Shown one piece after another: positions 1 to 64,000 of a stretch of DNA of 64,000 nucleotides; within the stretch, counting starts at the first letter, position 1; the number at the start of each line of letters is the position of its first letter. The DNA lies in NCBI GenBank assembly GCA_029262795.1, contig JAJCYT010000017.1, positions 46,229 through 110,228 on the forward strand, read 5' to 3'. The position numbers and the translations under genes were made by a program. Source of the stretch: Candidatus Fraserbacteria bacterium. GTDB taxonomy: Bacteria; Bipolaricaulota; Bipolaricaulia; RBG-16-55-9; JAJCYT01. The notes under the pieces were generated by a model. It saw only the letters and a list, made by a program, of their open reading frames with translations. It had not been told where the DNA came from and ran no database searches.

Positions 1-2
1 GG

Positions 3-290
3 GCTGGCAATATTTACGACGATGGATTTAACTTAAATTCCAACGTTGATATCGCTTTGCGATATGTTCGCCCGTTGCGTCTGGGCGCACTGCCTGTGCT
101 CTATGATATCTGGAAAGAATTGCTTGATGAATCTCTGGATGTCATTGCGCCTGTAATGAATCAAGCTCACAAAGACGGCGTGATCAACGTCGATCATAAA
201 GCCTTTACTGAAAAACTTTATCAGGACATTGACAACGCTTTCAGCAAAGGGCTTTTCTATTTGCGAAACAAACCTGTTCAGACTTCTTAA
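3..290 (+). CDS. C-terminal fragment of a hypothetical protein; gene starts upstream of the window
   Basis: Frame open from base 3 (AGNIYDDGFNLNSNVDIALRYVRP...) to the stop at 290. Confidence 0.6.
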   Translation, partial: AGNIYDDGFNLNSNVDIALRYVRPLRLGALPVLYDIWKELLDESLDVIAPVMNQAHKDGVINVDHKAFTEKLYQDIDNAFSKGLFYLRNKPVQTS

Positions 291-385
291 TTTTTCAATA
301 TTGTGTGGATGCTTCCCTAGCAATTCTAGGGAAGCACTGCCTCTTTTGATCGTATATCATACAAACGGGAAGAGAGGTTTTTGAT

Positions 386-796
386 ATGAAAAGTAAAGTT
401 TTTTTATTGTTGGTCATTGTGGTGGCTGGTGTGGTTTTATGGCCTGCACCTGACCCTTTGGCCGATGTGCAAACCGTTGCCCTGACCAGCAGTGATGGCT
501 CCAGCAATTCATTCGGCGAACGCGTAATGGATGGCTTTGAAGTCGCATTGGGCGAAAACCGTAAAATCAAAATTGTGTCCAGCGCATCCCAAGCGGATGC
601 CATCATCACCATCGAACCGCAGGATGGCAACATCGAATTCAGCATTGGCAGCGACGGCTTTCACGGCTCGGCCAGCATCCGTTGCCTGGTCACCAAAAAC
701 GGAGAAACCTCCGTCATGTTCCTCAACATCACTTTGGACGAAAATGGCCTCAAGTCCGAAATCGTCGGCAGAAAATTCTGGGAAATTTGGAAATAA
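386..796 (+). CDS. Hypothetical protein with N-terminal hydrophobic signal/anchor
   Basis: ATG with upstream agagagg; N-terminus MKSKVFLLLVIVVAGVVLWPAP. Confidence 0.7.
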   Translation: MKSKVFLLLVIVVAGVVLWPAPDPLADVQTVALTSSDGSSNSFGERVMDGFEVALGENRKIKIVSSASQADAIITIEPQDGNIEFSIGSDGFHGSASIRCLVTKNGETSVMFLNITLDENGLKSEIVGRKFWEIWK

Positions 797-854
797 AGAA
801 CAATTCTTTCAATACTAAGAAGTATTAGGGCAATAAGTATTGAGAGAGGTTTAA

Positions 855-2300
855 TTGGTCAACTTCAAAAAATTTCGGATTAAGCGTAGAACATTTTTAA
901 AGCGAGTGCTTGGGGCATCCACTTTGTTGGGTGTAGGGCAGCATCGGTTTGCGTTTCAGCAGGAAACGAACCGGCCTAACATTCTGCTCATCATTGCGGA
1001 TGACTTGGGTGTAGACAAGATCGCACTTTATAACGACATCAATGCTGCGACGCTCGCAAGCTCACAACCTGAAACACCGATGCTTTCTCGATTGGTAGAC
1101 AGTGGCGTTATCTTTCGTCATGGCTGGGCCAACACCGTTTGTTCACCGACGCGGGCCAGCATCTACACGGGGTTGTATCCGTATCGACATGGCGTGGGCG
1201 TTCAGATCGAAGGGCGTGGCGGCTTGTCCACACAGGAAACCAATGGGGATGCCATTGTCACACTTTCTCAGGCGTTGCAGCAAAATGGTTATCGCACAGG
1301 ATTATTTGGCAAATGGCATTTGGGCACGCAGCAGGCATCTTGGCCGATCAGTTTGGGTTGGGACTATCATGCAGGTGGGATGCGCGGAGGGATCGCGGAT
1401 TATTGCGGTTGGGAAAAATCAGTCGGGCAGGCAAGTACAGGCAGTTATGTTGCTGGACAAACCAACGTCTACGCCACCGAAGATGTGGTCAATGAAGCCG
1501 ACGCCTGGATCAACAGTGAGTCAGGCACACCCTGGTTTGCGACGCTCGCCTTCAATGCACCGCACACGCCGTTTCACGAACCCAATACAGGGTGCAGCGG
1601 ATGCGTGGAAAATTCTTCAATGTCTGATGCTGAAATGTTTAATGCCATGGTCGAGTGCATGGATGAACAGGTTGCCAACCTCCTCAACGGCATGGACGAT
1701 GCGGAACTAAGTAACACACTCATCTTTTTTGTCGGTGACAATGGCACGCCTGCGCGAGTCGCGCCCGAACGAATGAGATCCAAAGGCAGCATTTATCAAG
1801 GTGGTGTGCATGTGCCTTTTATAGCCGCCGATGGTGCGCATCTGGTTTCAACATCGAGTGTGACGCCCTATATCAATGATCCTGGCCGTGTTTCAGAAAC
1901 CTTGGTTCATGTCACCGATCTCTATGCCACCATCGCCGCCGCCACTGGAAGCGAAAACTTTATGGGCCAAAGCGCAGACAGCATCAGCTTTATGGATTCA
2001 CTCAACGATGCGAACCAGGGTTCTGATCGCACTGTGTTGTTCTCCCAAAGCTATACGGACGTTCAAATCCTGGCGACCATCATGGAGCAGGAAACCAATC
2101 ACAAATTGAATTACATCCAGCGTGAAGGCCAATCTGGATGCTACGAACTCTATGACATCAACATCGATCCTGATGAAGCCAACAACCTGTTCAATAACTC
2201 AACCGTCTCAGAAATACAAACGCGATTGCTGGCATCCCTGCGTCAGTTCTCAGCCGATGGTAATGGCACAGCTTTCCCTAATTTGAGTAGCTGCGGTTAA
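855..2300 (+). CDS. Sulfatase (arylsulfatase-like), Tat-like signal, Cys-type
   Basis: RRTFLKRVLG twin-arginine-like N-terminus; CSPTRASIYTG sulfatase motif; NILLIIADDLG; TTG start. Confidence 0.9.
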   Translation: MVNFKKFRIKRRTFLKRVLGASTLLGVGQHRFAFQQETNRPNILLIIADDLGVDKIALYNDINAATLASSQPETPMLSRLVDSGVIFRHGWANTVCSPTRASIYTGLYPYRHGVGVQIEGRGGLSTQETNGDAIVTLSQALQQNGYRTGLFGKWHLGTQQASWPISLGWDYHAGGMRGGIADYCGWEKSVGQASTGSYVAGQTNVYATEDVVNEADAWINSESGTPWFATLAFNAPHTPFHEPNTGCSGCVENSSMSDAEMFNAMVECMDEQVANLLNGMDDAELSNTLIFFVGDNGTPARVAPERMRSKGSIYQGGVHVPFIAADGAHLVSTSSVTPYINDPGRVSETLVHVTDLYATIAAATGSENFMGQSADSISFMDSLNDANQGSDRTVLFSQSYTDVQILATIMEQETNHKLNYIQREGQSGCYELYDINIDPDEANNLFNNSTVSEIQTRLLASLRQFSADGNGTAFPNLSSCG

Positions 2301-2800
2301 ATCTCAGAGGTGAAATTTTTTAAAAGAACCTTCAAAAGGTGAGCGTATTTTTGCCTTTCGGTTTCGGGCAGGAAAGTTTTTGCGGCATCATTTAGATAGA
2401 GCTTGTCATTTTTGTATCTGGGGAATACATGGAGGTGGTAATGCCATACCTCTTGACTCCCTGGGCCATTGTGTTGACGAGTTGAAATGCCATCACAGCC
2501 GTAAGCTGTTTTCATGGCTGTGGCAACAGCTTTGGAAAACTCATTAATTTTTGAAAGTAAGGCTGTTGGAATGTCATAAAGATTTTCATAGTGTTTGTTG
2601 GGGATAATTAGCACATGCCCAAAGTTCCTTGGCCATTGATGGGATGCGATAAATGTTGTAATAAAATCATCCCTGTAAACAATATCGCTTTGATTGGTAA
2701 AAACATTGCGATTGTCTTCATCTTCAATGCCGGAAACAACCAAACAAAAAGGGCAGACATAATCTGGAGGTGCGTGGTTGTGAATAAGTACCTCTTTCAA
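2297..2800 (-). CDS. HIT family protein
   Basis: HYHLHVFPR histidine triad-type motif; GHVLIIPNKHYEN. Confidence 0.88.
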   Translation of the reverse strand: MKEVLIHNHAPPDYVCPFCLVVSGIEDEDNRNVFTNQSDIVYRDDFITTFIASHQWPRNFGHVLIIPNKHYENLYDIPTALLSKINEFSKAVATAMKTAYGCDGISTRQHNGPGSQEVWHYHLHVFPRYKNDKLYLNDAAKTFLPETERQKYAHLLKVLLKNFTSEI

Positions 2801-2846
2801 ACCCAGTCAGAATCATAATATTTTTGAATTTTATCTTGACAAACTA

Positions 2847-2876
2847 TTGAACGCTATAGGGCTTTTACGCTATCCT
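2847..2876 (+). promoter_or_regulatory. Candidate promoter for small ORF 2906-3010 (TTGAAC-N18-TATCCT; alternative TTGACA at 2836)
   Basis: Sigma70-like hexamers located by eye. Confidence 0.4.
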
Positions 2877-2905
2877 AGGAGTAGAGGCATGAAAGGGGCA
2901 AGATC

Positions 2906-3010
2906 ATGAATTTAGGGGTATTTCTGTTTTTCTTTGTATTTTGGTTACTCAGCTTAACAGCCCTTGTGGGGTTTTTGTCTGGATCGGTGTGCGCAACATG
3001 CTATTTCTAG
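2906..3010 (+). CDS. Small hydrophobic protein, 34 aa (MNLGVFLFFFVFWLLSLTALVGFLSGSVCATCYF)
   Basis: ATG with aaggggc upstream; single predicted TM; followed directly by a strong terminator. Confidence 0.45.
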   Translation: MNLGVFLFFFVFWLLSLTALVGFLSGSVCATCYF

Positions 3011-3025
3011 CTTCCTGATCCATTT

Positions 3026-3070
3026 ACGGACGTTGGTCCATGGGGGTGTACCAACGTCCGTTTGTTTTTT
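3026..3070 (+). terminator. Rho-independent terminator
   Basis: Perfect 12-bp stem acggacgttggt/accaacgtccgt followed by ttgtttttt. Confidence 0.85.
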
Positions 3071-3145
3071 ATGGCTTCCGCCGTCGGTTTCTCTTAATTC
3101 TAAAATTGGAAAATTATCTGTCGTGCCAACCATATTTTGATGACA

Positions 3146-3880
3146 TCAGCAGTTGGGTAGAAAGATCGAGAGATTGTCCATCACTTCGTTGCCGTGCTGG
3201 TCTTTGGCAATCACTTTGAACACGATCAGACCGGAGTCAAATCGGTTGGGTTCAAACTTGATCCAACGGCTCCCAGGCTTTAACCAGCCGGGCACCAGAA
3301 TGTCGCGGAAAGTGCCATCCGGCATTTGCTGGAAGAAGCGCACAAAGGCAATTCTGTTGACCGTGAGCGTGACTTTAATCTGATCACACACAGTGGGATT
3401 TACAGGAAGATCTTTGAATTCGATATCGACAAAAAATCCAGGTTGCGTTACCTGAGCATCAACCAAATAGCTTTCGTAGCCAACGCCTGTCAAAATAGGG
3501 CCGTTGGTGGGCTGATAGCTGGCAACCACATCAACTTTTCGCAGGCCCGTACCCTGGGCAATGCCCTGAGCCACATAGCGTCCTGTACCAATAGATCGAA
3601 AAGCAGGTGTGATGAAGCGTAACTCATCTCCGTTAGGATTGGACACCGTAAGTATGACATTCACCAAAACGGCTGGAATGGACACACCGTTCAATAGTGT
3701 ATACACGTCAATAACAATGGTTTCGCCCGCTTGATAAAACGTTTTATCTGTATCTACCAGCACCGTAAATTCGGACACAACCGAAGTGTCTGCCATCATT
3801 GGCAATGCCAATGCGGTCAACAACCCAATCACCAACAGACCTGCTCTTAAAGACAACATGGATTTCCCTTTCATTCTCAC
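3146..3880 (-). CDS. Secreted protein with Ig-like/macroglobulin-like beta domain
   Basis: Signal peptide MLSLRAGLLVIGLLTALALPMMA; FTVLVDTDKTFYQAGETIVIDVYTLLNG. Confidence 0.65.
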   Translation of the reverse strand: MRMKGKSMLSLRAGLLVIGLLTALALPMMADTSVVSEFTVLVDTDKTFYQAGETIVIDVYTLLNGVSIPAVLVNVILTVSNPNGDELRFITPAFRSIGTGRYVAQGIAQGTGLRKVDVVASYQPTNGPILTGVGYESYLVDAQVTQPGFFVDIEFKDLPVNPTVCDQIKVTLTVNRIAFVRFFQQMPDGTFRDILVPGWLKPGSRWIKFEPNRFDSGLIVFKVIAKDQHGNEVMDNLSIFLPNC

Positions 3881-3981
3881 GCAATTTATCGGGGCTATTC
3901 AGTGTAAGGATTTTTGACAGGCAACGTCAATAGCATTGGTGATTGACGTTGTGGTAAAATTCAGCTGCAAAGGAGTCTATA

Positions 3982-4914
3982 ATGAGTTCAGGCAAACTTG
4001 ATCCGCAAATTGCAGCATATCTTGAAGAATTGAAAATGTTGAATGCCCCACCGCTTGAAACCCAGACACCTGAGCAGGCTCGCCTGAACAACATCGACAC
4101 CAAAAAGCGTATTGGTGGCCCACTCAAGCCCGTTGCGAAAATAGAAGATCATGTTGTGCCAACAGAGGATTTCGATATTCCCATACGTATCTATACGCCG
4201 GAAGGAGAAGGGCCTTTTCCCGTTTTCATCTATTTTCACGGTGGCGGTTGGGTCACGGGTGATCTTAACACGCACGATGCCTTGTGCTGTTTCATTTGCA
4301 ACGAGACGCCCTGCATGGTGGTGGCGGTGGATTATCGTCTGGCTCCCGAACACAAGTTCCCCGCCGCTGTTGTTGATGCGTTGGCCTCAACAAGATGGGT
4401 GCTAGAAAATATTTCATCTTTCGGCGGCAGCCATGTAAAAATCGCGATTGGGGGGGACAGTGCGGGGGGAAATTTGGCAACCGTGGTGGCGCAGCATGTG
4501 GAAGGTTTGTGCTTTCAGGTGTTGATGTATCCGGTGATTGACTTGTCGAATCTCGATACGGACTCTTATCTTAATTTTGCAGAAGGCTATTTTCTCACTC
4601 GCAATGGTATGGCCTGGTTTCGGGACCATTATCTCAAAGATGAAGCGGATCGAACCCATCCAGATGCTTCGCCGTTGTTGTTTGATGATTTGAGTAAACA
4701 GCCACCCGCCCTCATTCTCACAGCAGGCTTTGATCCATTGCTGGACGAAGGCGAAGCCTATGCCAAACGCTTGAAAGCATCAGGGGTTTCGGTGGAATAC
4801 ATCTGCTATGAAGACAAAGTTCATGGGTTCATGACAATGGCTACGGTGGTTGACGATGCAGCTGAAGCCATTAAAAAGTGTGCATTGTCGCTTCAGAACG
4901 AATTTTTAGCTTAA
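3982..4914 (+). CDS. Alpha/beta hydrolase, HSL-type esterase
   Basis: HGGGWVTGD oxyanion motif; GGDSAGGN nucleophile elbow; ATG 3982. Confidence 0.92.
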   Translation: MSSGKLDPQIAAYLEELKMLNAPPLETQTPEQARLNNIDTKKRIGGPLKPVAKIEDHVVPTEDFDIPIRIYTPEGEGPFPVFIYFHGGGWVTGDLNTHDALCCFICNETPCMVVAVDYRLAPEHKFPAAVVDALASTRWVLENISSFGGSHVKIAIGGDSAGGNLATVVAQHVEGLCFQVLMYPVIDLSNLDTDSYLNFAEGYFLTRNGMAWFRDHYLKDEADRTHPDASPLLFDDLSKQPPALILTAGFDPLLDEGEAYAKRLKASGVSVEYICYEDKVHGFMTMATVVDDAAEAIKKCALSLQNEFLA

Positions 4915-5086
4915 TATCGGGTTTTGTTCTGTTTTTGTTAAAGCAAGTTCTGAAAAAAATCCAAACGTTTCAAAAAATTTAAAAAAACTGGGCGAACTGT
5001 TGCTTAGATCACACTCTCGCTTGAACAAAAAATCATCTTTCTTCCATAGAGGCAAACGATGCACTATTGAAAGAAATTCAGTGCTC

Positions 5087-5115
5087 TTGACAATTTTTTC
5101 AACCTCTGTTATGAT
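5087..5115 (+). promoter_or_regulatory. Near-consensus sigma70-type promoter
   Basis: TTGACA (5087-5092), 17-bp spacer, TATGAT (5110-5115). Confidence 0.75.
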
Positions 5116-5152
5116 GCTGTTCTAAACCCAGACCAAAAGGAAGGTGATCATA

Positions 5153-5212
5153 ATGATTAATCAATTTAACACATGTGACGCCAAAGGTCTGTGGGATAAC
5201 CTCACAGCCTAA
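5153..5212 (+). CDS. Putative 19-aa leader/small peptide MINQFNTCDAKGLWDNLTA
   Basis: First ATG downstream of the 5087 promoter; good SD (aaaaggaaggtg). Confidence 0.4.
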   Translation: MINQFNTCDAKGLWDNLTA

Positions 5213-5409
5213 CACTCTAGTAGGCGGTTTCATTTATCGGCTTGAGCCATGATGTTTCTGAAACGCATGTCTCAAACTCAATTTCAACCCCTTAATCAAG
5301 TTGGCGGATTGTGATTTAAAGTCTTTTTAGATCATTTGGTCCACAAAAGTTGATCGGAATTTCACCTGTTACAGGTTCGTTCGTGTCCCATTTATAGGAG
5401 GCTACAAAG

Positions 5410-5607
5410 ATGCATTGGGAACAACTTCCGCATTGGCTAGAACTCGCCAGCGAATCCAGACGTAATGAGCTGTTGCGCGATTGTGAACAGCACCGTCTGT
5501 TGAAGCGAATCCGCGTCAAACGTCCCAACCTCAACCGATTGAGCTATCAGCTCGGCAGCATGTTGGTGAATTTAGGCGCACGACTTCAAAATCGTCAAGC
5601 ACTTTAA
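5410..5607 (+). CDS. Small basic helical protein, 65 aa
   Basis: SD ataggagg upstream; ExxR-rich helix followed by LSYQLGSMLVNLGARLQNR. Confidence 0.65.
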   Translation: MHWEQLPHWLELASESRRNELLRDCEQHRLLKRIRVKRPNLNRLSYQLGSMLVNLGARLQNRQAL

Positions 5608-5691
5608 TTGACGATGCAACGTTGAGAGGAGGGTATGATGATAATTTCGATTTCATACCACAACATAACTATTACAGTCACAAGCGCCCTG

Positions 5692-5715
5692 CGGAGCCAG
5701 GGCGCTCTGACTTTG
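5692..5715 (+). terminator. Stable hairpin, possible terminator/attenuator
   Basis: agcgccctg-cggagc-cagggcgct 9-bp perfect stem; only a weak T-tract downstream. Confidence 0.4.
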
Positions 5716-5749
5716 ATTTAAGAGACTAAAGGGAAAAGTTGGATAAAGG

Positions 5750-5807
5750 CTTCAAACCCCCAACCCTCTTGATCTAAGGGAGCCCCTTCCAAAGTCAGAA
5801 GGGGGCT
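5750..5807 (+). repeat. Degenerate member of the dispersed ccccaaccc...aggggg hairpin repeat
   Basis: cttcaaacccccaaccctcttgatctaagggagccccttc...gaagggggct; resembles copies at 30851, 35064 and 48134. Confidence 0.4.
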
Positions 5808-5877
5808 ATGTTTTGGGATATGAAGCTGATGCTGAAAATGAAACCTTATTCTTAATTTGTAATTTTAAGGAGACTGA

Positions 5878-6693
5878 TTGAATCAGCAATCTGTACAAGA
5901 AAACTGGTTAGCTGTTGAGGGCACCAAGCTGTATTACGAAACCAAAGGGCAAGGCACACCCATCATTTTTCTCCATGCCGGCATTGCCGACAGCCGCATG
6001 TGGGATGATCAATTCGAAGAATTTTCAAAGAGACATCAAGTCATTCGTTTCGATTTTCGTGGCTTTGGTAACTCCGTTTTGACTGAAGATACGTTTACCC
6101 ATACTGGTGATTTACTGCATCTGTATGAACATTTGAACATCGAAAAGGCAATTCTCGTCGGGGCTTCTTTTGGCGGTGCGATGAGCATCAACTTTACTTT
6201 GGAAAATTCTGGAAAAGTGTTTGGATTGGTTTTGGCTTGTGCAGCCGTTAATGGCCATTCCTGGTCTGCAGCTATGCAAGCTTACGGAGATGAAGAAGAT
6301 GGTTTGGTTGAGCAAGGCGATCTGGATGCTGCCACTGAATGCAATGTTACCATGTGGGTCAACCGACCGGAACGTGAAGGCAACGTCAATGAAGCGGTTT
6401 GCGAACGCATCCGCCAAATGCAAAACCGTGCCTATGAACTCCAATTGGCGATTGAAGATGACAATGACGAATCCTATTTGCCTGATGCCATCATGCGCCT
6501 GAAGGAGATTCAAGTGCCATCAATGGTGATGATTGGCGAACACGATGTGGCCGATATGCAGCATCTGGCCAAGAAATTCTCAGAAGATTTGAACGCCCCA
6601 CTGATTCAATTTGCAAACAGCGCCCATCTTCCCAATATGGAAGAGCCGGAAAAATTCAATCAAGTGCTGAACGATTTTGTGAAGACGCTCTAG
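5878..6693 (+). CDS. Alpha/beta fold hydrolase
   Basis: IIFLHAGIADSRMWDDQ; GASFGGAMS nucleophile elbow; TTG start with SD taaggag. Confidence 0.9.
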   Translation: MNQQSVQENWLAVEGTKLYYETKGQGTPIIFLHAGIADSRMWDDQFEEFSKRHQVIRFDFRGFGNSVLTEDTFTHTGDLLHLYEHLNIEKAILVGASFGGAMSINFTLENSGKVFGLVLACAAVNGHSWSAAMQAYGDEEDGLVEQGDLDAATECNVTMWVNRPEREGNVNEAVCERIRQMQNRAYELQLAIEDDNDESYLPDAIMRLKEIQVPSMVMIGEHDVADMQHLAKKFSEDLNAPLIQFANSAHLPNMEEPEKFNQVLNDFVKTL

Positions 6694-6694
6694 A

Positions 6695-7447
6695 TCAAAA
6701 GCCAATAACAAACCCGTCATTGAGCAAATTGGGTTTGTTGTATTTGATCTCATCATGATGGTGTGCGCCGTCGCGTGCGGAATAGCGATACACACAGTCA
6801 CCGGCGGCCACATCCCATTCATTCGTCGGGGCGAAGCGTGGGTAGATATCGGCCTTGCCTTCGGCCACCAGACAGAATTTTAAAGAACTTCCGGCGAACA
6901 CGTGTTCTTCAACTTGAATGTCTTTTAGAAACTCAGCGAGCTTGTCAGATCCGTGTGAACGACTGGAAATGATTTTTAATGGTTGAGATCTATCGGCTGG
7001 ATCAGAGAAAATTTGTACCGCTTCTGAGTCGCCTTCTTTTTTCCAGGCACCGACATCTTTGGAGGCATAATACAACGTGTCTTGAACCGGCACATAAACC
7101 ACGCCCAATATTGGCATTCGATCTTCAATAAGAGCAATGTTGATGGTGTACTCACCATTGCGTTTGATAAATTCCTTGGTGCCATCCAGGGGATCGATAA
7201 TCCAAAATTTGGCCCAGTGCTGACGGATTTCATAATCAGGAACTTCTGCTTCTTCCGAAATAAAAGGTGTTTCTGGATCAAGATTTTTGATGCCATCAGC
7301 AATGATGTGATGTGAAGCCAGATCAGCCTCCGTGATGGGAGACTGATCCTCTTTCAAATTCACTTCCACACCTTCGTGGTAAAATTCCAGCGTGGCTTTG
7401 CCTGCCTTCACCGCAATTTCAATGACAGTTTCAAGCATGGATGACAT
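6695..7447 (-). CDS. cysQ: Inositol monophosphatase family / 3'(2'),5'-bisphosphate nucleotidase CysQ-like
   Basis: DPLDGTKEFIKRNGEYTINIALIE; SPITEADLASHHII; EWDVAAGD. Confidence 0.85.
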   Translation of the reverse strand: MSSMLETVIEIAVKAGKATLEFYHEGVEVNLKEDQSPITEADLASHHIIADGIKNLDPETPFISEEAEVPDYEIRQHWAKFWIIDPLDGTKEFIKRNGEYTINIALIEDRMPILGVVYVPVQDTLYYASKDVGAWKKEGDSEAVQIFSDPADRSQPLKIISSRSHGSDKLAEFLKDIQVEEHVFAGSSLKFCLVAEGKADIYPRFAPTNEWDVAAGDCVYRYSARDGAHHHDEIKYNKPNLLNDGFVIGF

Positions 7448-8580
7448 TAAGTCGCACCCCATGTTCGGCCTGTTGGTCCCACGTATTCAGACTTGGGACG
7501 GATGAGGCGGTTGTTTTCCATCTGTTCCAGCACATGAGCAGCCCAGCCACCGATGCGACCAACTGCAAACACGGAGCTGAAAATTTCAGATTTCAAACCA
7601 ATGCCATGCAGCACCAGAGCAGTGTAAAACTCCACATTGGTTTGCAGGTTGCGTCCTGGTTTGTATTCCTCCAGCAAGCGCAAGGCGGTTTTTTCAACTG
7701 CTAAGGCGAGTTCATATAAAGAACGATCACCTGCTTTGTCGAACAATCTTTCAGAAGCCTGGGCCAGTACATCTGCGCGAGGGTCACGCACTTTATAAAC
7801 ACGATGGCCAAAACCCATCAGGCGTTCGCCATTGTCGAACATGTTGCGGATGTAGGCCTCGGCATTTTCTGGTTTGCCAATTTCAAACACCATGTCCAAA
7901 GCCGGACCAGGAGCGCCACCGTGCAACGGGCCTTTTAAGGCACCAATGGCACCTGTAATGGCTGAAAACATGTCTGATTCTGTGGAAGTAATCACCCGTG
8001 CGGTGAATGTTGAAGCGTTCAAGCCATGGTCAATGATGGTGGACCAGTAGGTGTCCAAAGCGCGCACAAATTCAGGGTCTGGCACTTCACCATGAATCAG
8101 GTACAAAAACTGACCCGCCTGGCTTAGTTCTTCTTTTGGTTCGAGCGCCGCTTGGCCATTTTTCATGCGCCAGTAGTTGCCGACAATCACAGGTGCCTTG
8201 GCGACCAGTTGAATGGCGCGTGCTCTGTTGGATTCCAATGAATTGTCTTCAGGTGCAGGGTCCGTGACAGAGAGCGTGGAAACCGCCATGCGCAGCGCAT
8301 CCATGGTGGGCAGAGATTTTGCAGCGGCCTGCTCCAACACATACATGGCAACATCCGGAAGTTGTTGCAGCGATTTGATTTGATCTGAAAAATCTTTGAG
8401 CTGTTGGGCATCGGGCAACTGGCCGTGCCAAAGCAAATATAATGATTGTTCATATGTGGCATTGGGTGCCAATTCTTCCAATGGGTATCCGGCAATAATC
8501 AATTCGCCGGCCAAGCCATCAACGTGGCTTAAGTTGGTTTCCGCAGCAACAGCATTTTCCAGTCCAGACACACTGGGCAT
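7447..8580 (-). CDS. gltA: Citrate synthase
   Basis: GFGHRVYKVRDPRADVL; GALKGPLHGGAP; NVEFYTALVLHGIG. Confidence 0.95.
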   Translation of the reverse strand: MPSVSGLENAVAAETNLSHVDGLAGELIIAGYPLEELAPNATYEQSLYLLWHGQLPDAQQLKDFSDQIKSLQQLPDVAMYVLEQAAAKSLPTMDALRMAVSTLSVTDPAPEDNSLESNRARAIQLVAKAPVIVGNYWRMKNGQAALEPKEELSQAGQFLYLIHGEVPDPEFVRALDTYWSTIIDHGLNASTFTARVITSTESDMFSAITGAIGALKGPLHGGAPGPALDMVFEIGKPENAEAYIRNMFDNGERLMGFGHRVYKVRDPRADVLAQASERLFDKAGDRSLYELALAVEKTALRLLEEYKPGRNLQTNVEFYTALVLHGIGLKSEIFSSVFAVGRIGGWAAHVLEQMENNRLIRPKSEYVGPTGRTWGAT

Positions 8581-8749
8581 GAATGGAGCCTCCTTAGAAT
8601 CTACTTTTATCGTTTAATTTCTATCGTTGTCCAAGATGAATAATTTCACGTGTATGATATCAGAAATGGTCAAAGGATCAACTTCCTCAACAAAAAGTCT
8701 TGTCGATTTAAAACACTCGATTTACACTGATTTTCAGAAAGGCAAAACG

Positions 8750-9613
8750 ATGAAAATCATTCTACGTGGTCTGAAGCTGAGTGTCGTTTTCTTGCTGCTC
8801 TGGATAGGGAGTGTGTCAACAGCGTTTGCCCAGGGTGATAGCGGCTATGCAATCCATGTATTTCAAGATGTCATCTACTATCAAGGCGAAGGTTTTAATA
8901 GCAATAAACATCGCCTGGATATTTATCATCCTGTGATGCGACCCGGAGCGCCTGTCCTCATGTTTGTGCATGGCGGCGGCTGGACATTTGGCGACAAAAG
9001 TCTGTATGCCCATGTGGGCCAAACCTTTGCACAACGTGGCCTGACCACAGTATTGATCAACTATCGCCTTACGCCAGAAGTGCAGCACCCTGGTCATATT
9101 GAGGATGTGGCCCGCGCATTTGCCTGGATTCATCAAAACATTTCCATCTTTGGTGGCGATCCTGAAAATATTTTTTTATCGGGCCATTCAGCGGGTGGGC
9201 ATCTGGTGTCGTTGTTGGCGCTCAACCAAAACTATTTGCAGGTACATGGGCTTTCCAATAATGTCATCAAAGGCGTTGCTGCGATCAGTGGCGTGTATTT
9301 GATTGAGCCGGATTCTGTGGTGCTGCGATCTGTCTTTACTCGAAATCCACAAACACGAGCAGATGCCTCACCCATCCATCAATTTTCATTGCCGGCACCA
9401 CCGTTTTTATTTTTATATGCACAGTTTGATTTGATCACTTTGGACATTCAGGCGCGGGAACTGTACCGTCTGTTTGTCAAAAATAGAGGTCAGGCAGAGA
9501 TTCAGGAAATTCGTTTTCGCAATCATGATTCCATTGTGGAGCGCATTGGTCATTTCAACGATGCCACCACTGGTGAAATACAACAGTTTATTTTGAGGAA
9601 TTTATCTCTATGA
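8750..9613 (+). CDS. Secreted alpha/beta hydrolase (esterase/lipase)
   Basis: ORF opens at 8627; likely start 8750 with signal peptide MKIILRGLKLSVVFLLLWIGSVSTAFAQ; HGGGWTFGD; SGHSAGGH. Confidence 0.88.
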   Translation: MKIILRGLKLSVVFLLLWIGSVSTAFAQGDSGYAIHVFQDVIYYQGEGFNSNKHRLDIYHPVMRPGAPVLMFVHGGGWTFGDKSLYAHVGQTFAQRGLTTVLINYRLTPEVQHPGHIEDVARAFAWIHQNISIFGGDPENIFLSGHSAGGHLVSLLALNQNYLQVHGLSNNVIKGVAAISGVYLIEPDSVVLRSVFTRNPQTRADASPIHQFSLPAPPFLFLYAQFDLITLDIQARELYRLFVKNRGQAEIQEIRFRNHDSIVERIGHFNDATTGEIQQFILRNLSL

Positions 9614-10725
9614 GCATTTCTATTTCAGAACAGTTGCAGGCGCGGATTTTGGATTTGGCTGTTGACATTCAACAGGTGCCGGCGCCGACATTTGAGGAAA
9701 AAGAGCGTGCGGATTTTATCGAAGCCCAGTTCAGATTACTCAATCTGGAACAGGTTGAACAAGATGAAATGGGCAATGTGTACGGAAAACTATCCGGAGG
9801 ATCAGGCAAGCCCCTGTTGGTGAGTGCGCATCTGGACACCGTGTTTCCTATGGGCACCGATCTTACGGTCAAGCGTGAACCTGGAAAAATTCACGGCCCA
9901 GGTATCGGAGACAATTCCGTTGCAGTTGCTGCCTTGATCGGTTTGGCGTGGGCGATTCAGGCATTGAATATCGAGTTGCCTGGTGATCTTTGGTTCGCCG
10001 CCAACGTAGGCGAAGAAGGGCTGGGCGATCTCAAAGGGATGCGGGCCGTTATGGAAAAAATGAAAGATCAAGTGGCTGCCACCATTGTGCTCGAAGGCAT
10101 GATGATTGGCTTTGTCTGCTTTCAGGGCATTGGCTCGCGGCGCTATCGCATTTCGGCCACGGCACCCGGCGGTCACAGTTGGGGCGATTTTGGACAAACC
10201 AGCGCGATTCATACCCTGGTTCGATTGTGTGAAAAATTAACTTATTTGGAAGTGCCGACGATGCCAAAGACCACCTTTAACATTGGCGTGATCGAGGGAG
10301 GTGCTTCGGTCAATACCATTGCAGAAACGGCGAATATCCAACTGGATTTGCGCTCTGAATCTCAAGAAGAATTACAGAAATTGATTCAGCAGGTGGATGA
10401 CATTGTCATGAACTTTGATGCCGGTGATGCCAAAGTGGAAGTGACCACCATAGGGGATCGACCTTCTGGCGGTATCGAAAAAGATCATCCATTGGTGCAA
10501 CTTGCGATCAACACGCTCAACGATTTGGGAATGACGAATGCAGACTTGAGGGCTTCTTCAACCGATGCCAATATCCCACTTTCAATTGGACATCCAGCCA
10601 TCTGCATTGGCATCACTGATGGCCGAAATCCTCACAGGATCAGTGAATACATCGACACCGAGCCGCTTGGCAAAGGGATGGAACAACTCGTTCGGTTGGT
10701 GATCAAAGCACCTGGAGTTGTTTAA
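9610..10725 (+). CDS. M20 family metallopeptidase
   Basis: LLVSAHLDTVFP; GPGIGDNSVAVAALIGLA; GEEGLGDL; ATGA overlap with upstream gene. Confidence 0.9.
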   Translation: MSISISEQLQARILDLAVDIQQVPAPTFEEKERADFIEAQFRLLNLEQVEQDEMGNVYGKLSGGSGKPLLVSAHLDTVFPMGTDLTVKREPGKIHGPGIGDNSVAVAALIGLAWAIQALNIELPGDLWFAANVGEEGLGDLKGMRAVMEKMKDQVAATIVLEGMMIGFVCFQGIGSRRYRISATAPGGHSWGDFGQTSAIHTLVRLCEKLTYLEVPTMPKTTFNIGVIEGGASVNTIAETANIQLDLRSESQEELQKLIQQVDDIVMNFDAGDAKVEVTTIGDRPSGGIEKDHPLVQLAINTLNDLGMTNADLRASSTDANIPLSIGHPAICIGITDGRNPHRISEYIDTEPLGKGMEQLVRLVIKAPGVV

Positions 10726-11726
10726 TGAGACCGTTCGATGATTTAACCAAGCAGGGACAAACGCGGCGTTTGCGCACATTGGCACTGGAAGCGATCAAAG
10801 CCTATTCCATCAAACTGGAAAAGCTGACCTTAATTCAAAACTCGTGGAATGCGACGTATCGCATCGACACCACTCAGGCCAAAACATACATGATGCGTGT
10901 CAATCGTGCTGGCCCTGGGGCGCACACCATCGAAGAGCTTGAGGCTGAAATGGCTTGGGTGGATGCGCTTTATCGTGAAACCAAACTGGGTGTGCCAAAG
11001 CCGTTGGTCAATCGGAAAAAGTCGCTCATCACGGTTGCTGAAACACAAGGCATTCCAGAGCCGCGTCATTGTGTGGTGTTCAGTTGGTTGCCTGGGAAAG
11101 TGGTCGGGGACAAAGCAACACCGGAAAATTATTTTAAGCTGGGACAGGTTTCAGCTCAGCTTCACCTTCACGCAATAAACTTCAAACCACCTCACTCTAA
11201 AAAAATTCGTGTTCATGACAATCCACTTCCATTTGGAGATGAAAACGTATTGTTCGATCCGGCCTATAAAAAGTGGTTTACAGCCAATCAGCGTAAGATC
11301 ATCGAACAGGCGATGCAGCACACCCAAGCTGCGTTAGATTTTCTCTACCGCAATAAACGTGGACGGCGAATCATTCACAACGATCTGCATCACTGGAATG
11401 CGATGTTGCATGAGGGCAAAGTTGCTCCTTTTGATTTTGAAGATTTGATGTGGGGATACCCTGTTCAGGATGTGGCGACCACGCTGTTTTATGTTCAATA
11501 TGCAGACAATTTCTCCGATTTGCTCCAATCTTTTCAACAGGGATATGAAACAATTACCACATGGCCAGAACGCTATGGTAGTGAGATCAACCACTATATG
11601 GCCGCCCGCCGTTTGATGTTTATCAACTATCTCATCCAATCCACCGATCCTGAAGAACGGGAATTCGCGCCTCAGTACATCAAAACTGCTGTGTCTCGCT
11701 TGCAAGAATATTTGAAATCTCTTTGA
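10725..11726 (+). CDS. Aminoglycoside phosphotransferase-fold kinase (APH/homoserine kinase II-like)
   Basis: IIHNDLHHWNAM catalytic loop; PFDFEDLMWGYPVQD; TAATG overlap with upstream gene. Confidence 0.88.
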   Translation: MRPFDDLTKQGQTRRLRTLALEAIKAYSIKLEKLTLIQNSWNATYRIDTTQAKTYMMRVNRAGPGAHTIEELEAEMAWVDALYRETKLGVPKPLVNRKKSLITVAETQGIPEPRHCVVFSWLPGKVVGDKATPENYFKLGQVSAQLHLHAINFKPPHSKKIRVHDNPLPFGDENVLFDPAYKKWFTANQRKIIEQAMQHTQAALDFLYRNKRGRRIIHNDLHHWNAMLHEGKVAPFDFEDLMWGYPVQDVATTLFYVQYADNFSDLLQSFQQGYETITTWPERYGSEINHYMAARRLMFINYLIQSTDPEEREFAPQYIKTAVSRLQEYLKSL

Positions 11727-11809
11727 GGCAGTAAAATTAAATTTGAAATATAAGTTGCGTTTTGATGAAATATTTATTACATTTACTTTGTCGTTGAAAA
11801 GGAGCGTTT

Positions 11810-13321
11810 ATGAAAGTCATTATTGAGCAGGGAGAGATTCAGTCTGCATCTGTGGATGCCATTGTGGTGAATTTATTCCAAGGCGTGACCCAACCTGGAG
11901 GGGCAACGGGTGCTGTGGATCAGGCATTGAATGGTGCAATCAGCGATTTGATTACTACGGGAGATTTCACAGGTAAATCAGGTGAAGTTGCGACGCTTTA
12001 CTCTCGTGGTGCAATCACAGCCCAACGGGTGCTTGTGGTGGGATTGGGAGAATCGGACAAGTTTGATCAGGAAGCTGTGCGTGAAGCCTCTGGTGTGGTG
12101 GCAAAATGCGCTGAGAAATTAAATATAAAAGCGCTTGCCACCATCGTGCATGGCGGTGGCATCGGTGGGATGGATGTGGTTGAGGCAGCTCAGGCTGTGG
12201 TCGAGGGCAGTCTTTTGGCAACTTACAAATACGATGCCCCAAAATCCAAGCCCGATGAATCCAAACCAGTGGAAGAACTCCATCTGGTTGAGTTCGATGC
12301 GTCCAAAATCGAACCGATTGAAGCGGGCGCTCAGGCAGGCGAAGCCATTGCTGAAGGCGTCTACCTCGCCCGCACCCTGGCCAATCAGCCAAGTAATGTG
12401 GCAACACCAACCGCAATGGCAGAAGCGGCACAGGCCATGTGTGAGTCAGTGGGATTGAATTGCCACATTCTGGATGAAGACGAAATGCATGCCGAGAAAA
12501 TGGGGCTTTTGTCGGCCGTCACAAAAGGGTCCTCCGAACCTGCCAAATTCATCGTGATGGAACACAAACCTAAAAATGCCAAAAACGATGGCCCTGTGGT
12601 CCTCGTGGGTAAGGGCGTGACGTTTGACACCGGGGGATATTCCCTCAAGCCTGTGGCTGGCATCGTCGGTATGAAGGGTGACATGAGTGGTGCAGCTGCC
12701 GTTATCGGTGCGATGAATGCAGTGGGGCGTTTGAAACTTCCCGTTCATGTGGTGGGCTTGGTGCCTGCTGTTGAAAATATGGTGAGTGCAACTGCGTTTA
12801 AGCCCAACGATGTGTTTATCGGAAAAAATGGCGTCAGCGTGGAAATCATCAGCACGGATGCCGAAGGCCGATTGGTTCTGGCTGATGCGCTGTGCTATGC
12901 GGACAGTCTCAATCCCAGCGTTGTGATTGATGTGGCAACATTGACCGGTGCCAAAATGATTGCATTGGGCAAGCACCTCAGTGGTCTGTTTGTCGACGAT
13001 GACGAACTGCATGACGCACTGGTGGCTGCGGGCAAAAAAACAGGGGAGCCATTTTGGCGTATGCCACTGGATCCGATCTACGATCGTCAACTGAAGACCC
13101 AAGTGGCAGACTTGAAAAACACTGGAGGCCAACCTGGAGGCGCGGTGACAGCGGCTCGTTTTCTCGCACATTTTGTAGGCGACTGGCCTTGGGCGCATAT
13201 CGATATTGCTGGGAATCACTTGTATAGCGAAGGTCCAGAATTCACGCCGCGAAGCTATTTAACTCCAGGCTCAACAGGCAATCCTATGCGAGCCTTTGTC
13301 GAATATTTACGGAATCTTTAG
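11810..13321 (+). CDS. pepA: Leucyl aminopeptidase (M17)
   Basis: STDAEGRLVLADAL signature; GKGVTFDTGGYSLKP; MKGDMSGAAAV. Confidence 0.95.
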   Translation: MKVIIEQGEIQSASVDAIVVNLFQGVTQPGGATGAVDQALNGAISDLITTGDFTGKSGEVATLYSRGAITAQRVLVVGLGESDKFDQEAVREASGVVAKCAEKLNIKALATIVHGGGIGGMDVVEAAQAVVEGSLLATYKYDAPKSKPDESKPVEELHLVEFDASKIEPIEAGAQAGEAIAEGVYLARTLANQPSNVATPTAMAEAAQAMCESVGLNCHILDEDEMHAEKMGLLSAVTKGSSEPAKFIVMEHKPKNAKNDGPVVLVGKGVTFDTGGYSLKPVAGIVGMKGDMSGAAAVIGAMNAVGRLKLPVHVVGLVPAVENMVSATAFKPNDVFIGKNGVSVEIISTDAEGRLVLADALCYADSLNPSVVIDVATLTGAKMIALGKHLSGLFVDDDELHDALVAAGKKTGEPFWRMPLDPIYDRQLKTQVADLKNTGGQPGGAVTAARFLAHFVGDWPWAHIDIAGNHLYSEGPEFTPRSYLTPGSTGNPMRAFVEYLRNL

Positions 13322-13350
13322 ATGATGCAGAGTATTTAGGAAGGATATTT

Positions 13351-14361
13351 ATGAGTGTCGCTGAAAAAGTGGCTGAGCCTCTGTTGGTACTAACGCGCAA
13401 GGACATTGCTCAGTTGATGGTTTTTAACGATTACGTGCTCGCCGTTGAAGATGCATTTCGGCTTTATGAAGAAGGCAAAGCGCTGTCTCCGGGTGTGCTG
13501 GACATTCATGGCGAGGGCGGTGCATTTCATGTCAAAGCCGCTGGGTTACCGTTGGAACGAACTTATGTGGCTGTGAAAGTGAATGGGAATTTTTCCGAAA
13601 ACCGAAGCCTGCATGGCCTGCCCACCATTCAAGGCGCGATTACCTTATGTGATGCCACCAATGGAAGCCCGCTGGCCTTTATGGATTCAATGGAAGTCAC
13701 CACCATGCGAACCGGCGCAGCCACGGCGGTTGCGGCCAAATATCTCGCTCGATCAGACTCAAAAGTGGCAACCATTTGCGGTTGCGGAGAACAGGGGAAA
13801 ATTCAACTCATCGCTTTGGAGCATTTTTTAATGCTTGAAAAAGTTTTTTCATTTGATCTCGATGAACAAAAAGCCAAGTCTTTTGCCGAGGAAATGTCTC
13901 AGGTGTTGAATCTCGAAGTGATTCCAACATCCAATCTTCAAGAAGCGACATTACAAAGCGATGCTGTTGTCACCTGCACCACGTCACGACAGGCCTTTCT
14001 CAAGTCAGAAGATGTGAAGCCAGGAACATTTATCGCAGCCGTTGGTGCGGACAGTGATGATAAAAGTGAGCTTGCGCCAGATTTGATGGCGTCCAGCAAG
14101 GTGGTTGTGGACATTGTCGATCAGTGTGCACGAATTGGCGATTTACACCATGCACTTGATGCAGGCGCGATGGAGAAATTTGAAGTCTATGGAGAACTTG
14201 GTGAAATTGTAACCAAACGAAAATTGAATCGAAGCGCTCCTGATGACACCATCATTTTTGATTCTACAGGGACAGCGCTACAGGATGTGGCTGCTGCCGC
14301 AGTGATCTACGAACGTGCTAAGCAAAAAGGGCTGGGGTATTTGTGTGATCTGGCTGGTTGA
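13351..14361 (+). CDS. Ornithine cyclodeaminase / alanine dehydrogenase family
   Basis: TTMRTGAATAVAAKYLAR; Rossmann GCGEQGKIQL; GTFIAAVGADSDDKSEL. Confidence 0.92.
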   Translation: MSVAEKVAEPLLVLTRKDIAQLMVFNDYVLAVEDAFRLYEEGKALSPGVLDIHGEGGAFHVKAAGLPLERTYVAVKVNGNFSENRSLHGLPTIQGAITLCDATNGSPLAFMDSMEVTTMRTGAATAVAAKYLARSDSKVATICGCGEQGKIQLIALEHFLMLEKVFSFDLDEQKAKSFAEEMSQVLNLEVIPTSNLQEATLQSDAVVTCTTSRQAFLKSEDVKPGTFIAAVGADSDDKSELAPDLMASSKVVVDIVDQCARIGDLHHALDAGAMEKFEVYGELGEIVTKRKLNRSAPDDTIIFDSTGTALQDVAAAAVIYERAKQKGLGYLCDLAG

Positions 14362-14452
14362 GGTTTGATGTCGCTATATGATTATGGGATTCTATAATTC
14401 AATAAGTCTATGAAATTGGTTTGTAGAATTTCAGATCACTCAAGGAGGTCAG

Positions 14453-14776
14453 ATGTATTTTTGCAATTATGAAGAACGCGAAACCAAGGAGCTTTTTCCT
14501 GGGATCAGGGCCAAAACATTTTGGGGAGACAACATGCTGTTGTCCGTGCTGGAGATGGACCCGCACGTTGTGGTGCCGCTTCACAGTCACCCACACGAAC
14601 AAAGTGGCACGGTGTATGAGGGCGAGTTTGAAATGACCATTGGTGGCGAAACCAAAACCATGAAGCCCGGCGACACCTACATCATCCCAGGCGGGGTGGA
14701 ACACACTGTCACCATTGGCGATAAAACCGTCAAAGCGTTGGATATTTTCAGTCCGGTGCGCGAAGAATACAAATAA
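14453..14776 (+). CDS. Cupin domain protein
   Basis: VVVPLHSHPHEQSGTVYEGEFEMTIGGE...PGDTYIIPGGVEH. Confidence 0.9.
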   Translation: MYFCNYEERETKELFPGIRAKTFWGDNMLLSVLEMDPHVVVPLHSHPHEQSGTVYEGEFEMTIGGETKTMKPGDTYIIPGGVEHTVTIGDKTVKALDIFSPVREEYK

Positions 14777-14788
14777 TTTTGAGTTGGG

Positions 14789-14825
14789 AAAAAAAGAGGG
14801 ACACGCTGTAGTGTCCCTCTTTTTT
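14789..14825. terminator. Bidirectional rho-independent terminator between convergent genes
   Basis: aaaaaaagagggacac-gctgta-gtgtccctctttttt. Confidence 0.92.
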
Positions 14826-15231
14826 ATTCAGATGGTTCTTCTTTTTGAAACTTCAAGGCGGCGGAATTGATGCAATAGCGTTCGCCACTAGGGTTTGGCC
14901 CATCAGGGAAAACGTGGCCCAGATGGGCATCACAGGATGCACAGCTCACTTCGATGCGACGCATTCCTAGACTGAGATCTTCCTCCTGATGAACATTGTC
15001 CTTGTTCACAGCATCCCAAAAGCTAGGCCAGCCGGAGCCGGAATCGTACTTTTGTTCGGAACTGAACAACGCTGCACCACAGCAGATGCAATGGTACATG
15101 CCATCTTCTTTATAAGTGTTGTACTCACCCGTAAACGGTGCTTCAGTGCCCTTGTTGCGGGTGACATGATATTGTTCAGGCGTGAGTTCCTGTTGCCATT
15201 GTTCTTCTGTTTTTTGAATTTTTTCTACCAT
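14824..15231 (-). CDS. msrB: Peptide methionine (R)-S-oxide reductase
   Basis: CxxC zinc pairs; [22 protein letters not shown]. Confidence 0.95.
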
Positions 15232-15271
15232 AAGTAAAGAATATCAGCGAATTGAGGATGATTCCAATTCA

Positions 15272-16456
15272 TCAACCGCTACTGACCACAGATTCTGCAT
15301 CCAGTACGGCGGGCACAATGTAATTTGTGATCATGGACTGAGCCGAGCGAGGCGCACCGTTGTAGTTTTCGCCGGTGACCGTGACCACCATATCAAAGTG
15401 TCGAATTACAAAAATGTGTTGACCACCCCAACCGGAGGTGTAATCAATGTCCGAAGGATTAGGTGTATGACCACTCACGCCGGATAAAGGCATCATCCAC
15501 CACTGGAATCCGTAAGCGCCAGCACCACGAGGCACAAACGAACTGGTGGACTGGTTGAGCCATTCCTTTGTCACAATCTGCTGTCCTTCCCACATGCCGT
15601 CGTTGAGGACCATGAGCCCGATCTTCATCATATCGCGAGGCGTAAGGAAAGAGCCCCAACCTGTATTAAAAATGTCTTCTGGCCCTTCTTCCCAATCGAA
15701 GTTGGTGATGCCCAACGGCCCGAACAAATTTTCTACCGCAAACTCGACTGTATTCAGTCCTGTGGTGTTTCGGATGATGCCGGAGAGCAACATGGTGGCT
15801 CCACTGTTGTAACGATAAAACGTGCCAGGGGCAGTCGCCATTGGCAGATCGAGCATGTGTTTCATCCAGTCCGGACTGGCAAACAGATGCGTGGTGGGGT
15901 TGTTGGGCGTGGTGTAGCGGGTGGAATGTTCGTTCCAATCAAAGCCAGCGCGCATGGTGAGCACATCTTCGAGCGTGATGGCTTCTTTGCGATCATCATA
16001 ATTAAGGATATCGCTGCGCTCGTATTCTGGGAAAAAGTCCAACAGCTTTTGATCCAGGCTTTGAATATGCCCCTGTTCCATCGCGATCCCAATCAACATG
16101 GAGGTGATGCTCTTGGTCGTGGAATACATGCGATGCGGGATTGTGCCGTCATAATCACGGAAATATTTTTCCATCACCATTTGGCCATCCCGGGAAATCA
16201 ACAGACTGTCCACCAATCCCCACAACCCACGTTCAATTTCATCGACCAGCTGATTCAAACGACTTTCATCGATGTTTTGATCAGCAGGCGAAACCGTTTC
16301 CTCAAAGTTCAGTTGAGCAAACTGAACCGGCGGACTGGTGGTGGCTTCAGCCGTTTCCGTGTTTGATGCAGTAGGTGTGGAATTATCACAAGCAGTTAGC
16401 CCAAAGACAGCGACCAACAGCAAACAAAAAAAGATAGAGACTTTAGAAAAACCCAT
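15272..16456 (-). CDS. Serine hydrolase, beta-lactamase/class C family, lipoprotein
   Basis: Lipobox FGLTACDN; SxxK in YSTTKSITSMLIG; YRYNSGATMLLSGII. Confidence 0.9.
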   Translation of the reverse strand: MGFSKVSIFFCLLLVAVFGLTACDNSTPTASNTETAEATTSPPVQFAQLNFEETVSPADQNIDESRLNQLVDEIERGLWGLVDSLLISRDGQMVMEKYFRDYDGTIPHRMYSTTKSITSMLIGIAMEQGHIQSLDQKLLDFFPEYERSDILNYDDRKEAITLEDVLTMRAGFDWNEHSTRYTTPNNPTTHLFASPDWMKHMLDLPMATAPGTFYRYNSGATMLLSGIIRNTTGLNTVEFAVENLFGPLGITNFDWEEGPEDIFNTGWGSFLTPRDMMKIGLMVLNDGMWEGQQIVTKEWLNQSTSSFVPRGAGAYGFQWWMMPLSGVSGHTPNPSDIDYTSGWGGQHIFVIRHFDMVVTVTGENYNGAPRSAQSMITNYIVPAVLDAESVVSSG

Positions 16457-16564
16457 GCAGTCACCCCTCATGGCAGATTGAAGTCATTCTAGCACGGGGT
16501 TCTTGAGGGATGACAAAAGAGCATCAATGTTGATGTCTTTTTGTGGGGCTGAATATTTTTGGAA

Positions 16565-17461
16565 TTAAATGTTGATGAGCAAAATGAAGATTGGAACCAC
16601 GGCGGCCATCGTTGCTAGAGATTGGCCGAATTGGTTGAGGATGAAAAGTTCGTGCCGTTCGATGACGGCTTGAGCTTCTTCTGGTCTGATGTTGACATTG
16701 CTGTCGCTGTCGCTGACTTCGGACAGCCAGTTGAATGCAAGTTCTACGGCGGCATCTAAATTGCCTTGTTGTGCATGAGCCAATAGTTCATCGTTGGATG
16801 CTTCGCTTGGAGCACCGCAAATGGAAAATTCACCCGCTTCGATGCTGACACGATCGAACACCAGTGCCATAAACGCCGCCCATCGCAATTCAAGAGATTT
16901 GCCTTCCACGGCAAGGGAAGACAAGGTTTCGCACGGGGCTTCTCCTAGGAGGATTTGATCATTTTCAATTTCTGGCAAACTGCTAAATACCAACTCAAAG
17001 AACATGGTGATGAAGGTGGAAAACGCAAGGACCACTCGCACAGGCTGTTTTGATCCAGGGATGATGATGTTTTCTCCCAGCGTTTTGTCCTGGCCTCCGA
17101 GTAAACCCAACAAAAACGAGCTATCCTGTTCTTCTTGGTTCCCCTCCAAGAAAACAAACGAACATTGGGTCAGAATCAAGACACGGCGAACTTCATCTGC
17201 GGTGCGAAGTTGGCCCATGTTGTTCAGCCACAACTGATTTGGAATATCTTCCAACGTGGGTTCAGTGGCACAGATTTCGGCAATTTCAGGATCATCCAGT
17301 GGGTTTTGCGATTCCAAATTCTGAAACGCAACCGCTTCGGCAATGGCACGCGCCATTTGAATTTCTGGCAAATGGTCAATCAAGTCACCTTGGGCGAAGC
17401 CCCAGAAGTTTACAAACAATAGCCCAACAACCACAGACAGCAACATCGTTCGCTTCATCAT
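16565..17461 (-). CDS. Hypothetical secreted protein
   Basis: Signal peptide MMKRTMLLSVVVGLLFVNFWGFAQG within ORF 16565..17560. Confidence 0.65.
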   Translation of the reverse strand: MMKRTMLLSVVVGLLFVNFWGFAQGDLIDHLPEIQMARAIAEAVAFQNLESQNPLDDPEIAEICATEPTLEDIPNQLWLNNMGQLRTADEVRRVLILTQCSFVFLEGNQEEQDSSFLLGLLGGQDKTLGENIIIPGSKQPVRVVLAFSTFITMFFELVFSSLPEIENDQILLGEAPCETLSSLAVEGKSLELRWAAFMALVFDRVSIEAGEFSICGAPSEASNDELLAHAQQGNLDAAVELAFNWLSEVSDSDSNVNIRPEEAQAVIERHELFILNQFGQSLATMAAVVPIFILLINI

Positions 17462-17543
17462 TGATTTTAACACAACAACCTCCTGTAGTTCTCGGACTGT
17501 TTGAGATGCATTCAACAGTTTAACACTTTTTAATATTTGTTTG

Positions 17544-18518
17544 TTAGAACGATCCTTCACGTGGCAAGTAGGGTTCTTCCAGATACGTACATTCCTCTTT
17601 AGATAATTTCACATCCAGCGAAGCAACACCATCTTCGATATGAGAAATTTTTGTTGCGCCGATAATAGGTGAAGAAATACCAGGTTGATGTAGCACCCAG
17701 GCCAGCGCGATTTGGGCGGCGGGCACGCCTTTCTTTTCAGCCAGTTCGAGGACGCGATCAACAATGACAAAATCCTGATCTTGATAATAACGCTTGTCGG
17801 CCAAAGGATCGCTATTGGAGCGATCGGTTTCGCCGCCGCCGCTTTTACTTCGGTTGCCGACCAGGAAACCGCGTGCGAGTGGACTCCAGGGAATAATGCC
17901 CACACCTTCTTCGATGCAAAGGGGAATCACTTCGCGTTCTTCTTCGCGGACGATCAGGTTGTAGTGGTTCTGCATCGAGACAAAGCGTGTCCAGCCGTGC
18001 AGATCAGCAAGGTATAAAGATTTTGCGAACTGATAACCCATCATGCTCGATGCGCCGATGTAGAGGACTTTGCCAGCTTTGACCAAATCGTGAAGGGCTT
18101 CCAGGGTTTCTTCGATGGGGGTTTGATAATCCCATCGGTGAATCTGATAAAGATCAATGTAATCCGTGCCCAGGCGGCGAAGAGAATTTTCCACACCTTC
18201 CATGATGTGTTTTCTAGAGAGTCCACCCTGATTGGGTTTGTCGTTCATATCGAAACGTACTTTGGTGGCGAGCACCACCTCTTCGCGCTTGGCGAAATCG
18301 TTGAGGGCTTTGCCCACAATTTCTTCGCAGCGGCCCACTGAGTAGATGTCGGCAGTGTCGAAAAAGTTGATGCCCAGATCTAAGGCGCGCTCAATGTAAG
18401 GGCGGCTTTCTTCTTCCTCCATCACCCATTGGTGCCACTCTTTTGAGCCGAAGGTCATGGTGCCCATACAAATTCGAGACACTTTGAGGCCGGATTTTCC
18501 AAGTCTAACGTATTGCAA
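17544..18518 (-). CDS. Aldo/keto reductase
   Basis: VRLGKSGLKVSRICMGTMTFG; GINFFDTADIYSVGRCEEIVGKAL; TTG start likely at 18518 within ORF to 18569. Confidence 0.93.
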   Translation of the reverse strand: MQYVRLGKSGLKVSRICMGTMTFGSKEWHQWVMEEEESRPYIERALDLGINFFDTADIYSVGRCEEIVGKALNDFAKREEVVLATKVRFDMNDKPNQGGLSRKHIMEGVENSLRRLGTDYIDLYQIHRWDYQTPIEETLEALHDLVKAGKVLYIGASSMMGYQFAKSLYLADLHGWTRFVSMQNHYNLIVREEEREVIPLCIEEGVGIIPWSPLARGFLVGNRSKSGGGETDRSNSDPLADKRYYQDQDFVIVDRVLELAEKKGVPAAQIALAWVLHQPGISSPIIGATKISHIEDGVASLDVKLSKEECTYLEEPYLPREGSF

Positions 18519-18552
18519 GCGATCCTCCTGATGCGGTGAGAGTGTTTTCCAT

Positions 18553-18969
18553 TTAACGAAGTGAGTCAAGTTCTGGCAACAACTTCACGCTCTCCTGTTC
18601 ATTGGGATCGGTACGAGACAACACTGCCATTGCGGGCTCGCTATCGCTTGGATTGTAAGGCAGATGAGGCATTCCGGCGGGAATGTAAATAAAGTCGCCC
18701 GCTTTGGCTTCCATGTGTTCTTCTAAATTTTCGCCGTACCACATGTTTGTGTGACCTTGAAGCATGTAGATGGCGGTTTCGTGATCTTCGTGCAGATGGG
18801 CATTGGCTCGCGCTTTTGGCGGAAAGTTAACGATGTGCATACAAATGGCTTGGGAGCCAACGCTTTCTGTAGAAATCGCGCCGCCATAATCGAGACCCTG
18901 CTTGCCATGAAAATGTTCTGTGGTTTGGATGAGATGACAGGTCGGTTTGCTTTCTGTGGTCATGAAAAT
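18553..18969 (-). CDS. Cupin domain protein
   Basis: NAHLHEDHETAIYMLQGHTNMWYG...GDFIYIPAGMPHLP; ORF extends to 19002. Confidence 0.85.
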   Translation of the reverse strand: MFMTTESKPTCHLIQTTEHFHGKQGLDYGGAISTESVGSQAICMHIVNFPPKARANAHLHEDHETAIYMLQGHTNMWYGENLEEHMEAKAGDFIYIPAGMPHLPYNPSDSEPAMAVLSRTDPNEQESVKLLPELDSLR

Positions 18970-19063
18970 TCCCCCTTTTCTGGTTCTAAGAATTATAAAC
19001 AAAAGAGACTGCGAATTGGATCGCAGTCTCTTTCTTCAAATTCAAATATGGATCGAGCGAACA

Positions 19064-19810
19064 TTATTTTGAAGCACGTCCGTATACAGAAATATGACTC
19101 TTGCTTTCCGTAGTGAACGGTGTTTTGTCCCACCACGCCCAACGTTCACGGCGTTTGAGGTCGGCGATTTGTGCCATCAGATCCAGTTCGGAAGGCCAGG
19201 CGTAGCGCATAAAGTGAGGGTTCATCTTGATCCCATCCTCGCTGATGATGATCCGTTGAAAGGCCACGGTCTGTTCAACTTGATCTTGAATCGCAATCTC
19301 GAAACGAGAAGCTTCCATGGTGTTCCAAGAGCCTCTCATGCGCTGACCTTCGACATAAGTTGAAAAATCTGGCAAAACGGTTTCGATCACGAACACGCCA
19401 GAGTTGCTCAAATGTTTTGAAGCATTTTGAAAACACCTCACCTGTGCTTCCTGTGTGGTCAGGTTGAAGATGGTGTTGAACACGAGATAGATCAAATCAA
19501 ATTTGCCATCCACCTGAGTTTTGGACATATCGCCGATGGCAACAGGAATATCCTGACCGCCAGGTTTTTCACGGAGCTTGGCCACCATTTCTTCAGACGC
19601 TTCGATGCCATGAACCTCCAGACCTTTGGCCGCAAGCGGCAGAGCCACTCGGCCCGTGCCAATGGCAAACTCCAACACCTTGCCGCCATTGGCAAGTTCA
19701 GCGAGCGTTTCTACCGAAAGGTTCGTTTCATCGGCCATTGCCTCGCCATAGAGTCCGTCGTACCGTTCGGCATACCGCTTGCCAAATTCTTCTGCGTCAT
19801 ATCCTTTCAT
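19064..19810 (-). CDS. Class I SAM-dependent methyltransferase
   Basis: VLEFAIGTGRVALPLAAKGLEVHGIEAS motif I; DLIYLVFNTIFNL. Confidence 0.92.
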   Translation of the reverse strand: MKGYDAEEFGKRYAERYDGLYGEAMADETNLSVETLAELANGGKVLEFAIGTGRVALPLAAKGLEVHGIEASEEMVAKLREKPGGQDIPVAIGDMSKTQVDGKFDLIYLVFNTIFNLTTQEAQVRCFQNASKHLSNSGVFVIETVLPDFSTYVEGQRMRGSWNTMEASRFEIAIQDQVEQTVAFQRIIISEDGIKMNPHFMRYAWPSELDLMAQIADLKRRERWAWWDKTPFTTESKSHISVYGRASK

Positions 19811-19893
19811 GGCCTCTCCTTGTTGATGAACACATGAGTTTCAGAGCATCATGGTGCATCATTTAGAGAGGCCAAGTCAAACGGCTGCTGGAA

Positions 19894-20298
19894 CTAATTT
19901 CGCTGTAACCTTCGAAGCCCGATGTACTGAAGCAGTGCAAACAAAGCGACGATATCAGCCACAATGGCGATAGTCCATTTGCCTTCGAGCGTTAAACCTG
20001 TTTCGGGCCAAAACAGCACAACGATGCTGCCAAGCACCCAGACCACGTCCATGATGGTGGAGATTTTGGCTTCGATCAGGCTGATGTCTTCACGCCGAGC
20101 ATTGAGCAGCAATCCCGCCGAAAACACAACCAGACTCGCGCCGATGACGATATAAAGGGCGGGCAACTCAACGCCCATGAACTGACCCAATGGGCCAAAC
20201 ATGGTGAGCATGATGGTGCCTGAGATGATTGAAAATGCGGCGTTCCACTGTAAAGCGCGTCGTAGTAAATAAGATTTAATCATAATTTGTGTAGACAT
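19894..20298 (-). CDS. Small integral membrane protein (about 4 TM)
   Basis: Hydrophobic segments throughout; divergent to the HxlR regulator. Confidence 0.7.
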   Translation of the reverse strand: MSTQIMIKSYLLRRALQWNAAFSIISGTIMLTMFGPLGQFMGVELPALYIVIGASLVVFSAGLLLNARREDISLIEAKISTIMDVVWVLGSIVVLFWPETGLTLEGKWTIAIVADIVALFALLQYIGLRRLQRN

Positions 20299-20322
20299 AG
20301 CTCTCCTTAAAACGTTGAAAAA

Positions 20323-20350
20323 TTTACTTTAAAATAATATAGTAAGTAAA
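20323..20350. promoter_or_regulatory. Candidate HxlR operator in divergent intergenic region
   Basis: tttacttTAAAATAATATagtaagtaaa imperfect dyad between divergent genes. Confidence 0.35.
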
Positions 20351-20431
20351 TAATAAAAATCAAGTAATAGAAACTGAATTTTGAACTTCACTAATGAATA
20401 GTGCAAAATATAAATATTGAAGTGAGGCCCT

Positions 20432-21109
20432 ATGAGCAAGCGAACCTATAACATGTATTGCGCCATTGCCAAGGCGTTGGATGTGGTCGGCGAGCGTTGG
20501 ACGCTACTCATCGTCCACGAAGTGTTGTCCGGCCCCAAGCGCTTTAAGGATTTTTTGGATCACCTCCCAGGCATCGGTACCAATCTTCTTTCGAAGCGAT
20601 TGAAGGAATTGGAGCAGGCCGACATCATTCGGCATCGAAAGCTGCCACCCCCTGCATCGTCCGAAGTGTATGAAATCACCGAACACGGACAGGGACTCGA
20701 AGAAGTGGTTCTCGGCTTGGCCCGATGGGGAACCCCGCTACTTGGTTTACCAAAGCCTGACGAACTGTTCTGCCCCGTGTGGGCTTTGTACGCGATGAAA
20801 GATCGCTTCGTGCCAGAAAATGCCAAAGGCATCAGCAAAACCTACGAGTTCCACATCGACGACGACATTCTTCAAGCCCGCGTGGAAAATCAACAAATTT
20901 TTCCAACGCAAGGTGCGGCCTGGAAACCCGATGTGGTCATTACCATGGACAGCGCAACGCTGCTCGACATTGGCACCTACCAAATCGAACCAATGGATGC
21001 CCACCAACAGGGCCGAGTCCAAGTTCAGGGCGACGTCGCCGACTATGACGAGTTCTTTCAACTACTAGTTGATGCAGAATCAGGGATAGAGCGAATCAAT
21101 TTGAAATGA
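20432..21109 (+). CDS. HxlR-family winged-helix transcriptional regulator with C-terminal SCP2-like extension
   Basis: CAIAKALDVVGERWTLLIVHEVLSGPKRFKDFLDHLPGIGTNLLSKRLKELE. Confidence 0.93.
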   Translation: MSKRTYNMYCAIAKALDVVGERWTLLIVHEVLSGPKRFKDFLDHLPGIGTNLLSKRLKELEQADIIRHRKLPPPASSEVYEITEHGQGLEEVVLGLARWGTPLLGLPKPDELFCPVWALYAMKDRFVPENAKGISKTYEFHIDDDILQARVENQQIFPTQGAAWKPDVVITMDSATLLDIGTYQIEPMDAHQQGRVQVQGDVADYDEFFQLLVDAESGIERINLK

Positions 21110-21123
21110 AAGGTATTGTGTAA

Positions 21124-21324
21124 ATGGAAAAGTATATAAAGTGGCTACTAATTCTTGTTGCAATACAAAATGAAGCGTTTGGGGTTTATTACATATTGAA
21201 CGGGTTTACGGATAATAATCTTACCGAAATTCTCTTAGGTTTTTTTACATTGACAATAGGAGTGTTTTTATTTTATGTGTATCTGAAGGTATCAAAAGTT
21301 GAAAAAAAGGAAGAGCCAAAATGA
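21124..21324 (+). CDS. Small membrane protein, 66 aa
   Basis: Two TM segments; ATGA overlap with the next ORF. Confidence 0.6.
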   Translation: MEKYIKWLLILVAIQNEAFGVYYILNGFTDNNLTEILLGFFTLTIGVFLFYVYLKVSKVEKKEEPK

Positions 21325-21521
21325 AAAAATGGGGTGTCATTGCACTCGGAGTGATTTTCAACATCATCGGCATCGTCTGGATTTTGCAAGGGCTGAACGT
21401 GTTGCCTGGATCGTTCATGACGGGCGACATCACATGGACGGTGATTGGGTTTATTGTTGCGGCCATTGGAGACATTTTGATTTTTCTCAGTGTTACCAAG
21501 CGATCAAATTCTCAGAAGTAA
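21321..21521 (+). CDS. Small membrane protein, 66 aa
   Basis: Two TM segments; translationally coupled to the preceding gene. Confidence 0.65.
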   Translation: MKKWGVIALGVIFNIIGIVWILQGLNVLPGSFMTGDITWTVIGFIVAAIGDILIFLSVTKRSNSQK

Positions 21522-21522
21522 C

Positions 21523-22533
21523 TTACACGTCATCGCCTGCGAGTTGGCGCATCAGCATCAATTGGCCCATGTGGTAACTGTGATGGATGATGATGCCTTG
21601 CACCAGCCATTGCGCGGTGTGGTGTTCTGGGTCGAATGGTTTGCCGTGAGCATCGTTATAGTCGATCAAATCTGTGTCACTGAATGTGGTTAAAGCCTGT
21701 CTCAGTTTTTCGTGTTGTCGAATTAAATCTTCGCGTGCTTCCGGCCATTCGGGGAGAATTAAACGCACTTCTCCAGAATTGATTTTTTGCAATTCCTCGG
21801 TGGATTGCCCCGTGAGTCGGCGGCAGACGTAATCCTCCCAAAACTTCATGTGAACCACCATGTCGGTGGATGAGGGCAAATCCTCTTGCGGATACCAATC
21901 TGCAGTTTCTTCCGTCCACTCTTTCGTGAACGATTCAAACGGCGGAATAGAAAACCCACTGGACCATGCGCTGTCCATCATGTCCAACAGCAATTGACCC
22001 GCTCCTTCAGTTGGAGTTGGACTGTCGGGCGATACGTTGTTAGTTTCAGCCACAGGGTCAGGCAAATCGAGCAAGCGCCGTTGCAGAAAAAGTTGACCCG
22101 CATGATACGAAGCATGAATGGCTCGCGTATACATACGGGCTTCGCGTGAAAGTTCATCCGTGGCTGGCGTTTCGGTTAGCAGATCAGGGTCCATTTCTAA
22201 CAGCGCTTTGCGAATTCCTTCGCGCGCATTGCGGTAGTAGGAAATACTTTCTAGCCACTTAGGCATCCAGTCGGGCGACTTACCCCAGGTTGCGGTTTGA
22301 AGGTCCTGTAAATCATCTATCGATTCGCCGGTGAGTTGGCGGCGTCCAAATTCTTCCCAGTACGCGACGTGGTTGATTTGTTCTTCGATGGAATATAAAC
22401 AACCTTCAATCGGCACAGAAGCATCTTCCACAGAAATGCCATCCATCAGCAGTGTCATTGGATGAATCCAGTTTTCGGTCAGCCACATGTCATCCAGCAT
22501 TTCCAACAAAAAATTGACTTTAGGATGGCTCAT
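21523..22533 (-). CDS. DinB-like protein with two tandem DinB modules
   Basis: Internal duplication: IEEQINHVAYWEEFGRRQLTGES / STDMVVHMKFWEDYVCRRLTGQS; IHASYHAGQLFLQRR / IHHSYHMGQLMLMRQ. Confidence 0.85.
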   Translation of the reverse strand: MSHPKVNFLLEMLDDMWLTENWIHPMTLLMDGISVEDASVPIEGCLYSIEEQINHVAYWEEFGRRQLTGESIDDLQDLQTATWGKSPDWMPKWLESISYYRNAREGIRKALLEMDPDLLTETPATDELSREARMYTRAIHASYHAGQLFLQRRLLDLPDPVAETNNVSPDSPTPTEGAGQLLLDMMDSAWSSGFSIPPFESFTKEWTEETADWYPQEDLPSSTDMVVHMKFWEDYVCRRLTGQSTEELQKINSGEVRLILPEWPEAREDLIRQHEKLRQALTTFSDTDLIDYNDAHGKPFDPEHHTAQWLVQGIIIHHSYHMGQLMLMRQLAGDDV

Positions 22534-22550
22534 GAAAAATTCCTTTCTGA

Positions 22551-23744
22551 TTACACAGGGATGATTAAACTTTCCAGATCGCGCGGATAATAGGTCAACA
22601 TTTCAATCCCATCGTCCGTGATCAGCACCGTGTCTGAATGGCGATAACCGCCAAGCTCCGGCGAATACAATCCAGGTTCAACCGAAAATACCATGCCGGG
22701 TTTCATTTCGGTGTGGTCACCTGTATCTAAAAACGGTGCTTCGTGATAGCGCAGGCCGATGTTATGGCCTGTGTGATGCCGCCAATAGGGCATCAGGTCA
22801 TGTTTTTCGAAGTAGGCATGAATTGCCTTGTCCACTATCGAGCAGGGTTTTCCCGGCCCCATTTCGGCAAAGGCGGTGTTCTGCAACGCCACCATGTGGT
22901 CGAATAGTCGCTTCTGATCGTCACTTGGCGGCCCCATAAACATGGAGCGCTCCAATTCAGAATGGTATCCCCATACTGGGGCAGTGGCCCCGGTCACCAG
23001 AGCATCGCCTGCTTGGAACGTGATGTTATTGGCCAAGGCATGAGGAATCGCAGACGTGCGTCCGATCTGACCGCGATACATGGCAACGGCCCCACTGAAC
23101 CAGGAACTCTGGCTGCGAAAGATTGGCCCAATGGTGTCCAGCATGGCACAGGTGGCTTCATTGCAGGCACGTTGAGCCACTTCCGTTTCGGTCAGCCCAA
23201 CTTCGGTGTAACGTTGCAACAACATGTGGGCCAGGTTGCCCCACTTGCAACTTTCTTTGAGCAACGCAATTTCGGCGTCACTCTTAATCATCATCTGGTC
23301 TTCAATAAAAGCTTTGATGTTGTGGATCGTTGCGCCTGTGAGTTCCGTTAAGCTTGGCCCACGGTAACCAAAAATCCAAGGGTAGCCATCGTGATCTGCA
23401 CCCACATCACCAGACACGCCCATCTCATCCAACATTTTCTTCAGTACACCCATCGGATGAGGATTGTCAGGGTATTCCAAATAATGATCCACTCGACTGA
23501 TGAGCGCATTGGCTTTAGCATGTTCAACTTCTAGCCGGGGTACGAACAGGGATTTCTCCCCTTTGCTGTTCATCGCAAACCCAATGGGACGCTCTGTCGG
23601 GATAAACGCAAACCCGGTGTAGTAAAGAATATAATGACTTTCGAACAACACCACGCCGCTGAGATTGTTCTCATTCAAATGATTTAAAAGCTGATCTGCT
23701 CGTGATTGAAATTCCTGGTCCGTAATTTTGATAGACGCTTCCAT
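22551..23744 (-). CDS. M24 family aminopeptidase (Xaa-Pro peptidase-like)
   Basis: HHTGHNIGLRYHEAPFLDTGDHTEMKPGMVFSVEPGLY. Confidence 0.9.
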   Translation of the reverse strand: MEASIKITDQEFQSRADQLLNHLNENNLSGVVLFESHYILYYTGFAFIPTERPIGFAMNSKGEKSLFVPRLEVEHAKANALISRVDHYLEYPDNPHPMGVLKKMLDEMGVSGDVGADHDGYPWIFGYRGPSLTELTGATIHNIKAFIEDQMMIKSDAEIALLKESCKWGNLAHMLLQRYTEVGLTETEVAQRACNEATCAMLDTIGPIFRSQSSWFSGAVAMYRGQIGRTSAIPHALANNITFQAGDALVTGATAPVWGYHSELERSMFMGPPSDDQKRLFDHMVALQNTAFAEMGPGKPCSIVDKAIHAYFEKHDLMPYWRHHTGHNIGLRYHEAPFLDTGDHTEMKPGMVFSVEPGLYSPELGGYRHSDTVLITDDGIEMLTYYPRDLESLIIPV

Positions 23745-23844
23745 AAACTCCCCCGATTGCTGATGCTGCCCACTCTACGCAATTTCAATTCGCCGTCAAC
23801 TTGTCCATTCAGTAAATTACATGAGTTAACAGAAAGGGGCTAAA

Positions 23845-24294
23845 TTGGATTTAAAAATCGAACCTGTCTCACAAGAAACACTTTCGGATGTTTTGGACTT
23901 ATTCGGCCAATACCAAATTTTTTATAAGACGGAACCAAACCCAGAAAAAAACGAAAAATTTCTCAACATGCTTTTAAACTCTCCCCATGAAGGTATTCAA
24001 TTTGTTGCGCTTGAAGATGGAAAAGCTTTAGGGTTTGTCACGCTCTACTACACATTTTCCAGTGTTACCGCCATGCGAATGGGCTTGCTCAACGACCTTT
24101 ATACGATTCCAGAATCCAGAGGCAAAGGCGTCGGGCGTGCATTGATGAATCACTGCGCCGAATTCCTCAAATCAAAAGGCTATGGAAAAATGTTCTGGAA
24201 CACCGCCACGGACAATCACACCGCGCAAAAGCTGTACGATACATTTCCTGCGTCAAAAGCCACTTGGTTGCAGTACACAATTTTGTTGGATTAA
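23845..24294 (+). CDS. GNAT family N-acetyltransferase
   Basis: LNDLYTIPESRGKGVGRALMNHCAEFLKSKGY; TTG start. Confidence 0.9.
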   Translation: MDLKIEPVSQETLSDVLDLFGQYQIFYKTEPNPEKNEKFLNMLLNSPHEGIQFVALEDGKALGFVTLYYTFSSVTAMRMGLLNDLYTIPESRGKGVGRALMNHCAEFLKSKGYGKMFWNTATDNHTAQKLYDTFPASKATWLQYTILLD

Positions 24295-24309
24295 ACATTC
24301 AAAGTAGCA

Positions 24310-25008
24310 TCACGGAATGAAACTGAAGTTGGCATCGCAGGTGACATGGTCGTTCATGGCGAATGAAACGACGGTGTTGATATTGCCATCCACAGGGCAA
24401 GTGGGGCCAGTCCAAGAATTAAAGATACTGCCCACTGATGCAGATGCAGTGAGTGTCACCGATTGACCTGCCGCAATCGGTGCGCTGCACGTGTTCGGCG
24501 TCAGGCAATTGATACTGCCAATGTCGCTGGTCACAGTGCCATTGCCCCCCTCCATATCCACCGTCAGCGTAAATCCAAATAGAACTTGGACAAAAGTTTC
24601 TTTAACAAAAAAGCCTTCGGTGTCTTTTGCGCTTACGGAACACGATGAGCCATTGGGGCTACAGCCCTCCCACCCTACAAAAACAAAACCGGCTGCTGGC
24701 GTGGCTGTCAGAGTTAGAGGCGTATCTCTTCTTGCAAAAGTGGATGAGAGTGAGCACCCATCGCTGGCGATGCCATTGGTAATCGTACAACTTTTGAGAC
24801 GGTCGCTTACACGGCTTTCGATAGTTACAGTGCCGCTTCCCGTCCCCTCGATGGTTAACGATAGATTGCCACAACTTACCAGGCCAAACGCTAAAAGAGC
24901 AAGAACAAATGATGCAGACTGTTTGGCCGTGCAACCTGCCAATGCTGAAATGATGGCGGCGAAAAAGATGCCAATCGAACTATACCGAATAAATTTTACA
25001 AACCTCAT
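24310..25008 (-). CDS. Lipoprotein with Bacterial-repeat (InlB-like) domains, paralogue 1
   Basis: LTATPAAGFVFVGWEGC; VTLTASASVGSIFNSWTG; lipobox-like LAGC and LVSC. Confidence 0.8.
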   Translation of the reverse strand: MRFVKFIRYSSIGIFFAAIISALAGCTAKQSASFVLALLAFGLVSCGNLSLTIEGTGSGTVTIESRVSDRLKSCTITNGIASDGCSLSSTFARRDTPLTLTATPAAGFVFVGWEGCSPNGSSCSVSAKDTEGFFVKETFVQVLFGFTLTVDMEGGNGTVTSDIGSINCLTPNTCSAPIAAGQSVTLTASASVGSIFNSWTGPTCPVDGNINTVVSFAMNDHVTCDANFSFIP

Positions 25009-25062
25009 GAACCACTCCTAGCGAACATTCATCAAACTATTGTAACACGATCCAAAGCAGCA

Positions 25063-25764
25063 TCACGGAATGAAACTGAAATTGGCATCGCAGGTGACAT
25101 GGTCGTTCATGGTGAATGAAACGACGGTGTTGATATTGCCATCCACAGGGCAAGTGGGGCCAGTCCAAGAATTAAAGATACTGCCCACTGATGCAGATGC
25201 AGTGAGTGTCACCGATTGACCTGCCGCAATCGGTGCGCTGCAAGTGTTTGGGGTCAGACAATTGATACCGCCAATGTTGCTGGTCACGGTGCCATTGCCC
25301 CCCTCCATATCCACCGTCAGCGTATATCCAAACAGGACTTGGACAAGAGTTTCTTTAACAAAAAAGCCTTCGTCATCCATTGCAGAAACGTTACAAGAGG
25401 CACTTGGAAAAGAGGCACACACCCCTGACCAACCTACAAAAACAAAACCGGCTGCCGGTGTAGCTGTCAAAAGTAAAGGCGCTTCACTTCTTGAAAACTT
25501 GAAAAAACATCCATCGTCGACGATGCCATTGGTGATTTTACAATCTTGGATCTTAGTATTTGAGTCTTGATTGATCGATACGGTGCCACTTCCCGTGCCT
25601 TCGATTGACAACGATAGATTGCCGCAACCCCCTAAAAGAACGAACACAGTAAAAAAAAGAGCGGCCCCTGCGGACTGTTTGGCCGTACAACCTGCCAATG
25701 CTGAAATGATGGTAGTGAAAAAAATGCCAATAGCACTAAAGCGAATAAATTTTTGAAAAATCAT
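25063..25764 (-). CDS. Lipoprotein with Bacterial-repeat (InlB-like) domains, paralogue 2
   Basis: Tandem duplicate of the 24310 gene; same domain pattern and N-terminus. Confidence 0.8.
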   Translation of the reverse strand: MIFQKFIRFSAIGIFFTTIISALAGCTAKQSAGAALFFTVFVLLGGCGNLSLSIEGTGSGTVSINQDSNTKIQDCKITNGIVDDGCFFKFSRSEAPLLLTATPAAGFVFVGWSGVCASFPSASCNVSAMDDEGFFVKETLVQVLFGYTLTVDMEGGNGTVTSNIGGINCLTPNTCSAPIAAGQSVTLTASASVGSIFNSWTGPTCPVDGNINTVVSFTMNDHVTCDANFSFIP

Positions 25765-25949
25765 TGAACACCCCTAACAACCCTTCATATAACACCGAGA
25801 TTTTGTATGATTAGATTGCCAATCCCCTTAACCATTTTGATCAAGATTTAATGATTATCATAGCACATTTGAGTGTCGAAGACGACAACTCTCTCAAACA
25901 CACAAAATCGGGGTATGAAGAAGAAACTCTGTTTGGGTGCTCAGAAGAA

Positions 25950-26357
25950 TCAAGTGTTGTTGGAAATGTAAAACGACCCTGTTGCCATGGCAATCATGTT
26001 TCCATTGCCATCGTGGACTTCGCAGGTGGCAACGGCCACGCGGTGGCCGGGGTGGGCGACTCGGGCTTCAGCGACCAATTTCCCTTCGGTGACGGGGCGT
26101 AGGTAGTTGGTTTTCACTTCCATGGCAACACAATGTTGATCGTCATCGAGCAGTGAAAACACCGCACCGCCCATGCAGGTGTCGGCCAAAGAATAAATCA
26201 CACCGCCGTGCAGCAAGCCGAGGCGATTGAGCAATTCTGAGCGAATTTCAAGTTCTGCTTTGGTGTAGCCTTCGCGCAGTTCTTTGAAATCAATGCCCAG
26301 GTATTTGCTGAAATAGGGTTTGTCTTTGGCCGCTTCGGTAAATTTTTCTGTTGACAT
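25950..26357 (-). CDS. PaaI-like hotdog thioesterase
   Basis: LLHGGVIYSLADTCMGGAVFSLL; KTNYLRPVTEGKLVAEARV. Confidence 0.9.
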   Translation of the reverse strand: MSTEKFTEAAKDKPYFSKYLGIDFKELREGYTKAELEIRSELLNRLGLLHGGVIYSLADTCMGGAVFSLLDDDQHCVAMEVKTNYLRPVTEGKLVAEARVAHPGHRVAVATCEVHDGNGNMIAMATGSFYISNNT

Positions 26358-27137
26358 TTATTGTCCTTTAAAGTTCGGGTCACGTTTTTGCAGGAACGCC
26401 ATGATGCCTTCCTGCACATCCTCGGTTCGCACATTAATGCCCTGCCCCTGCGCTTCGTAGGCCAAGGCTTCTCTGAATGTATGGCTCAAGCTGCGATTCA
26501 TTGCTGTCTTTGTGATGCCATATGCAACGGTTGGTCCTTGCGCCAAACGCTGGGCGGTTTCTGTTGCTTTGGTCATCAATTGATCTTGAGGCACTATATC
26601 CGATGCAATGCCCATTGACTGTGATTCAGACGCCGAAACTTTCTCAGGCAACATCACCAACTGCTTGGCCCGTTGCAATCCAACCAGATGCGGCAACAGC
26701 CACGTGCCGCCCCCATCCACACTCAGACCGCGTTTGGTAAATGCCCAGTAGAAGTAGGCTTCTTCGCTCATGATGACCAGGTCGCAAGCCAAAGCGAAGT
26801 TGCAGCCCACACCCACGGCAGGGCCGTTGACTGCTGCCACCCAGGGGATTTCCATTTCAAAGAGTTTGAGAAGAACCTCGTGCATCCGGTTGACCCATTT
26901 GCGAACATGAACCGAGTTGGTTGGGTCCATCGACTGCCCAAGGTTGGCCAGATCCGCACCAGAGCAAAAGCCACGGCCAGAGCCTGTCAGCAACCCTGCC
27001 CGTGCGCCATCTTTGCTGGCCTGATCTAAGGCATCAGATAAGGCTTCGACCATCTCACCGTTGAGCGCATTGAGGACATCAGGACGATTGAGGGTGACCA
27101 CAGCCACGCCATCTTTTAACTGATAATCGCAGACCAT
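26358..27137 (-). CDS. Enoyl-CoA hydratase/isomerase family
   Basis: VVTLNRPDVLNALNGEMVEAL; LTGSGRGFCSGADL; VAAVNGPAVGVGCNFALACDLVI. Confidence 0.93.
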   Translation of the reverse strand: MVCDYQLKDGVAVVTLNRPDVLNALNGEMVEALSDALDQASKDGARAGLLTGSGRGFCSGADLANLGQSMDPTNSVHVRKWVNRMHEVLLKLFEMEIPWVAAVNGPAVGVGCNFALACDLVIMSEEAYFYWAFTKRGLSVDGGGTWLLPHLVGLQRAKQLVMLPEKVSASESQSMGIASDIVPQDQLMTKATETAQRLAQGPTVAYGITKTAMNRSLSHTFREALAYEAQGQGINVRTEDVQEGIMAFLQKRDPNFKGQ

Positions 27138-27166
27138 GTCACACCTCTTTCTGGGAAATTTTTGTG

Positions 27167-28384
27167 TTACGCCGGACCGAGACTTGCCACTGTTTGTGGC
27201 GTAAACGGATATTCTTTCAACAATTGATGAATGTCATCCACGGCCACTTTTTCATAGGCGGCCAGCACATCGGCCACGGATCGGTAAGGTTCACCGTACA
27301 GCTCATCGAATGCAAATGAGAACAAACGGCGCAAAGATTGTTCGCCTTCCGTTGCCAATGAAGTCAGCACACGATTGCGGGCGCTGTCCAACTCATTTGA
27401 AGAAATGCCTTTTTCAATCAGCGTTTGGACTTCAGACTGAGCAATCTTCATCACGCCGTCAAAGTTTTCGGGGGCGCAACTCAAAGAAATACCCATCACG
27501 CCAATTTGATCCTGTGCGTGGTAACTGGCGCTGGCGTAATCCACCAAACCTTTGTCCACCAAAGCCCAATGCAGGCGTGAATTTCCGGGGTGTCCCAGAA
27601 TATCAATCATCAAATCCATGGCTTCACTTCTTGGATCCTGATACGCAGGTGCAGGGCTGAGCGCCACTGCATGAAGCCGACTGACATTGCTGCGGGTCAA
27701 TTTGACTTCATTGACTTTTGCCTCAAAGGCATCATAAGTTCGTTCTACAGGATGAGAAGACCAGTCTCCACAATATTTATTGGCCAATGCCAGCACTTGA
27801 TCGGGATCAAAATTGCCTGCCACACTCAAACTCATATTGTGAGGCACATAACGGTCTTGATAATAGCTGTCCATCTGATCCCGTGTCATGGCCTGGATAG
27901 ATTCTTTGGAACCTAAAATTTCCTGACCCATTGGATGATCACCATAATAAGCCAGCACCGCCTGACGTTGCAGCACCGCTTGTGGTCGATCTTCATACAG
28001 TGCAATTTCTTCCAGGATGACGTTTTTTTCGGTGTCAAAATCGTCCTGATTTAAGACAGGTTTCATCATGTCGGCCAGCAACTCCATCAACGCTTCCAGA
28101 TGTTCGGGCAGCACACGTCCGTAATAGCCGGTGTATTCATAGCCCGTAAACGCGTTGTATTCTGCACCCAGGTTGTCGAAGGTTTCATCCACTTCGGCCC
28201 CACTGCGTTTGTGGGTGCCTTTAAACAGCATATGTTCTAGAAAATGAGACACGCCGTTGAGCTCCATTGCCTCGTCGCGGCTGCCGGTTTTAACGAAAAA
28301 TCCGACTGACACTGACTTCATGTGCGCCTGAGACTCCCCAATCACATTTAATCCATTGTCCAATGTCCAGGTATGATGGCTCAT
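27167..28384 (-). CDS. M16 zinc peptidase, catalytic-type (HXXEH)
   Basis: GVSHFLEHMLFKGT; ATGA overlap with upstream M16-like gene. Confidence 0.95.
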   Translation of the reverse strand: MSHHTWTLDNGLNVIGESQAHMKSVSVGFFVKTGSRDEAMELNGVSHFLEHMLFKGTHKRSGAEVDETFDNLGAEYNAFTGYEYTGYYGRVLPEHLEALMELLADMMKPVLNQDDFDTEKNVILEEIALYEDRPQAVLQRQAVLAYYGDHPMGQEILGSKESIQAMTRDQMDSYYQDRYVPHNMSLSVAGNFDPDQVLALANKYCGDWSSHPVERTYDAFEAKVNEVKLTRSNVSRLHAVALSPAPAYQDPRSEAMDLMIDILGHPGNSRLHWALVDKGLVDYASASYHAQDQIGVMGISLSCAPENFDGVMKIAQSEVQTLIEKGISSNELDSARNRVLTSLATEGEQSLRRLFSFAFDELYGEPYRSVADVLAAYEKVAVDDIHQLLKEYPFTPQTVASLGPA

Positions 28385-29697
28385 GCGTTCACCTCAAGTG
28401 GCGTCTTGCCCAATGTTAATACTGTGAATTTTTCCGGTACCGACTTTTTTAAATAGGCGTTGATTTCATCGAGGGTGAGCGCATCAACCATGGCCATGGC
28501 TTCATCGAGCGTCCATACTTTTTCACGATAAAAATATTCGCGCACCATGCCTTCGGCGCGAGCGCGGGTGGATTCGCCTTGCACGATGAAGTTGGTTTTG
28601 AGTTTCGTTTTGGCCTTGTCAAATTCATCCTGGGTGATGCCGTGTTCAATGCGACGCAATTCTTCAAGCAATACATCCAGTGTTTCCTGAGCACGTTCCG
28701 TTGTGGTGCCTGCATAACCCAGCACCCCGCCCATGTTTTTGGTGGAAAGATAGGTGGCAAACACCGAATAGGCCAGCCCGCGCTTTTGTCGAACTTCGAC
28801 AAACAAACGCGAACTCATGCCACCGGACAGCGCCATCACGCCCATCCGCGCTTTGTAATAATCAGGATGAGTCAATGGAATGCTGTCATAGGCAATGCCA
28901 ATTTGCATTTGCTCTGTGTCTTTTTCGAAATGTTCAACATGGATTGTAGGAGAGCCGGCTTCCACTTCAGGCACCGCCTCGCCCTGCCATTTACCAAAAC
29001 GCTGTTGCAGGTGATCCATCAATTGATCTTTGTTGAAATTGCCTGACACCGAAATGATTGCGCCCTGGGACGTGTACTGTTTCCAGCACGATTGAACGTC
29101 GTTGAGTGTAATGGCCTGAAGCGTTTCTAACGTGCCTTCAGCCGGATTGGACAGTGGCGCCGGAAAGAATCGTTGACCCAACTCGTAAAACATCTTTTGG
29201 GCGGGCGCATCTTCCATGGCCATCAATTGATGCATTGACAGTTGGCGAATCTCTTCCAGCCCGATTTCTGGCAAGCTGGGTTCAGTCAAAATGGTGTAAG
29301 TGATGTCCAATGCCCGAAACAGATGCTTGGGCAGCGTGGTGCCGGAAAAACTGATCACTTCACGGTCAGTGCGATGCCCTTCCTGAAACCCAATCTGATC
29401 AATTTCGGTGGCCAACGCCTGAGAGTCCCAAGGACCTGCGCCCTTGTACAGCAACTCCTGTGTGACGGCGGACAGTCCAAAATGACTTTTTGGATCATGC
29501 TTTGCGCCCAACGGCATCAACACTGCAAAAGCCGATGAAAATGCATCTGGGCTATGTTCTCCCAAAACCATGATGCCATTGTCTAATGTTTCCTTGAATT
29601 GAGTTACACCCAACAGCGCTCCTTTTCTATTTGGCCAAAGAAAGTCATCGCTTGAGCGAGTGTTTGTTCTATTGGCTTTATCCTTGTTTTGGCTCAA
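28381..29697 (-). CDS. M16-family protein lacking HXXEH (probable non-catalytic partner)
   Basis: GLSAVTQELLYKGAG in place of HXXEH; SSRLFVEVRQKRGLAYSVFA conserved C-terminal R/Y region. Confidence 0.9.
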   Translation of the reverse strand: MSQNKDKANRTNTRSSDDFLWPNRKGALLGVTQFKETLDNGIMVLGEHSPDAFSSAFAVLMPLGAKHDPKSHFGLSAVTQELLYKGAGPWDSQALATEIDQIGFQEGHRTDREVISFSGTTLPKHLFRALDITYTILTEPSLPEIGLEEIRQLSMHQLMAMEDAPAQKMFYELGQRFFPAPLSNPAEGTLETLQAITLNDVQSCWKQYTSQGAIISVSGNFNKDQLMDHLQQRFGKWQGEAVPEVEAGSPTIHVEHFEKDTEQMQIGIAYDSIPLTHPDYYKARMGVMALSGGMSSRLFVEVRQKRGLAYSVFATYLSTKNMGGVLGYAGTTTERAQETLDVLLEELRRIEHGITQDEFDKAKTKLKTNFIVQGESTRARAEGMVREYFYREKVWTLDEAMAMVDALTLDEINAYLKKSVPEKFTVLTLGKTPLEVNA

Positions 29698-29771
29698 TCA
29701 TAAAAGCATTGCCATCAGATGAGCAGACATATAAGGATATTAGATTCATTTGCCCAATCAACCAAAGTGAT

Positions 29772-30767
29772 TTATTTGGCGAAGGTGTCAATCATCAATT
29801 TGGCATCGCCCAATGGGTAAAGAATGGGACAAGTGGCACCCTTGTCAATATATTCCTGAACCTTAGCGCGTACTTCTTCAGGTGTCCCACTTGCGGTGAT
29901 GTGTTGCACAAAGTCATCCGGCACCAAAGGCATGGCTTTTTGAATCTGCTCTTTGGTGGCTGGCCAGCCGATGATGGATTGAATTTCTTTGAGTCTTTCA
30001 GGGTCAAATTTGCTGGCCTTGGCGATATGTGGCTGTTGGGCCAGATATTGCGTCAATAATTCGCGAGCGCCATCCAATGCTGTTTTTCGGTCTTCATGCA
30101 CTGAACAGACGACAAGTTGTGGTCGATCAATTTCATCCATGCTTCGACCTGCTTTGTCCGCACCCACTTTCAGATGCTTCATGGCTTCATCATTATATTC
30201 AGGTGGTACACAGTAATTAAGCACGATGCCATCAGCAATTTCGCCGGTGAGTTCCATCATCTTCATGCCCGTGGCCCCAATCATCAGAGGCACATTTCGA
30301 GGTTCGCGACGGCCATGCACCACATCCAATTGGATGTCTTTTACATGCACAAATTCACCTTCATAAGTGACCGGTTCAAGTGTGAATAATTGACGACACA
30401 CTTCCACCACTTCACGCATGGCGCGCAACGGGCGAGCGCGATTAATGCCCACTTGTGATGCCAAGGGATCCCACCAGGCGCCGATGCCACAAATAGCGCG
30501 GTTGGGGGCCAAATCATCTAATGTTAAAAAGGTTGCTGCAATGATGGCTGGGTTACGTGTCCAGTTGTTGATGACGCCACTGCCCACTTTGATCTTGTCT
30601 GTGACGGCTGCGAAAGCCGCCATTGGCACAATAGCATCGCGTACGAGGCGAGACTCTGCCTGCCAAACGGCTTCAAAGCCGCGGTCTTCGGCATACTTGG
30701 CCAGTTCCATCCCCTCACGAATGGGGTGTTTGTCCTGTAAATAAAGTGCCACACGGTCAATTGCCAT
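29772..30767 (-). CDS. LLM-class, F420-type flavin-dependent oxidoreductase
   Basis: [54 protein letters not shown]. Confidence 0.9.
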
Positions 30768-30850
30768 AATACGTCCTCCATTTGTTTTGATAAGGGGATA
30801 ACGCCAAAGTCTAACCGAAAGCGGGGGGGGTTCACAAGTAAATTAAAAAG

Positions 30851-30900
30851 CTTCTAATCCCCCAGCCCCCTTTACATAAAGGGGCTACGATAAGACTTCG
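30851..30900 (+). repeat. Dispersed hairpin repeat, copy A
   Basis: cttctaatcccccagccccctttacataaaggggctacgataagacttcg. Confidence 0.75.
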
Positions 30901-31086
30901 TGAGCTGGTTCTATATCACGATCCAGTTTTCTTGGAGAACGGGAAAGAATATCAGAAATTAAAAACTGAAGACACTGAATTAAGCAAGCTCTAATGATCT
31001 TGGTGCCCTCTTATTGCTACAAAGTCTGGAGATAGTTTATATAGTGTATATTGTTGGATACCCGAAGGTTTTTAAAACAAAAAACT

Positions 31087-31965
31087 ATGAACATTACATG
31101 GCTTGGTGAAAACGCTTGTTCTAATATCGAAATTTCTGGCGGGAAAGCGGCCAATTTGAGTTTGCTTGCAGAACAGTTTCCCGTGCCCTCAGGCTTTTGT
31201 GTGACCACAGGCGCTTTTTCGGAAGCAATATCAGACGGCCTGAAATTTGATCAGGCAACGCTGCCTAAACAACTCATGGACGAAATTGCCAATGCATACC
31301 AACAGCTAGAAAAACAATGCAAAAGCCAGCCACTTCGCGTGGCAGTTCGATCCTCGGCTGCGGATGAAGATGGTGCGTTGGCGTCTTTTGCGGGTCAGCA
31401 CGATACATTTCTCAATGTGGTCGGGATTGATTCTGTCTACGAAGCAGTCGTCAAATGTTGGGCATCCGCTTTTACCGATCAGGCCATTGCCTATCGACAG
31501 GCACAAGGATATGAAGTGGATCAGGTTCACATCGGCGTGCTGATTCAGGAAATGGTGCCTGCTGATATGTCATTTGTGATGTTTAGCGTCAACCCACTCA
31601 CTCAGATCGCCAACGAAATGATGATCAATGTCAGTTGGGGGTTGGGAGAAAGCGTGGTCAGTGGCGAGGTCACACCCGATGTGTTTGTGATCGAAAAATC
31701 CACTGGTCAACTGCTAAATGAAACAGTGAGCGTAAAGCAACAAATGACCATTCAATCCGACGACGGCACAAAGCTTGTTCCAGTGCCGCGCCTGCTGCAA
31801 CAACGGCCCAGCCTGAATGCCGATCAAATCAAAAAAGTTTTTGAATTGGCCAAATCATTAGAACAGCAAATGGGCTGGCCCGTTGATATTGAAGGTGCCT
31901 TTCATCAGGATGAACTTTATTTGTTACAGTGCCGACCGATCACCACACTCAATCAAAAGGGGTAG
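31087..31965 (+). CDS. PEP/pyruvate-binding (ATP-grasp-like PPDK_N) domain protein
   Basis: GGKAANLSLLAEQFPVPSGFCVTTGAF; VAVRSSAADEDGALASFAGQHDTFLNV; ORF extends to 31051. Confidence 0.93.
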   Translation: MNITWLGENACSNIEISGGKAANLSLLAEQFPVPSGFCVTTGAFSEAISDGLKFDQATLPKQLMDEIANAYQQLEKQCKSQPLRVAVRSSAADEDGALASFAGQHDTFLNVVGIDSVYEAVVKCWASAFTDQAIAYRQAQGYEVDQVHIGVLIQEMVPADMSFVMFSVNPLTQIANEMMINVSWGLGESVVSGEVTPDVFVIEKSTGQLLNETVSVKQQMTIQSDDGTKLVPVPRLLQQRPSLNADQIKKVFELAKSLEQQMGWPVDIEGAFHQDELYLLQCRPITTLNQKG

Positions 31966-31970
31966 TCATT

Positions 31971-33644
31971 ATGAATACAGAAGGGCCAAAACAACTTCCC
32001 ATTCCGCCGGATTTTCCTGTTGAGTGGGGATCAAATGAAGAACAGCTATTTTGGGAAATTGATCGCGTTCATTTTATGGGGCCAATCCCTTTATTGTGTC
32101 AAGATTTTGCAGTGTTATTGAACGACGGCTTTGCTCAGGCAGCTGAAGATTTTGCCATGCCGATTCGCTGGAAAAAGAAATTCATCCACAATTTTGACTA
32201 CACGGCGGTGGTTCCCGCCGTGCCTTTGGAAGACATGGAAGCCCAAACCATGCGCTCTATGGAAAAATTTGGACCCGGCATGTTTGAAATTCAGCAAAAA
32301 TGGGAGCAAACATTCCTGCCAGAAGTAAAAGAAAAGTTAAAGTTTTGGGAATCATTCGATTTAAAAGCTGCTGACATGCCTGCCTTGCTTGATCACTTTA
32401 ATACCACAGCCAGTCATTATGTGCGCTTATGGCACATCCATTTTGCAGCTGTATTTCCTTTGTATTTTACCATCAGTCAGTTTGATGAATTTTATACGGA
32501 CCTTTTCGGTAAAGAAAATGCCCTTAAAGTTTACCACCTGCTCCAAGGGTTTGATAATAAAACATTGGAAGCCGATCGCACTTTGTGGACGTTGAGCCAG
32601 AAAGCCTTGGCCAACCCAGAGTTAAAGAATTTATTTGAAACAAAGACACCATCGGACATTATTAAAGCATTGAAAAACAATGAAATGGATCAGGAATTTT
32701 CAAAAGACTTCGATGCCTTCATGGAAGAATATGGGCAACGTGCCAATGGCTGGGTTCTCCACGAAATCAGTTGGGTCGAAGATCCCACCCCAGCAATTCA
32801 GACATTAAAAGAATATGTACAGGAACCCCCTGCTGACCCAATTGAAGAAATGAAAGTGTTGGTTGAGGAACGAGATAAACTCATTGCAGAAACCAGAGAA
32901 GCGATTCAAAGTTATCCACAACCAGTAAAAGATGAGTTTGAAGCCATGTTGCCTGCGGCCCAATTTGCAACTGTGCTTTCTGAGGATCATGGCTATTGGA
33001 TTGATTTTCGCAGCAATTACAAAATTCGCAGCGTCATCATGGAGTTGGGTCGTCGCTTCTGTGAGGCAGGGTTGTTGGATTCGCCTCAAGATATTTTCCA
33101 CGTCAGTTTGGATCAGATAAAGCAGATCGCACAGCAATGGCCTGCGAATGCTGAACAAAAATTGGGTCAGGCTGAAAAAGCTTCCTTTGAAAAAAGTTTG
33201 CAAATCACACCGCCTCCGATGGTGGGGTCGCTCCCTCCAGGTCCACCGCCGGGTGATCCGATTACCAGAACCTTTGGAAAATTCTTTGGCATGCCGGTCA
33301 GTGATGAAACGCCTACGCCAGATACCAAACTTATTCAAGGCCATCCAGGATCATCGGGAACCATTAGAGGAACAGCCAAAGTGATCCTTTCTTTAAAGGA
33401 TGCAGAGAAACTTCATGAAGGCGATATTTTGGTCACAGCGACCACTGCCCCACCATGGACGCCATTGTTTGCCACGGCTGCCGCTGTGGTGACCGATGCT
33501 GGGGGGGTGCTTTGCCACTGCGCTGTGGTTGCCAGAGAGTATGGTATTCCAGCCGTGGTTGGAACTATGTTTGCAACCTCCGTAATTCAAGATGGACAGA
33601 TGGTTGAGGTAGATGGAAACACTGGACAGGTAACGATTGTCTAA
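31971..33644 (+). CDS. PEP-utilising enzyme, mobile (phosphohistidine) domain with N-terminal unknown helical domain
   Basis: GHPGSSGTIRGTAKVI; WTPLFATAAAVVTDAGGVLCHCAVVAREYGIPAVVG. Confidence 0.92.
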   Translation: MNTEGPKQLPIPPDFPVEWGSNEEQLFWEIDRVHFMGPIPLLCQDFAVLLNDGFAQAAEDFAMPIRWKKKFIHNFDYTAVVPAVPLEDMEAQTMRSMEKFGPGMFEIQQKWEQTFLPEVKEKLKFWESFDLKAADMPALLDHFNTTASHYVRLWHIHFAAVFPLYFTISQFDEFYTDLFGKENALKVYHLLQGFDNKTLEADRTLWTLSQKALANPELKNLFETKTPSDIIKALKNNEMDQEFSKDFDAFMEEYGQRANGWVLHEISWVEDPTPAIQTLKEYVQEPPADPIEEMKVLVEERDKLIAETREAIQSYPQPVKDEFEAMLPAAQFATVLSEDHGYWIDFRSNYKIRSVIMELGRRFCEAGLLDSPQDIFHVSLDQIKQIAQQWPANAEQKLGQAEKASFEKSLQITPPPMVGSLPPGPPPGDPITRTFGKFFGMPVSDETPTPDTKLIQGHPGSSGTIRGTAKVILSLKDAEKLHEGDILVTATTAPPWTPLFATAAAVVTDAGGVLCHCAVVAREYGIPAVVGTMFATSVIQDGQMVEVDGNTGQVTIV

Positions 33645-35013
33645 ACCAAGCCACTCTATGAAAGAGGGGACCGTCCTGTTGGTTGTTGCACTTGCCACCA
33701 TGCTGGCCCCTCTGAACTCCACCATGATTGCCGTAGCTTTGCCCCGTATCACCCGAGAGTTTGGCAGTGATCTTGCCACAACGGGATGGCTGGTGACGGG
33801 CTACCTTATTGTGATGGCCTCATTACAACCCATTGCAGGAAAACTGGGTGATCGCTTTGGACGTCGCTGGTTGATTCTTGGTGGCCTCATCTATTTTGCT
33901 GTGGTGTCTGTCGGAGCAGCCGTGACCACCAGCCTGCCTTTGTTGATTTTCTTTCGTGTTCAGCAAGCCGTGGCTGGCGCACTGGCGTTACCAAACGGCA
34001 CCGCACTCATTCGTGAATTGGTACCTGCAAAACATCGAGCCAGCCGATTCGGTTTGATTGGGGCACTCATCAGTCTGGCTGCGGCAGGGGGGCCACCACT
34101 GGGAGGATTCCTGATCGAATGGGGTGGGTGGCAGGCTATTTTTTATGTGAATCTTGTCTTCATCACGCCAGCCCTCATTTTAGGTTGGCGCATCCATTCT
34201 CCAAAACCTAAAAACAACACAAAACCGCCTGTCTTCGATTTGATAGGCTCGATCTTGTTGTCATTAATTCTGGTTGGCTTGGCATTTATTGGGATTGATT
34301 ATGAACATCTTGGCGTATGGCTGACATTGGCCTTAGCAGCTTTGGTCCTTGTGATGCTGGTAGTCTTTTTTAGAAGGGAATTGAAGCATCCAGACCCAGT
34401 GATTCAGCTTCGCTTTTTTCGCTCGCCTACGTTTGTTGCCGCAGCGGGAGGCGTTTGCTTGAGCAATTTTTCCATGTACACCACATTTTTGATTATGCCT
34501 GTGCTGTTGCCCGCTAGGTTTCAATGGAGCGAAGCCGAAGTGGGTTTGGCGTTGACCACATTATTTGCATCCAACATTGCCCTTGCGCCTTTAGGCGGGC
34601 GACTGGCAGATCGCTGGGGCCGTCGCTGGCCCACAGTCATTGGCATGTTGTTCCTGGGCGTGGGGTTGCTTCCTCTGGCAATCTTTGGGGCGCAAATCGA
34701 ATTGTGGGTGTTGTTGCTAAGTCTTGTCATTGCTGGGGTGGGCATTGGCTTGTCTTCAGCGGGGTTACAAACATCTGCGGTGGAATCTGTGTCACCAAAA
34801 GATTCTGGTGTGGCATCAGGTGTGTTTTCCACCAGTCGATATTTTGGAAGCATTGTTGGTTCAAGCCTTTTGGCCGGACTGATTGGGGCCAATCAGGATC
34901 AATTTCAAGGCATAAATATTGTTTTTTTACTGGCCGTCCTCACGTCATTTGCAGCGTTGCTGCTCAGTTTCAGACTACGCGATTTTCCGGAAGACAAGGT
35001 GTTCGAGCCTTAG
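33637..35013 (+). CDS. MFS transporter (drug:H+ antiporter-like)
   Basis: LNSTMIAVALPRITREFGSDLATTGWLVTGYLI; GKLGDRFGRRWLI; multiple TM. Confidence 0.92.
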   Translation: MSKPSHSMKEGTVLLVVALATMLAPLNSTMIAVALPRITREFGSDLATTGWLVTGYLIVMASLQPIAGKLGDRFGRRWLILGGLIYFAVVSVGAAVTTSLPLLIFFRVQQAVAGALALPNGTALIRELVPAKHRASRFGLIGALISLAAAGGPPLGGFLIEWGGWQAIFYVNLVFITPALILGWRIHSPKPKNNTKPPVFDLIGSILLSLILVGLAFIGIDYEHLGVWLTLALAALVLVMLVVFFRRELKHPDPVIQLRFFRSPTFVAAAGGVCLSNFSMYTTFLIMPVLLPARFQWSEAEVGLALTTLFASNIALAPLGGRLADRWGRRWPTVIGMLFLGVGLLPLAIFGAQIELWVLLLSLVIAGVGIGLSSAGLQTSAVESVSPKDSGVASGVFSTSRYFGSIVGSSLLAGLIGANQDQFQGINIVFLLAVLTSFAALLLSFRLRDFPEDKVFEP

Positions 35014-35063
35014 TCGTATTGTTAAAGAAAAGATTTATAAAAAAACAAAGACAATAAAAAGGG

Positions 35064-35120
35064 TTAAGGCGTCTAATCCCCCAACCCCCTTTACATAAAG
35101 GGGGCACGATACGTCTGCGG
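35064..35120 (+). repeat. Dispersed hairpin repeat, copy B
   Basis: ttaaggcgtctaatcccccaaccccctttacataaagggggcacgatacgtctgcgg. Confidence 0.8.
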
Positions 35121-35219
35121 AAATCTGTGCTTCAATACGAAACGGGTTTCTATTTGGATGGTAGGTGTTGAAGTGCTTGCTTGATTTGTTTTTTTAAGTA
35201 GGCCGCATTTGAAAAAATA

Positions 35220-35264
35220 GCCCTCCCCTGTTCGAATTTGTGATCAGAGAGAGCTGGAGAGGGC
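35220..35264. repeat. Second hairpin-type intergenic repeat (gccctccc...ggagagggc)
   Basis: Complementary GC-rich arms flanking about 25 bp. Confidence 0.4.
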
Positions 35265-35329
35265 AAAAAGTGAGGGAAATAGGCATTCGAATTAAATCAT
35301 GCCTAAAGCATTTTGTTTTAGACATGTCT

Positions 35330-35358
35330 TTGAAAAGTGGGTACAAGCTGGTTAAAAT
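35330..35358 (+). promoter_or_regulatory. tRNA-Thr promoter
   Basis: TTGAAA-N17-TAAAAT, 12 bp upstream of the tRNA 5' end. Confidence 0.65.
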
Positions 35359-35369
35359 ATCGGCTCTGT

Positions 35370-35445
<76 letters not shown>

Positions 35446-35548
35446 ATCTCCAAGTCAGGCTAAATATCATTACACAATAAATTTAGACCATCAGTCTGCA
35501 GAATTTAAATCTAGAGTCGGGGTAATCGATCGTGAAGCGTTCTTATTA

Positions 35549-36379
35549 TCAATTCAGAAAATCCTGTTCTGCCAAATAATCCAGTACGGTTTTGGAAAAT
35601 TCCTGGTGTGATTCACGCGTGTATTTCACCTTGGTATAAACTTGCGCCAAATTTTCCACACCCGATTTTTCTATCAACTCACGTAAGCGGGGGAAACTCA
35701 TGTAACGCTCCCACCCCTTGATATTTCGCTCGCGGAAGATTTTTTCAATTTGCTCATCGGTGTAATCTTGATACGTTTCATAGTGGACCAATCCATCAAA
35801 GGGCAAACGGTCACGTGGTTCAGGATCTTCATTGGGATGGCCGAGAGAAAAACCGACAACAGGTAACACGTTCTTTGGTGCATTTAAGATTCGGCCAATC
35901 TGGTCGCAATTGGCCAAGGTGCTGCCCATGTAACAAATGCCCAGTCCCTTTGATTCGGCAGCCAAAGCGACGTTTTGGGCAACCAAAACGGCGTCGATGG
36001 TGGCGATCATAAAACTCATGAAGTTATCGAAATTGTCAAGTGCATTGCTAAGACGCAGCCATTGCCTCATTCTGTGAAAATCGGCGCAAAATGTGAGCAA
36101 AACAGGGGCATCCAAAACCATGTTTTGTTCCATGTGAGGCTTGTAAAGCTGTTCCCGCAACGACTTATCGCGGGTCACAATGATAGAATAGGATTGCATA
36201 TTGCCGGAGGATGACGCTCGAATTCCGGCATTTAAAATCTCTGTAAGCAATTGCTCAGAGATGGGGTCGGATTTATAGTCGCGAATCGAACGATGTTGAT
36301 GTATTGTGTCAATGACTGTCACAGTTTCGCTCCCTTTCGAATTTCTAATCTCATTGGCTTTTATCGTTTCACAATCCAC
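35549..36379 (-). CDS. Nitroreductase family / NADPH-dependent oxidoreductase
   Basis: HRSIRDYKSDPISEQLLTEILNAGIRASSSGNMQSYSIIV; AESKGLGICYMGS; VGFSLGHP. Confidence 0.9.
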   Translation of the reverse strand: MDCETIKANEIRNSKGSETVTVIDTIHQHRSIRDYKSDPISEQLLTEILNAGIRASSSGNMQSYSIIVTRDKSLREQLYKPHMEQNMVLDAPVLLTFCADFHRMRQWLRLSNALDNFDNFMSFMIATIDAVLVAQNVALAAESKGLGICYMGSTLANCDQIGRILNAPKNVLPVVGFSLGHPNEDPEPRDRLPFDGLVHYETYQDYTDEQIEKIFRERNIKGWERYMSFPRLRELIEKSGVENLAQVYTKVKYTRESHQEFSKTVLDYLAEQDFLN

Positions 36380-36591
36380 TCAGATTTTCAAGTGCCAACT
36401 ATGGGTGAAAAATAACGTTGAAAACTTAAAAGTCTCCAAATTTCAACAGACCTTCATACTCAATTTTTGAAACTTTTTTCGTGTTTTGCTGTACATCTGA
36501 CATAAGAAAAAAGCTTTTCAACATCATGGGTTTTAAACAGGCTGCGCGTGTTTTGCTGCATTGGGTGGCTCGTTTGGGAAAGGAGTTTTAG

Positions 36592-36921
36592 ATGAAAAGC
36601 ATCTTGATGGTTGTATTTATCTCCGGTTTTGTTCTTTTGACGATGAGTGTAGACGGTTTGGCTAAAACAAATCTGACAGATCAACACGATCGATCCCCAA
36701 TTCTCCATGCAATGACATCGTTGTTTGTGCCTGGATCCGGTCAGTTTTTAAATGGCGACGGCAGTCGGGCGATTGCTCATTTTATGATGACCCTCTTTGT
36801 AGATGGCTTCAGCTTTACGTATTTGCAGTTTGAGTTTGCCTTGATGCTCTCGTCAAGTTGGCACTTTTATTCGAGCTGTCAGGCGTATACATCCAGAAGC
36901 TGTTTTAGCGTTGATTTTTAA
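36592..36921 (+). CDS. Small membrane/secreted protein, possible truncated DUF5683-like
   Basis: Signal peptide; FVPGSGQFLNGDGSRAIAHFMMTLFVDG; C-terminus loses the family pattern. Confidence 0.5.
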   Translation: MKSILMVVFISGFVLLTMSVDGLAKTNLTDQHDRSPILHAMTSLFVPGSGQFLNGDGSRAIAHFMMTLFVDGFSFTYLQFEFALMLSSSWHFYSSCQAYTSRSCFSVDF

Positions 36922-37264
36922 AAGCTGTTGTTTTAAACACGTTGAGGTGGGCAAAGAACGTTGTTGAAGTGACAGTCTATTTAGAACATAGGCTTTATAG
37001 TTTGAAATCAGGGAGAAGAGCTTGGCCTGATCTACAGGCAAGTACTTCGGTCAACGTCAACCAAGTTTAAACTTCACCGACCCTCTCAGGTCGACATTTA
37101 ATTTGTAAAATAAATGCCTCAATTAAAACCCATTATTGGGGCATTTATACTTCAAACCCAAGTCGCTATTTATTTTGAATAAATTCAGTTTTTCCTTGAT
37201 GAGAACACTTTGCTATAATCATTTTTATCTCACTAAGCGCAAAAACAAGGAATTTTTTTATATC

Positions 37265-38761
37265 ATGGCTGACGAAAAAAAAGAAGCACTCGAAGAAAAA
37301 ACTGAAAGCACCCTCCCCCAGGACAATCTGTCTGTGACTGAACACAGCGTGACCATTGGTGGCAAAAAGATCGAATACACCGTCACCACTGGCACCATGG
37401 TGTTGAAAGAAGAGGCTGAAGCTGGCGGTGACAGCAAGGATGAATCCGAAGGTGAAAAAGCCAAAGCTTCTGTTTTTTTTACCGCTTACAGCAAAAAGGG
37501 TGTGAAAGACAAAGCCAAGCGCCCGCTTACATTTTCCTTTAATGGCGGTCCTGGCTCGGCTTCGGTGTGGTTGCACATGGGCGTGTTGGGACCTAAACGT
37601 GTGCTGATGGATGATGTTGGCAACCCCCCACCGCCACCGTATCAACTGGTTGACAATGAATATGCGCTGCTGGACGAAACAGATTTGGTGTTCATTGATC
37701 CAGTCAGTACGGGTTACAGTCGTGCGGTGCCAGGAGAAACATCGAAGCAGTTCCACAGCTTCAAAAAAGACATCGAATCCGTTGGTGACTTCATTCGCCT
37801 GTACACGACACGTTATCAACGCTGGACGTCTCCTAAATTTCTCATCGGGGAAAGTTATGGCACCACTCGCGCTGCTGGCCTGAGTGGTTATCTGCAACAG
37901 CGCCACGGTATGTACCTCAACGGTTTGATGCTGATTTCATCGATTCTAAATTTTCAAACCGCACGTTTTGAACCTGGCAATGACTTGCCCCACATTCTCT
38001 ACCTGCCGACATTTACCGCCACTGCTTGGTATCACAAAAAACTAAAACCAAAGTATCAGGAAGATTTGCAAAAAACGTTGCGTGAAGTTGAAGATTTTGC
38101 TGAGTCCGAATACACACTCGCTTTGATGAAGGGCGATGCCTTGCCGCAAAAAGATCGCGATCGGATCGTGCGAAAATTATCTGATTACACAGGTCTTTCT
38201 AAAGCTTACATTAAACAAACAAATATGCGTCTTAACATCCACCGCTTTGTCAAAGAATTATTGCGTGATGAACGCCGCACGGTGGGCCGTTTAGACAGTC
38301 GCTTTACGGGCATTGACAGTGATGCTGCCGGTGAATATTCCGAACAAGACCCAAGTATGGCCACGATCATGGGGCCTTATACGGCGACGTTTTATGACTA
38401 CGTTCGTGATGAATTGAAGTTTGAAAGCGATATGCCCTACGAAATTTTGTCCTTCAACGTCAATCGTGCCTGGAGTTACGCCCAGCATGAGAATCAATAC
38501 GTCAATGTGGGTGAAACATTGCGCAAAGCCATCACCACTAATCCCCATTTAAAGGTGTTTGTGGGCAATGGGTATTATGATTTGGCTACGCCTTATTTTG
38601 CAACAGAATACACATTTAATCATTTGGGCCTGGATGAGGAGCATCGGGAAAACATTTCAATGGGCTACTACGAAGCTGGTCACATGATGTATGTGCATCT
38701 GGAATCATTGGCGAAATTGAAAGTGGATTTGTCTCAGTTTATTCAAGCAGCATTGCCATAA
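37265..38761 (+). CDS. Serine carboxypeptidase, S10 family
   Basis: NGGPGSASVWLHMG; GESYGTTRAAGLSGYLQ; NGYYDLATPYFATEY; EAGHMMYVH; start likely 37265 in ORF from 37136. Confidence 0.92.
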   Translation: MADEKKEALEEKTESTLPQDNLSVTEHSVTIGGKKIEYTVTTGTMVLKEEAEAGGDSKDESEGEKAKASVFFTAYSKKGVKDKAKRPLTFSFNGGPGSASVWLHMGVLGPKRVLMDDVGNPPPPPYQLVDNEYALLDETDLVFIDPVSTGYSRAVPGETSKQFHSFKKDIESVGDFIRLYTTRYQRWTSPKFLIGESYGTTRAAGLSGYLQQRHGMYLNGLMLISSILNFQTARFEPGNDLPHILYLPTFTATAWYHKKLKPKYQEDLQKTLREVEDFAESEYTLALMKGDALPQKDRDRIVRKLSDYTGLSKAYIKQTNMRLNIHRFVKELLRDERRTVGRLDSRFTGIDSDAAGEYSEQDPSMATIMGPYTATFYDYVRDELKFESDMPYEILSFNVNRAWSYAQHENQYVNVGETLRKAITTNPHLKVFVGNGYYDLATPYFATEYTFNHLGLDEEHRENISMGYYEAGHMMYVHLESLAKLKVDLSQFIQAALP

Positions 38762-38767
38762 AAATAG

Positions 38768-38795
38768 AAAAGGCCAGCCTAAGGGCTGGCCTTTT
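38768..38795. terminator. Bidirectional rho-independent terminator
   Basis: aaaaggccagcc-taag-ggctggcctttt. Confidence 0.9.
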
Positions 38796-38823
38796 CATCA
38801 TACTTCCCCGTATGACATCTTGA

Positions 38824-39705
38824 CTAACGTAAGATGATTAACTTATTCACAGAACTACGTTCAATTTCACCACTAAAGCCTTTGACGGTAATCACATACA
38901 GATACACGCCATTGGCAACAGCTATTCCATTATCGCTCAAGCCGTTCCAATTAAGCGTGTTGGACGCCACAAAGCCGCTGTCAAACACACGATTTCCATC
39001 CAATCCAAAAATTTGTACATGGATGTCGCTGATGCCCGTGCCCTGAGCCACGAACTGATAAGCCTGGCTGCCTTGCGCCATGGCATACGCTTTACTGACA
39101 TTCAAGCCCACGCCAGCGGGTGCAACGGGTTCTTCTGCCGCTGGTTCATCTTCTTCGGTGAACTGGGGTGCGATGGTGTCGCTGCCAGACAAAATCACAG
39201 GGCCGTTGGCGGTGTTGATTTCCAAGTTAAACAGAAGTTCTGAAGCGCCGGAACACATTTTGGAAGAATCAAACAAAGCAATCTTTTGGAAATAAAAGAT
39301 CACGTCATTCAATCCATCACCGTTTAAGTCGGTTTCTGCCAGTTCAACGGAATAATGACCCGCCTGCGTGCCAAACTCATCAGAAGGTGATTGAGATAAA
39401 GTGGCACTGTAAGCAGGCACCAGAATTAAACTGTTGATGTCAAACGAGGCGGATTGCTCCACGTCGCTGAGCACGGCCACTGGAATGATGTCTGATTCCA
39501 GTGAGAAATCGTCTTCACTTTCCTGTGGCGGGCCGGTGTAAGGCGCATCACAGTTGATGGCGAAGGCGATGTCGGCATTGTGATCCATGCCGACATCCAC
39601 CTGGATTTTCATGGATGGTGTTTGTGTCTCCTGAGCGTTGACCACCACGGTAACAACGATCAGGGTTAAAAAAATACTTAAGGTTGAGGTTACAGCTTTA
39701 AACAT
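38824..39705 (-). CDS. Secreted protein with C-terminal FlgD-Ig-like tail
   Basis: FDSGFVASNTLNWNGLSDNGIAVANGVYLYVITVKG...VNKLIILR; signal peptide MFKAVTSTLSIFLTLIVVTVVVNAQ. Confidence 0.75.
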   Translation of the reverse strand: MFKAVTSTLSIFLTLIVVTVVVNAQETQTPSMKIQVDVGMDHNADIAFAINCDAPYTGPPQESEDDFSLESDIIPVAVLSDVEQSASFDINSLILVPAYSATLSQSPSDEFGTQAGHYSVELAETDLNGDGLNDVIFYFQKIALFDSSKMCSGASELLFNLEINTANGPVILSGSDTIAPQFTEEDEPAAEEPVAPAGVGLNVSKAYAMAQGSQAYQFVAQGTGISDIHVQIFGLDGNRVFDSGFVASNTLNWNGLSDNGIAVANGVYLYVITVKGFSGEIERSSVNKLIILR

Positions 39706-40009
39706 CATGCCCCTTTCAATGGGTAGAAGTGTTACGGGGTTATCGCATAACGCAGGCACTTTAATGCAGCAGGGGCACTTGGAGTGTGTCTGCAATCACC
39801 ACATGAACCAGATGTGTGGGAACTGTTTCCATAGGGCGGGTGATCGCTGCTGATCCTGTCCCTACGGTGATTTTGATTACCAAATTGATGAGATTTTGAT
39901 GGTTTCTCTATAGTCATTTTGGCTGGTTTTGTATCATGCTACATGTAAGCTGTCTTACGGCTGAACGAGGTATTTTTTTTATACTGTAGGCGGCTGATAA
40001 GGAGTCCTT

Positions 40010-40759
40010 GTGGATTTGATATTATTCGTAAACTTTTTTCAGGCGGGCGCAGAACTCCCCAGTTTCTTAGGCGCTTTGGTGGCGGGGCTGGTATTGTTTT
40101 TTTCACCCTGCATTGCGCCCGTGATTCCCGCATACCTGTCCAGCATTTCGGGTGTCAGTTGGAAGGAAATGAACGAGGGGGGCATCAACTGGAAGGTGAT
40201 GTCCAACGCCTTTGCCTTTGTGCTTGGGTTTTCCGCACTTTTTATTTTGATGGGCATGATGTTGGGGTTTTTCAGCACAGTGAGCGGGTTTCGCACCTGG
40301 GTCAATTACATTGGCGGCACGCTGATTTTGGTGCTGGCGCTTCATATGCTCGAATTGATCACCATTCCCTTTTTGAACCGCGAGTTTAATGTCAGTGGCA
40401 AAGTGAAGCCCAAAGGGTATTTGGGGTCAACCATGATGGGGGCTTCTTTTGGTTTGGCTTGGACACCATGCACGGGGCCAGTGCTGGCCGCGATTTTGAC
40501 ATTGGCGGCAGACACAGGAGAAGTGTTTCAAAGTGGTTGGCTGATGCTTGGTTTTTCAGTCGGCCTGGCCATCCCCTTTTTGCTAACGGGCTTGTTTACA
40601 GCCCAGGTCACACAATGGTTGGCCAGGCAACGAAATTTTATGAAATGGCTTAATCGCGTTACAGGCGTGGTACTGCTTGTGTTGGGCGTGTTAATTTTTA
40701 CTGGGCGATTGGACGGCTTGCTGGGGCGTTTGTTTAATTGGTTAGGGATTTCCATATAG
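40010..40759 (+). CDS. ccdA: Cytochrome c biogenesis / thiol-disulfide transporter CcdA
   Basis: FFSPCIAPVIPAYLSSISG; FGLAWTPCTGPVLAAILTLA. Confidence 0.93.
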   Translation: MDLILFVNFFQAGAELPSFLGALVAGLVLFFSPCIAPVIPAYLSSISGVSWKEMNEGGINWKVMSNAFAFVLGFSALFILMGMMLGFFSTVSGFRTWVNYIGGTLILVLALHMLELITIPFLNREFNVSGKVKPKGYLGSTMMGASFGLAWTPCTGPVLAAILTLAADTGEVFQSGWLMLGFSVGLAIPFLLTGLFTAQVTQWLARQRNFMKWLNRVTGVVLLVLGVLIFTGRLDGLLGRLFNWLGISI

Positions 40760-40775
40760 AAAAGGTTTTTAATTT

Positions 40776-42533
40776 ATGCAGAAAAAAATTACGCTTGCAG
40801 TTGTCATTGTATTGATTGTTGGCGCCATTGTGTATTTGCAAAATCCCGATTTGTTACAATCTTCACCGACACTCCCTGAAACATCTGGTGCCAATGCTGT
40901 TGATGTGGCCCTGGGGTTGGTGTCCAATCCGTCTGCCGATGAGGTGGGTTTGGATGTGGGCCAGGCTGCCCCCGACTTTGCCTTGAAAAATTTGGATGGC
41001 GGCGTAATGAGACTCAGTGATTTTCGCGGCGAAAAATCTGTGCTTGTTAATCTTTGGGCCAGCTGGTGTGGCCCGTGCAAAGTGGAAATGCCAGATCTGG
41101 AAGAAGTGTATCAAAAGCACAAAGATGAGTTGGTGATCCTGGGGGTGGACCTGCAGGAAAGCGTGTCTGATATCAAAGCCTTTCTCGAAAACGAAGTCAG
41201 TGTGAGCTATCCTATTTTGCTTGATGATATGGGAGAAGTGGCTAATGGTTACAATAAATTCACTCAGCCCACCACTTTCTTAGTCGATAAAAATGGCATT
41301 ATTCAGGCCCGAAAATTTGGCGCTTATGTGAAAGAAGAGCTTGAATCTGCTGTGGAAAAACTACTTGAAGTTGAGGCTTCGCCGGAAAGTTTGAACAACA
41401 ATCAGACTGGTGACACACAATTGGCAGCGAATACATCCGTTGAAGTGATCACCAGCAACTTGGCTGGAAAATATTTTGGCGGCGGTGAGCAAAAACAATT
41501 GGGCATTGAAGTCGATTTAGGCAACGTACCGCATCTGGCGGATTTGGACATGAGCAAGTTTTTGCTGGGGTGTCCCGTGGTGGATTGTATTCAATCCATT
41601 GATGCACCGCGCTTTGACTCGGTGGAAGAAACAACCTGGATGCAGGACGATCATTTGATTATTTCGGTGGATTACAATGGCCTTTCTCGCGCGTACCCCA
41701 CAGGCATTCTCAACATTCACGAAATTGTTAACGACGACTTTGCTGACACTCCAGTGATTGTCAATTACTGCCCGCTCTGTTACTCGGCCACGGCGTTTGT
41801 GGCTCCAACCATTGAGGGCGAAGTGGCCCGCTTTGGCGTGTCCGGTCGCTTGCTGAATTCAGATTTAATCATGTATGACCGTGTGACAGGCTCCTTTTGG
41901 TCGCAAATCGAGCGTACCGTCATTGTTGGCCCTTTAACGGGCAAAGCGCCTGAATTGGAATTTATTCCAGTTAATATGACCACATGGGGGCAATGGCGTG
42001 CAGCCTACCCCGATGGTCAGGTGTTGGCGCGCCCTACCTTTGCGGATTTTCTTGGTAACAAGCCACCCCGAACGCCGGATGCTGAAAACCCTCGATTGCG
42101 TACAGACTACACGGTTTACCCTTACCAAACCTATGAAACCAACAACTTTGATATTCGGTTTCCAGTCGATATTGTTGATCGCCGTTTGAACAATAAAGAT
42201 GTGGTGATTGGTGTTGATGTTGAAGGGGTTTTTAAAGCCTACCCTAAGCTGACTATCGAAGCTGAAAAATTGATCAACGACACAATTGATGCCACACCCA
42301 TTGTATTGGTTTATGATGAATTTTCAGGCGCTATCTCTGTGCTTGAACGGCCTTCGTCCACAGCATTGTCACTGGAGAATGGGGAATTGACTGATGGTGC
42401 CTCGCGTTGGACTTTGAACGGGCAATCACTCACAGGTGGCAGCACACTTGAACCTGTGTTCAGCATGCCATTATTTTGGTTTTCCTGGCAGGCATTTCAT
42501 CCAAATGCTGAGTTATATCTGAGTGAATCTTAA
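40776..42533 (+). CDS. Thioredoxin (TlpA/ResA-like) domain fused to DUF3179 domain
   Basis: LWASWCGPCKVEMPDLEEVY; then NGLSRAYPTGILNIHEIVNDDFADTPVIVNYCPLCYSATAFV. Confidence 0.9.
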   Translation: MQKKITLAVVIVLIVGAIVYLQNPDLLQSSPTLPETSGANAVDVALGLVSNPSADEVGLDVGQAAPDFALKNLDGGVMRLSDFRGEKSVLVNLWASWCGPCKVEMPDLEEVYQKHKDELVILGVDLQESVSDIKAFLENEVSVSYPILLDDMGEVANGYNKFTQPTTFLVDKNGIIQARKFGAYVKEELESAVEKLLEVEASPESLNNNQTGDTQLAANTSVEVITSNLAGKYFGGGEQKQLGIEVDLGNVPHLADLDMSKFLLGCPVVDCIQSIDAPRFDSVEETTWMQDDHLIISVDYNGLSRAYPTGILNIHEIVNDDFADTPVIVNYCPLCYSATAFVAPTIEGEVARFGVSGRLLNSDLIMYDRVTGSFWSQIERTVIVGPLTGKAPELEFIPVNMTTWGQWRAAYPDGQVLARPTFADFLGNKPPRTPDAENPRLRTDYTVYPYQTYETNNFDIRFPVDIVDRRLNNKDVVIGVDVEGVFKAYPKLTIEAEKLINDTIDATPIVLVYDEFSGAISVLERPSSTALSLENGELTDGASRWTLNGQSLTGGSTLEPVFSMPLFWFSWQAFHPNAELYLSES

Positions 42534-43645
42534 GATTGTTGAGAAAAGCTGACGATAAAAATCAGTCCCGTTAATAAAGAAGCCCAAATGAGCATGGCCA
42601 CCCACGAAGCTTTCTGAGCGCGACCGGCCTCAAAAAATGTGGCCGGTCGAACCCCTTGAAACACAAATGTGGTCACGCCTGCCAAGTTGACGGAAATGAT
42701 GTTGGTTGCCAGCAACATCAAGGCATTCATGGCCAGTTGAATTTCACCAGCCCCAAGCAGCATGGCAAAGGTTGCCAAAGGCGGCAACAGGGCCACAGCC
42801 ACCATCACCCCAACCAGCGTGGTGGAAACCCCCATCGTCATGGCCAGTGCGCCTGCAATCCCTGAAACCAGGGCCAACAATATGTCGCCCATGTCTACGC
42901 GGGTTCGAGCCAATATTTCGGGAATGGCGGTGATATCCGTATCCGGCAAATTGGAAAAAATAAAGCCCACCACCAGAGCAATCACAAAAGAAATCGATAT
43001 CCCATAGAAATTTGCGAGAAGGGCGCGTTTGCCCAATTCAAAATCGGCCAGCGTGGTGGCCAGAGCCAGGGCCACATTGGGGCCGAGCAGCGGCGCAATG
43101 ACCATCGCGCCAATGATGACGGCCACATTGTCTTTGAGGAGTCCAATGGAGGCCACAATCGCGGACAGGGTCACCATCGCAATGAAAGTTGTAGATACTT
43201 TGACGGAGCCGGAAATATCGGTGTAAAGTTCTTCGCGACTGATTCTGAGTCGCTTCGCTTTCCTTGCAGACTTACCGCTGTAAGTCTGCTTCAAAAAGTC
43301 ATTTGGTAGCGGATCGGGTTGTTCGGATGGCGGGCGGGGCAGTGACGCTTCAACGGGGAGCAGGACCAGCCGATAACCATCCTGATTCGAAAATTTTTCC
43401 AATGTGTCGATGACATCTTCCACTTCTTCGGTGTGGACCAGCACCTTGCACATGATTTGCTGATCGTCCAAATGTTCGTGCCAAATGCCCATCACTTCTT
43501 GTTCATTGAGGGCTTCGAGCACATGGGGCTTGTTGGCTTCTGGAAGAAAAACTTCAATCAATCGTAAAGGCATAATGTGAGTGGATGATAACACAATCAA
43601 TGAAATCGGTTCAAATTTTTCGGTCGTTGACTTCAGTTGGCGCAA
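42530..43645 (-). CDS. DUF389 family membrane protein
   Basis: LSAIVASIGLLKDNVAVIIGAMVIAPLLGPNVALAL; MGVSTTLVGVMVAVALLPPLA. Confidence 0.9.
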   Translation of the reverse strand: MRQLKSTTEKFEPISLIVLSSTHIMPLRLIEVFLPEANKPHVLEALNEQEVMGIWHEHLDDQQIMCKVLVHTEEVEDVIDTLEKFSNQDGYRLVLLPVEASLPRPPSEQPDPLPNDFLKQTYSGKSARKAKRLRISREELYTDISGSVKVSTTFIAMVTLSAIVASIGLLKDNVAVIIGAMVIAPLLGPNVALALATTLADFELGKRALLANFYGISISFVIALVVGFIFSNLPDTDITAIPEILARTRVDMGDILLALVSGIAGALAMTMGVSTTLVGVMVAVALLPPLATFAMLLGAGEIQLAMNALMLLATNIISVNLAGVTTFVFQGVRPATFFEAGRAQKASWVAMLIWASLLTGLIFIVSFSQQS

Positions 43646-43690
43646 TGTCTACGCTTGGGCTTTAACAATCAGACTGTCAGGGAGGTTTTT

Positions 43691-44137
43691 GTGTCAGATC
43701 AACATGAAGAACTGAAACAAGTGGTCGAGGGTGGCAACGGCATTCGCGTGATCCGGGGCAGTGGCAACATGCGTGGCTGGAATGGGATTGAGTACAAAGC
43801 TGGCATGTCGGCCAAGAACATGGGTGCCAAAAAATTGTCGATGAACGTGGCAACCATTCCACCGGGAGGCACGGCCTATGCACACATCCATGTTGATTTT
43901 GAATTGATGCTTTACATCCTTCAGGGCAATGTGCGCCATGCGTACGGGCCGGGATTGAAGCACACCATTGACAACGAAGGTGGCGACTTCATTTTTATCG
44001 AACCGGGCGTGCCCCATGAGGTTTATAACCTGAGTGACACCGAACCTGTGATGGCCGTGGTGGCTCGCTCTGACGCTGATGAATGGGAAAACATCATCTC
44101 TTATGATCCCAAAAGTGAGGACTCTGAATCAGATTGA
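43691..44137 (+). CDS. Cupin domain protein
   Basis: GTG start after agggaggt; PPGGTAYAHIHVDFELMLYILQGNVRHAYG; IEPGVPHEVYNL. Confidence 0.88.
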   Translation: MSDQHEELKQVVEGGNGIRVIRGSGNMRGWNGIEYKAGMSAKNMGAKKLSMNVATIPPGGTAYAHIHVDFELMLYILQGNVRHAYGPGLKHTIDNEGGDFIFIEPGVPHEVYNLSDTEPVMAVVARSDADEWENIISYDPKSEDSESD

Positions 44138-44176
44138 TTGCGATACCTATGAGTGCTATGTATAATTCAAGCATAG
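44138..44176 (+). promoter_or_regulatory. Promoter with embedded palindrome upstream of padR
   Basis: TTGCGA (44138-44143), N17, TATAAT (44161-44166); CTATG(N11)CATAG at 44156-44176. Confidence 0.65.
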
Positions 44177-44221
44177 AGATTCTAGGTATAAGGAAAATCT
44201 GTAATAGATGAGGAGTTTGAC

Positions 44222-44563
44222 ATGGCATTACCCAAAGACCTTGTGGCAGCATCGGCAACGCCGCTGATCCTTTCAATTCTGAGCCATGACGACAGTTATG
44301 GTTATGCCATCATCCATCAGGTACGAGAGCTTTCTGGTGGTGAGATGGAATGGGCAGATGGGATGCTGTATCCAATTCTTCATCGCCTGGAGAAAAAAGG
44401 ACTTATTTCGGCCTATTGGGGCAAAGCTGAAACGGGCAGAAAACGAAAATATTATCGTCTGTGCAAATCGGGTATGGAGGAACTCAACCATCAACGCAAA
44501 AACTGGGACAACCTCCATGCCATGCTGCAAAAACTCGAAGGAGGCACCGTATGTTTCGCTTAG
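44222..44563 (+). CDS. PadR family transcriptional regulator
   Basis: LILSILSHDDSYGYAIIHQVRELSGGEMEWADGMLYPILHRLEKKGLI. Confidence 0.95.
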   Translation: MALPKDLVAASATPLILSILSHDDSYGYAIIHQVRELSGGEMEWADGMLYPILHRLEKKGLISAYWGKAETGRKRKYYRLCKSGMEELNHQRKNWDNLHAMLQKLEGGTVCFA

Positions 44564-45048
44564 ACAAAGAAGTGGAGGCATGGTGTCAGTCAGTGTATGA
44601 CAAAGGGTGTCAAAACGAAACGGGTATGGAAGAACTGAAAGACCATCTGTATTGTGAAATTGAACACTTAATGAAGGAAGGGCTTTCAGAAAAACAGGCA
44701 TTTGTCCGTGCCACGGAACGCATGGGCAACGCTGAAGATCTTTACAACGAATATTTTAAGAATCAAAACATTTTTTACAGGTTGTTTCACAGCCTCAACA
44801 AACGAAGTGAAATGATGACGCCCAAACAATTGGCTGTGATCATGGCTGCGTATGTGCTGTTATTTGCCGTTATTACAGCAACTGCAAAATCGTTGTTGGG
44901 CGGAGCTGAACAATTTGAGGATGTAAGCCTCTTGCTCTATTCTGTTTGGCTTGCACCTTTGTTCATTTTTCCTGGCTTCCATAGATCAGCGAAGTCTGAA
45001 TGGGCATGTATCAAACGGTTGTTTACATCCATGAAAAAGAGTTCATAA
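44551..45048 (+). CDS. Permease-prefix-like membrane protein
   Basis: Overlaps padR 3' end; MEELKDHLYCEIEHLMKEGLSEKQAFVRATERMGN plus TM segments. Confidence 0.85.
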   Translation: MFRLDKEVEAWCQSVYDKGCQNETGMEELKDHLYCEIEHLMKEGLSEKQAFVRATERMGNAEDLYNEYFKNQNIFYRLFHSLNKRSEMMTPKQLAVIMAAYVLLFAVITATAKSLLGGAEQFEDVSLLLYSVWLAPLFIFPGFHRSAKSEWACIKRLFTSMKKSS

Positions 45049-45105
45049 ATTTATTGTCTGAAAAAATTCTCAATTACGAATGTGGTTCTGATAAAAGGAG
45101 CTTCA

Positions 45106-45882
45106 ATGATCGAGGTCAGGGGACTTAAGAAATATTACGGCAACAACGATGAAATCAAAGCCGTGGATGATGTCAGTTTTACCTGCGCTGATGGACAAAT
45201 TACAGGTCTGCTTGGCCCCAATGGGGCAGGCAAAACCACCACGTTGCGTATCATCACAGGACTCATTAAACCGATGACGGGCACAGTCATGATTGACGAC
45301 ATCGATGTGGCTCAGAATGCAAAGGCAGCGCGTCGCGTGTTGGGTGTTCAATCCGATATGACGGGTGTGTATCCACGCCTGACGCCCAGAGAACAATTTC
45401 AGTATTACGGACGTTTTTATGATCTCAAAGGCAAAGCGCTGGATGATCGCGTTCAAGCTGTCATCGACGAACTCAAGATGGAAGAAATAGCAGACAGACG
45501 TTCGGAAGGCTTCAGCCGTGGGCAACGTCAAAAAGTGGTGTTGGGACGAGCCTTGGTGCATGATCCTAAAAACATCATCATGGATGAGCCGACCAATGGT
45601 CTTGATGTGATGGCCGTGCGCGACACCCGTGAAACAATCCGACAGATGAAAGGGCAAGGTCGCTGTGTGTTATTCAGCACGCACTACATGGACGAAGCGG
45701 AAAAGCTTTGTGATCACATTGCCATCATCGTTGGCGGAAAAATTGTTGCATCGGGCAGTCCTGAAGATTTGATGAGACAAACCAATCAAGAAAACCTGGA
45801 AGATGCATTTGTGACTCTGGCGGGTCAGGATGTATTGGGCCACAGCCGCTATGAGGCTGCTGAGGAGGTCGTTGGATCATGA
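45106..45882 (+). CDS. ABC transporter ATP-binding protein (NatA-like)
   Basis: GLLGPNGAGKTTTLRII Walker A; FSRGQRQKVVLGRALVHDPKNIIMDEPTNGLD. Confidence 0.95.
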   Translation: MIEVRGLKKYYGNNDEIKAVDDVSFTCADGQITGLLGPNGAGKTTTLRIITGLIKPMTGTVMIDDIDVAQNAKAARRVLGVQSDMTGVYPRLTPREQFQYYGRFYDLKGKALDDRVQAVIDELKMEEIADRRSEGFSRGQRQKVVLGRALVHDPKNIIMDEPTNGLDVMAVRDTRETIRQMKGQGRCVLFSTHYMDEAEKLCDHIAIIVGGKIVASGSPEDLMRQTNQENLEDAFVTLAGQDVLGHSRYEAAEEVVGS

Positions 45883-47060
45883 GCCACATTATGAACATCT
45901 GGCGCAAAGAATTGATGGACACCATCCGCGACAAAAAGGCATTTCGCCAAGCCTTGCTGGTGCCCTTGTTGGTGGGTGTGTTTTATGCAGTGCTTAATCC
46001 CATGCTGACCTCTTTTATTAGTGGGAAGGCTGATAATCCCATTGCCATTCCTGTTCAGGGATTGGAACACGTCGATGAAACTTTAAAAGATGTGATGCAG
46101 AGCTTTGGCATCACGCTCATTTCCTTTTCGGGCGACATGGAGGCTGCCATCGAATCTGGCGAGGAAACAGCAGGCTTGATCGTTCCCGAAGGTTTTAGTG
46201 ACAGTGTGGCAAATGAGCAGCCAGCCAACTTGATGTTACTTTTAAATTCATCAACAGGTGGCCCCTTCCGCGGCAGCTTTTCAATCGAGCGGTTGGAAGC
46301 GGCACTCAATGCCTACAATCGCATCATCTCTGAAAGTCGGCTTCAGTCGAAAGGCATTGAGCTTAGCGTCCTAAACCCTGTTGGCTTGGATGCCAGAGAC
46401 CTGTCCACACCGGCCCAGCGTGCGGGTGTGTTTGCCAGCTTCATGCTGCCGATTTTGGTGGGTGTGGTGATTGTGCAGGGCGGACTTTTCATTGCCATTG
46501 ATGTCACCGCAGGCGAGAAAGAACGAAACACGTTGGAAGCCTTATTGGTCACCCCTGCCGGAGATGTCGATATTTTTATAGGGAAATTGCTCTCGGTATT
46601 TACCATGTCATCCCTGCCTTTGGGGTTGACCATGCTTGGGTATTGGGCGTCGAGTAATTTACTGCCCGACTCCATGACCGATGGCGCGGTGTTGCCGATT
46701 GAAGTGGTGTTGGGCGCGTTGTTGTTTGCAATGCCCCTGGCGTTGTTCATCAACGTGGTGATGATGATGGTCAGCATTCGCACCAAAACATTCAAAGATG
46801 CCCAAAGCGCAGCCGTGCCTCTCAACTTGGTGGTGGTATTCACAATGATGGGGGCTGCTTTTGTGCCGCCGGAATCTTCCATCATGCATCTGATTCCGAT
46901 CTATGGAACCTCCGCTTTGGTGGGCGATTTAGCTGTCGGTGGTGCAATTCAAATAAACGAAGTGCTTTTAACGTTTGCAGGCAGTCTGGGCGCATCGGCC
47001 ATTGGCATTTTCTTTGCGCTCAAGTTGTTCAATCGGGAGAGATTGCTTTACAGCGTATAA
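45879..47060 (+). CDS. ABC transporter permease (ABC-2 / NatB-like)
   Basis: ATGA overlap with ATPase gene; KELMDTIRDKKAFRQALLVPLL; AGEKERNTLEALLVTPA. Confidence 0.93.
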   Translation: MSHIMNIWRKELMDTIRDKKAFRQALLVPLLVGVFYAVLNPMLTSFISGKADNPIAIPVQGLEHVDETLKDVMQSFGITLISFSGDMEAAIESGEETAGLIVPEGFSDSVANEQPANLMLLLNSSTGGPFRGSFSIERLEAALNAYNRIISESRLQSKGIELSVLNPVGLDARDLSTPAQRAGVFASFMLPILVGVVIVQGGLFIAIDVTAGEKERNTLEALLVTPAGDVDIFIGKLLSVFTMSSLPLGLTMLGYWASSNLLPDSMTDGAVLPIEVVLGALLFAMPLALFINVVMMMVSIRTKTFKDAQSAAVPLNLVVVFTMMGAAFVPPESSIMHLIPIYGTSALVGDLAVGGAIQINEVLLTFAGSLGASAIGIFFALKLFNRERLLYSV

Positions 47061-47061
47061 G

Positions 47062-47712
47062 ATGCAATGCTCTTTGTGTTTGGCCGATCAGATTGAAAAA
47101 ATCTTTGAGCGTGAAGACTCGCGTTACGGGCAAAGGATTTATTATCTGTGCAGCACCTGTCAGTTGATTTTCTTAGATCCAAAGCTGTGCTTGGATGCTG
47201 AGTCAGAAAAAGCTCGTTATGACACACATCAAAACAATCCAGCCGATGAAGGCTATCGAAATTTCCTTCGTCGGCTGGCTGATCCTTTAATCGAAAAATT
47301 GAACCAAGGTGAACAGGGGTTGGATTTTGGCTGCGGACCAGGTCCAACCCTTTCACTCATACTTTCTGAACATGGGTTTAAAATGGCGAACTATGATCCA
47401 TTCTATTTTTCCGATGAAAATTTGTTAAATCGAACCTATGATTTTGTCACCAGCACAGAAGTGGTGGAACACTTGTATCAGCCGCGAGATGTTTTTTTGA
47501 AACTGGATGATTTGTTGAAAGTGGATGGGTATTTGGGTGTGATGACCGAGATATTGGATCATCCTGATCGATTTGCAGATTGGTGGTACCATCGTGACCC
47601 GACCCATGTATGCTTTTATCAAAAAGAAACGTTCCACTGGATTGCGCAGTGGCGCCAGTGGAACGTCGAATTTCCTGTAAAGAATGTGGTGATTTATAAA
47701 AAGACAGCTTGA
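47062..47712 (+). CDS. Class I SAM-dependent methyltransferase with N-terminal Cys-rich motif
   Basis: CSLCLADQIE...CSTCQLIFLDP; GLDFGCGPGPTLSLIL; ORF extends to 46975. Confidence 0.9.
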   Translation: MQCSLCLADQIEKIFEREDSRYGQRIYYLCSTCQLIFLDPKLCLDAESEKARYDTHQNNPADEGYRNFLRRLADPLIEKLNQGEQGLDFGCGPGPTLSLILSEHGFKMANYDPFYFSDENLLNRTYDFVTSTEVVEHLYQPRDVFLKLDDLLKVDGYLGVMTEILDHPDRFADWWYHRDPTHVCFYQKETFHWIAQWRQWNVEFPVKNVVIYKKTA

Positions 47713-48032
47713 GTGGTGGCCTGATTGGCGTCTAAGACAATTTTAACAAGAATGAGTGCCCAACCCACCACCAAAATCAGCCAAGCAACTTTTTTGGCAA
47801 CTTCAGCAATAATTAAAAATCCAGTCAGCAACACCAAAAAACCAATGGGGTCAATTAAATTGGCAGGCGCTTTGAGATCCAAGGCATTGTCCAACAAGTT
47901 GACCACAAAGTTGCCAACCCAATGTGCCAGAGTGTAAAAGAACGATAAAAATTGCTGAAGCATGTCTTCACTAACGGCTGGCGGTTGCGGCACGTCGCTT
48001 TGCAAAAAGAATTTCAAAAACATCTGCATCAC
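47694..48032 (-). CDS. Hypothetical membrane protein
   Basis: Two to three TM segments; own reading frame 3' to the methyltransferase. Confidence 0.6.
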   Translation of the reverse strand: MMQMFLKFFLQSDVPQPPAVSEDMLQQFLSFFYTLAHWVGNFVVNLLDNALDLKAPANLIDPIGFLVLLTGFLIIAEVAKKVAWLILVVGWALILVKIVLDANQATTQAVFL

Positions 48033-48133
48033 CTCGCCTAAGCTTTATATCTCCCTAAAAGACGCACCACAATGACAAACGTTCCCTTATTAAAGAAACC
48101 TATTGACTTTTAAAAAAGAAAAATATCAAAATG

Positions 48134-48193
48134 TTTAAGGCGTCTAATCCCCCAACCCCCTTTTCAAAAAGGGGGCACGGTTGGACTGCGAAG
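48134..48193 (+). repeat. Dispersed hairpin repeat, copy C
   Basis: tttaaggcgtctaatcccccaacccccttttcaaaaagggggcacggttggactgcg. Confidence 0.8.
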
Positions 48194-48254
48194 GTTAATT
48201 CTTTTGACGAAACTTTGTTCTAAGTGAAGTTTGAGAGAGTTTCTCAGCTTCAAT

Positions 48255-49490
48255 TCATGTAATGTTTTGTGCCAGATTGATCAATGAATTCAGCATCACA
48301 TTGCCCGCATTGACCACATCTTCCTCGTGCGTGAATTCTTTTGGGTTGTGGCTGATGCCGTTGACTGACGGCACAAAAAACATCGAGGCTGGCATAATTG
48401 CACTCAATGATTGTGTGTCATGACCCGCAAAGCTCATCAAGCGGGTATTGCTAAGGCCAAGACCAGATGCCGCTTTTTCGATGTTGGAAATCACATGCTC
48501 ACTCATCGGGGCAGGGGGCACCTTGGATACGGGTTTAACCTCCAGGTCCAGTTCAAATTCTGCGGCGCTGGACTTTGCCACATCTAAAATGATCTGCTCC
48601 ATTTGATCCAGTTTTTCTTTCGAGCCATGACGAAGCTCCAGTGCCAGTTCCACTTCCGCAGGCACAATGTTAAAAGCCCCAGGTTTAAATTGAGCCTGGC
48701 CACAGTTGAGCACACCAGGAAAGAAATCATTTTTAACAATATCCTTGGCCCGTTGCACAAAAAGTGATGCCCCCCAATTGGCATCTTTGCGATCCGCCAT
48801 GGGCATGGTGCCGGAGTGAGCGGCTTCTCCCAGGAATTTGAGCCAGTACCACTGAATGCCCACAATCTCATCCACCACGCCAATGTTGAGTTGCTGCTGC
48901 TCCAGGCGTGTGCCTTGCTCAATATGAACCTCCACAAAGCCAACATAATCAGAAGGATCGCATTTCGCCTGCAATACCGTCTCTCTCGTACAATCAATTC
49001 GAGCCAATGCTTCATCAAACGCTGCCACGCCACCCCGAACCTGAGTCAAATCCTGAGCCGTGATTTCACCAATAAATGCACGACTGCCAATTAAACTGGA
49101 CCAAGATCCCTCTTCATCCGTGAAAGAGATACAGCGCAGATGCACAGGTAAATCAAGGTCGGATTCCTTGATGGTTCTCAGCGATTCCAAAGCAGACAGC
49201 ACACCCACAGGGCCATCGAAGCGTCCGCCGTTGGGAACGGAATCCAAATGGGAGCCAGCCAATAAAACTTTCGCATCTGGATTGTTAGCTGGAAGTGTGG
49301 CAGTGAGGTTGCCCGCGCCATCCTGGTCAATGGTGAGTCCGGCCTCGGTGGCTTTGGTTTTAAACCAGTTGCGGGTTTCCACATCCAGTTCTGACAAAGC
49401 AGGACGATTGACGCCACCTGCTGATGTTTTTCCAATTTCACTGAGTTCTTTTAAGTCAGATAACAAGCGCTGTTCATTGATGTTGAGCAT
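48255..49490 (-). CDS. M20-type hydantoinase/carbamoylase (allantoate amidohydrolase-like)
   Basis: GSHLDSVPNGGRFDGPVGVLSALE; FTDEEGSWSSLIGSRAFIG; EVHIEQGTRLE; AGHDTQSL. Confidence 0.93.
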   Translation of the reverse strand: MLNINEQRLLSDLKELSEIGKTSAGGVNRPALSELDVETRNWFKTKATEAGLTIDQDGAGNLTATLPANNPDAKVLLAGSHLDSVPNGGRFDGPVGVLSALESLRTIKESDLDLPVHLRCISFTDEEGSWSSLIGSRAFIGEITAQDLTQVRGGVAAFDEALARIDCTRETVLQAKCDPSDYVGFVEVHIEQGTRLEQQQLNIGVVDEIVGIQWYWLKFLGEAAHSGTMPMADRKDANWGASLFVQRAKDIVKNDFFPGVLNCGQAQFKPGAFNIVPAEVELALELRHGSKEKLDQMEQIILDVAKSSAAEFELDLEVKPVSKVPPAPMSEHVISNIEKAASGLGLSNTRLMSFAGHDTQSLSAIMPASMFFVPSVNGISHNPKEFTHEEDVVNAGNVMLNSLINLAQNIT

Positions 49491-49617
49491 GACACCTTCT
49501 TTTGTTATGGCGATGATAATTTAAGAACAATGGCCATAGGAATGAAAGACCCGTTTTCTCAAAAGCTTTTCTATCATGGTTGTTCAGAAGGCACAAGTCA
49601 ACATGACTCAGGCGGAT

Positions 49618-50079
49618 TCACTGCACAATGGGTATTTGGAATTCAATTCGATTGTTGGCAGAATCCGGCCCTTCCCAATGATGATAAATTTCGCTGCATG
49701 GAGAGAAAGTGCGATGCCCCTGTTGTAACACGGCCTGATCAAAAGAAGTCCAAGCTACTTTAATATCGCTAATTGACCCTTCAAATTCTGCCACGGCTGC
49801 TTGGTGTGCTTCTATCGTTTGAATAGAAAACCCTTCGGCAGCCTCTGTTGGGGTTTCAATTGCCATGGCAATTTGCAATAAAAATTCGGAATCGGGTTGT
49901 TCATCCAATAGGGTGTAGTGAAATGTAAATATCCCTGAACCATTGACAGCGCCGCTTTCTTTCAATGACCAGATGGCGGGTGTTGCTTCATCAATAAAAG
50001 CACTCATGGTTTCATGTGTGGTGCGTTTTTCTTGAAGCACATAAGTGGTTGCTTCAATGGTCATAATCTCGAATTTCAT
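49618..50079 (-). CDS. GyrI/AraC-effector-binding-like small protein
   Basis: MKFEIMTIEATTYVLQEKRTTHETMSAFIDEA...YHHWEGPDSANNRIEFQIPI. Confidence 0.65.
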   Translation of the reverse strand: MKFEIMTIEATTYVLQEKRTTHETMSAFIDEATPAIWSLKESGAVNGSGIFTFHYTLLDEQPDSEFLLQIAMAIETPTEAAEGFSIQTIEAHQAAVAEFEGSISDIKVAWTSFDQAVLQQGHRTFSPCSEIYHHWEGPDSANNRIEFQIPIVQ

Positions 50080-50096
50080 CAGAACTCCTTCAAACA

Positions 50097-50306
50097 TTAT
50101 TTAAAGGGCGGATATGGATAAAGCGCTTTGGGTCTGAGTTGAGGTCGCGATAGGAGTTGCGTCAGTCGCAATGCAGAGTCGTACCAGGGTGATTTTTTGA
50201 TATTTGGCTGAAGCAAAATACGATTAGCCAATCGTTCCTGTTCTGCTTCTTTCAGTCTCTGTTTGCTGATCACTTGGCAGATTTCGTCGAGTCGATGTTC
50301 AAACAT
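50097..50306 (-). CDS. Small basic helical protein, 69 aa
   Basis: SD aggggag upstream; same layout as the 5410 protein (KEAEQERLANRILLQ... then SALRLTQLLSRPQLRPKAL). Confidence 0.6.
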   Translation of the reverse strand: MFEHRLDEICQVISKQRLKEAEQERLANRILLQPNIKKSPWYDSALRLTQLLSRPQLRPKALYPYPPFK

Positions 50307-50344
50307 GGGGCTCCCCTTTCAGGAAGATTTGAAAATGGGTTGAT

Positions 50345-50719
50345 TTAGGAAATGGTGGCGTTGGCATCGGGTTGCAGCACACAAAAGGTGTTGCCTTCGG
50401 TGTCCTGGCAATAAGCTTTATAGCCGACTGTGGGAACCACCATCGGCTCGACCACCACCATGCCGCCTGCTTGTTTGATTTTGTTTATCGCATCATCGAG
50501 ACAAGCCACATCAATAGTGTTCATGGTGGATTGCCCAAACGCCTTGCGGCGCATGATGCCGCCGTTGATGCCTGGGTTGGCATCTTTGCCGGTTGTGATC
50601 AGCCAGTAATCTTCGACCCCGTCCCACTTGTTGATTTTCCAGCCAAACACCGCTTGATAAAAATATTTGATCTGCTCTGGATTGTTGGCCGGAAGCTCGA
50701 AATGAACCACTCTTTGCAT
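50345..50719 (-). CDS. VOC (glyoxalase-like) family protein
   Basis: VVHFELPANNPEQIKYFYQAVFGWKI; DTEGNTFCVLQPD; ORF extends to 50791. Confidence 0.92.
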   Translation of the reverse strand: MQRVVHFELPANNPEQIKYFYQAVFGWKINKWDGVEDYWLITTGKDANPGINGGIMRRKAFGQSTMNTIDVACLDDAINKIKQAGGMVVVEPMVVPTVGYKAYCQDTEGNTFCVLQPDANATIS

Positions 50720-50838
50720 AACCCACCCCTCAATATCGTTGATTATGTATTTTGTATAATACACATAATAAATAACGATGTCAATGTTCAAGATTCCTCA
50801 AGTGGAAAGACATTTGTCTTTATGGTCCGAAAGTGTGG

Positions 50839-52353
50839 TTAGGTCGCACAAATATTACGTAAGTCTGCAGGGGATACAGGGTCATTGATCTGATTGCCGC
50901 TGCATAGCGATAGGCTGGAACTCCCATCCAAACCCAGCCCAAAAGAGCTGTTGCCTGAAATGATGTTGTCACTGAGTTCGGCAACGCTCCCAAATAAAAT
51001 CAATACGCCATCCTGATTGCCTTGAACAATATTGTTAAGAATAGAAATGTCGATCGAGTTTTGCAGAAAAATACCTGCAGCCTGTGAGCCACGATTGTTG
51101 CTAAGAACCAGATTGTCTGAAACCGTCGAATCTGCTCCATCGACCAACAAAATGCCGATTCGGTTGTTGGAAACCGTGTTTGAATTGATATTGATCCTGG
51201 CATTGAAAGAAAAAACACCGAATTCATTATTTGAAATCTGGTTGTTGCTTAGCGTGATATCCAAGCTGTTGCGGATCAAGACACCGCGTTCAGATATGCT
51301 AAGCCCATCAATAACCACGTCCGATGCATTTTCAATCACCAGTGCAGAAAGATTGTTGTTTGGGTCGCCAATCAATGTAACCTCAGCTCCGGGCGATGTG
51401 GTCAACCGAACGGGTTTTTCGATGAATACAGTTTCTTCATAAACCCCTGCAGCCAACTCAATGGTGCTGCCAATCGGGGCGGCGATGAGGGCATCCTGAA
51501 TACGTTCAAAATCCTGAGGCACACGCAAAGTGTCAGCTTCGAACTGAGGCAGTGTCTTTAATAGTGGACTGTTACGTGCAATTTCACACTGCGATGAGGT
51601 GAGTCGGCGGTTGCCAAGCCCACCGAGGTTGATGGAAGGGAACATGAGGTTGCTGGTCTCGTCGTCGGTTTCTTCTAAACCGTCTTCATCGGTGTGCAAC
51701 AGCCCTAAATTGTGCCCCCATTCATGAGCGATTACAGTCACACCCGCGGGATTATTAATGTCTATCAGGGTTCGATAGGTGGCTGTGGAATGCCTGCCAT
51801 TTAGTTGACCAATTGCAAGGACGCCGCTTTCTCCATCGGAAGTCAGACTTGCGCCCACCACAAACATGGTGAGGTGTGGTCCTTGAGTAAACAAATCAAA
51901 TGGGGCGGGTTGGCCTTGTGGTTGGACGGTAAACAGTGCAAATTCATTCAAAAAAGAAAGAGGATTGTTCAACTCTAAAAACTTTTCTCGACCATCTCCA
52001 CCAAAAGGATCAAGCATATTACGATCTGGTCGCAATGGAGAAATTAGCAATTCAGGGCGAAGCACTTTAACCGTTGCCAATTCAAAGGAGATGTTGCACT
52101 GAGAGTAAATTTGATTCAAAATAATCAAAATGTTCAGATCGAAAATCTGTGGCAGTACAGGATCAATTTCGCCCACCGGATCGGTATCACCATTAAAAGT
52201 TGCATTGGCAACCAAATCTGTCACACCATCGTCGATGACCAGGAAATTAACGCGGACCAGAATGTTTTCATTCTGAGCTATAGTCGTTATAGAAACCGAT
52301 ACGATACTGGATAAAATGATGATAACAAGAAAGGCAGTTTTGCCAAAGCGCAT
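50839..52353 (-). CDS. Secreted metzincin-type zinc protease fused to right-handed beta-helix (NosD/parallel beta-helix) domain
   Basis: HEWGHNLGLLH (HEXXHXXGXXH) with NLMFPS Met-turn; NNRIGILLVDGADSTVSDNLVLSNN-type repeats. Confidence 0.88.
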   Translation of the reverse strand: MRFGKTAFLVIIILSSIVSVSITTIAQNENILVRVNFLVIDDGVTDLVANATFNGDTDPVGEIDPVLPQIFDLNILIILNQIYSQCNISFELATVKVLRPELLISPLRPDRNMLDPFGGDGREKFLELNNPLSFLNEFALFTVQPQGQPAPFDLFTQGPHLTMFVVGASLTSDGESGVLAIGQLNGRHSTATYRTLIDINNPAGVTVIAHEWGHNLGLLHTDEDGLEETDDETSNLMFPSINLGGLGNRRLTSSQCEIARNSPLLKTLPQFEADTLRVPQDFERIQDALIAAPIGSTIELAAGVYEETVFIEKPVRLTTSPGAEVTLIGDPNNNLSALVIENASDVVIDGLSISERGVLIRNSLDITLSNNQISNNEFGVFSFNARININSNTVSNNRIGILLVDGADSTVSDNLVLSNNRGSQAAGIFLQNSIDISILNNIVQGNQDGVLILFGSVAELSDNIISGNSSFGLGLDGSSSLSLCSGNQINDPVSPADLRNICAT

Positions 52354-52519
52354 GTGGCTCCTTTTTGAACGAATTGATCCTCTGATTTTATACAAATATT
52401 ATTGTAAGCCTACCACCGACAAAGAGGCAAAATCGTCACTTGCGTTGGATTCGACTTGTGTTCTATATTAAATTTGGGACATTAAAAATTCTTTTATTGA
52501 TGACAAATTTATTTAAGGG

Positions 52520-54463
52520 ATGGTTATTTTGAACAACGTTTTTCAACCCAGCTATCGAGACGCAGACAAAGCGCATATCGGCAGTATGGATCAGTATCAC
52601 AAGCTTTATGAACAATCGATCCAGGACAACGAAGGCTTTTGGGCTGAACAGGCTGAGCGTCTTCATTGGTACAAAAAATGGGACACAATCAAAGAAGTGG
52701 ACTACACCAAAGCGGCCATTAAGTGGTACGAAGGTGGGCAGCTCAATGTGTCCTACAATTGCATTGACCGTCATATTGAAGCGGGTCACGGTGATCAGAC
52801 TGCGTTGATTTGGGAAGGTAACAATCCTGATGAAGATAGATCATTGACTTACAATGATCTGCTCAGCGAAGTCTCCAAGTTCGCCAATGTGCTGAAAGCC
52901 CACGGTGTGCGAAAGGGAGATCGGGTTTGTATCTACATGCAGATGATCCCTGAATTGGCGATTGCGATGCTGGCCTGCACGCGTATCGGGGCGGTTCACT
53001 CCATCGTGTTTGGGGCGTTTTCATCAGATGCACTTCGAGATCGAATCAATGATTCTTCCTGCAAAGTGTTGATCACGCAGGACACAGGTGTTCGAGGGAC
53101 GAAGCAGGATATTCCGATGAAGGTGCATGGAGATCATGCGGTGGCCAAAACGCCTTCGATTGAACACATTATCGTTGTAAAGCGAACGGGTGCAGACGTC
53201 GAGATGCAGAATGGACGCGACCTTTGGTGGCATGAGGAAATGGAAAAGGTCGATTCAAACTGTGACCCTGAACACATGGGTGCTGAAGATCCTTTATTCA
53301 TTCTCTACACTTCTGGTTCAACCGGGCAGCCCAAAGGCGTGATGCACACCACGGGCGGGTATTTGGTCTACGCCTCGATGACACATCATTACGTGTTTGA
53401 CTATCAACCCGGAGATATTTATTGGTGTACAGCAGATATCGGCTGGGTTACGGGCCACTCCTACATCGTTTATGGGCCATTGTCCAATCGAGCCACCACC
53501 ATCATGTTTGAAGGGGTGCCAAACTATCCTGACTTTGGTCGCTTCTGGCAGGTGTGTGAAAAACACAAGGTCAATATTTTTTACACTGCACCAACAGCGT
53601 TGCGTGCCTTGATGCGTGAAGGTGATGATTTTGTCACCAAGCATGATCGTTCGAGCATCAAGCTGCTTGGCACCGTTGGCGAACCGATCAAAGAGCCGGA
53701 ATGGACATGGTATTACAACGTGGTGGGTGAACAAAATTGCCCCATCGTTGATACGTGGTGGCAGACGGAAACGGGGGGCATTCTCATCACCCCACTGCCA
53801 GCCTGCACGCCGCTTAAACCAGGATCTGCTACTTATCCATTCTTTGGCATTCAGCCTGTGATTCTCACGCCGGAAGGTGAAGAAATTGATGGCAATCCAG
53901 CCGAAGGTCTTTTGGCGATCAAAGACTCTTGGCCAGGACAGATGCGCACAATCTATGGAGATCATAAACGATTCTTCGACACTTACTTCGCCATGTTCCG
54001 TAATTATTATTTCACAGGCGACGGGGCCAAGCGCGATGAAGATGGCTGTTACTGGATCACTGGCCGAGTGGACGATGTGTTGAATGTGTCCGGGCATCGA
54101 CTTGGTACTGCCGAAGTTGAAGGCGCTATTGGTGCACATGAAGCTGTGGCCGAAGCTGCTGTGGTGGGATTTCCTCACGACATTAAAGGCCAGGGCATTT
54201 ATGCTTTTGTGACTTTGATGGCAGGGGTGGAAGCCAACGATGATATTCTTGGCGGCATCAAACAAAAGGTGCGCGACTTGATTGGCCCACATGCCACGCC
54301 GGATAAAATTCAATTTGCGCCTGCGTTACCAAAAACACGCTCTGGTAAAATCATGCGTCGTATTCTGAGAAAGATCGGCGAAAATGAACTGGACAGTTTG
54401 GGCGACACATCCACGCTGGCCGAACCGGCTGTGGTCGATGATTTGGTGAAAAACCGAAAATAG
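52520..54463 (+). CDS. acs: Acetyl-CoA synthetase
   Basis: [56 protein letters not shown]. Confidence 0.97.
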
Positions 54464-54492
54464 AAATTTGATCTGGGAAATGTTTTAGGTGA

Positions 54493-54526
54493 AAGGGAGG
54501 CGAATTTCGCCTCCCTTTTCTTTTTA
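54493..54526. terminator. Rho-independent terminator after acs
   Basis: aaagggaggcgaa/ttcgcctcccttt followed by tctttt. Confidence 0.88.
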
Positions 54527-54534
54527 ATAAAAAC

Positions 54535-55959
54535 TTATCTTGGGGTGGGGTCCAAGTGGTTTTCCAAAGGGTTTTCTGGCGTGGTGTTTAAGGTGAGCAG
54601 CAAATCAATCAATGGCACACGCCAATTGATGTTGGTGTCCACACCTTGATCCTGAGGAAATCGGAAGCCACTGCCGCCTTCGAACATAAAGTCCGTGACC
54701 AACACGTTGTAAACAAGTTCATCTTCAATGCGTGTGCCATCGGGGAAACGTGCCGGCCCGATGGTGGTAATGCCGCCCACAGTGGGGCCGCAACAACGGA
54801 TATTGTCAATCAATTGTTCACCTGTGAGGGTGACCTCAACAATGTTGTTGTCAAACGGCAAAACACCAAGAATATCCCCTCGGGTGATTGGCCCTGCCGG
54901 GATTTCCTGACGGAAGCCACCCACGTTGGTCATGGCCACATCGGCACTGGGGAAGGCCACCAGCCAGGCATCGGTCAACAGATTCATCAACACATTGGAT
55001 CGATGTGGGAGGCCATTTTCGGTATAACCAATGACTTCAGACAAGGCTTCATCCGTGAGCGTACGCCAACGTGAAACAATTTCGGCCACTTGAGGATCAG
55101 GCGCGTTGCCGATATTCAAGTGGGTGCTGGTTTCGATATCCATCAACTGATGGGTTTCAGCATCCAGTGACAATTCAACCTGGGCATAAGATCGTAAGGA
55201 GCTTCCTCCGGAAATCACAGCCACACCTTCATCAACTGTGGCGCTAAATTCGTTACAGTGACCGCCGCCCAACATTGCGATTTCTAATTCGGCAGCCAAC
55301 GACACCAACGCACCCAGTGCGTTTAAACACACATGTGAAATGACCAACAGTAATTCTGCCCCTTGCGCTTTGAGTTCGGGCACGGCGGCGTTGAGCGCAG
55401 CGGTGTAAGGCAAAAACTCAAACTGCGACACATGACGTGGGTGTGCCACCGTGGGCGTTTCGATTAATGAAAGTCCGATGATGCCAATGTTGATGCCATT
55501 AAACTCCATCATCGTGTAGGGTTGAACAAACTCTGGGATATTGCCTGTTTCCCGATCAATCAGGTTTGAGGAAAGAAATGGAAAGCTGGATTCCTGCGCG
55601 CGAAGTGTCAACACATCTGCGCCAAAGTCGAACTCGTGATTGCCAACTGCCGCAGCAGAATAGCCCATTGCGTTCATCACTTCGACCATCGATTCGCCTT
55701 CGTGCCAGGTGGACACATCCGGCCCCGTCCACATATCGCCACCGCTGAGAATAAGGGTGCGTTCGCCGAATCCAGGCAAGGTCTGCCACAGACCCAACAT
55801 CTCGGCTGCGCCGCCGCCATCGTCATTTGATTCCATCCAGCCATGTTCATCGTTGGTGTACAAAATGGTGATTTGTATCAACTCCGATGTGCTGGGCTGA
55901 AACGCCGCAATTGAAAAGACTGCAAACAAAATGAGAACTAAGATTTTTAATTTAGCCAT
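54535..55959 (-). CDS. Bifunctional metallophosphatase/5'-nucleotidase (UshA-like), secreted
   Basis: ILYTNDEHGWMESNDDGGGAAEM; LSGGDMWTGPDVSTWHEGESMVEVMNAMGYSAAAVGNHEFDFG. Confidence 0.94.
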   Translation of the reverse strand: MAKLKILVLILFAVFSIAAFQPSTSELIQITILYTNDEHGWMESNDDGGGAAEMLGLWQTLPGFGERTLILSGGDMWTGPDVSTWHEGESMVEVMNAMGYSAAAVGNHEFDFGADVLTLRAQESSFPFLSSNLIDRETGNIPEFVQPYTMMEFNGINIGIIGLSLIETPTVAHPRHVSQFEFLPYTAALNAAVPELKAQGAELLLVISHVCLNALGALVSLAAELEIAMLGGGHCNEFSATVDEGVAVISGGSSLRSYAQVELSLDAETHQLMDIETSTHLNIGNAPDPQVAEIVSRWRTLTDEALSEVIGYTENGLPHRSNVLMNLLTDAWLVAFPSADVAMTNVGGFRQEIPAGPITRGDILGVLPFDNNIVEVTLTGEQLIDNIRCCGPTVGGITTIGPARFPDGTRIEDELVYNVLVTDFMFEGGSGFRFPQDQGVDTNINWRVPLIDLLLTLNTTPENPLENHLDPTPR

Positions 55960-56166
55960 AAAGCATTATAGATGATCAGGGTTTATCCTTGTCAACTCGG
56001 AAAAGGTTGACATTTTCGGCTGAGCAGATTATGTTCAATCATAATCAACATCGAAAGGTCAGTGACGATGATACTGTAAATGAGTTTTTCTAAAGATTAG
56101 GTGTTGTTGTCGGATCAATTTAATTGATCTGTTTGTTTTATCTTTACTCATTTACAAGGAGTTCTT

Positions 56167-57117
56167 TTGACCTTTACCATTCGTGAATTTATCTCTGCTG
56201 ATTACGCTGCCATCACCAAGATTTTTCAACTGATCCAACCTGAAGATGGATGGGAAGAATCTGACTTTCGTGATGAAGACACCACTCGACCCGACCATTG
56301 CAAACATCAAAAATGGGTGGCCGAAGTGGATGACAAGGTCGTTGGTGTGTCACTTTATGATCAACGGGCGAACACCTTTGATCCAAAAAAATTCTGGCTT
56401 GATGGTGGCGTTCTACCTGAGTATCGAAAACAAGGCATCGGTACTGCATTGTTGGATCAAATTTTCAAAGATCTTGTGCCTCTTGACCCTAAAGAAGTGA
56501 TTACGGCTGCGGGAGAAAACACGCCTGATGTTATCAAGTTTTTAGAAAAAAGAGGGTTTGAAACTTTTAACCATGTGTGGGAGTCCCACCTCAACTTGGA
56601 TGCGTATGATCCAACACCTTATGAAGGGCTGTTGGATCAATTGAACGGCGAGGGCATCACCTTCAAAACCTACAGCGAGCTTGTTGATTCCGAAAACCAT
56701 CATGAAAAACTCTATAATTTGTGGTCAATCACAAAGCAGGATGAACCTACCGTGTTTGGTGTGGTTACCAAAATTGAGTTTGAGCACTTCGTTAAAACCC
56801 GTTTGGCAGGAAATAATTTTGATCCCGATGGGTATTTCGTGGCATTAGATGGCAATGATTATGTGGCGTTTTCAAATTTCTGGGGCAGCAAGCCAGGTGA
56901 GTATATTTCCATTGGATTTACCGGCACACATCCTGATTATCGAGGCCGAGGTCTTGCCACAGCGTTAAAGGTGATCGGCAACGAGTATGCAATATCCAAA
57001 GGATTCAAGCAGGTTCGCACATCCAACAACTCGGTCAACGCACCCATGTTGGCCGTCAATGTGAGGATGGGGTTTGATCGTCAACCTGCGATTGTGGTGT
57101 TGAAGCGGCTGTTTTAG
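56167..57117 (+). CDS. Double-GNAT acetyltransferase
   Basis: Two GNAT motifs: VLPEYRKQGIGTALLDQIF and HPDYRGRGLATALKVIG. Confidence 0.88.
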   Translation: MTFTIREFISADYAAITKIFQLIQPEDGWEESDFRDEDTTRPDHCKHQKWVAEVDDKVVGVSLYDQRANTFDPKKFWLDGGVLPEYRKQGIGTALLDQIFKDLVPLDPKEVITAAGENTPDVIKFLEKRGFETFNHVWESHLNLDAYDPTPYEGLLDQLNGEGITFKTYSELVDSENHHEKLYNLWSITKQDEPTVFGVVTKIEFEHFVKTRLAGNNFDPDGYFVALDGNDYVAFSNFWGSKPGEYISIGFTGTHPDYRGRGLATALKVIGNEYAISKGFKQVRTSNNSVNAPMLAVNVRMGFDRQPAIVVLKRLF

Positions 57118-57751
57118 CCTGAGATCTGGCTCTCTCTTTGAGATGCGTGATAATATCCACCCCAATTTTTAGGGCAATCATCAACAATAAGGCAAGCAAA
57201 GGTTCATTCATAAACTGAACCGCAAATGCTCCGAAGATGATGGTGACATGCACCACGAAGATGCGGAGGTAGGGTTGGCCCATCTGATTTTGCAGGTTGG
57301 TTTTTAAGTATTCTTTTTTGCCAAGGAAGTTATAGAAAAACGAAATGCCATGGCTGAGCATCAACGCTATGATCGGGCTAACCATATCTCCAAAAATGGT
57401 GACAGGCACTTCCAATCCTTGACGTTGTTGGTCCATGCCAAACAACACCAGAATAAAAATGCCGTGACCAAACATAAAACTGCCGTAATGGATGGCGAAA
57501 AAAATCATGTAAAACAGTGCAGAAAAAAGGCCAGTGACACGGTTGGTTGAATTCATCAGGCCGACGACAAAAAGCTTTGCCAAATTCCAAACGCCGATGA
57601 CCAGATTTTCCATCCAGTACAGGATGATGATCGACATTAAATCCCATCCCCACCAAAGCACGCCGAACAAGGGAATGGTATTGGCAAGCAATAAAAACCA
57701 AACGGACAATGGCAATCGGCTAATTTGCGTGGGCTTGATAATATTATTCAT
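57056..57751 (-). CDS. DUF6498-like integral membrane protein
   Basis: LSVWFLLLANTIPLFGVLWWGWDLMSIIILYWMENLVIGVWNLAK. Confidence 0.8.
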   Translation of the reverse strand: MNNIIKPTQISRLPLSVWFLLLANTIPLFGVLWWGWDLMSIIILYWMENLVIGVWNLAKLFVVGLMNSTNRVTGLFSALFYMIFFAIHYGSFMFGHGIFILVLFGMDQQRQGLEVPVTIFGDMVSPIIALMLSHGISFFYNFLGKKEYLKTNLQNQMGQPYLRIFVVHVTIIFGAFAVQFMNEPLLALLLMIALKIGVDIITHLKERARSQAKTAASTPQSQVDDQTPSSH

Positions 57752-57795
57752 ATTTTCAACTTGACGAGATTTGAAAATTCGCGTACAACTCGCCC

Positions 57796-58986
57796 ATGAC
57801 CCAAAGTGTAGAGCAACAATCCACTCAAGCCAACCAAGCGTTAATTTTCGTTTCCCTTGCCGTTTTTCTTGCCACATCCACTTGGTTTTCCGGCACAGCA
57901 GCCACGCTCAACCTGAAACAGGCGTGGCAGTTGAGTGATGTTCAAAGTGCTTGGCTGACGATTTCCGTGCAACTTGGATTCATCACTGGAACGTTTCTTT
58001 ATGCCATCTTGAATTTAGCAGATGTATTTAACGCTCGCCGTGTGTTTTTCGTGTCTGCTTTGCTGGCTGCGTTGTTCAACACGGGGTTTGCGTTCATCTC
58101 ACAAGAATTGACGATTGCCCTTGTCTTTCGGTTTTTGACTGGTGTGACTTTGGCTGGTGTTTACCCTGTCGGCATGAAGATTGTGGCGTCTTGGTTTCAG
58201 TCTGGTCTTGGTTGGCGACTTGGTGTGATGGTCGGCGCATTGACGCTGGGAACGGCAACACCCTTCTTTATGCAGGCCCTGGACACTGATTTTGAGTGGC
58301 GCTGGCTGGTGGCATCAGCGTCAATCGCTTCTGCTGTTGGTGCAATGATTATGACTGGTTTGGTGAAAGATGGCCCATTTTTGCCAAAGAAAGCTGTGTT
58401 CAATGCAGGCATGATGTTCAAGGTGTTTCAACATCCACCATTTCGCCATACAGCCTTTGGGTACTTTGGCCATATGTGGGAGCTTTATGCGTTTTGGTCA
58501 CTTATTTCATTTTATCTCGCGGCCAATTTAGAAAATTTTACAGAATTACAGGGCAGCTTGGCATGGATGGTCTTTTCAGTGATTGGGATAGGCACGTTGG
58601 GATGCGTGTTCGGCGGTTGGGTTTCACGCAAAGTGGGTGAACGTCGAGTGGCTTTAACCTCGTTATTTATTAGTGCGATTCTGTGTTTGCTCTCTGGATT
58701 TATCTTCTCCTGGTCACCTGTCATTCTGATGCCATTATTATTGATCTGGGGGTTTTTTGTGATTGCAGACTCGCCGCAGTTTTCCGCTTTAGCCGCTCAA
58801 CATGCCCCAAAGGAATACATTGGTACGGCATTAACCATTCAAAATGGGATTGGATTCGCCATTACCGTGGGTTCCATTCAACTGTTGCCATTGATTGCTG
58901 ATTCCGTGGGCTGGCAATGGGCATTTTTGTTTTTGGCTCCAGGTCCGTTGTTGGGCATTTACTTCACCAGAAAACTCAAGAGATAG
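57796..58986 (+). CDS. MFS transporter
   Basis: 12-TM pattern; ADVFNARRVFFVSALLAALFNTGFA; GGWVSRKVGERRVA. Confidence 0.92.
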   Translation: MTQSVEQQSTQANQALIFVSLAVFLATSTWFSGTAATLNLKQAWQLSDVQSAWLTISVQLGFITGTFLYAILNLADVFNARRVFFVSALLAALFNTGFAFISQELTIALVFRFLTGVTLAGVYPVGMKIVASWFQSGLGWRLGVMVGALTLGTATPFFMQALDTDFEWRWLVASASIASAVGAMIMTGLVKDGPFLPKKAVFNAGMMFKVFQHPPFRHTAFGYFGHMWELYAFWSLISFYLAANLENFTELQGSLAWMVFSVIGIGTLGCVFGGWVSRKVGERRVALTSLFISAILCLLSGFIFSWSPVILMPLLLIWGFFVIADSPQFSALAAQHAPKEYIGTALTIQNGIGFAITVGSIQLLPLIADSVGWQWAFLFLAPGPLLGIYFTRKLKR

Positions 58987-59013
58987 GCATAAGGTTGGCA
59001 TCTGTTCATCAGG

Positions 59014-59042
59014 TTGACGAATCCACCTCTGTTTTTTATAAT
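59014..59042 (+). promoter_or_regulatory. tRNA-Gly promoter
   Basis: TTGACG-N17-TATAAT upstream of tRNA-Gly. Confidence 0.75.
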
Positions 59043-59057
59043 ACGCGCACTTTCAAT

Positions 59058-59133
59058 GCGGGAGTAGCTCAATTGGTAGAGCGTTGGCTTGCCATGCCAA
59101 AGGTTGGGAGTTCAAATCTCCTCTCCCGCTCCA
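59058..59133 (+). tRNA. tRNA-Gly (GCC anticodon), CCA encoded
   Basis: gcgggag/ctcccgc acceptor; anticodon loop ttGCCat; gttcaaatc T-loop. Confidence 0.96.
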
Positions 59134-59340
59134 AGACGATTTTCGTTATATCTTCTCATGAAGTGGTCGTTGACTTCTTTAAATTCTGATTCTCAATTAT
59201 AAATTTAAGTTTTTTTAGGTTCTGTTAGAAATGAGTTGTACATCCACCCAAAAACGTCCGAAGAAAATCTAATCAAATCTAAAAATATTTCGAATCAGTA
59301 GGGGAAAATACAAACAGAATGCAGATTAATTTTACAGCTA

Positions 59341-62300
59341 TTAAGCCTGCGAATATTGCTTCCAAGCAGCGATGAGATTAGCATTGTGTTGAACGTTTGT
59401 TAAATAACTGTCTCGATCATCTTGGCTCTGCATTTTATCGGCGATCTTCATCATGGTGTCATAGGCTTGTTGCAAGTAAGGCACAGCGTCTGCTTCGTGT
59501 CCGAGCGCACTCAAGACTTGGTGGTGGAGGAAGTAGACTTCTTGCAGCTTGCCTTCATCATGATTAGACTCGATGAGTTCAACAGCTTGCTCAGTCTCAC
59601 ACAAGGCGTCTTCTGGTTGGCCTAATTCCAGATACGTCATGGTGCGCTGGATGTGCAGATTAAGTTGTTCTTCGGGAATGTCCAATTCATTCAACACTTT
59701 TTGGGCTTGCTCATAGTGTGCGGTGGCAACATCAAGCTGCCTCAGGGCGCTGTAGGCTTTGCCAAGTTCAGCGTTGCAGTAAATCAAAGCACGTGCATCC
59801 TCCGTTTCTTTGCTAATAGAAAGGCTTTGCTGGAGGCATTGCAACGCTGTTTCAGCATCGCCAAGCATGAGATAGGTTTTGCCCAATTCATAGAGATTGC
59901 CGGCCTCTTCATCTCGCTCACCGATGTCGCGACTGATGTTGAGGGCCCGCTGATGATACTCGATTGCTTTGTCGTAACCACCAATACTGAAATACACTTT
60001 GCCAATGTTGGACAAGCTGATCGATTGCCCAATGGAGTCAGCCACTTCCTTGCCGATGTCGTGGGCTTGTTGCAAATAATCGAGCGCTATATGGTGCTTG
60101 CCTAAGTGCAGCCTGCGGTACACATTGCCAATGTTGTTGAGCAACAGCCCTTGACCAAAACGATCCCCCACATCGTGGGCGATATCCAGGGCTTGCTGAT
60201 AGCGGTCAATCGCTTCTTGGGGACGGTTGAGGCACCACATGCACACATTACCTATGCTGTTGCAACAAGAAGCCTGGCCGATGGGGTCGGCGATGGTGGC
60301 ATAGTGTGTGTTTGCTTGCTTGAAAAAATCCAGCGCTTGTTCATATTTCGCCAATGAGAAAAAATAAATTTGGCCGATGTTTTGCAAACAATCGGCTTGA
60401 CCGCGAAGATTTTTGCATTGTTCAAATAGCACCAAAGCCTGTTGCATCGCGTCCAACCCTGCCTCTGGATTTCCCTGTCGATGTAGCACCTGACCTATAT
60501 GGTTGAAGCAATTGCCTTGGCCAGCGAGGTCTTGTTCCGTTTCATAGAGAGTGAAGGCTTTGTTGGCAGATTCGATGGCATCATCAAATTCACCCTTGGC
60601 CAGTTGAAAAAGCATCTGTTTTGTCAAGACCAAAGCATGCTTTGCTGCATCGTCCAAAGTATTTGCCAAATCGGTCAATTGCATCAAATCTTTGCCTTGG
60701 TCATCCCGATTGCCCTTCAGAGCAAAGATTTCAGTGCGTTTGAGAAGCAGTTCAAACAACTGCTCTTTCGCAAAATGGGTGTCCTTGCCGGAAGCTGCCA
60801 ATCGTTGTGCTGCTTCCACGCCCAACTCAGCAAGGGTCAGTTTTTCCTGTAGCTGGATTCGATCCTCCCGGCTTAAGGCTTGTACTGCATAAGTGAGAGC
60901 TTTTTCCCAAACACCCGCTCGAAACGCATGTTGCAGCAACATACCAAGCCAGGCATCGAGTTGCCCTAAATAGCGCTGTTCCAGCGCATACAAAGCGCGT
61001 TGGTGCAGCAAGTGCCTCATTGGATCAGCCATTTGTTCGTAGACCACTTCGCCAATCTTGCCGTGACTGAGCGTGTACTGGCCCATGTGTTCGTTGAGCA
61101 GTTGGGCAGAGGTCAGCATCATCAAAGTGGACACACAATCGACATCCTGCTCCCACGCCAATTCCAGCAAAGGCACATCGACTTCACGGCCAATTACACT
61201 GATGAGGCGCAACAATTTAAGCGAGGGATCATCCAATCGTTCCAAGCGCTTCAGGATCAAGGCCTGAACCGTGGGGGACATTGTTAGGGCCGAAACTGCA
61301 GCTTCATCGGCAGCCACCCACCCCTGCTCCTCGGCTGAGAAAGCGCCTGATTCAAACAAGTGTTGCAACGTCGAGATCATAAACAAGGGATTGCCTTCGG
61401 TGTTTTTGTAGAGATTACCGCAAAAAGTGTCCACATCCTCCAGGCGTAATGGCAAATTCCTTAACAGCTTCAGGCCTTCCTGTGAATTCAGTCTAGGCAA
61501 ATTGATCGTTTCCAGATGTTCTGCGCCTTGTTTCAAGAACTGTGACAATGCATCACTCTCATCGTCTTGCCGATACGTGCCGATGATGCAAAGTGGTAGG
61601 GTCTTTAGCCGAGGCAATAAGAATTGCCACAAATCAAAGCTGGCTTCATCCAGCCAATGAATATCATCAATAAGGATGATCATCGGCACTTGCTGTACGA
61701 TGGTAGATAACACTTGGAAAACCGCTTCGTAAAAACGGTGTTGCTGTTGCTCAGGGTTCAAGTCTGGATTTTTGGATAACTCAAAACGAACGTGAAGCGA
61801 CGGTACAATGTTAACCACTTCGGCAAGCCATACGGGTTGGACAGACTTCAACACACTGGCATCCACTTGCTCAATTGCTTGATTCAGTACGTGACCCCAT
61901 GCTTGATAAGCCATGTTTTGCTCTAAAGTGTGTACATATGCGCTGAGGCTGGCAAAACCGGCAGCATCTGTCAAGGTTTCTTGCACCAGGCGGGTTTTGC
62001 CCACGCCGGCTTCGCCACCAACCAAAATGCATCCACCGTGCCCTTGGTGCGCCTGTTCTAACAGGTCTTTTACTCTCGTACGTTCCATCTGACGACCCAC
62101 GAACGGTACGCTGTTAGGGGAAAGAGCATAAGGAATATCCGGCACAGATTCGGTCAGCATGGGATAACGGTCATCCACATCAGGAAGGTGGCGGTTACGA
62201 ATTTGCTTGTGCAGTTCTTTCAAGTGCGCGTTGGGCTCAACGCCCAAATCTGCAGCCAAAACCTGAACGCACTGATTGTAGGCGCGCAGGGCATCTGGCT

Positions 62301-62949
62301 GGTTGCCGGCACAGTATAGATATAGCATCAGTTGTGCCCACACGCTCTCGCGGCAAGGGTCAGCGCGCAGGATTTCACGACAGTGTGCAAGCGCTTGCTG
62401 GTAACGGCCAAGGCGGGCTTGGGCTTCACTCAGTTTGGTCAGCAGATCAAAATGGATCAATTGCAATTGCTCACGTCGTGCGATGGCCCAGTCCTCATAC
62501 CGATCTTCTTCCAAATAAGGTCCGCGATAGAGTTTCCTGGCGTGCTCGGCATATTCCAGTTGATGATCATGCAATGCGTCGTCTGGGTCGAAGCGTTGGC
62601 AAAGTTGCTCAAACTCGGCGACGTCCAGCCAATCGTCGCGCTGCATATTCCAAACATATCCAGCGTCGGTAGTAAGCACATAGCTAGACTTTGATCCTTT
62701 TGGCAAGTCGGGTTCCAGCACTTTGCGCAACTGGCTGACTGCCACGCGCAGATTTCGGGCGGCAGCATCTGGTTCTAAATCGGACCATAGCCAGTCTATC
62801 AAGCGTTCCTTGGGAAGCGCCTGACCCTCATAGGTAAGCAGGATTTTGCACAGGTGCTTGTTCTTTTGCGTTTTCCATGTATTGGCAGCAATCGGAAGGC
62901 CGTCTCTATGAACTTCAAAAGAACGAAAAGTATAAATTTCCAATACCAT
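59341..62949 (-). CDS. SARP/BTAD transcriptional activator with AAA ATPase (STAND-like) and C-terminal TPR array
   Basis: OmpR-like DNA-binding plus BTAD N-terminus; Walker A GGEAGVGKTRLVQE; Walker B IILIDDIHWLDE; 40-aa TPRs. Confidence 0.95.
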   Translation of the reverse strand: MVLEIYTFRSFEVHRDGLPIAANTWKTQKNKHLCKILLTYEGQALPKERLIDWLWSDLEPDAAARNLRVAVSQLRKVLEPDLPKGSKSSYVLTTDAGYVWNMQRDDWLDVAEFEQLCQRFDPDDALHDHQLEYAEHARKLYRGPYLEEDRYEDWAIARREQLQLIHFDLLTKLSEAQARLGRYQQALAHCREILRADPCRESVWAQLMLYLYCAGNQPDALRAYNQCVQVLAADLGVEPNAHLKELHKQIRNRHLPDVDDRYPMLTESVPDIPYALSPNSVPFVGRQMERTRVKDLLEQAHQGHGGCILVGGEAGVGKTRLVQETLTDAAGFASLSAYVHTLEQNMAYQAWGHVLNQAIEQVDASVLKSVQPVWLAEVVNIVPSLHVRFELSKNPDLNPEQQQHRFYEAVFQVLSTIVQQVPMIILIDDIHWLDEASFDLWQFLLPRLKTLPLCIIGTYRQDDESDALSQFLKQGAEHLETINLPRLNSQEGLKLLRNLPLRLEDVDTFCGNLYKNTEGNPLFMISTLQHLFESGAFSAEEQGWVAADEAAVSALTMSPTVQALILKRLERLDDPSLKLLRLISVIGREVDVPLLELAWEQDVDCVSTLMMLTSAQLLNEHMGQYTLSHGKIGEVVYEQMADPMRHLLHQRALYALEQRYLGQLDAWLGMLLQHAFRAGVWEKALTYAVQALSREDRIQLQEKLTLAELGVEAAQRLAASGKDTHFAKEQLFELLLKRTEIFALKGNRDDQGKDLMQLTDLANTLDDAAKHALVLTKQMLFQLAKGEFDDAIESANKAFTLYETEQDLAGQGNCFNHIGQVLHRQGNPEAGLDAMQQALVLFEQCKNLRGQADCLQNIGQIYFFSLAKYEQALDFFKQANTHYATIADPIGQASCCNSIGNVCMWCLNRPQEAIDRYQQALDIAHDVGDRFGQGLLLNNIGNVYRRLHLGKHHIALDYLQQAHDIGKEVADSIGQSISLSNIGKVYFSIGGYDKAIEYHQRALNISRDIGERDEEAGNLYELGKTYLMLGDAETALQCLQQSLSISKETEDARALIYCNAELGKAYSALRQLDVATAHYEQAQKVLNELDIPEEQLNLHIQRTMTYLELGQPEDALCETEQAVELIESNHDEGKLQEVYFLHHQVLSALGHEADAVPYLQQAYDTMMKIADKMQSQDDRDSYLTNVQHNANLIAAWKQYSQA

Positions 62950-63037
62950 GGTATCTCATTTCAAGATGTTTGCTTGTCTAGAATCATAGCGGATAAAAGA
63001 TAAATCATGAAAATCCTATAAGAGGAATAAATTTGCC

Positions 63038-63065
63038 ATGCAACTAAATGGTTATTAGGTTGCAT
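63038..63065. promoter_or_regulatory. Near-perfect dyad between SARP and recombinase genes
   Basis: ATGCAACTAA-atggtta-TTAGGTTGCAT (one bulged G). Confidence 0.5.
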
Positions 63066-63133
63066 CAAAAATCAGCCTTATTCTCAGCCCTTAAAGCTCA
63101 ATGTGTGGCGTTGTTGAATAATTCCCCGAAGTG

Positions 63134-63730
63134 CTAATTTCGCAAGCCCATCTCATCAAGTCTGCGTCGGATGGTGTCTTTGTGGACATCAAAAAGTCGT
63201 GCCATTTGCGCTATTGGCACTTGCTGCTGATGGAGCGACTTCAACTCATCTAAATCAATCTCTTTTCGAGGCCGGTGCATCAACTTGCCTTGCTTTTTGG
63301 CGCGCTTTCTTCCTTCTTTGGTGCGTTCTAAGAGCAATTCTCGTTCATACTCGGCAATTGCGGCCAGCATGTTAAACAAGAGTCTCCCATTGGCTGTTGA
63401 GGTATCGAGGTTGTCATGCACACTGACCAACTGCTTCTTTGCGTCTTGTAGCTGCGTGCCAATGGTGGCCAAGTCTTTGACTGACCGCCCCATGCGATCC
63501 AGCTTTGCGATCACAAGGCCGTTGATCTTCTCATCTTCCAAGACCTGCTTAAGTATCTTGTCGAAGACAGGACGATCTTTCACCGCTGATCTGGATTCTG
63601 TTTCGAGGCCAACGAGTTTGTAGCCTTTTTGTTTGCAGAAGGCTTGGATGGCTTCTTTCTGCGCTGCAAGGCTAAATTGTTTGGATTGCTTGGTGGTGGA
63701 AACGCGGATGTAGCCGAGGAATTTCATCAT
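63134..63730 (-). CDS. Serine recombinase / resolvase family with C-terminal HTH
   Basis: GYIRVSTTKQSKQFSLAAQKEAI; AKLDRMGRSVKDL; AAIAEYERELLLERTKEGRKRAK. Confidence 0.95.
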   Translation of the reverse strand: MMKFLGYIRVSTTKQSKQFSLAAQKEAIQAFCKQKGYKLVGLETESRSAVKDRPVFDKILKQVLEDEKINGLVIAKLDRMGRSVKDLATIGTQLQDAKKQLVSVHDNLDTSTANGRLLFNMLAAIAEYERELLLERTKEGRKRAKKQGKLMHRPRKEIDLDELKSLHQQQVPIAQMARLFDVHKDTIRRRLDEMGLRN

Positions 63731-63758
63731 GATACTATCTTATGCGACCCCGTAGCAT

Positions 63759-64000
63759 TGACCCTCCCCCCTGGAAAAGGTCCAGTTTAAGAAATAGGAT
63801 CAAATCCAAGGAGGCAAAGTATGCCAAAGAAGAAATACCGCCCAGAAGACATCATCAATAAGCTCAGAGAAGCAGATGTTTTGCAAGCCGAAGGGATGAC
63901 GGTGGCAGAAGTGGTCAAAGTCCTAGGCATCCATGAGCAGACCTACTACCACTGGCGCAGGGAATATGGCGGGATGAAAATGTCACAAATGAAGCGCCTC
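63759..64000 (+). mobile_element. Left end of IS3-family insertion sequence, truncated by window edge
   Basis: Terminal-repeat-like tgaccctcccccctggaaaaggtcc followed by IS3-type OrfA. Confidence 0.75.
63821..64000 (+). CDS. IS3-family transposase OrfA, partial
   Basis: MPKKKYRPEDIINKLREADVLQAEGMTVAEVVKVLGIHEQTYYHWRREYGGMKMSQMKRL. Confidence 0.9.
   Translation, partial: MPKKKYRPEDIINKLREADVLQAEGMTVAEVVKVLGIHEQTYYHWRREYGGMKMSQMKRL

Follow-up and report, generated by a model that had tools for sequence, protein, structure and literature searches.

The window, i.e., the 64,000-nt stretch of DNA analyzed here, was found to contain three genes arranged in tandem and in the same direction at positions 31087-35013, as read from the window sequence and its open reading frames (Table 1). 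The genes encode an ATP-grasp subunit (A), a subunit with substrate-binding and phosphohistidine domains (B) and a transporter of the MFS type. The coordinates and gene calls given in an earlier note on this DNA proved to be right, as did the length of 557 aa for B; the 293 aa given for A included the stop codon. The end of A and the start of B are separated by 5 nt. The same note had placed an overlap between B and the MFS gene at 33637-33644, which holds if the latter begins at the TTG but not if it begins at the ATG at 33658. In relatives (L076-L079, L081), B overlaps the MFS gene by 4 or 26 nt, which makes the TTG a plausible start.

Table 1. Features read or predicted at the locus (positions of the window).
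Feature	Position	Strand	Basis or remark
REP-like palindromic repeat, upstream copy	30847-30932	+	35 dispersed copies genome-wide
Gene A, ATP-grasp (PPDK_N) subunit, 292 aa	31087-31965	+	Pfam PF01326, 281 bits; residue mapping; nine homologs
Shine-Dalgarno-like AAAAGGGG in the 3′ end of A, with 8 nt between it and the start of B	31955-31962	+	Sequence reading; inference
Gene B, substrate-binding and phosphohistidine subunit, 557 aa	31971-33644	+	Pfam, sequence/profile matches, AlphaFold, Foldseek
B residues 1-450, mainly helical substrate domain similar to the rifampin-binding domain of RPH	31971-33320	+	AlphaFold, Foldseek, profile
B residues 338-345, motif E-D-H-x-x-x-I-D	32982-33005	+	Alignment
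B residues 455-556, swivelling phosphohistidine domain (PF00391)	33333-33638	+	Pfam, AlphaFold model
Codon of catalytic His516 of B, equivalent to His825 of RPH-Lm	33516-33518	+	Alignment
Putative MFS exporter (DHA2/EmrB-type), 451 aa	33658-35013	+	ATG start at 33658; Pfam, NCBIfam
Putative MFS exporter, alternative longer form, 458 aa	33637-35013	+	TTG start at 33637; 8 nt over the end of B
REP-like palindromic repeat, downstream copy	35066-35151	+	73% identical to the upstream copy over 86 nt, same orientation

A consists of the nucleotide-binding PPDK_N domain and no other (Pfam PF01326, 281 bits), as had been claimed. Alignment with rifamycin phosphotransferase (RPH) showed that Lys22, Arg117 and Thr136 of the RPH ATP site correspond to Lys20, Arg88 and Thr107 of A, and Glu297, Gln309 and Arg311 to Glu269, Gln281 and Arg283; the ATP-site residues are kept in nine homologs of A. 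The sole significant Pfam match in B was the C-terminal PEP-utilizers mobile domain (residues 482-552). The phosphohistidine motif GGVLCHCAVVAREYGIPAVVG was found in B, with His516, and the stretch TDAGGVLCH516 satisfies the T/SxxGGxxxH catalytic-His pattern of two-component dikinases. The structure of B predicted by AlphaFold from 11 sequences (pLDDT 81, pTM 0.81) was mostly helical until about residue 410, with the swivel domain after it, in agreement with the helical region and mobile His domain described in the earlier note. By sequence, the C-terminal 336 residues of B matched RPH at 5e-33, and a profile of nine B sequences matched RPH residues 521-865 at 3e-58. A structural comparison with RPH, which the same note had recommended, was performed using Foldseek: RPH (5fbu/5hv1) aligned to the B model over nearly its whole length with a TM score of 0.71 (5fbu, E = 1.7e-18), and PPDK and pyruvate kinase aligned to the swivel domain alone (PPDK over ~118 residues). 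Since the full-length match is to RPH and the matches to PPDK and pyruvate kinase are confined to the swivel domain, B has no PEP/pyruvate TIM barrel; none was found by Pfam or in the AlphaFold model either, which bears out the view that the pair is not a PEP synthase.

In RPH, Arg666 and Glu667 are essential for transfer to rifampin and Lys670 is part of the same network (PMC4844700). The positions of these three residues, which lie in the RPH sequence R666-E667-Y-P-K670, are occupied by Ser337, Glu338 and Gly341 in B. At this site B has the motif E338-D-H340-x3-I344-D345, which is common to PpsA and other catabolic-type split dikinases. The central His and terminal Asp/Glu of the motif are common to the exporter-linked clade described below, to proteins of the Thermomicrobium type (PDHHFYID) and to catabolic split dikinases (E-N/D-H...E), and are absent from RPH and from two PRK08296-like examples (L136, L137). 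Because this E-x-H motif is shared in such a manner, the substrate site of B was grouped with those of phenolic kinases and not with that of RPH. The motif favors a phenolic-kinase-type active site and speaks against rifamycin; of the antibiotic or phenolic substrate guessed in the earlier note, a phenolic compound would be the more probable.

The first relative, found by scanning genome contigs, came from an Actinomycetes MAG (L041), whose A-B-MFS trio has identities to the window proteins of 48% (A), 38-40% (B) and 49-52% (MFS). In all, counting the window, 24 loci from 23 genomes have B beside a gene of this MFS subfamily; A is also present at 23 of these loci and was not seen in the available stretch of the remaining one (L105). 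Since the trio is conserved in an actinobacterial genome and B adjoins the pump in 22 more loci, the arrangement is not due to chance, and the three-gene linkage expected by the earlier note is indeed conserved. A sample of 399 genomes from the class of L041 contained the trio in eight genomes, that of L041 included. Three further genomes came from a sample of its phylum: two had a linked MFS gene, one of them with two copies, and the third was represented by a 3.6-kb contig on which no MFS gene was visible. In the Thermomicrobium phylum, B was detected at 1e-100 in 22 of 301 sampled genomes (24 loci), and a gene of this MFS subfamily adjoined it at 12 of these loci. The 100 genomes available for the window's own phylum were all searched and gave no further full-length B at 1e-15; with the two other, larger groups, the unit is therefore found in at least three phyla.

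Gene order varied among the loci. In addition to A-B-MFS, the orders B-A-MFS (L120, L122) and MFS-B-A (L117) were observed, and in L126 and L104 A and B are fused into one chain (812-846 aa) beside a convergent MFS gene. The possibility had been raised that fused homologs would be PEP synthases, but these two consist of the ATP-grasp part and B. The association is thus kept through repeated rearrangement, which suggests a function common to the trio. In eight genomes checked, 3-16 MFS genes per genome matched the profile, so chance would place an MFS gene among the nearest genes at no more than a few per cent of loci. The closest relative of the window B (L114, 47% identity) has no linked pump, but a 474-bit copy is found on another contig of its genome; two clade members (L119, L124) have other, unrelated MFS genes beside B. 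The cassette-type pump was absent from the retrieved loci of split dikinases in a catabolic context.

The best NCBIfam profile for the window pump was TIGR00711 (EmrB/DHA2 permease), at 208.3 bits. The pump resembles DHA2/EmrB drug exporters in this match, in motif A and in the antiporter motif C-like sequence GGPPLGG, but scores below the model cut-off of 230.2 and has PLNSTMI in TM1 in place of the usual LDxT. PLNSTM[IL] was present in TM1 of all 19 linked pumps readable there, while paralogs mostly have LDxT. Among the proteins of the eight genomes checked, the MFS profile gave 440-677 bits for pumps of the cassette type and at most 304 for other MFS proteins; complete copies from all linked loci scored 328-677 bits, and two copies cut by contig ends 262 and 302. 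By these sequence measures, the cassette-linked pump is a distinct MFS subfamily. As judged from family and motif C only, its direction of transport would be export. B and the pump are inherited together; their distance matrices were correlated (r = 0.82, a value reached by none of 10,000 permutations), a correlation to which shared descent contributes. A tree of 41 B sequences was built by maximum likelihood; its deep branches were weakly resolved. The window B fell within a clade of 26 that is rich in exporters (support 89/95), 20 of the 26 having a linked MFS gene. Four catabolic-type plasmid sequences, the Thermomicrobium type and RPH formed separate clades, each with support of 100/100.

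The trio is independent of its flanking genes, which vary from locus to locus and include flagellar, glycerol kinase, patatin, glycine cleavage, NADH dehydrogenase and transketolase genes. No recurring genes were found outside the trio in the loci read, except among close relatives, and neither degradation nor biosynthetic genes were conserved beside it in the retrieved cassette loci. Likewise, the window locus has no aromatic-degradation or carboxylase genes. No UbiD is encoded in the window's genome and hence no phenylphosphate carboxylase, and a phenylphosphate synthase working with a carboxylase was rejected on this ground. An anti-phage system was also considered and rejected, as no PADLOC-DB profile matched.

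HpeHI, CreHI and PpsAB were brought together as a subfamily, the 'two-component small-molecule dikinases', only in 2025 (Dexter et al., J Biol Chem 2025; PMC12167813). In HpeHI, ATP-grasp is contributed by HpeI, and the substrate and swivel domains by HpeH (PMC12167813). PpsAB is the phenylphosphate synthase of Thauera and Aromatoleum, whereas CreHI acts on 4-cresol and HpeHI on hydroxyphenylethanones. A and B resemble these systems in having ATP-grasp on one chain and the substrate and swivel domains on the other, and in a larger chain that is RPH-like, has no TIM barrel and carries the catalytic His and the E-x-H motif. Unlike them, the exporter-linked loci mostly have A before B, the window unit is tied to an MFS pump and not to carboxylase or other catabolic genes, and there is no PpsC-like CBS subunit as in phenylphosphate synthase; B is ~26% identical to Azoarcus PpsA and lies in a separate clade. 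In contrast, a split-dikinase locus of Azoarcus KH32C, found by similarity, is a phenylphosphate synthase adjoining phenylphosphate carboxylase genes. A Rhizobium locus has biotin carrier, biotin carboxylase, HAD hydrolase and acyl-CoA ligase genes and appears to resemble the Hpe cluster (PMC9618137). PRK08296-type PEP-utilizing proteins (NCBIfam NF006153 and relatives) are also similar by profile (B residues 115-557), but B scores 194 bits against a family cut-off of 578, and the E-x-H motif is missing from L136 and L137, two plasmid-borne proteins taken as examples of the type. The earlier note had read the locus as a split dikinase of the RPH/phenylphosphate synthase type tied to an exporter, which agrees with the fold, the domains and the conserved linkage. 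Its proposal of an undescribed system was right in part: the split architecture belongs to a known subfamily (PMC12167813), and the exporter-linked clade alone appears to be undescribed, no report of a dikinase-exporter unit having been found in open-licence papers.

Taken as a whole, A and B are almost certainly a two-component dikinase and neither a PEP synthase nor an RPH. In favor of a gluconeogenic role as a split PEP synthase or PPDK, no dikinase-type genes other than A and B were found in the genome, the completeness of which is estimated at 92%; however, the fold of B, its missing barrel and the two PEP carboxykinases of the same genome leave this reading a negligible chance. RPH itself is closer, given its order of ATP-grasp, substrate and swivel domains and the shared fold, with the ATP-site Lys, Arg, Thr and Glu and His825 kept in A and B, and an exporter would make sense beside a resistance kinase. 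Even so, a split rifamycin phosphotransferase is very improbable. The absence of Arg666, which is essential in RPH, and of Lys670 largely rules out a rifamycin kinase, and Gln336/Gln337 of RPH are replaced by Arg32/Val33 in a region of weak alignment. A and B also differ from RPH in being two chains, with ~20% identity to it and an MFS partner.

We consider it somewhat more probable than not (roughly 55%) that the trio is a single unit, in which a two-component small-molecule dikinase works with its own exporter, most likely in detoxification or resistance. This is the best reading of a self-contained and apparently mobile kinase and antiporter unit without degradation genes. By homology to PpsAB, HpeHI and RPH, A would bind ATP-Mg, and His516 in the swivel domain of B would attack the β-phosphate of ATP, with release of AMP and Pi. 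The phosphorylated swivel domain would then turn to the helical pocket of B and phosphorylate a hydrophobic compound on a hydroxyl group that is probably phenolic, and the pump may expel the phosphorylated product or leftover free compound.

Alternatively, the pump could import a phenolic compound that A and B phosphorylate and thereby trap for breakdown encoded elsewhere, as proposed for HpeHI. In keeping with such an entry into catabolism, and counting against detoxification, the characterized two-component relatives are all catabolic and start the breakdown of aromatics and simple phenols (PMC12167813, PMC9618137), and PpsA shares the 338-345 motif. L114, too, adjoins genes that resemble those of aromatic catabolism (FAA-hydrolase, glyoxalase-family and mandelate-racemase-family). 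We nevertheless consider catabolic entry unlikely, given a drug-antiporter-type (DHA2) pump that retrieved catabolic loci do not have, a trio that travels without degradation genes and a genome without UbiD. The two subunits might also phosphorylate or activate a natural-product intermediate, with the pump exporting the product; profiles of the PigC and RedH ligases, which belong to the same superfamily, match both A and B, and in L115 an O-methyltransferase gene sits between B and A. Such a biosynthetic role seems improbable, as conserved biosynthetic genes were not found beside the trio in the loci read and its spread over unrelated contexts suggests a stand-alone function. With regard to the favored detoxification or resistance unit, a separate, exporter-tied and stand-alone clade in at least three phyla would point to a role other than phenol catabolism, probably defense against toxic small molecules. 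The exporter-linked unit offers a ready test of what many uncharacterized RPH-like enzymes act on, and E-x-H in B together with PLNSTM in the pump provides sequence signatures for finding more members.

More tentatively, and with less than even odds, the unit may be a 'phosphorylate and export' cassette that spreads horizontally, in which a split RPH-like dikinase and a dedicated exporter would confer on environmental bacteria, by a mechanism distinct from RPH, resistance to a class of phenolic or polyketide natural products not yet known to be inactivated in this way. The trio was likely gained horizontally, given that no other full-length B was found at 1e-15 among the searched genomes of the window's phylum. 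A foreign base composition was rejected, since the G+C content across the window's cassette is 42-51%, like that of its surroundings. The two REP-like repeats that flank the window trio were considered as the boundaries of an insertion; at the density of 35 dispersed copies, the genome should hold roughly one pair no more than 4.3 kb apart, and the repeats are suggestive at most. Phage-type integrases were found beside two of the cassettes.

In the genome to which the window belongs (4 Mb, estimated to be 92% complete), PPDK_N and PEP-utilizers domains were found nowhere but in the split dikinase, and hence neither a PEP synthase nor a PPDK nor a PTS enzyme I came to light; two ATP-type PEP carboxykinases were found. 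The same genome carries 35 copies of a REP-like palindromic repeat (CTAATCCCCCA-CCCCCTTTACATAAAGGGG, allowing up to three mismatches), two of which flank the three-gene unit, one on each side and in like orientation.

Copies of the REP-like palindromic repeat in the window
Feature	Position (nt)
REP-like palindromic repeat	30847-30932
REP-like palindromic repeat	35066-35151
REP-like palindromic repeat	48156-48175

Elsewhere in the window, a tandem pair of genes (24310-25764) encodes near-repeats of 232 and 233 aa, the first with a divergent InlB B-repeat domain, that are probably secreted proteins or lipoproteins.

Among relatives, an actinobacterial genome (G802) possesses two A-B-MFS units on different contigs (L129 and L130), one of them adjoined by a phage-type integrase. 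At L119 and L124, B relatives with neither the cassette-type pump nor an A gene close by are adjoined by an unrelated MFS gene (10199-11482 and 2578-3864, respectively), as though one pump had been swapped for another.

B proteins of the Thermomicrobium type (L033, L042, L047, L050, L128) form a distinct clade with the motif PDHHFYID, apparently a further uncharacterised group of two-component dikinases. Their loci are catabolic-looking clusters, that of T. roseum including molybdopterin hydroxylase, FAA hydrolase and cyclase genes. Finally, plasmid CP1 of Deinococcus radiodurans encodes a short split dikinase (L038, 725-2801), whose 408-aa B subunit lacks the N-terminal 150 residues, and Qat anti-phage genes lie a few kb away.
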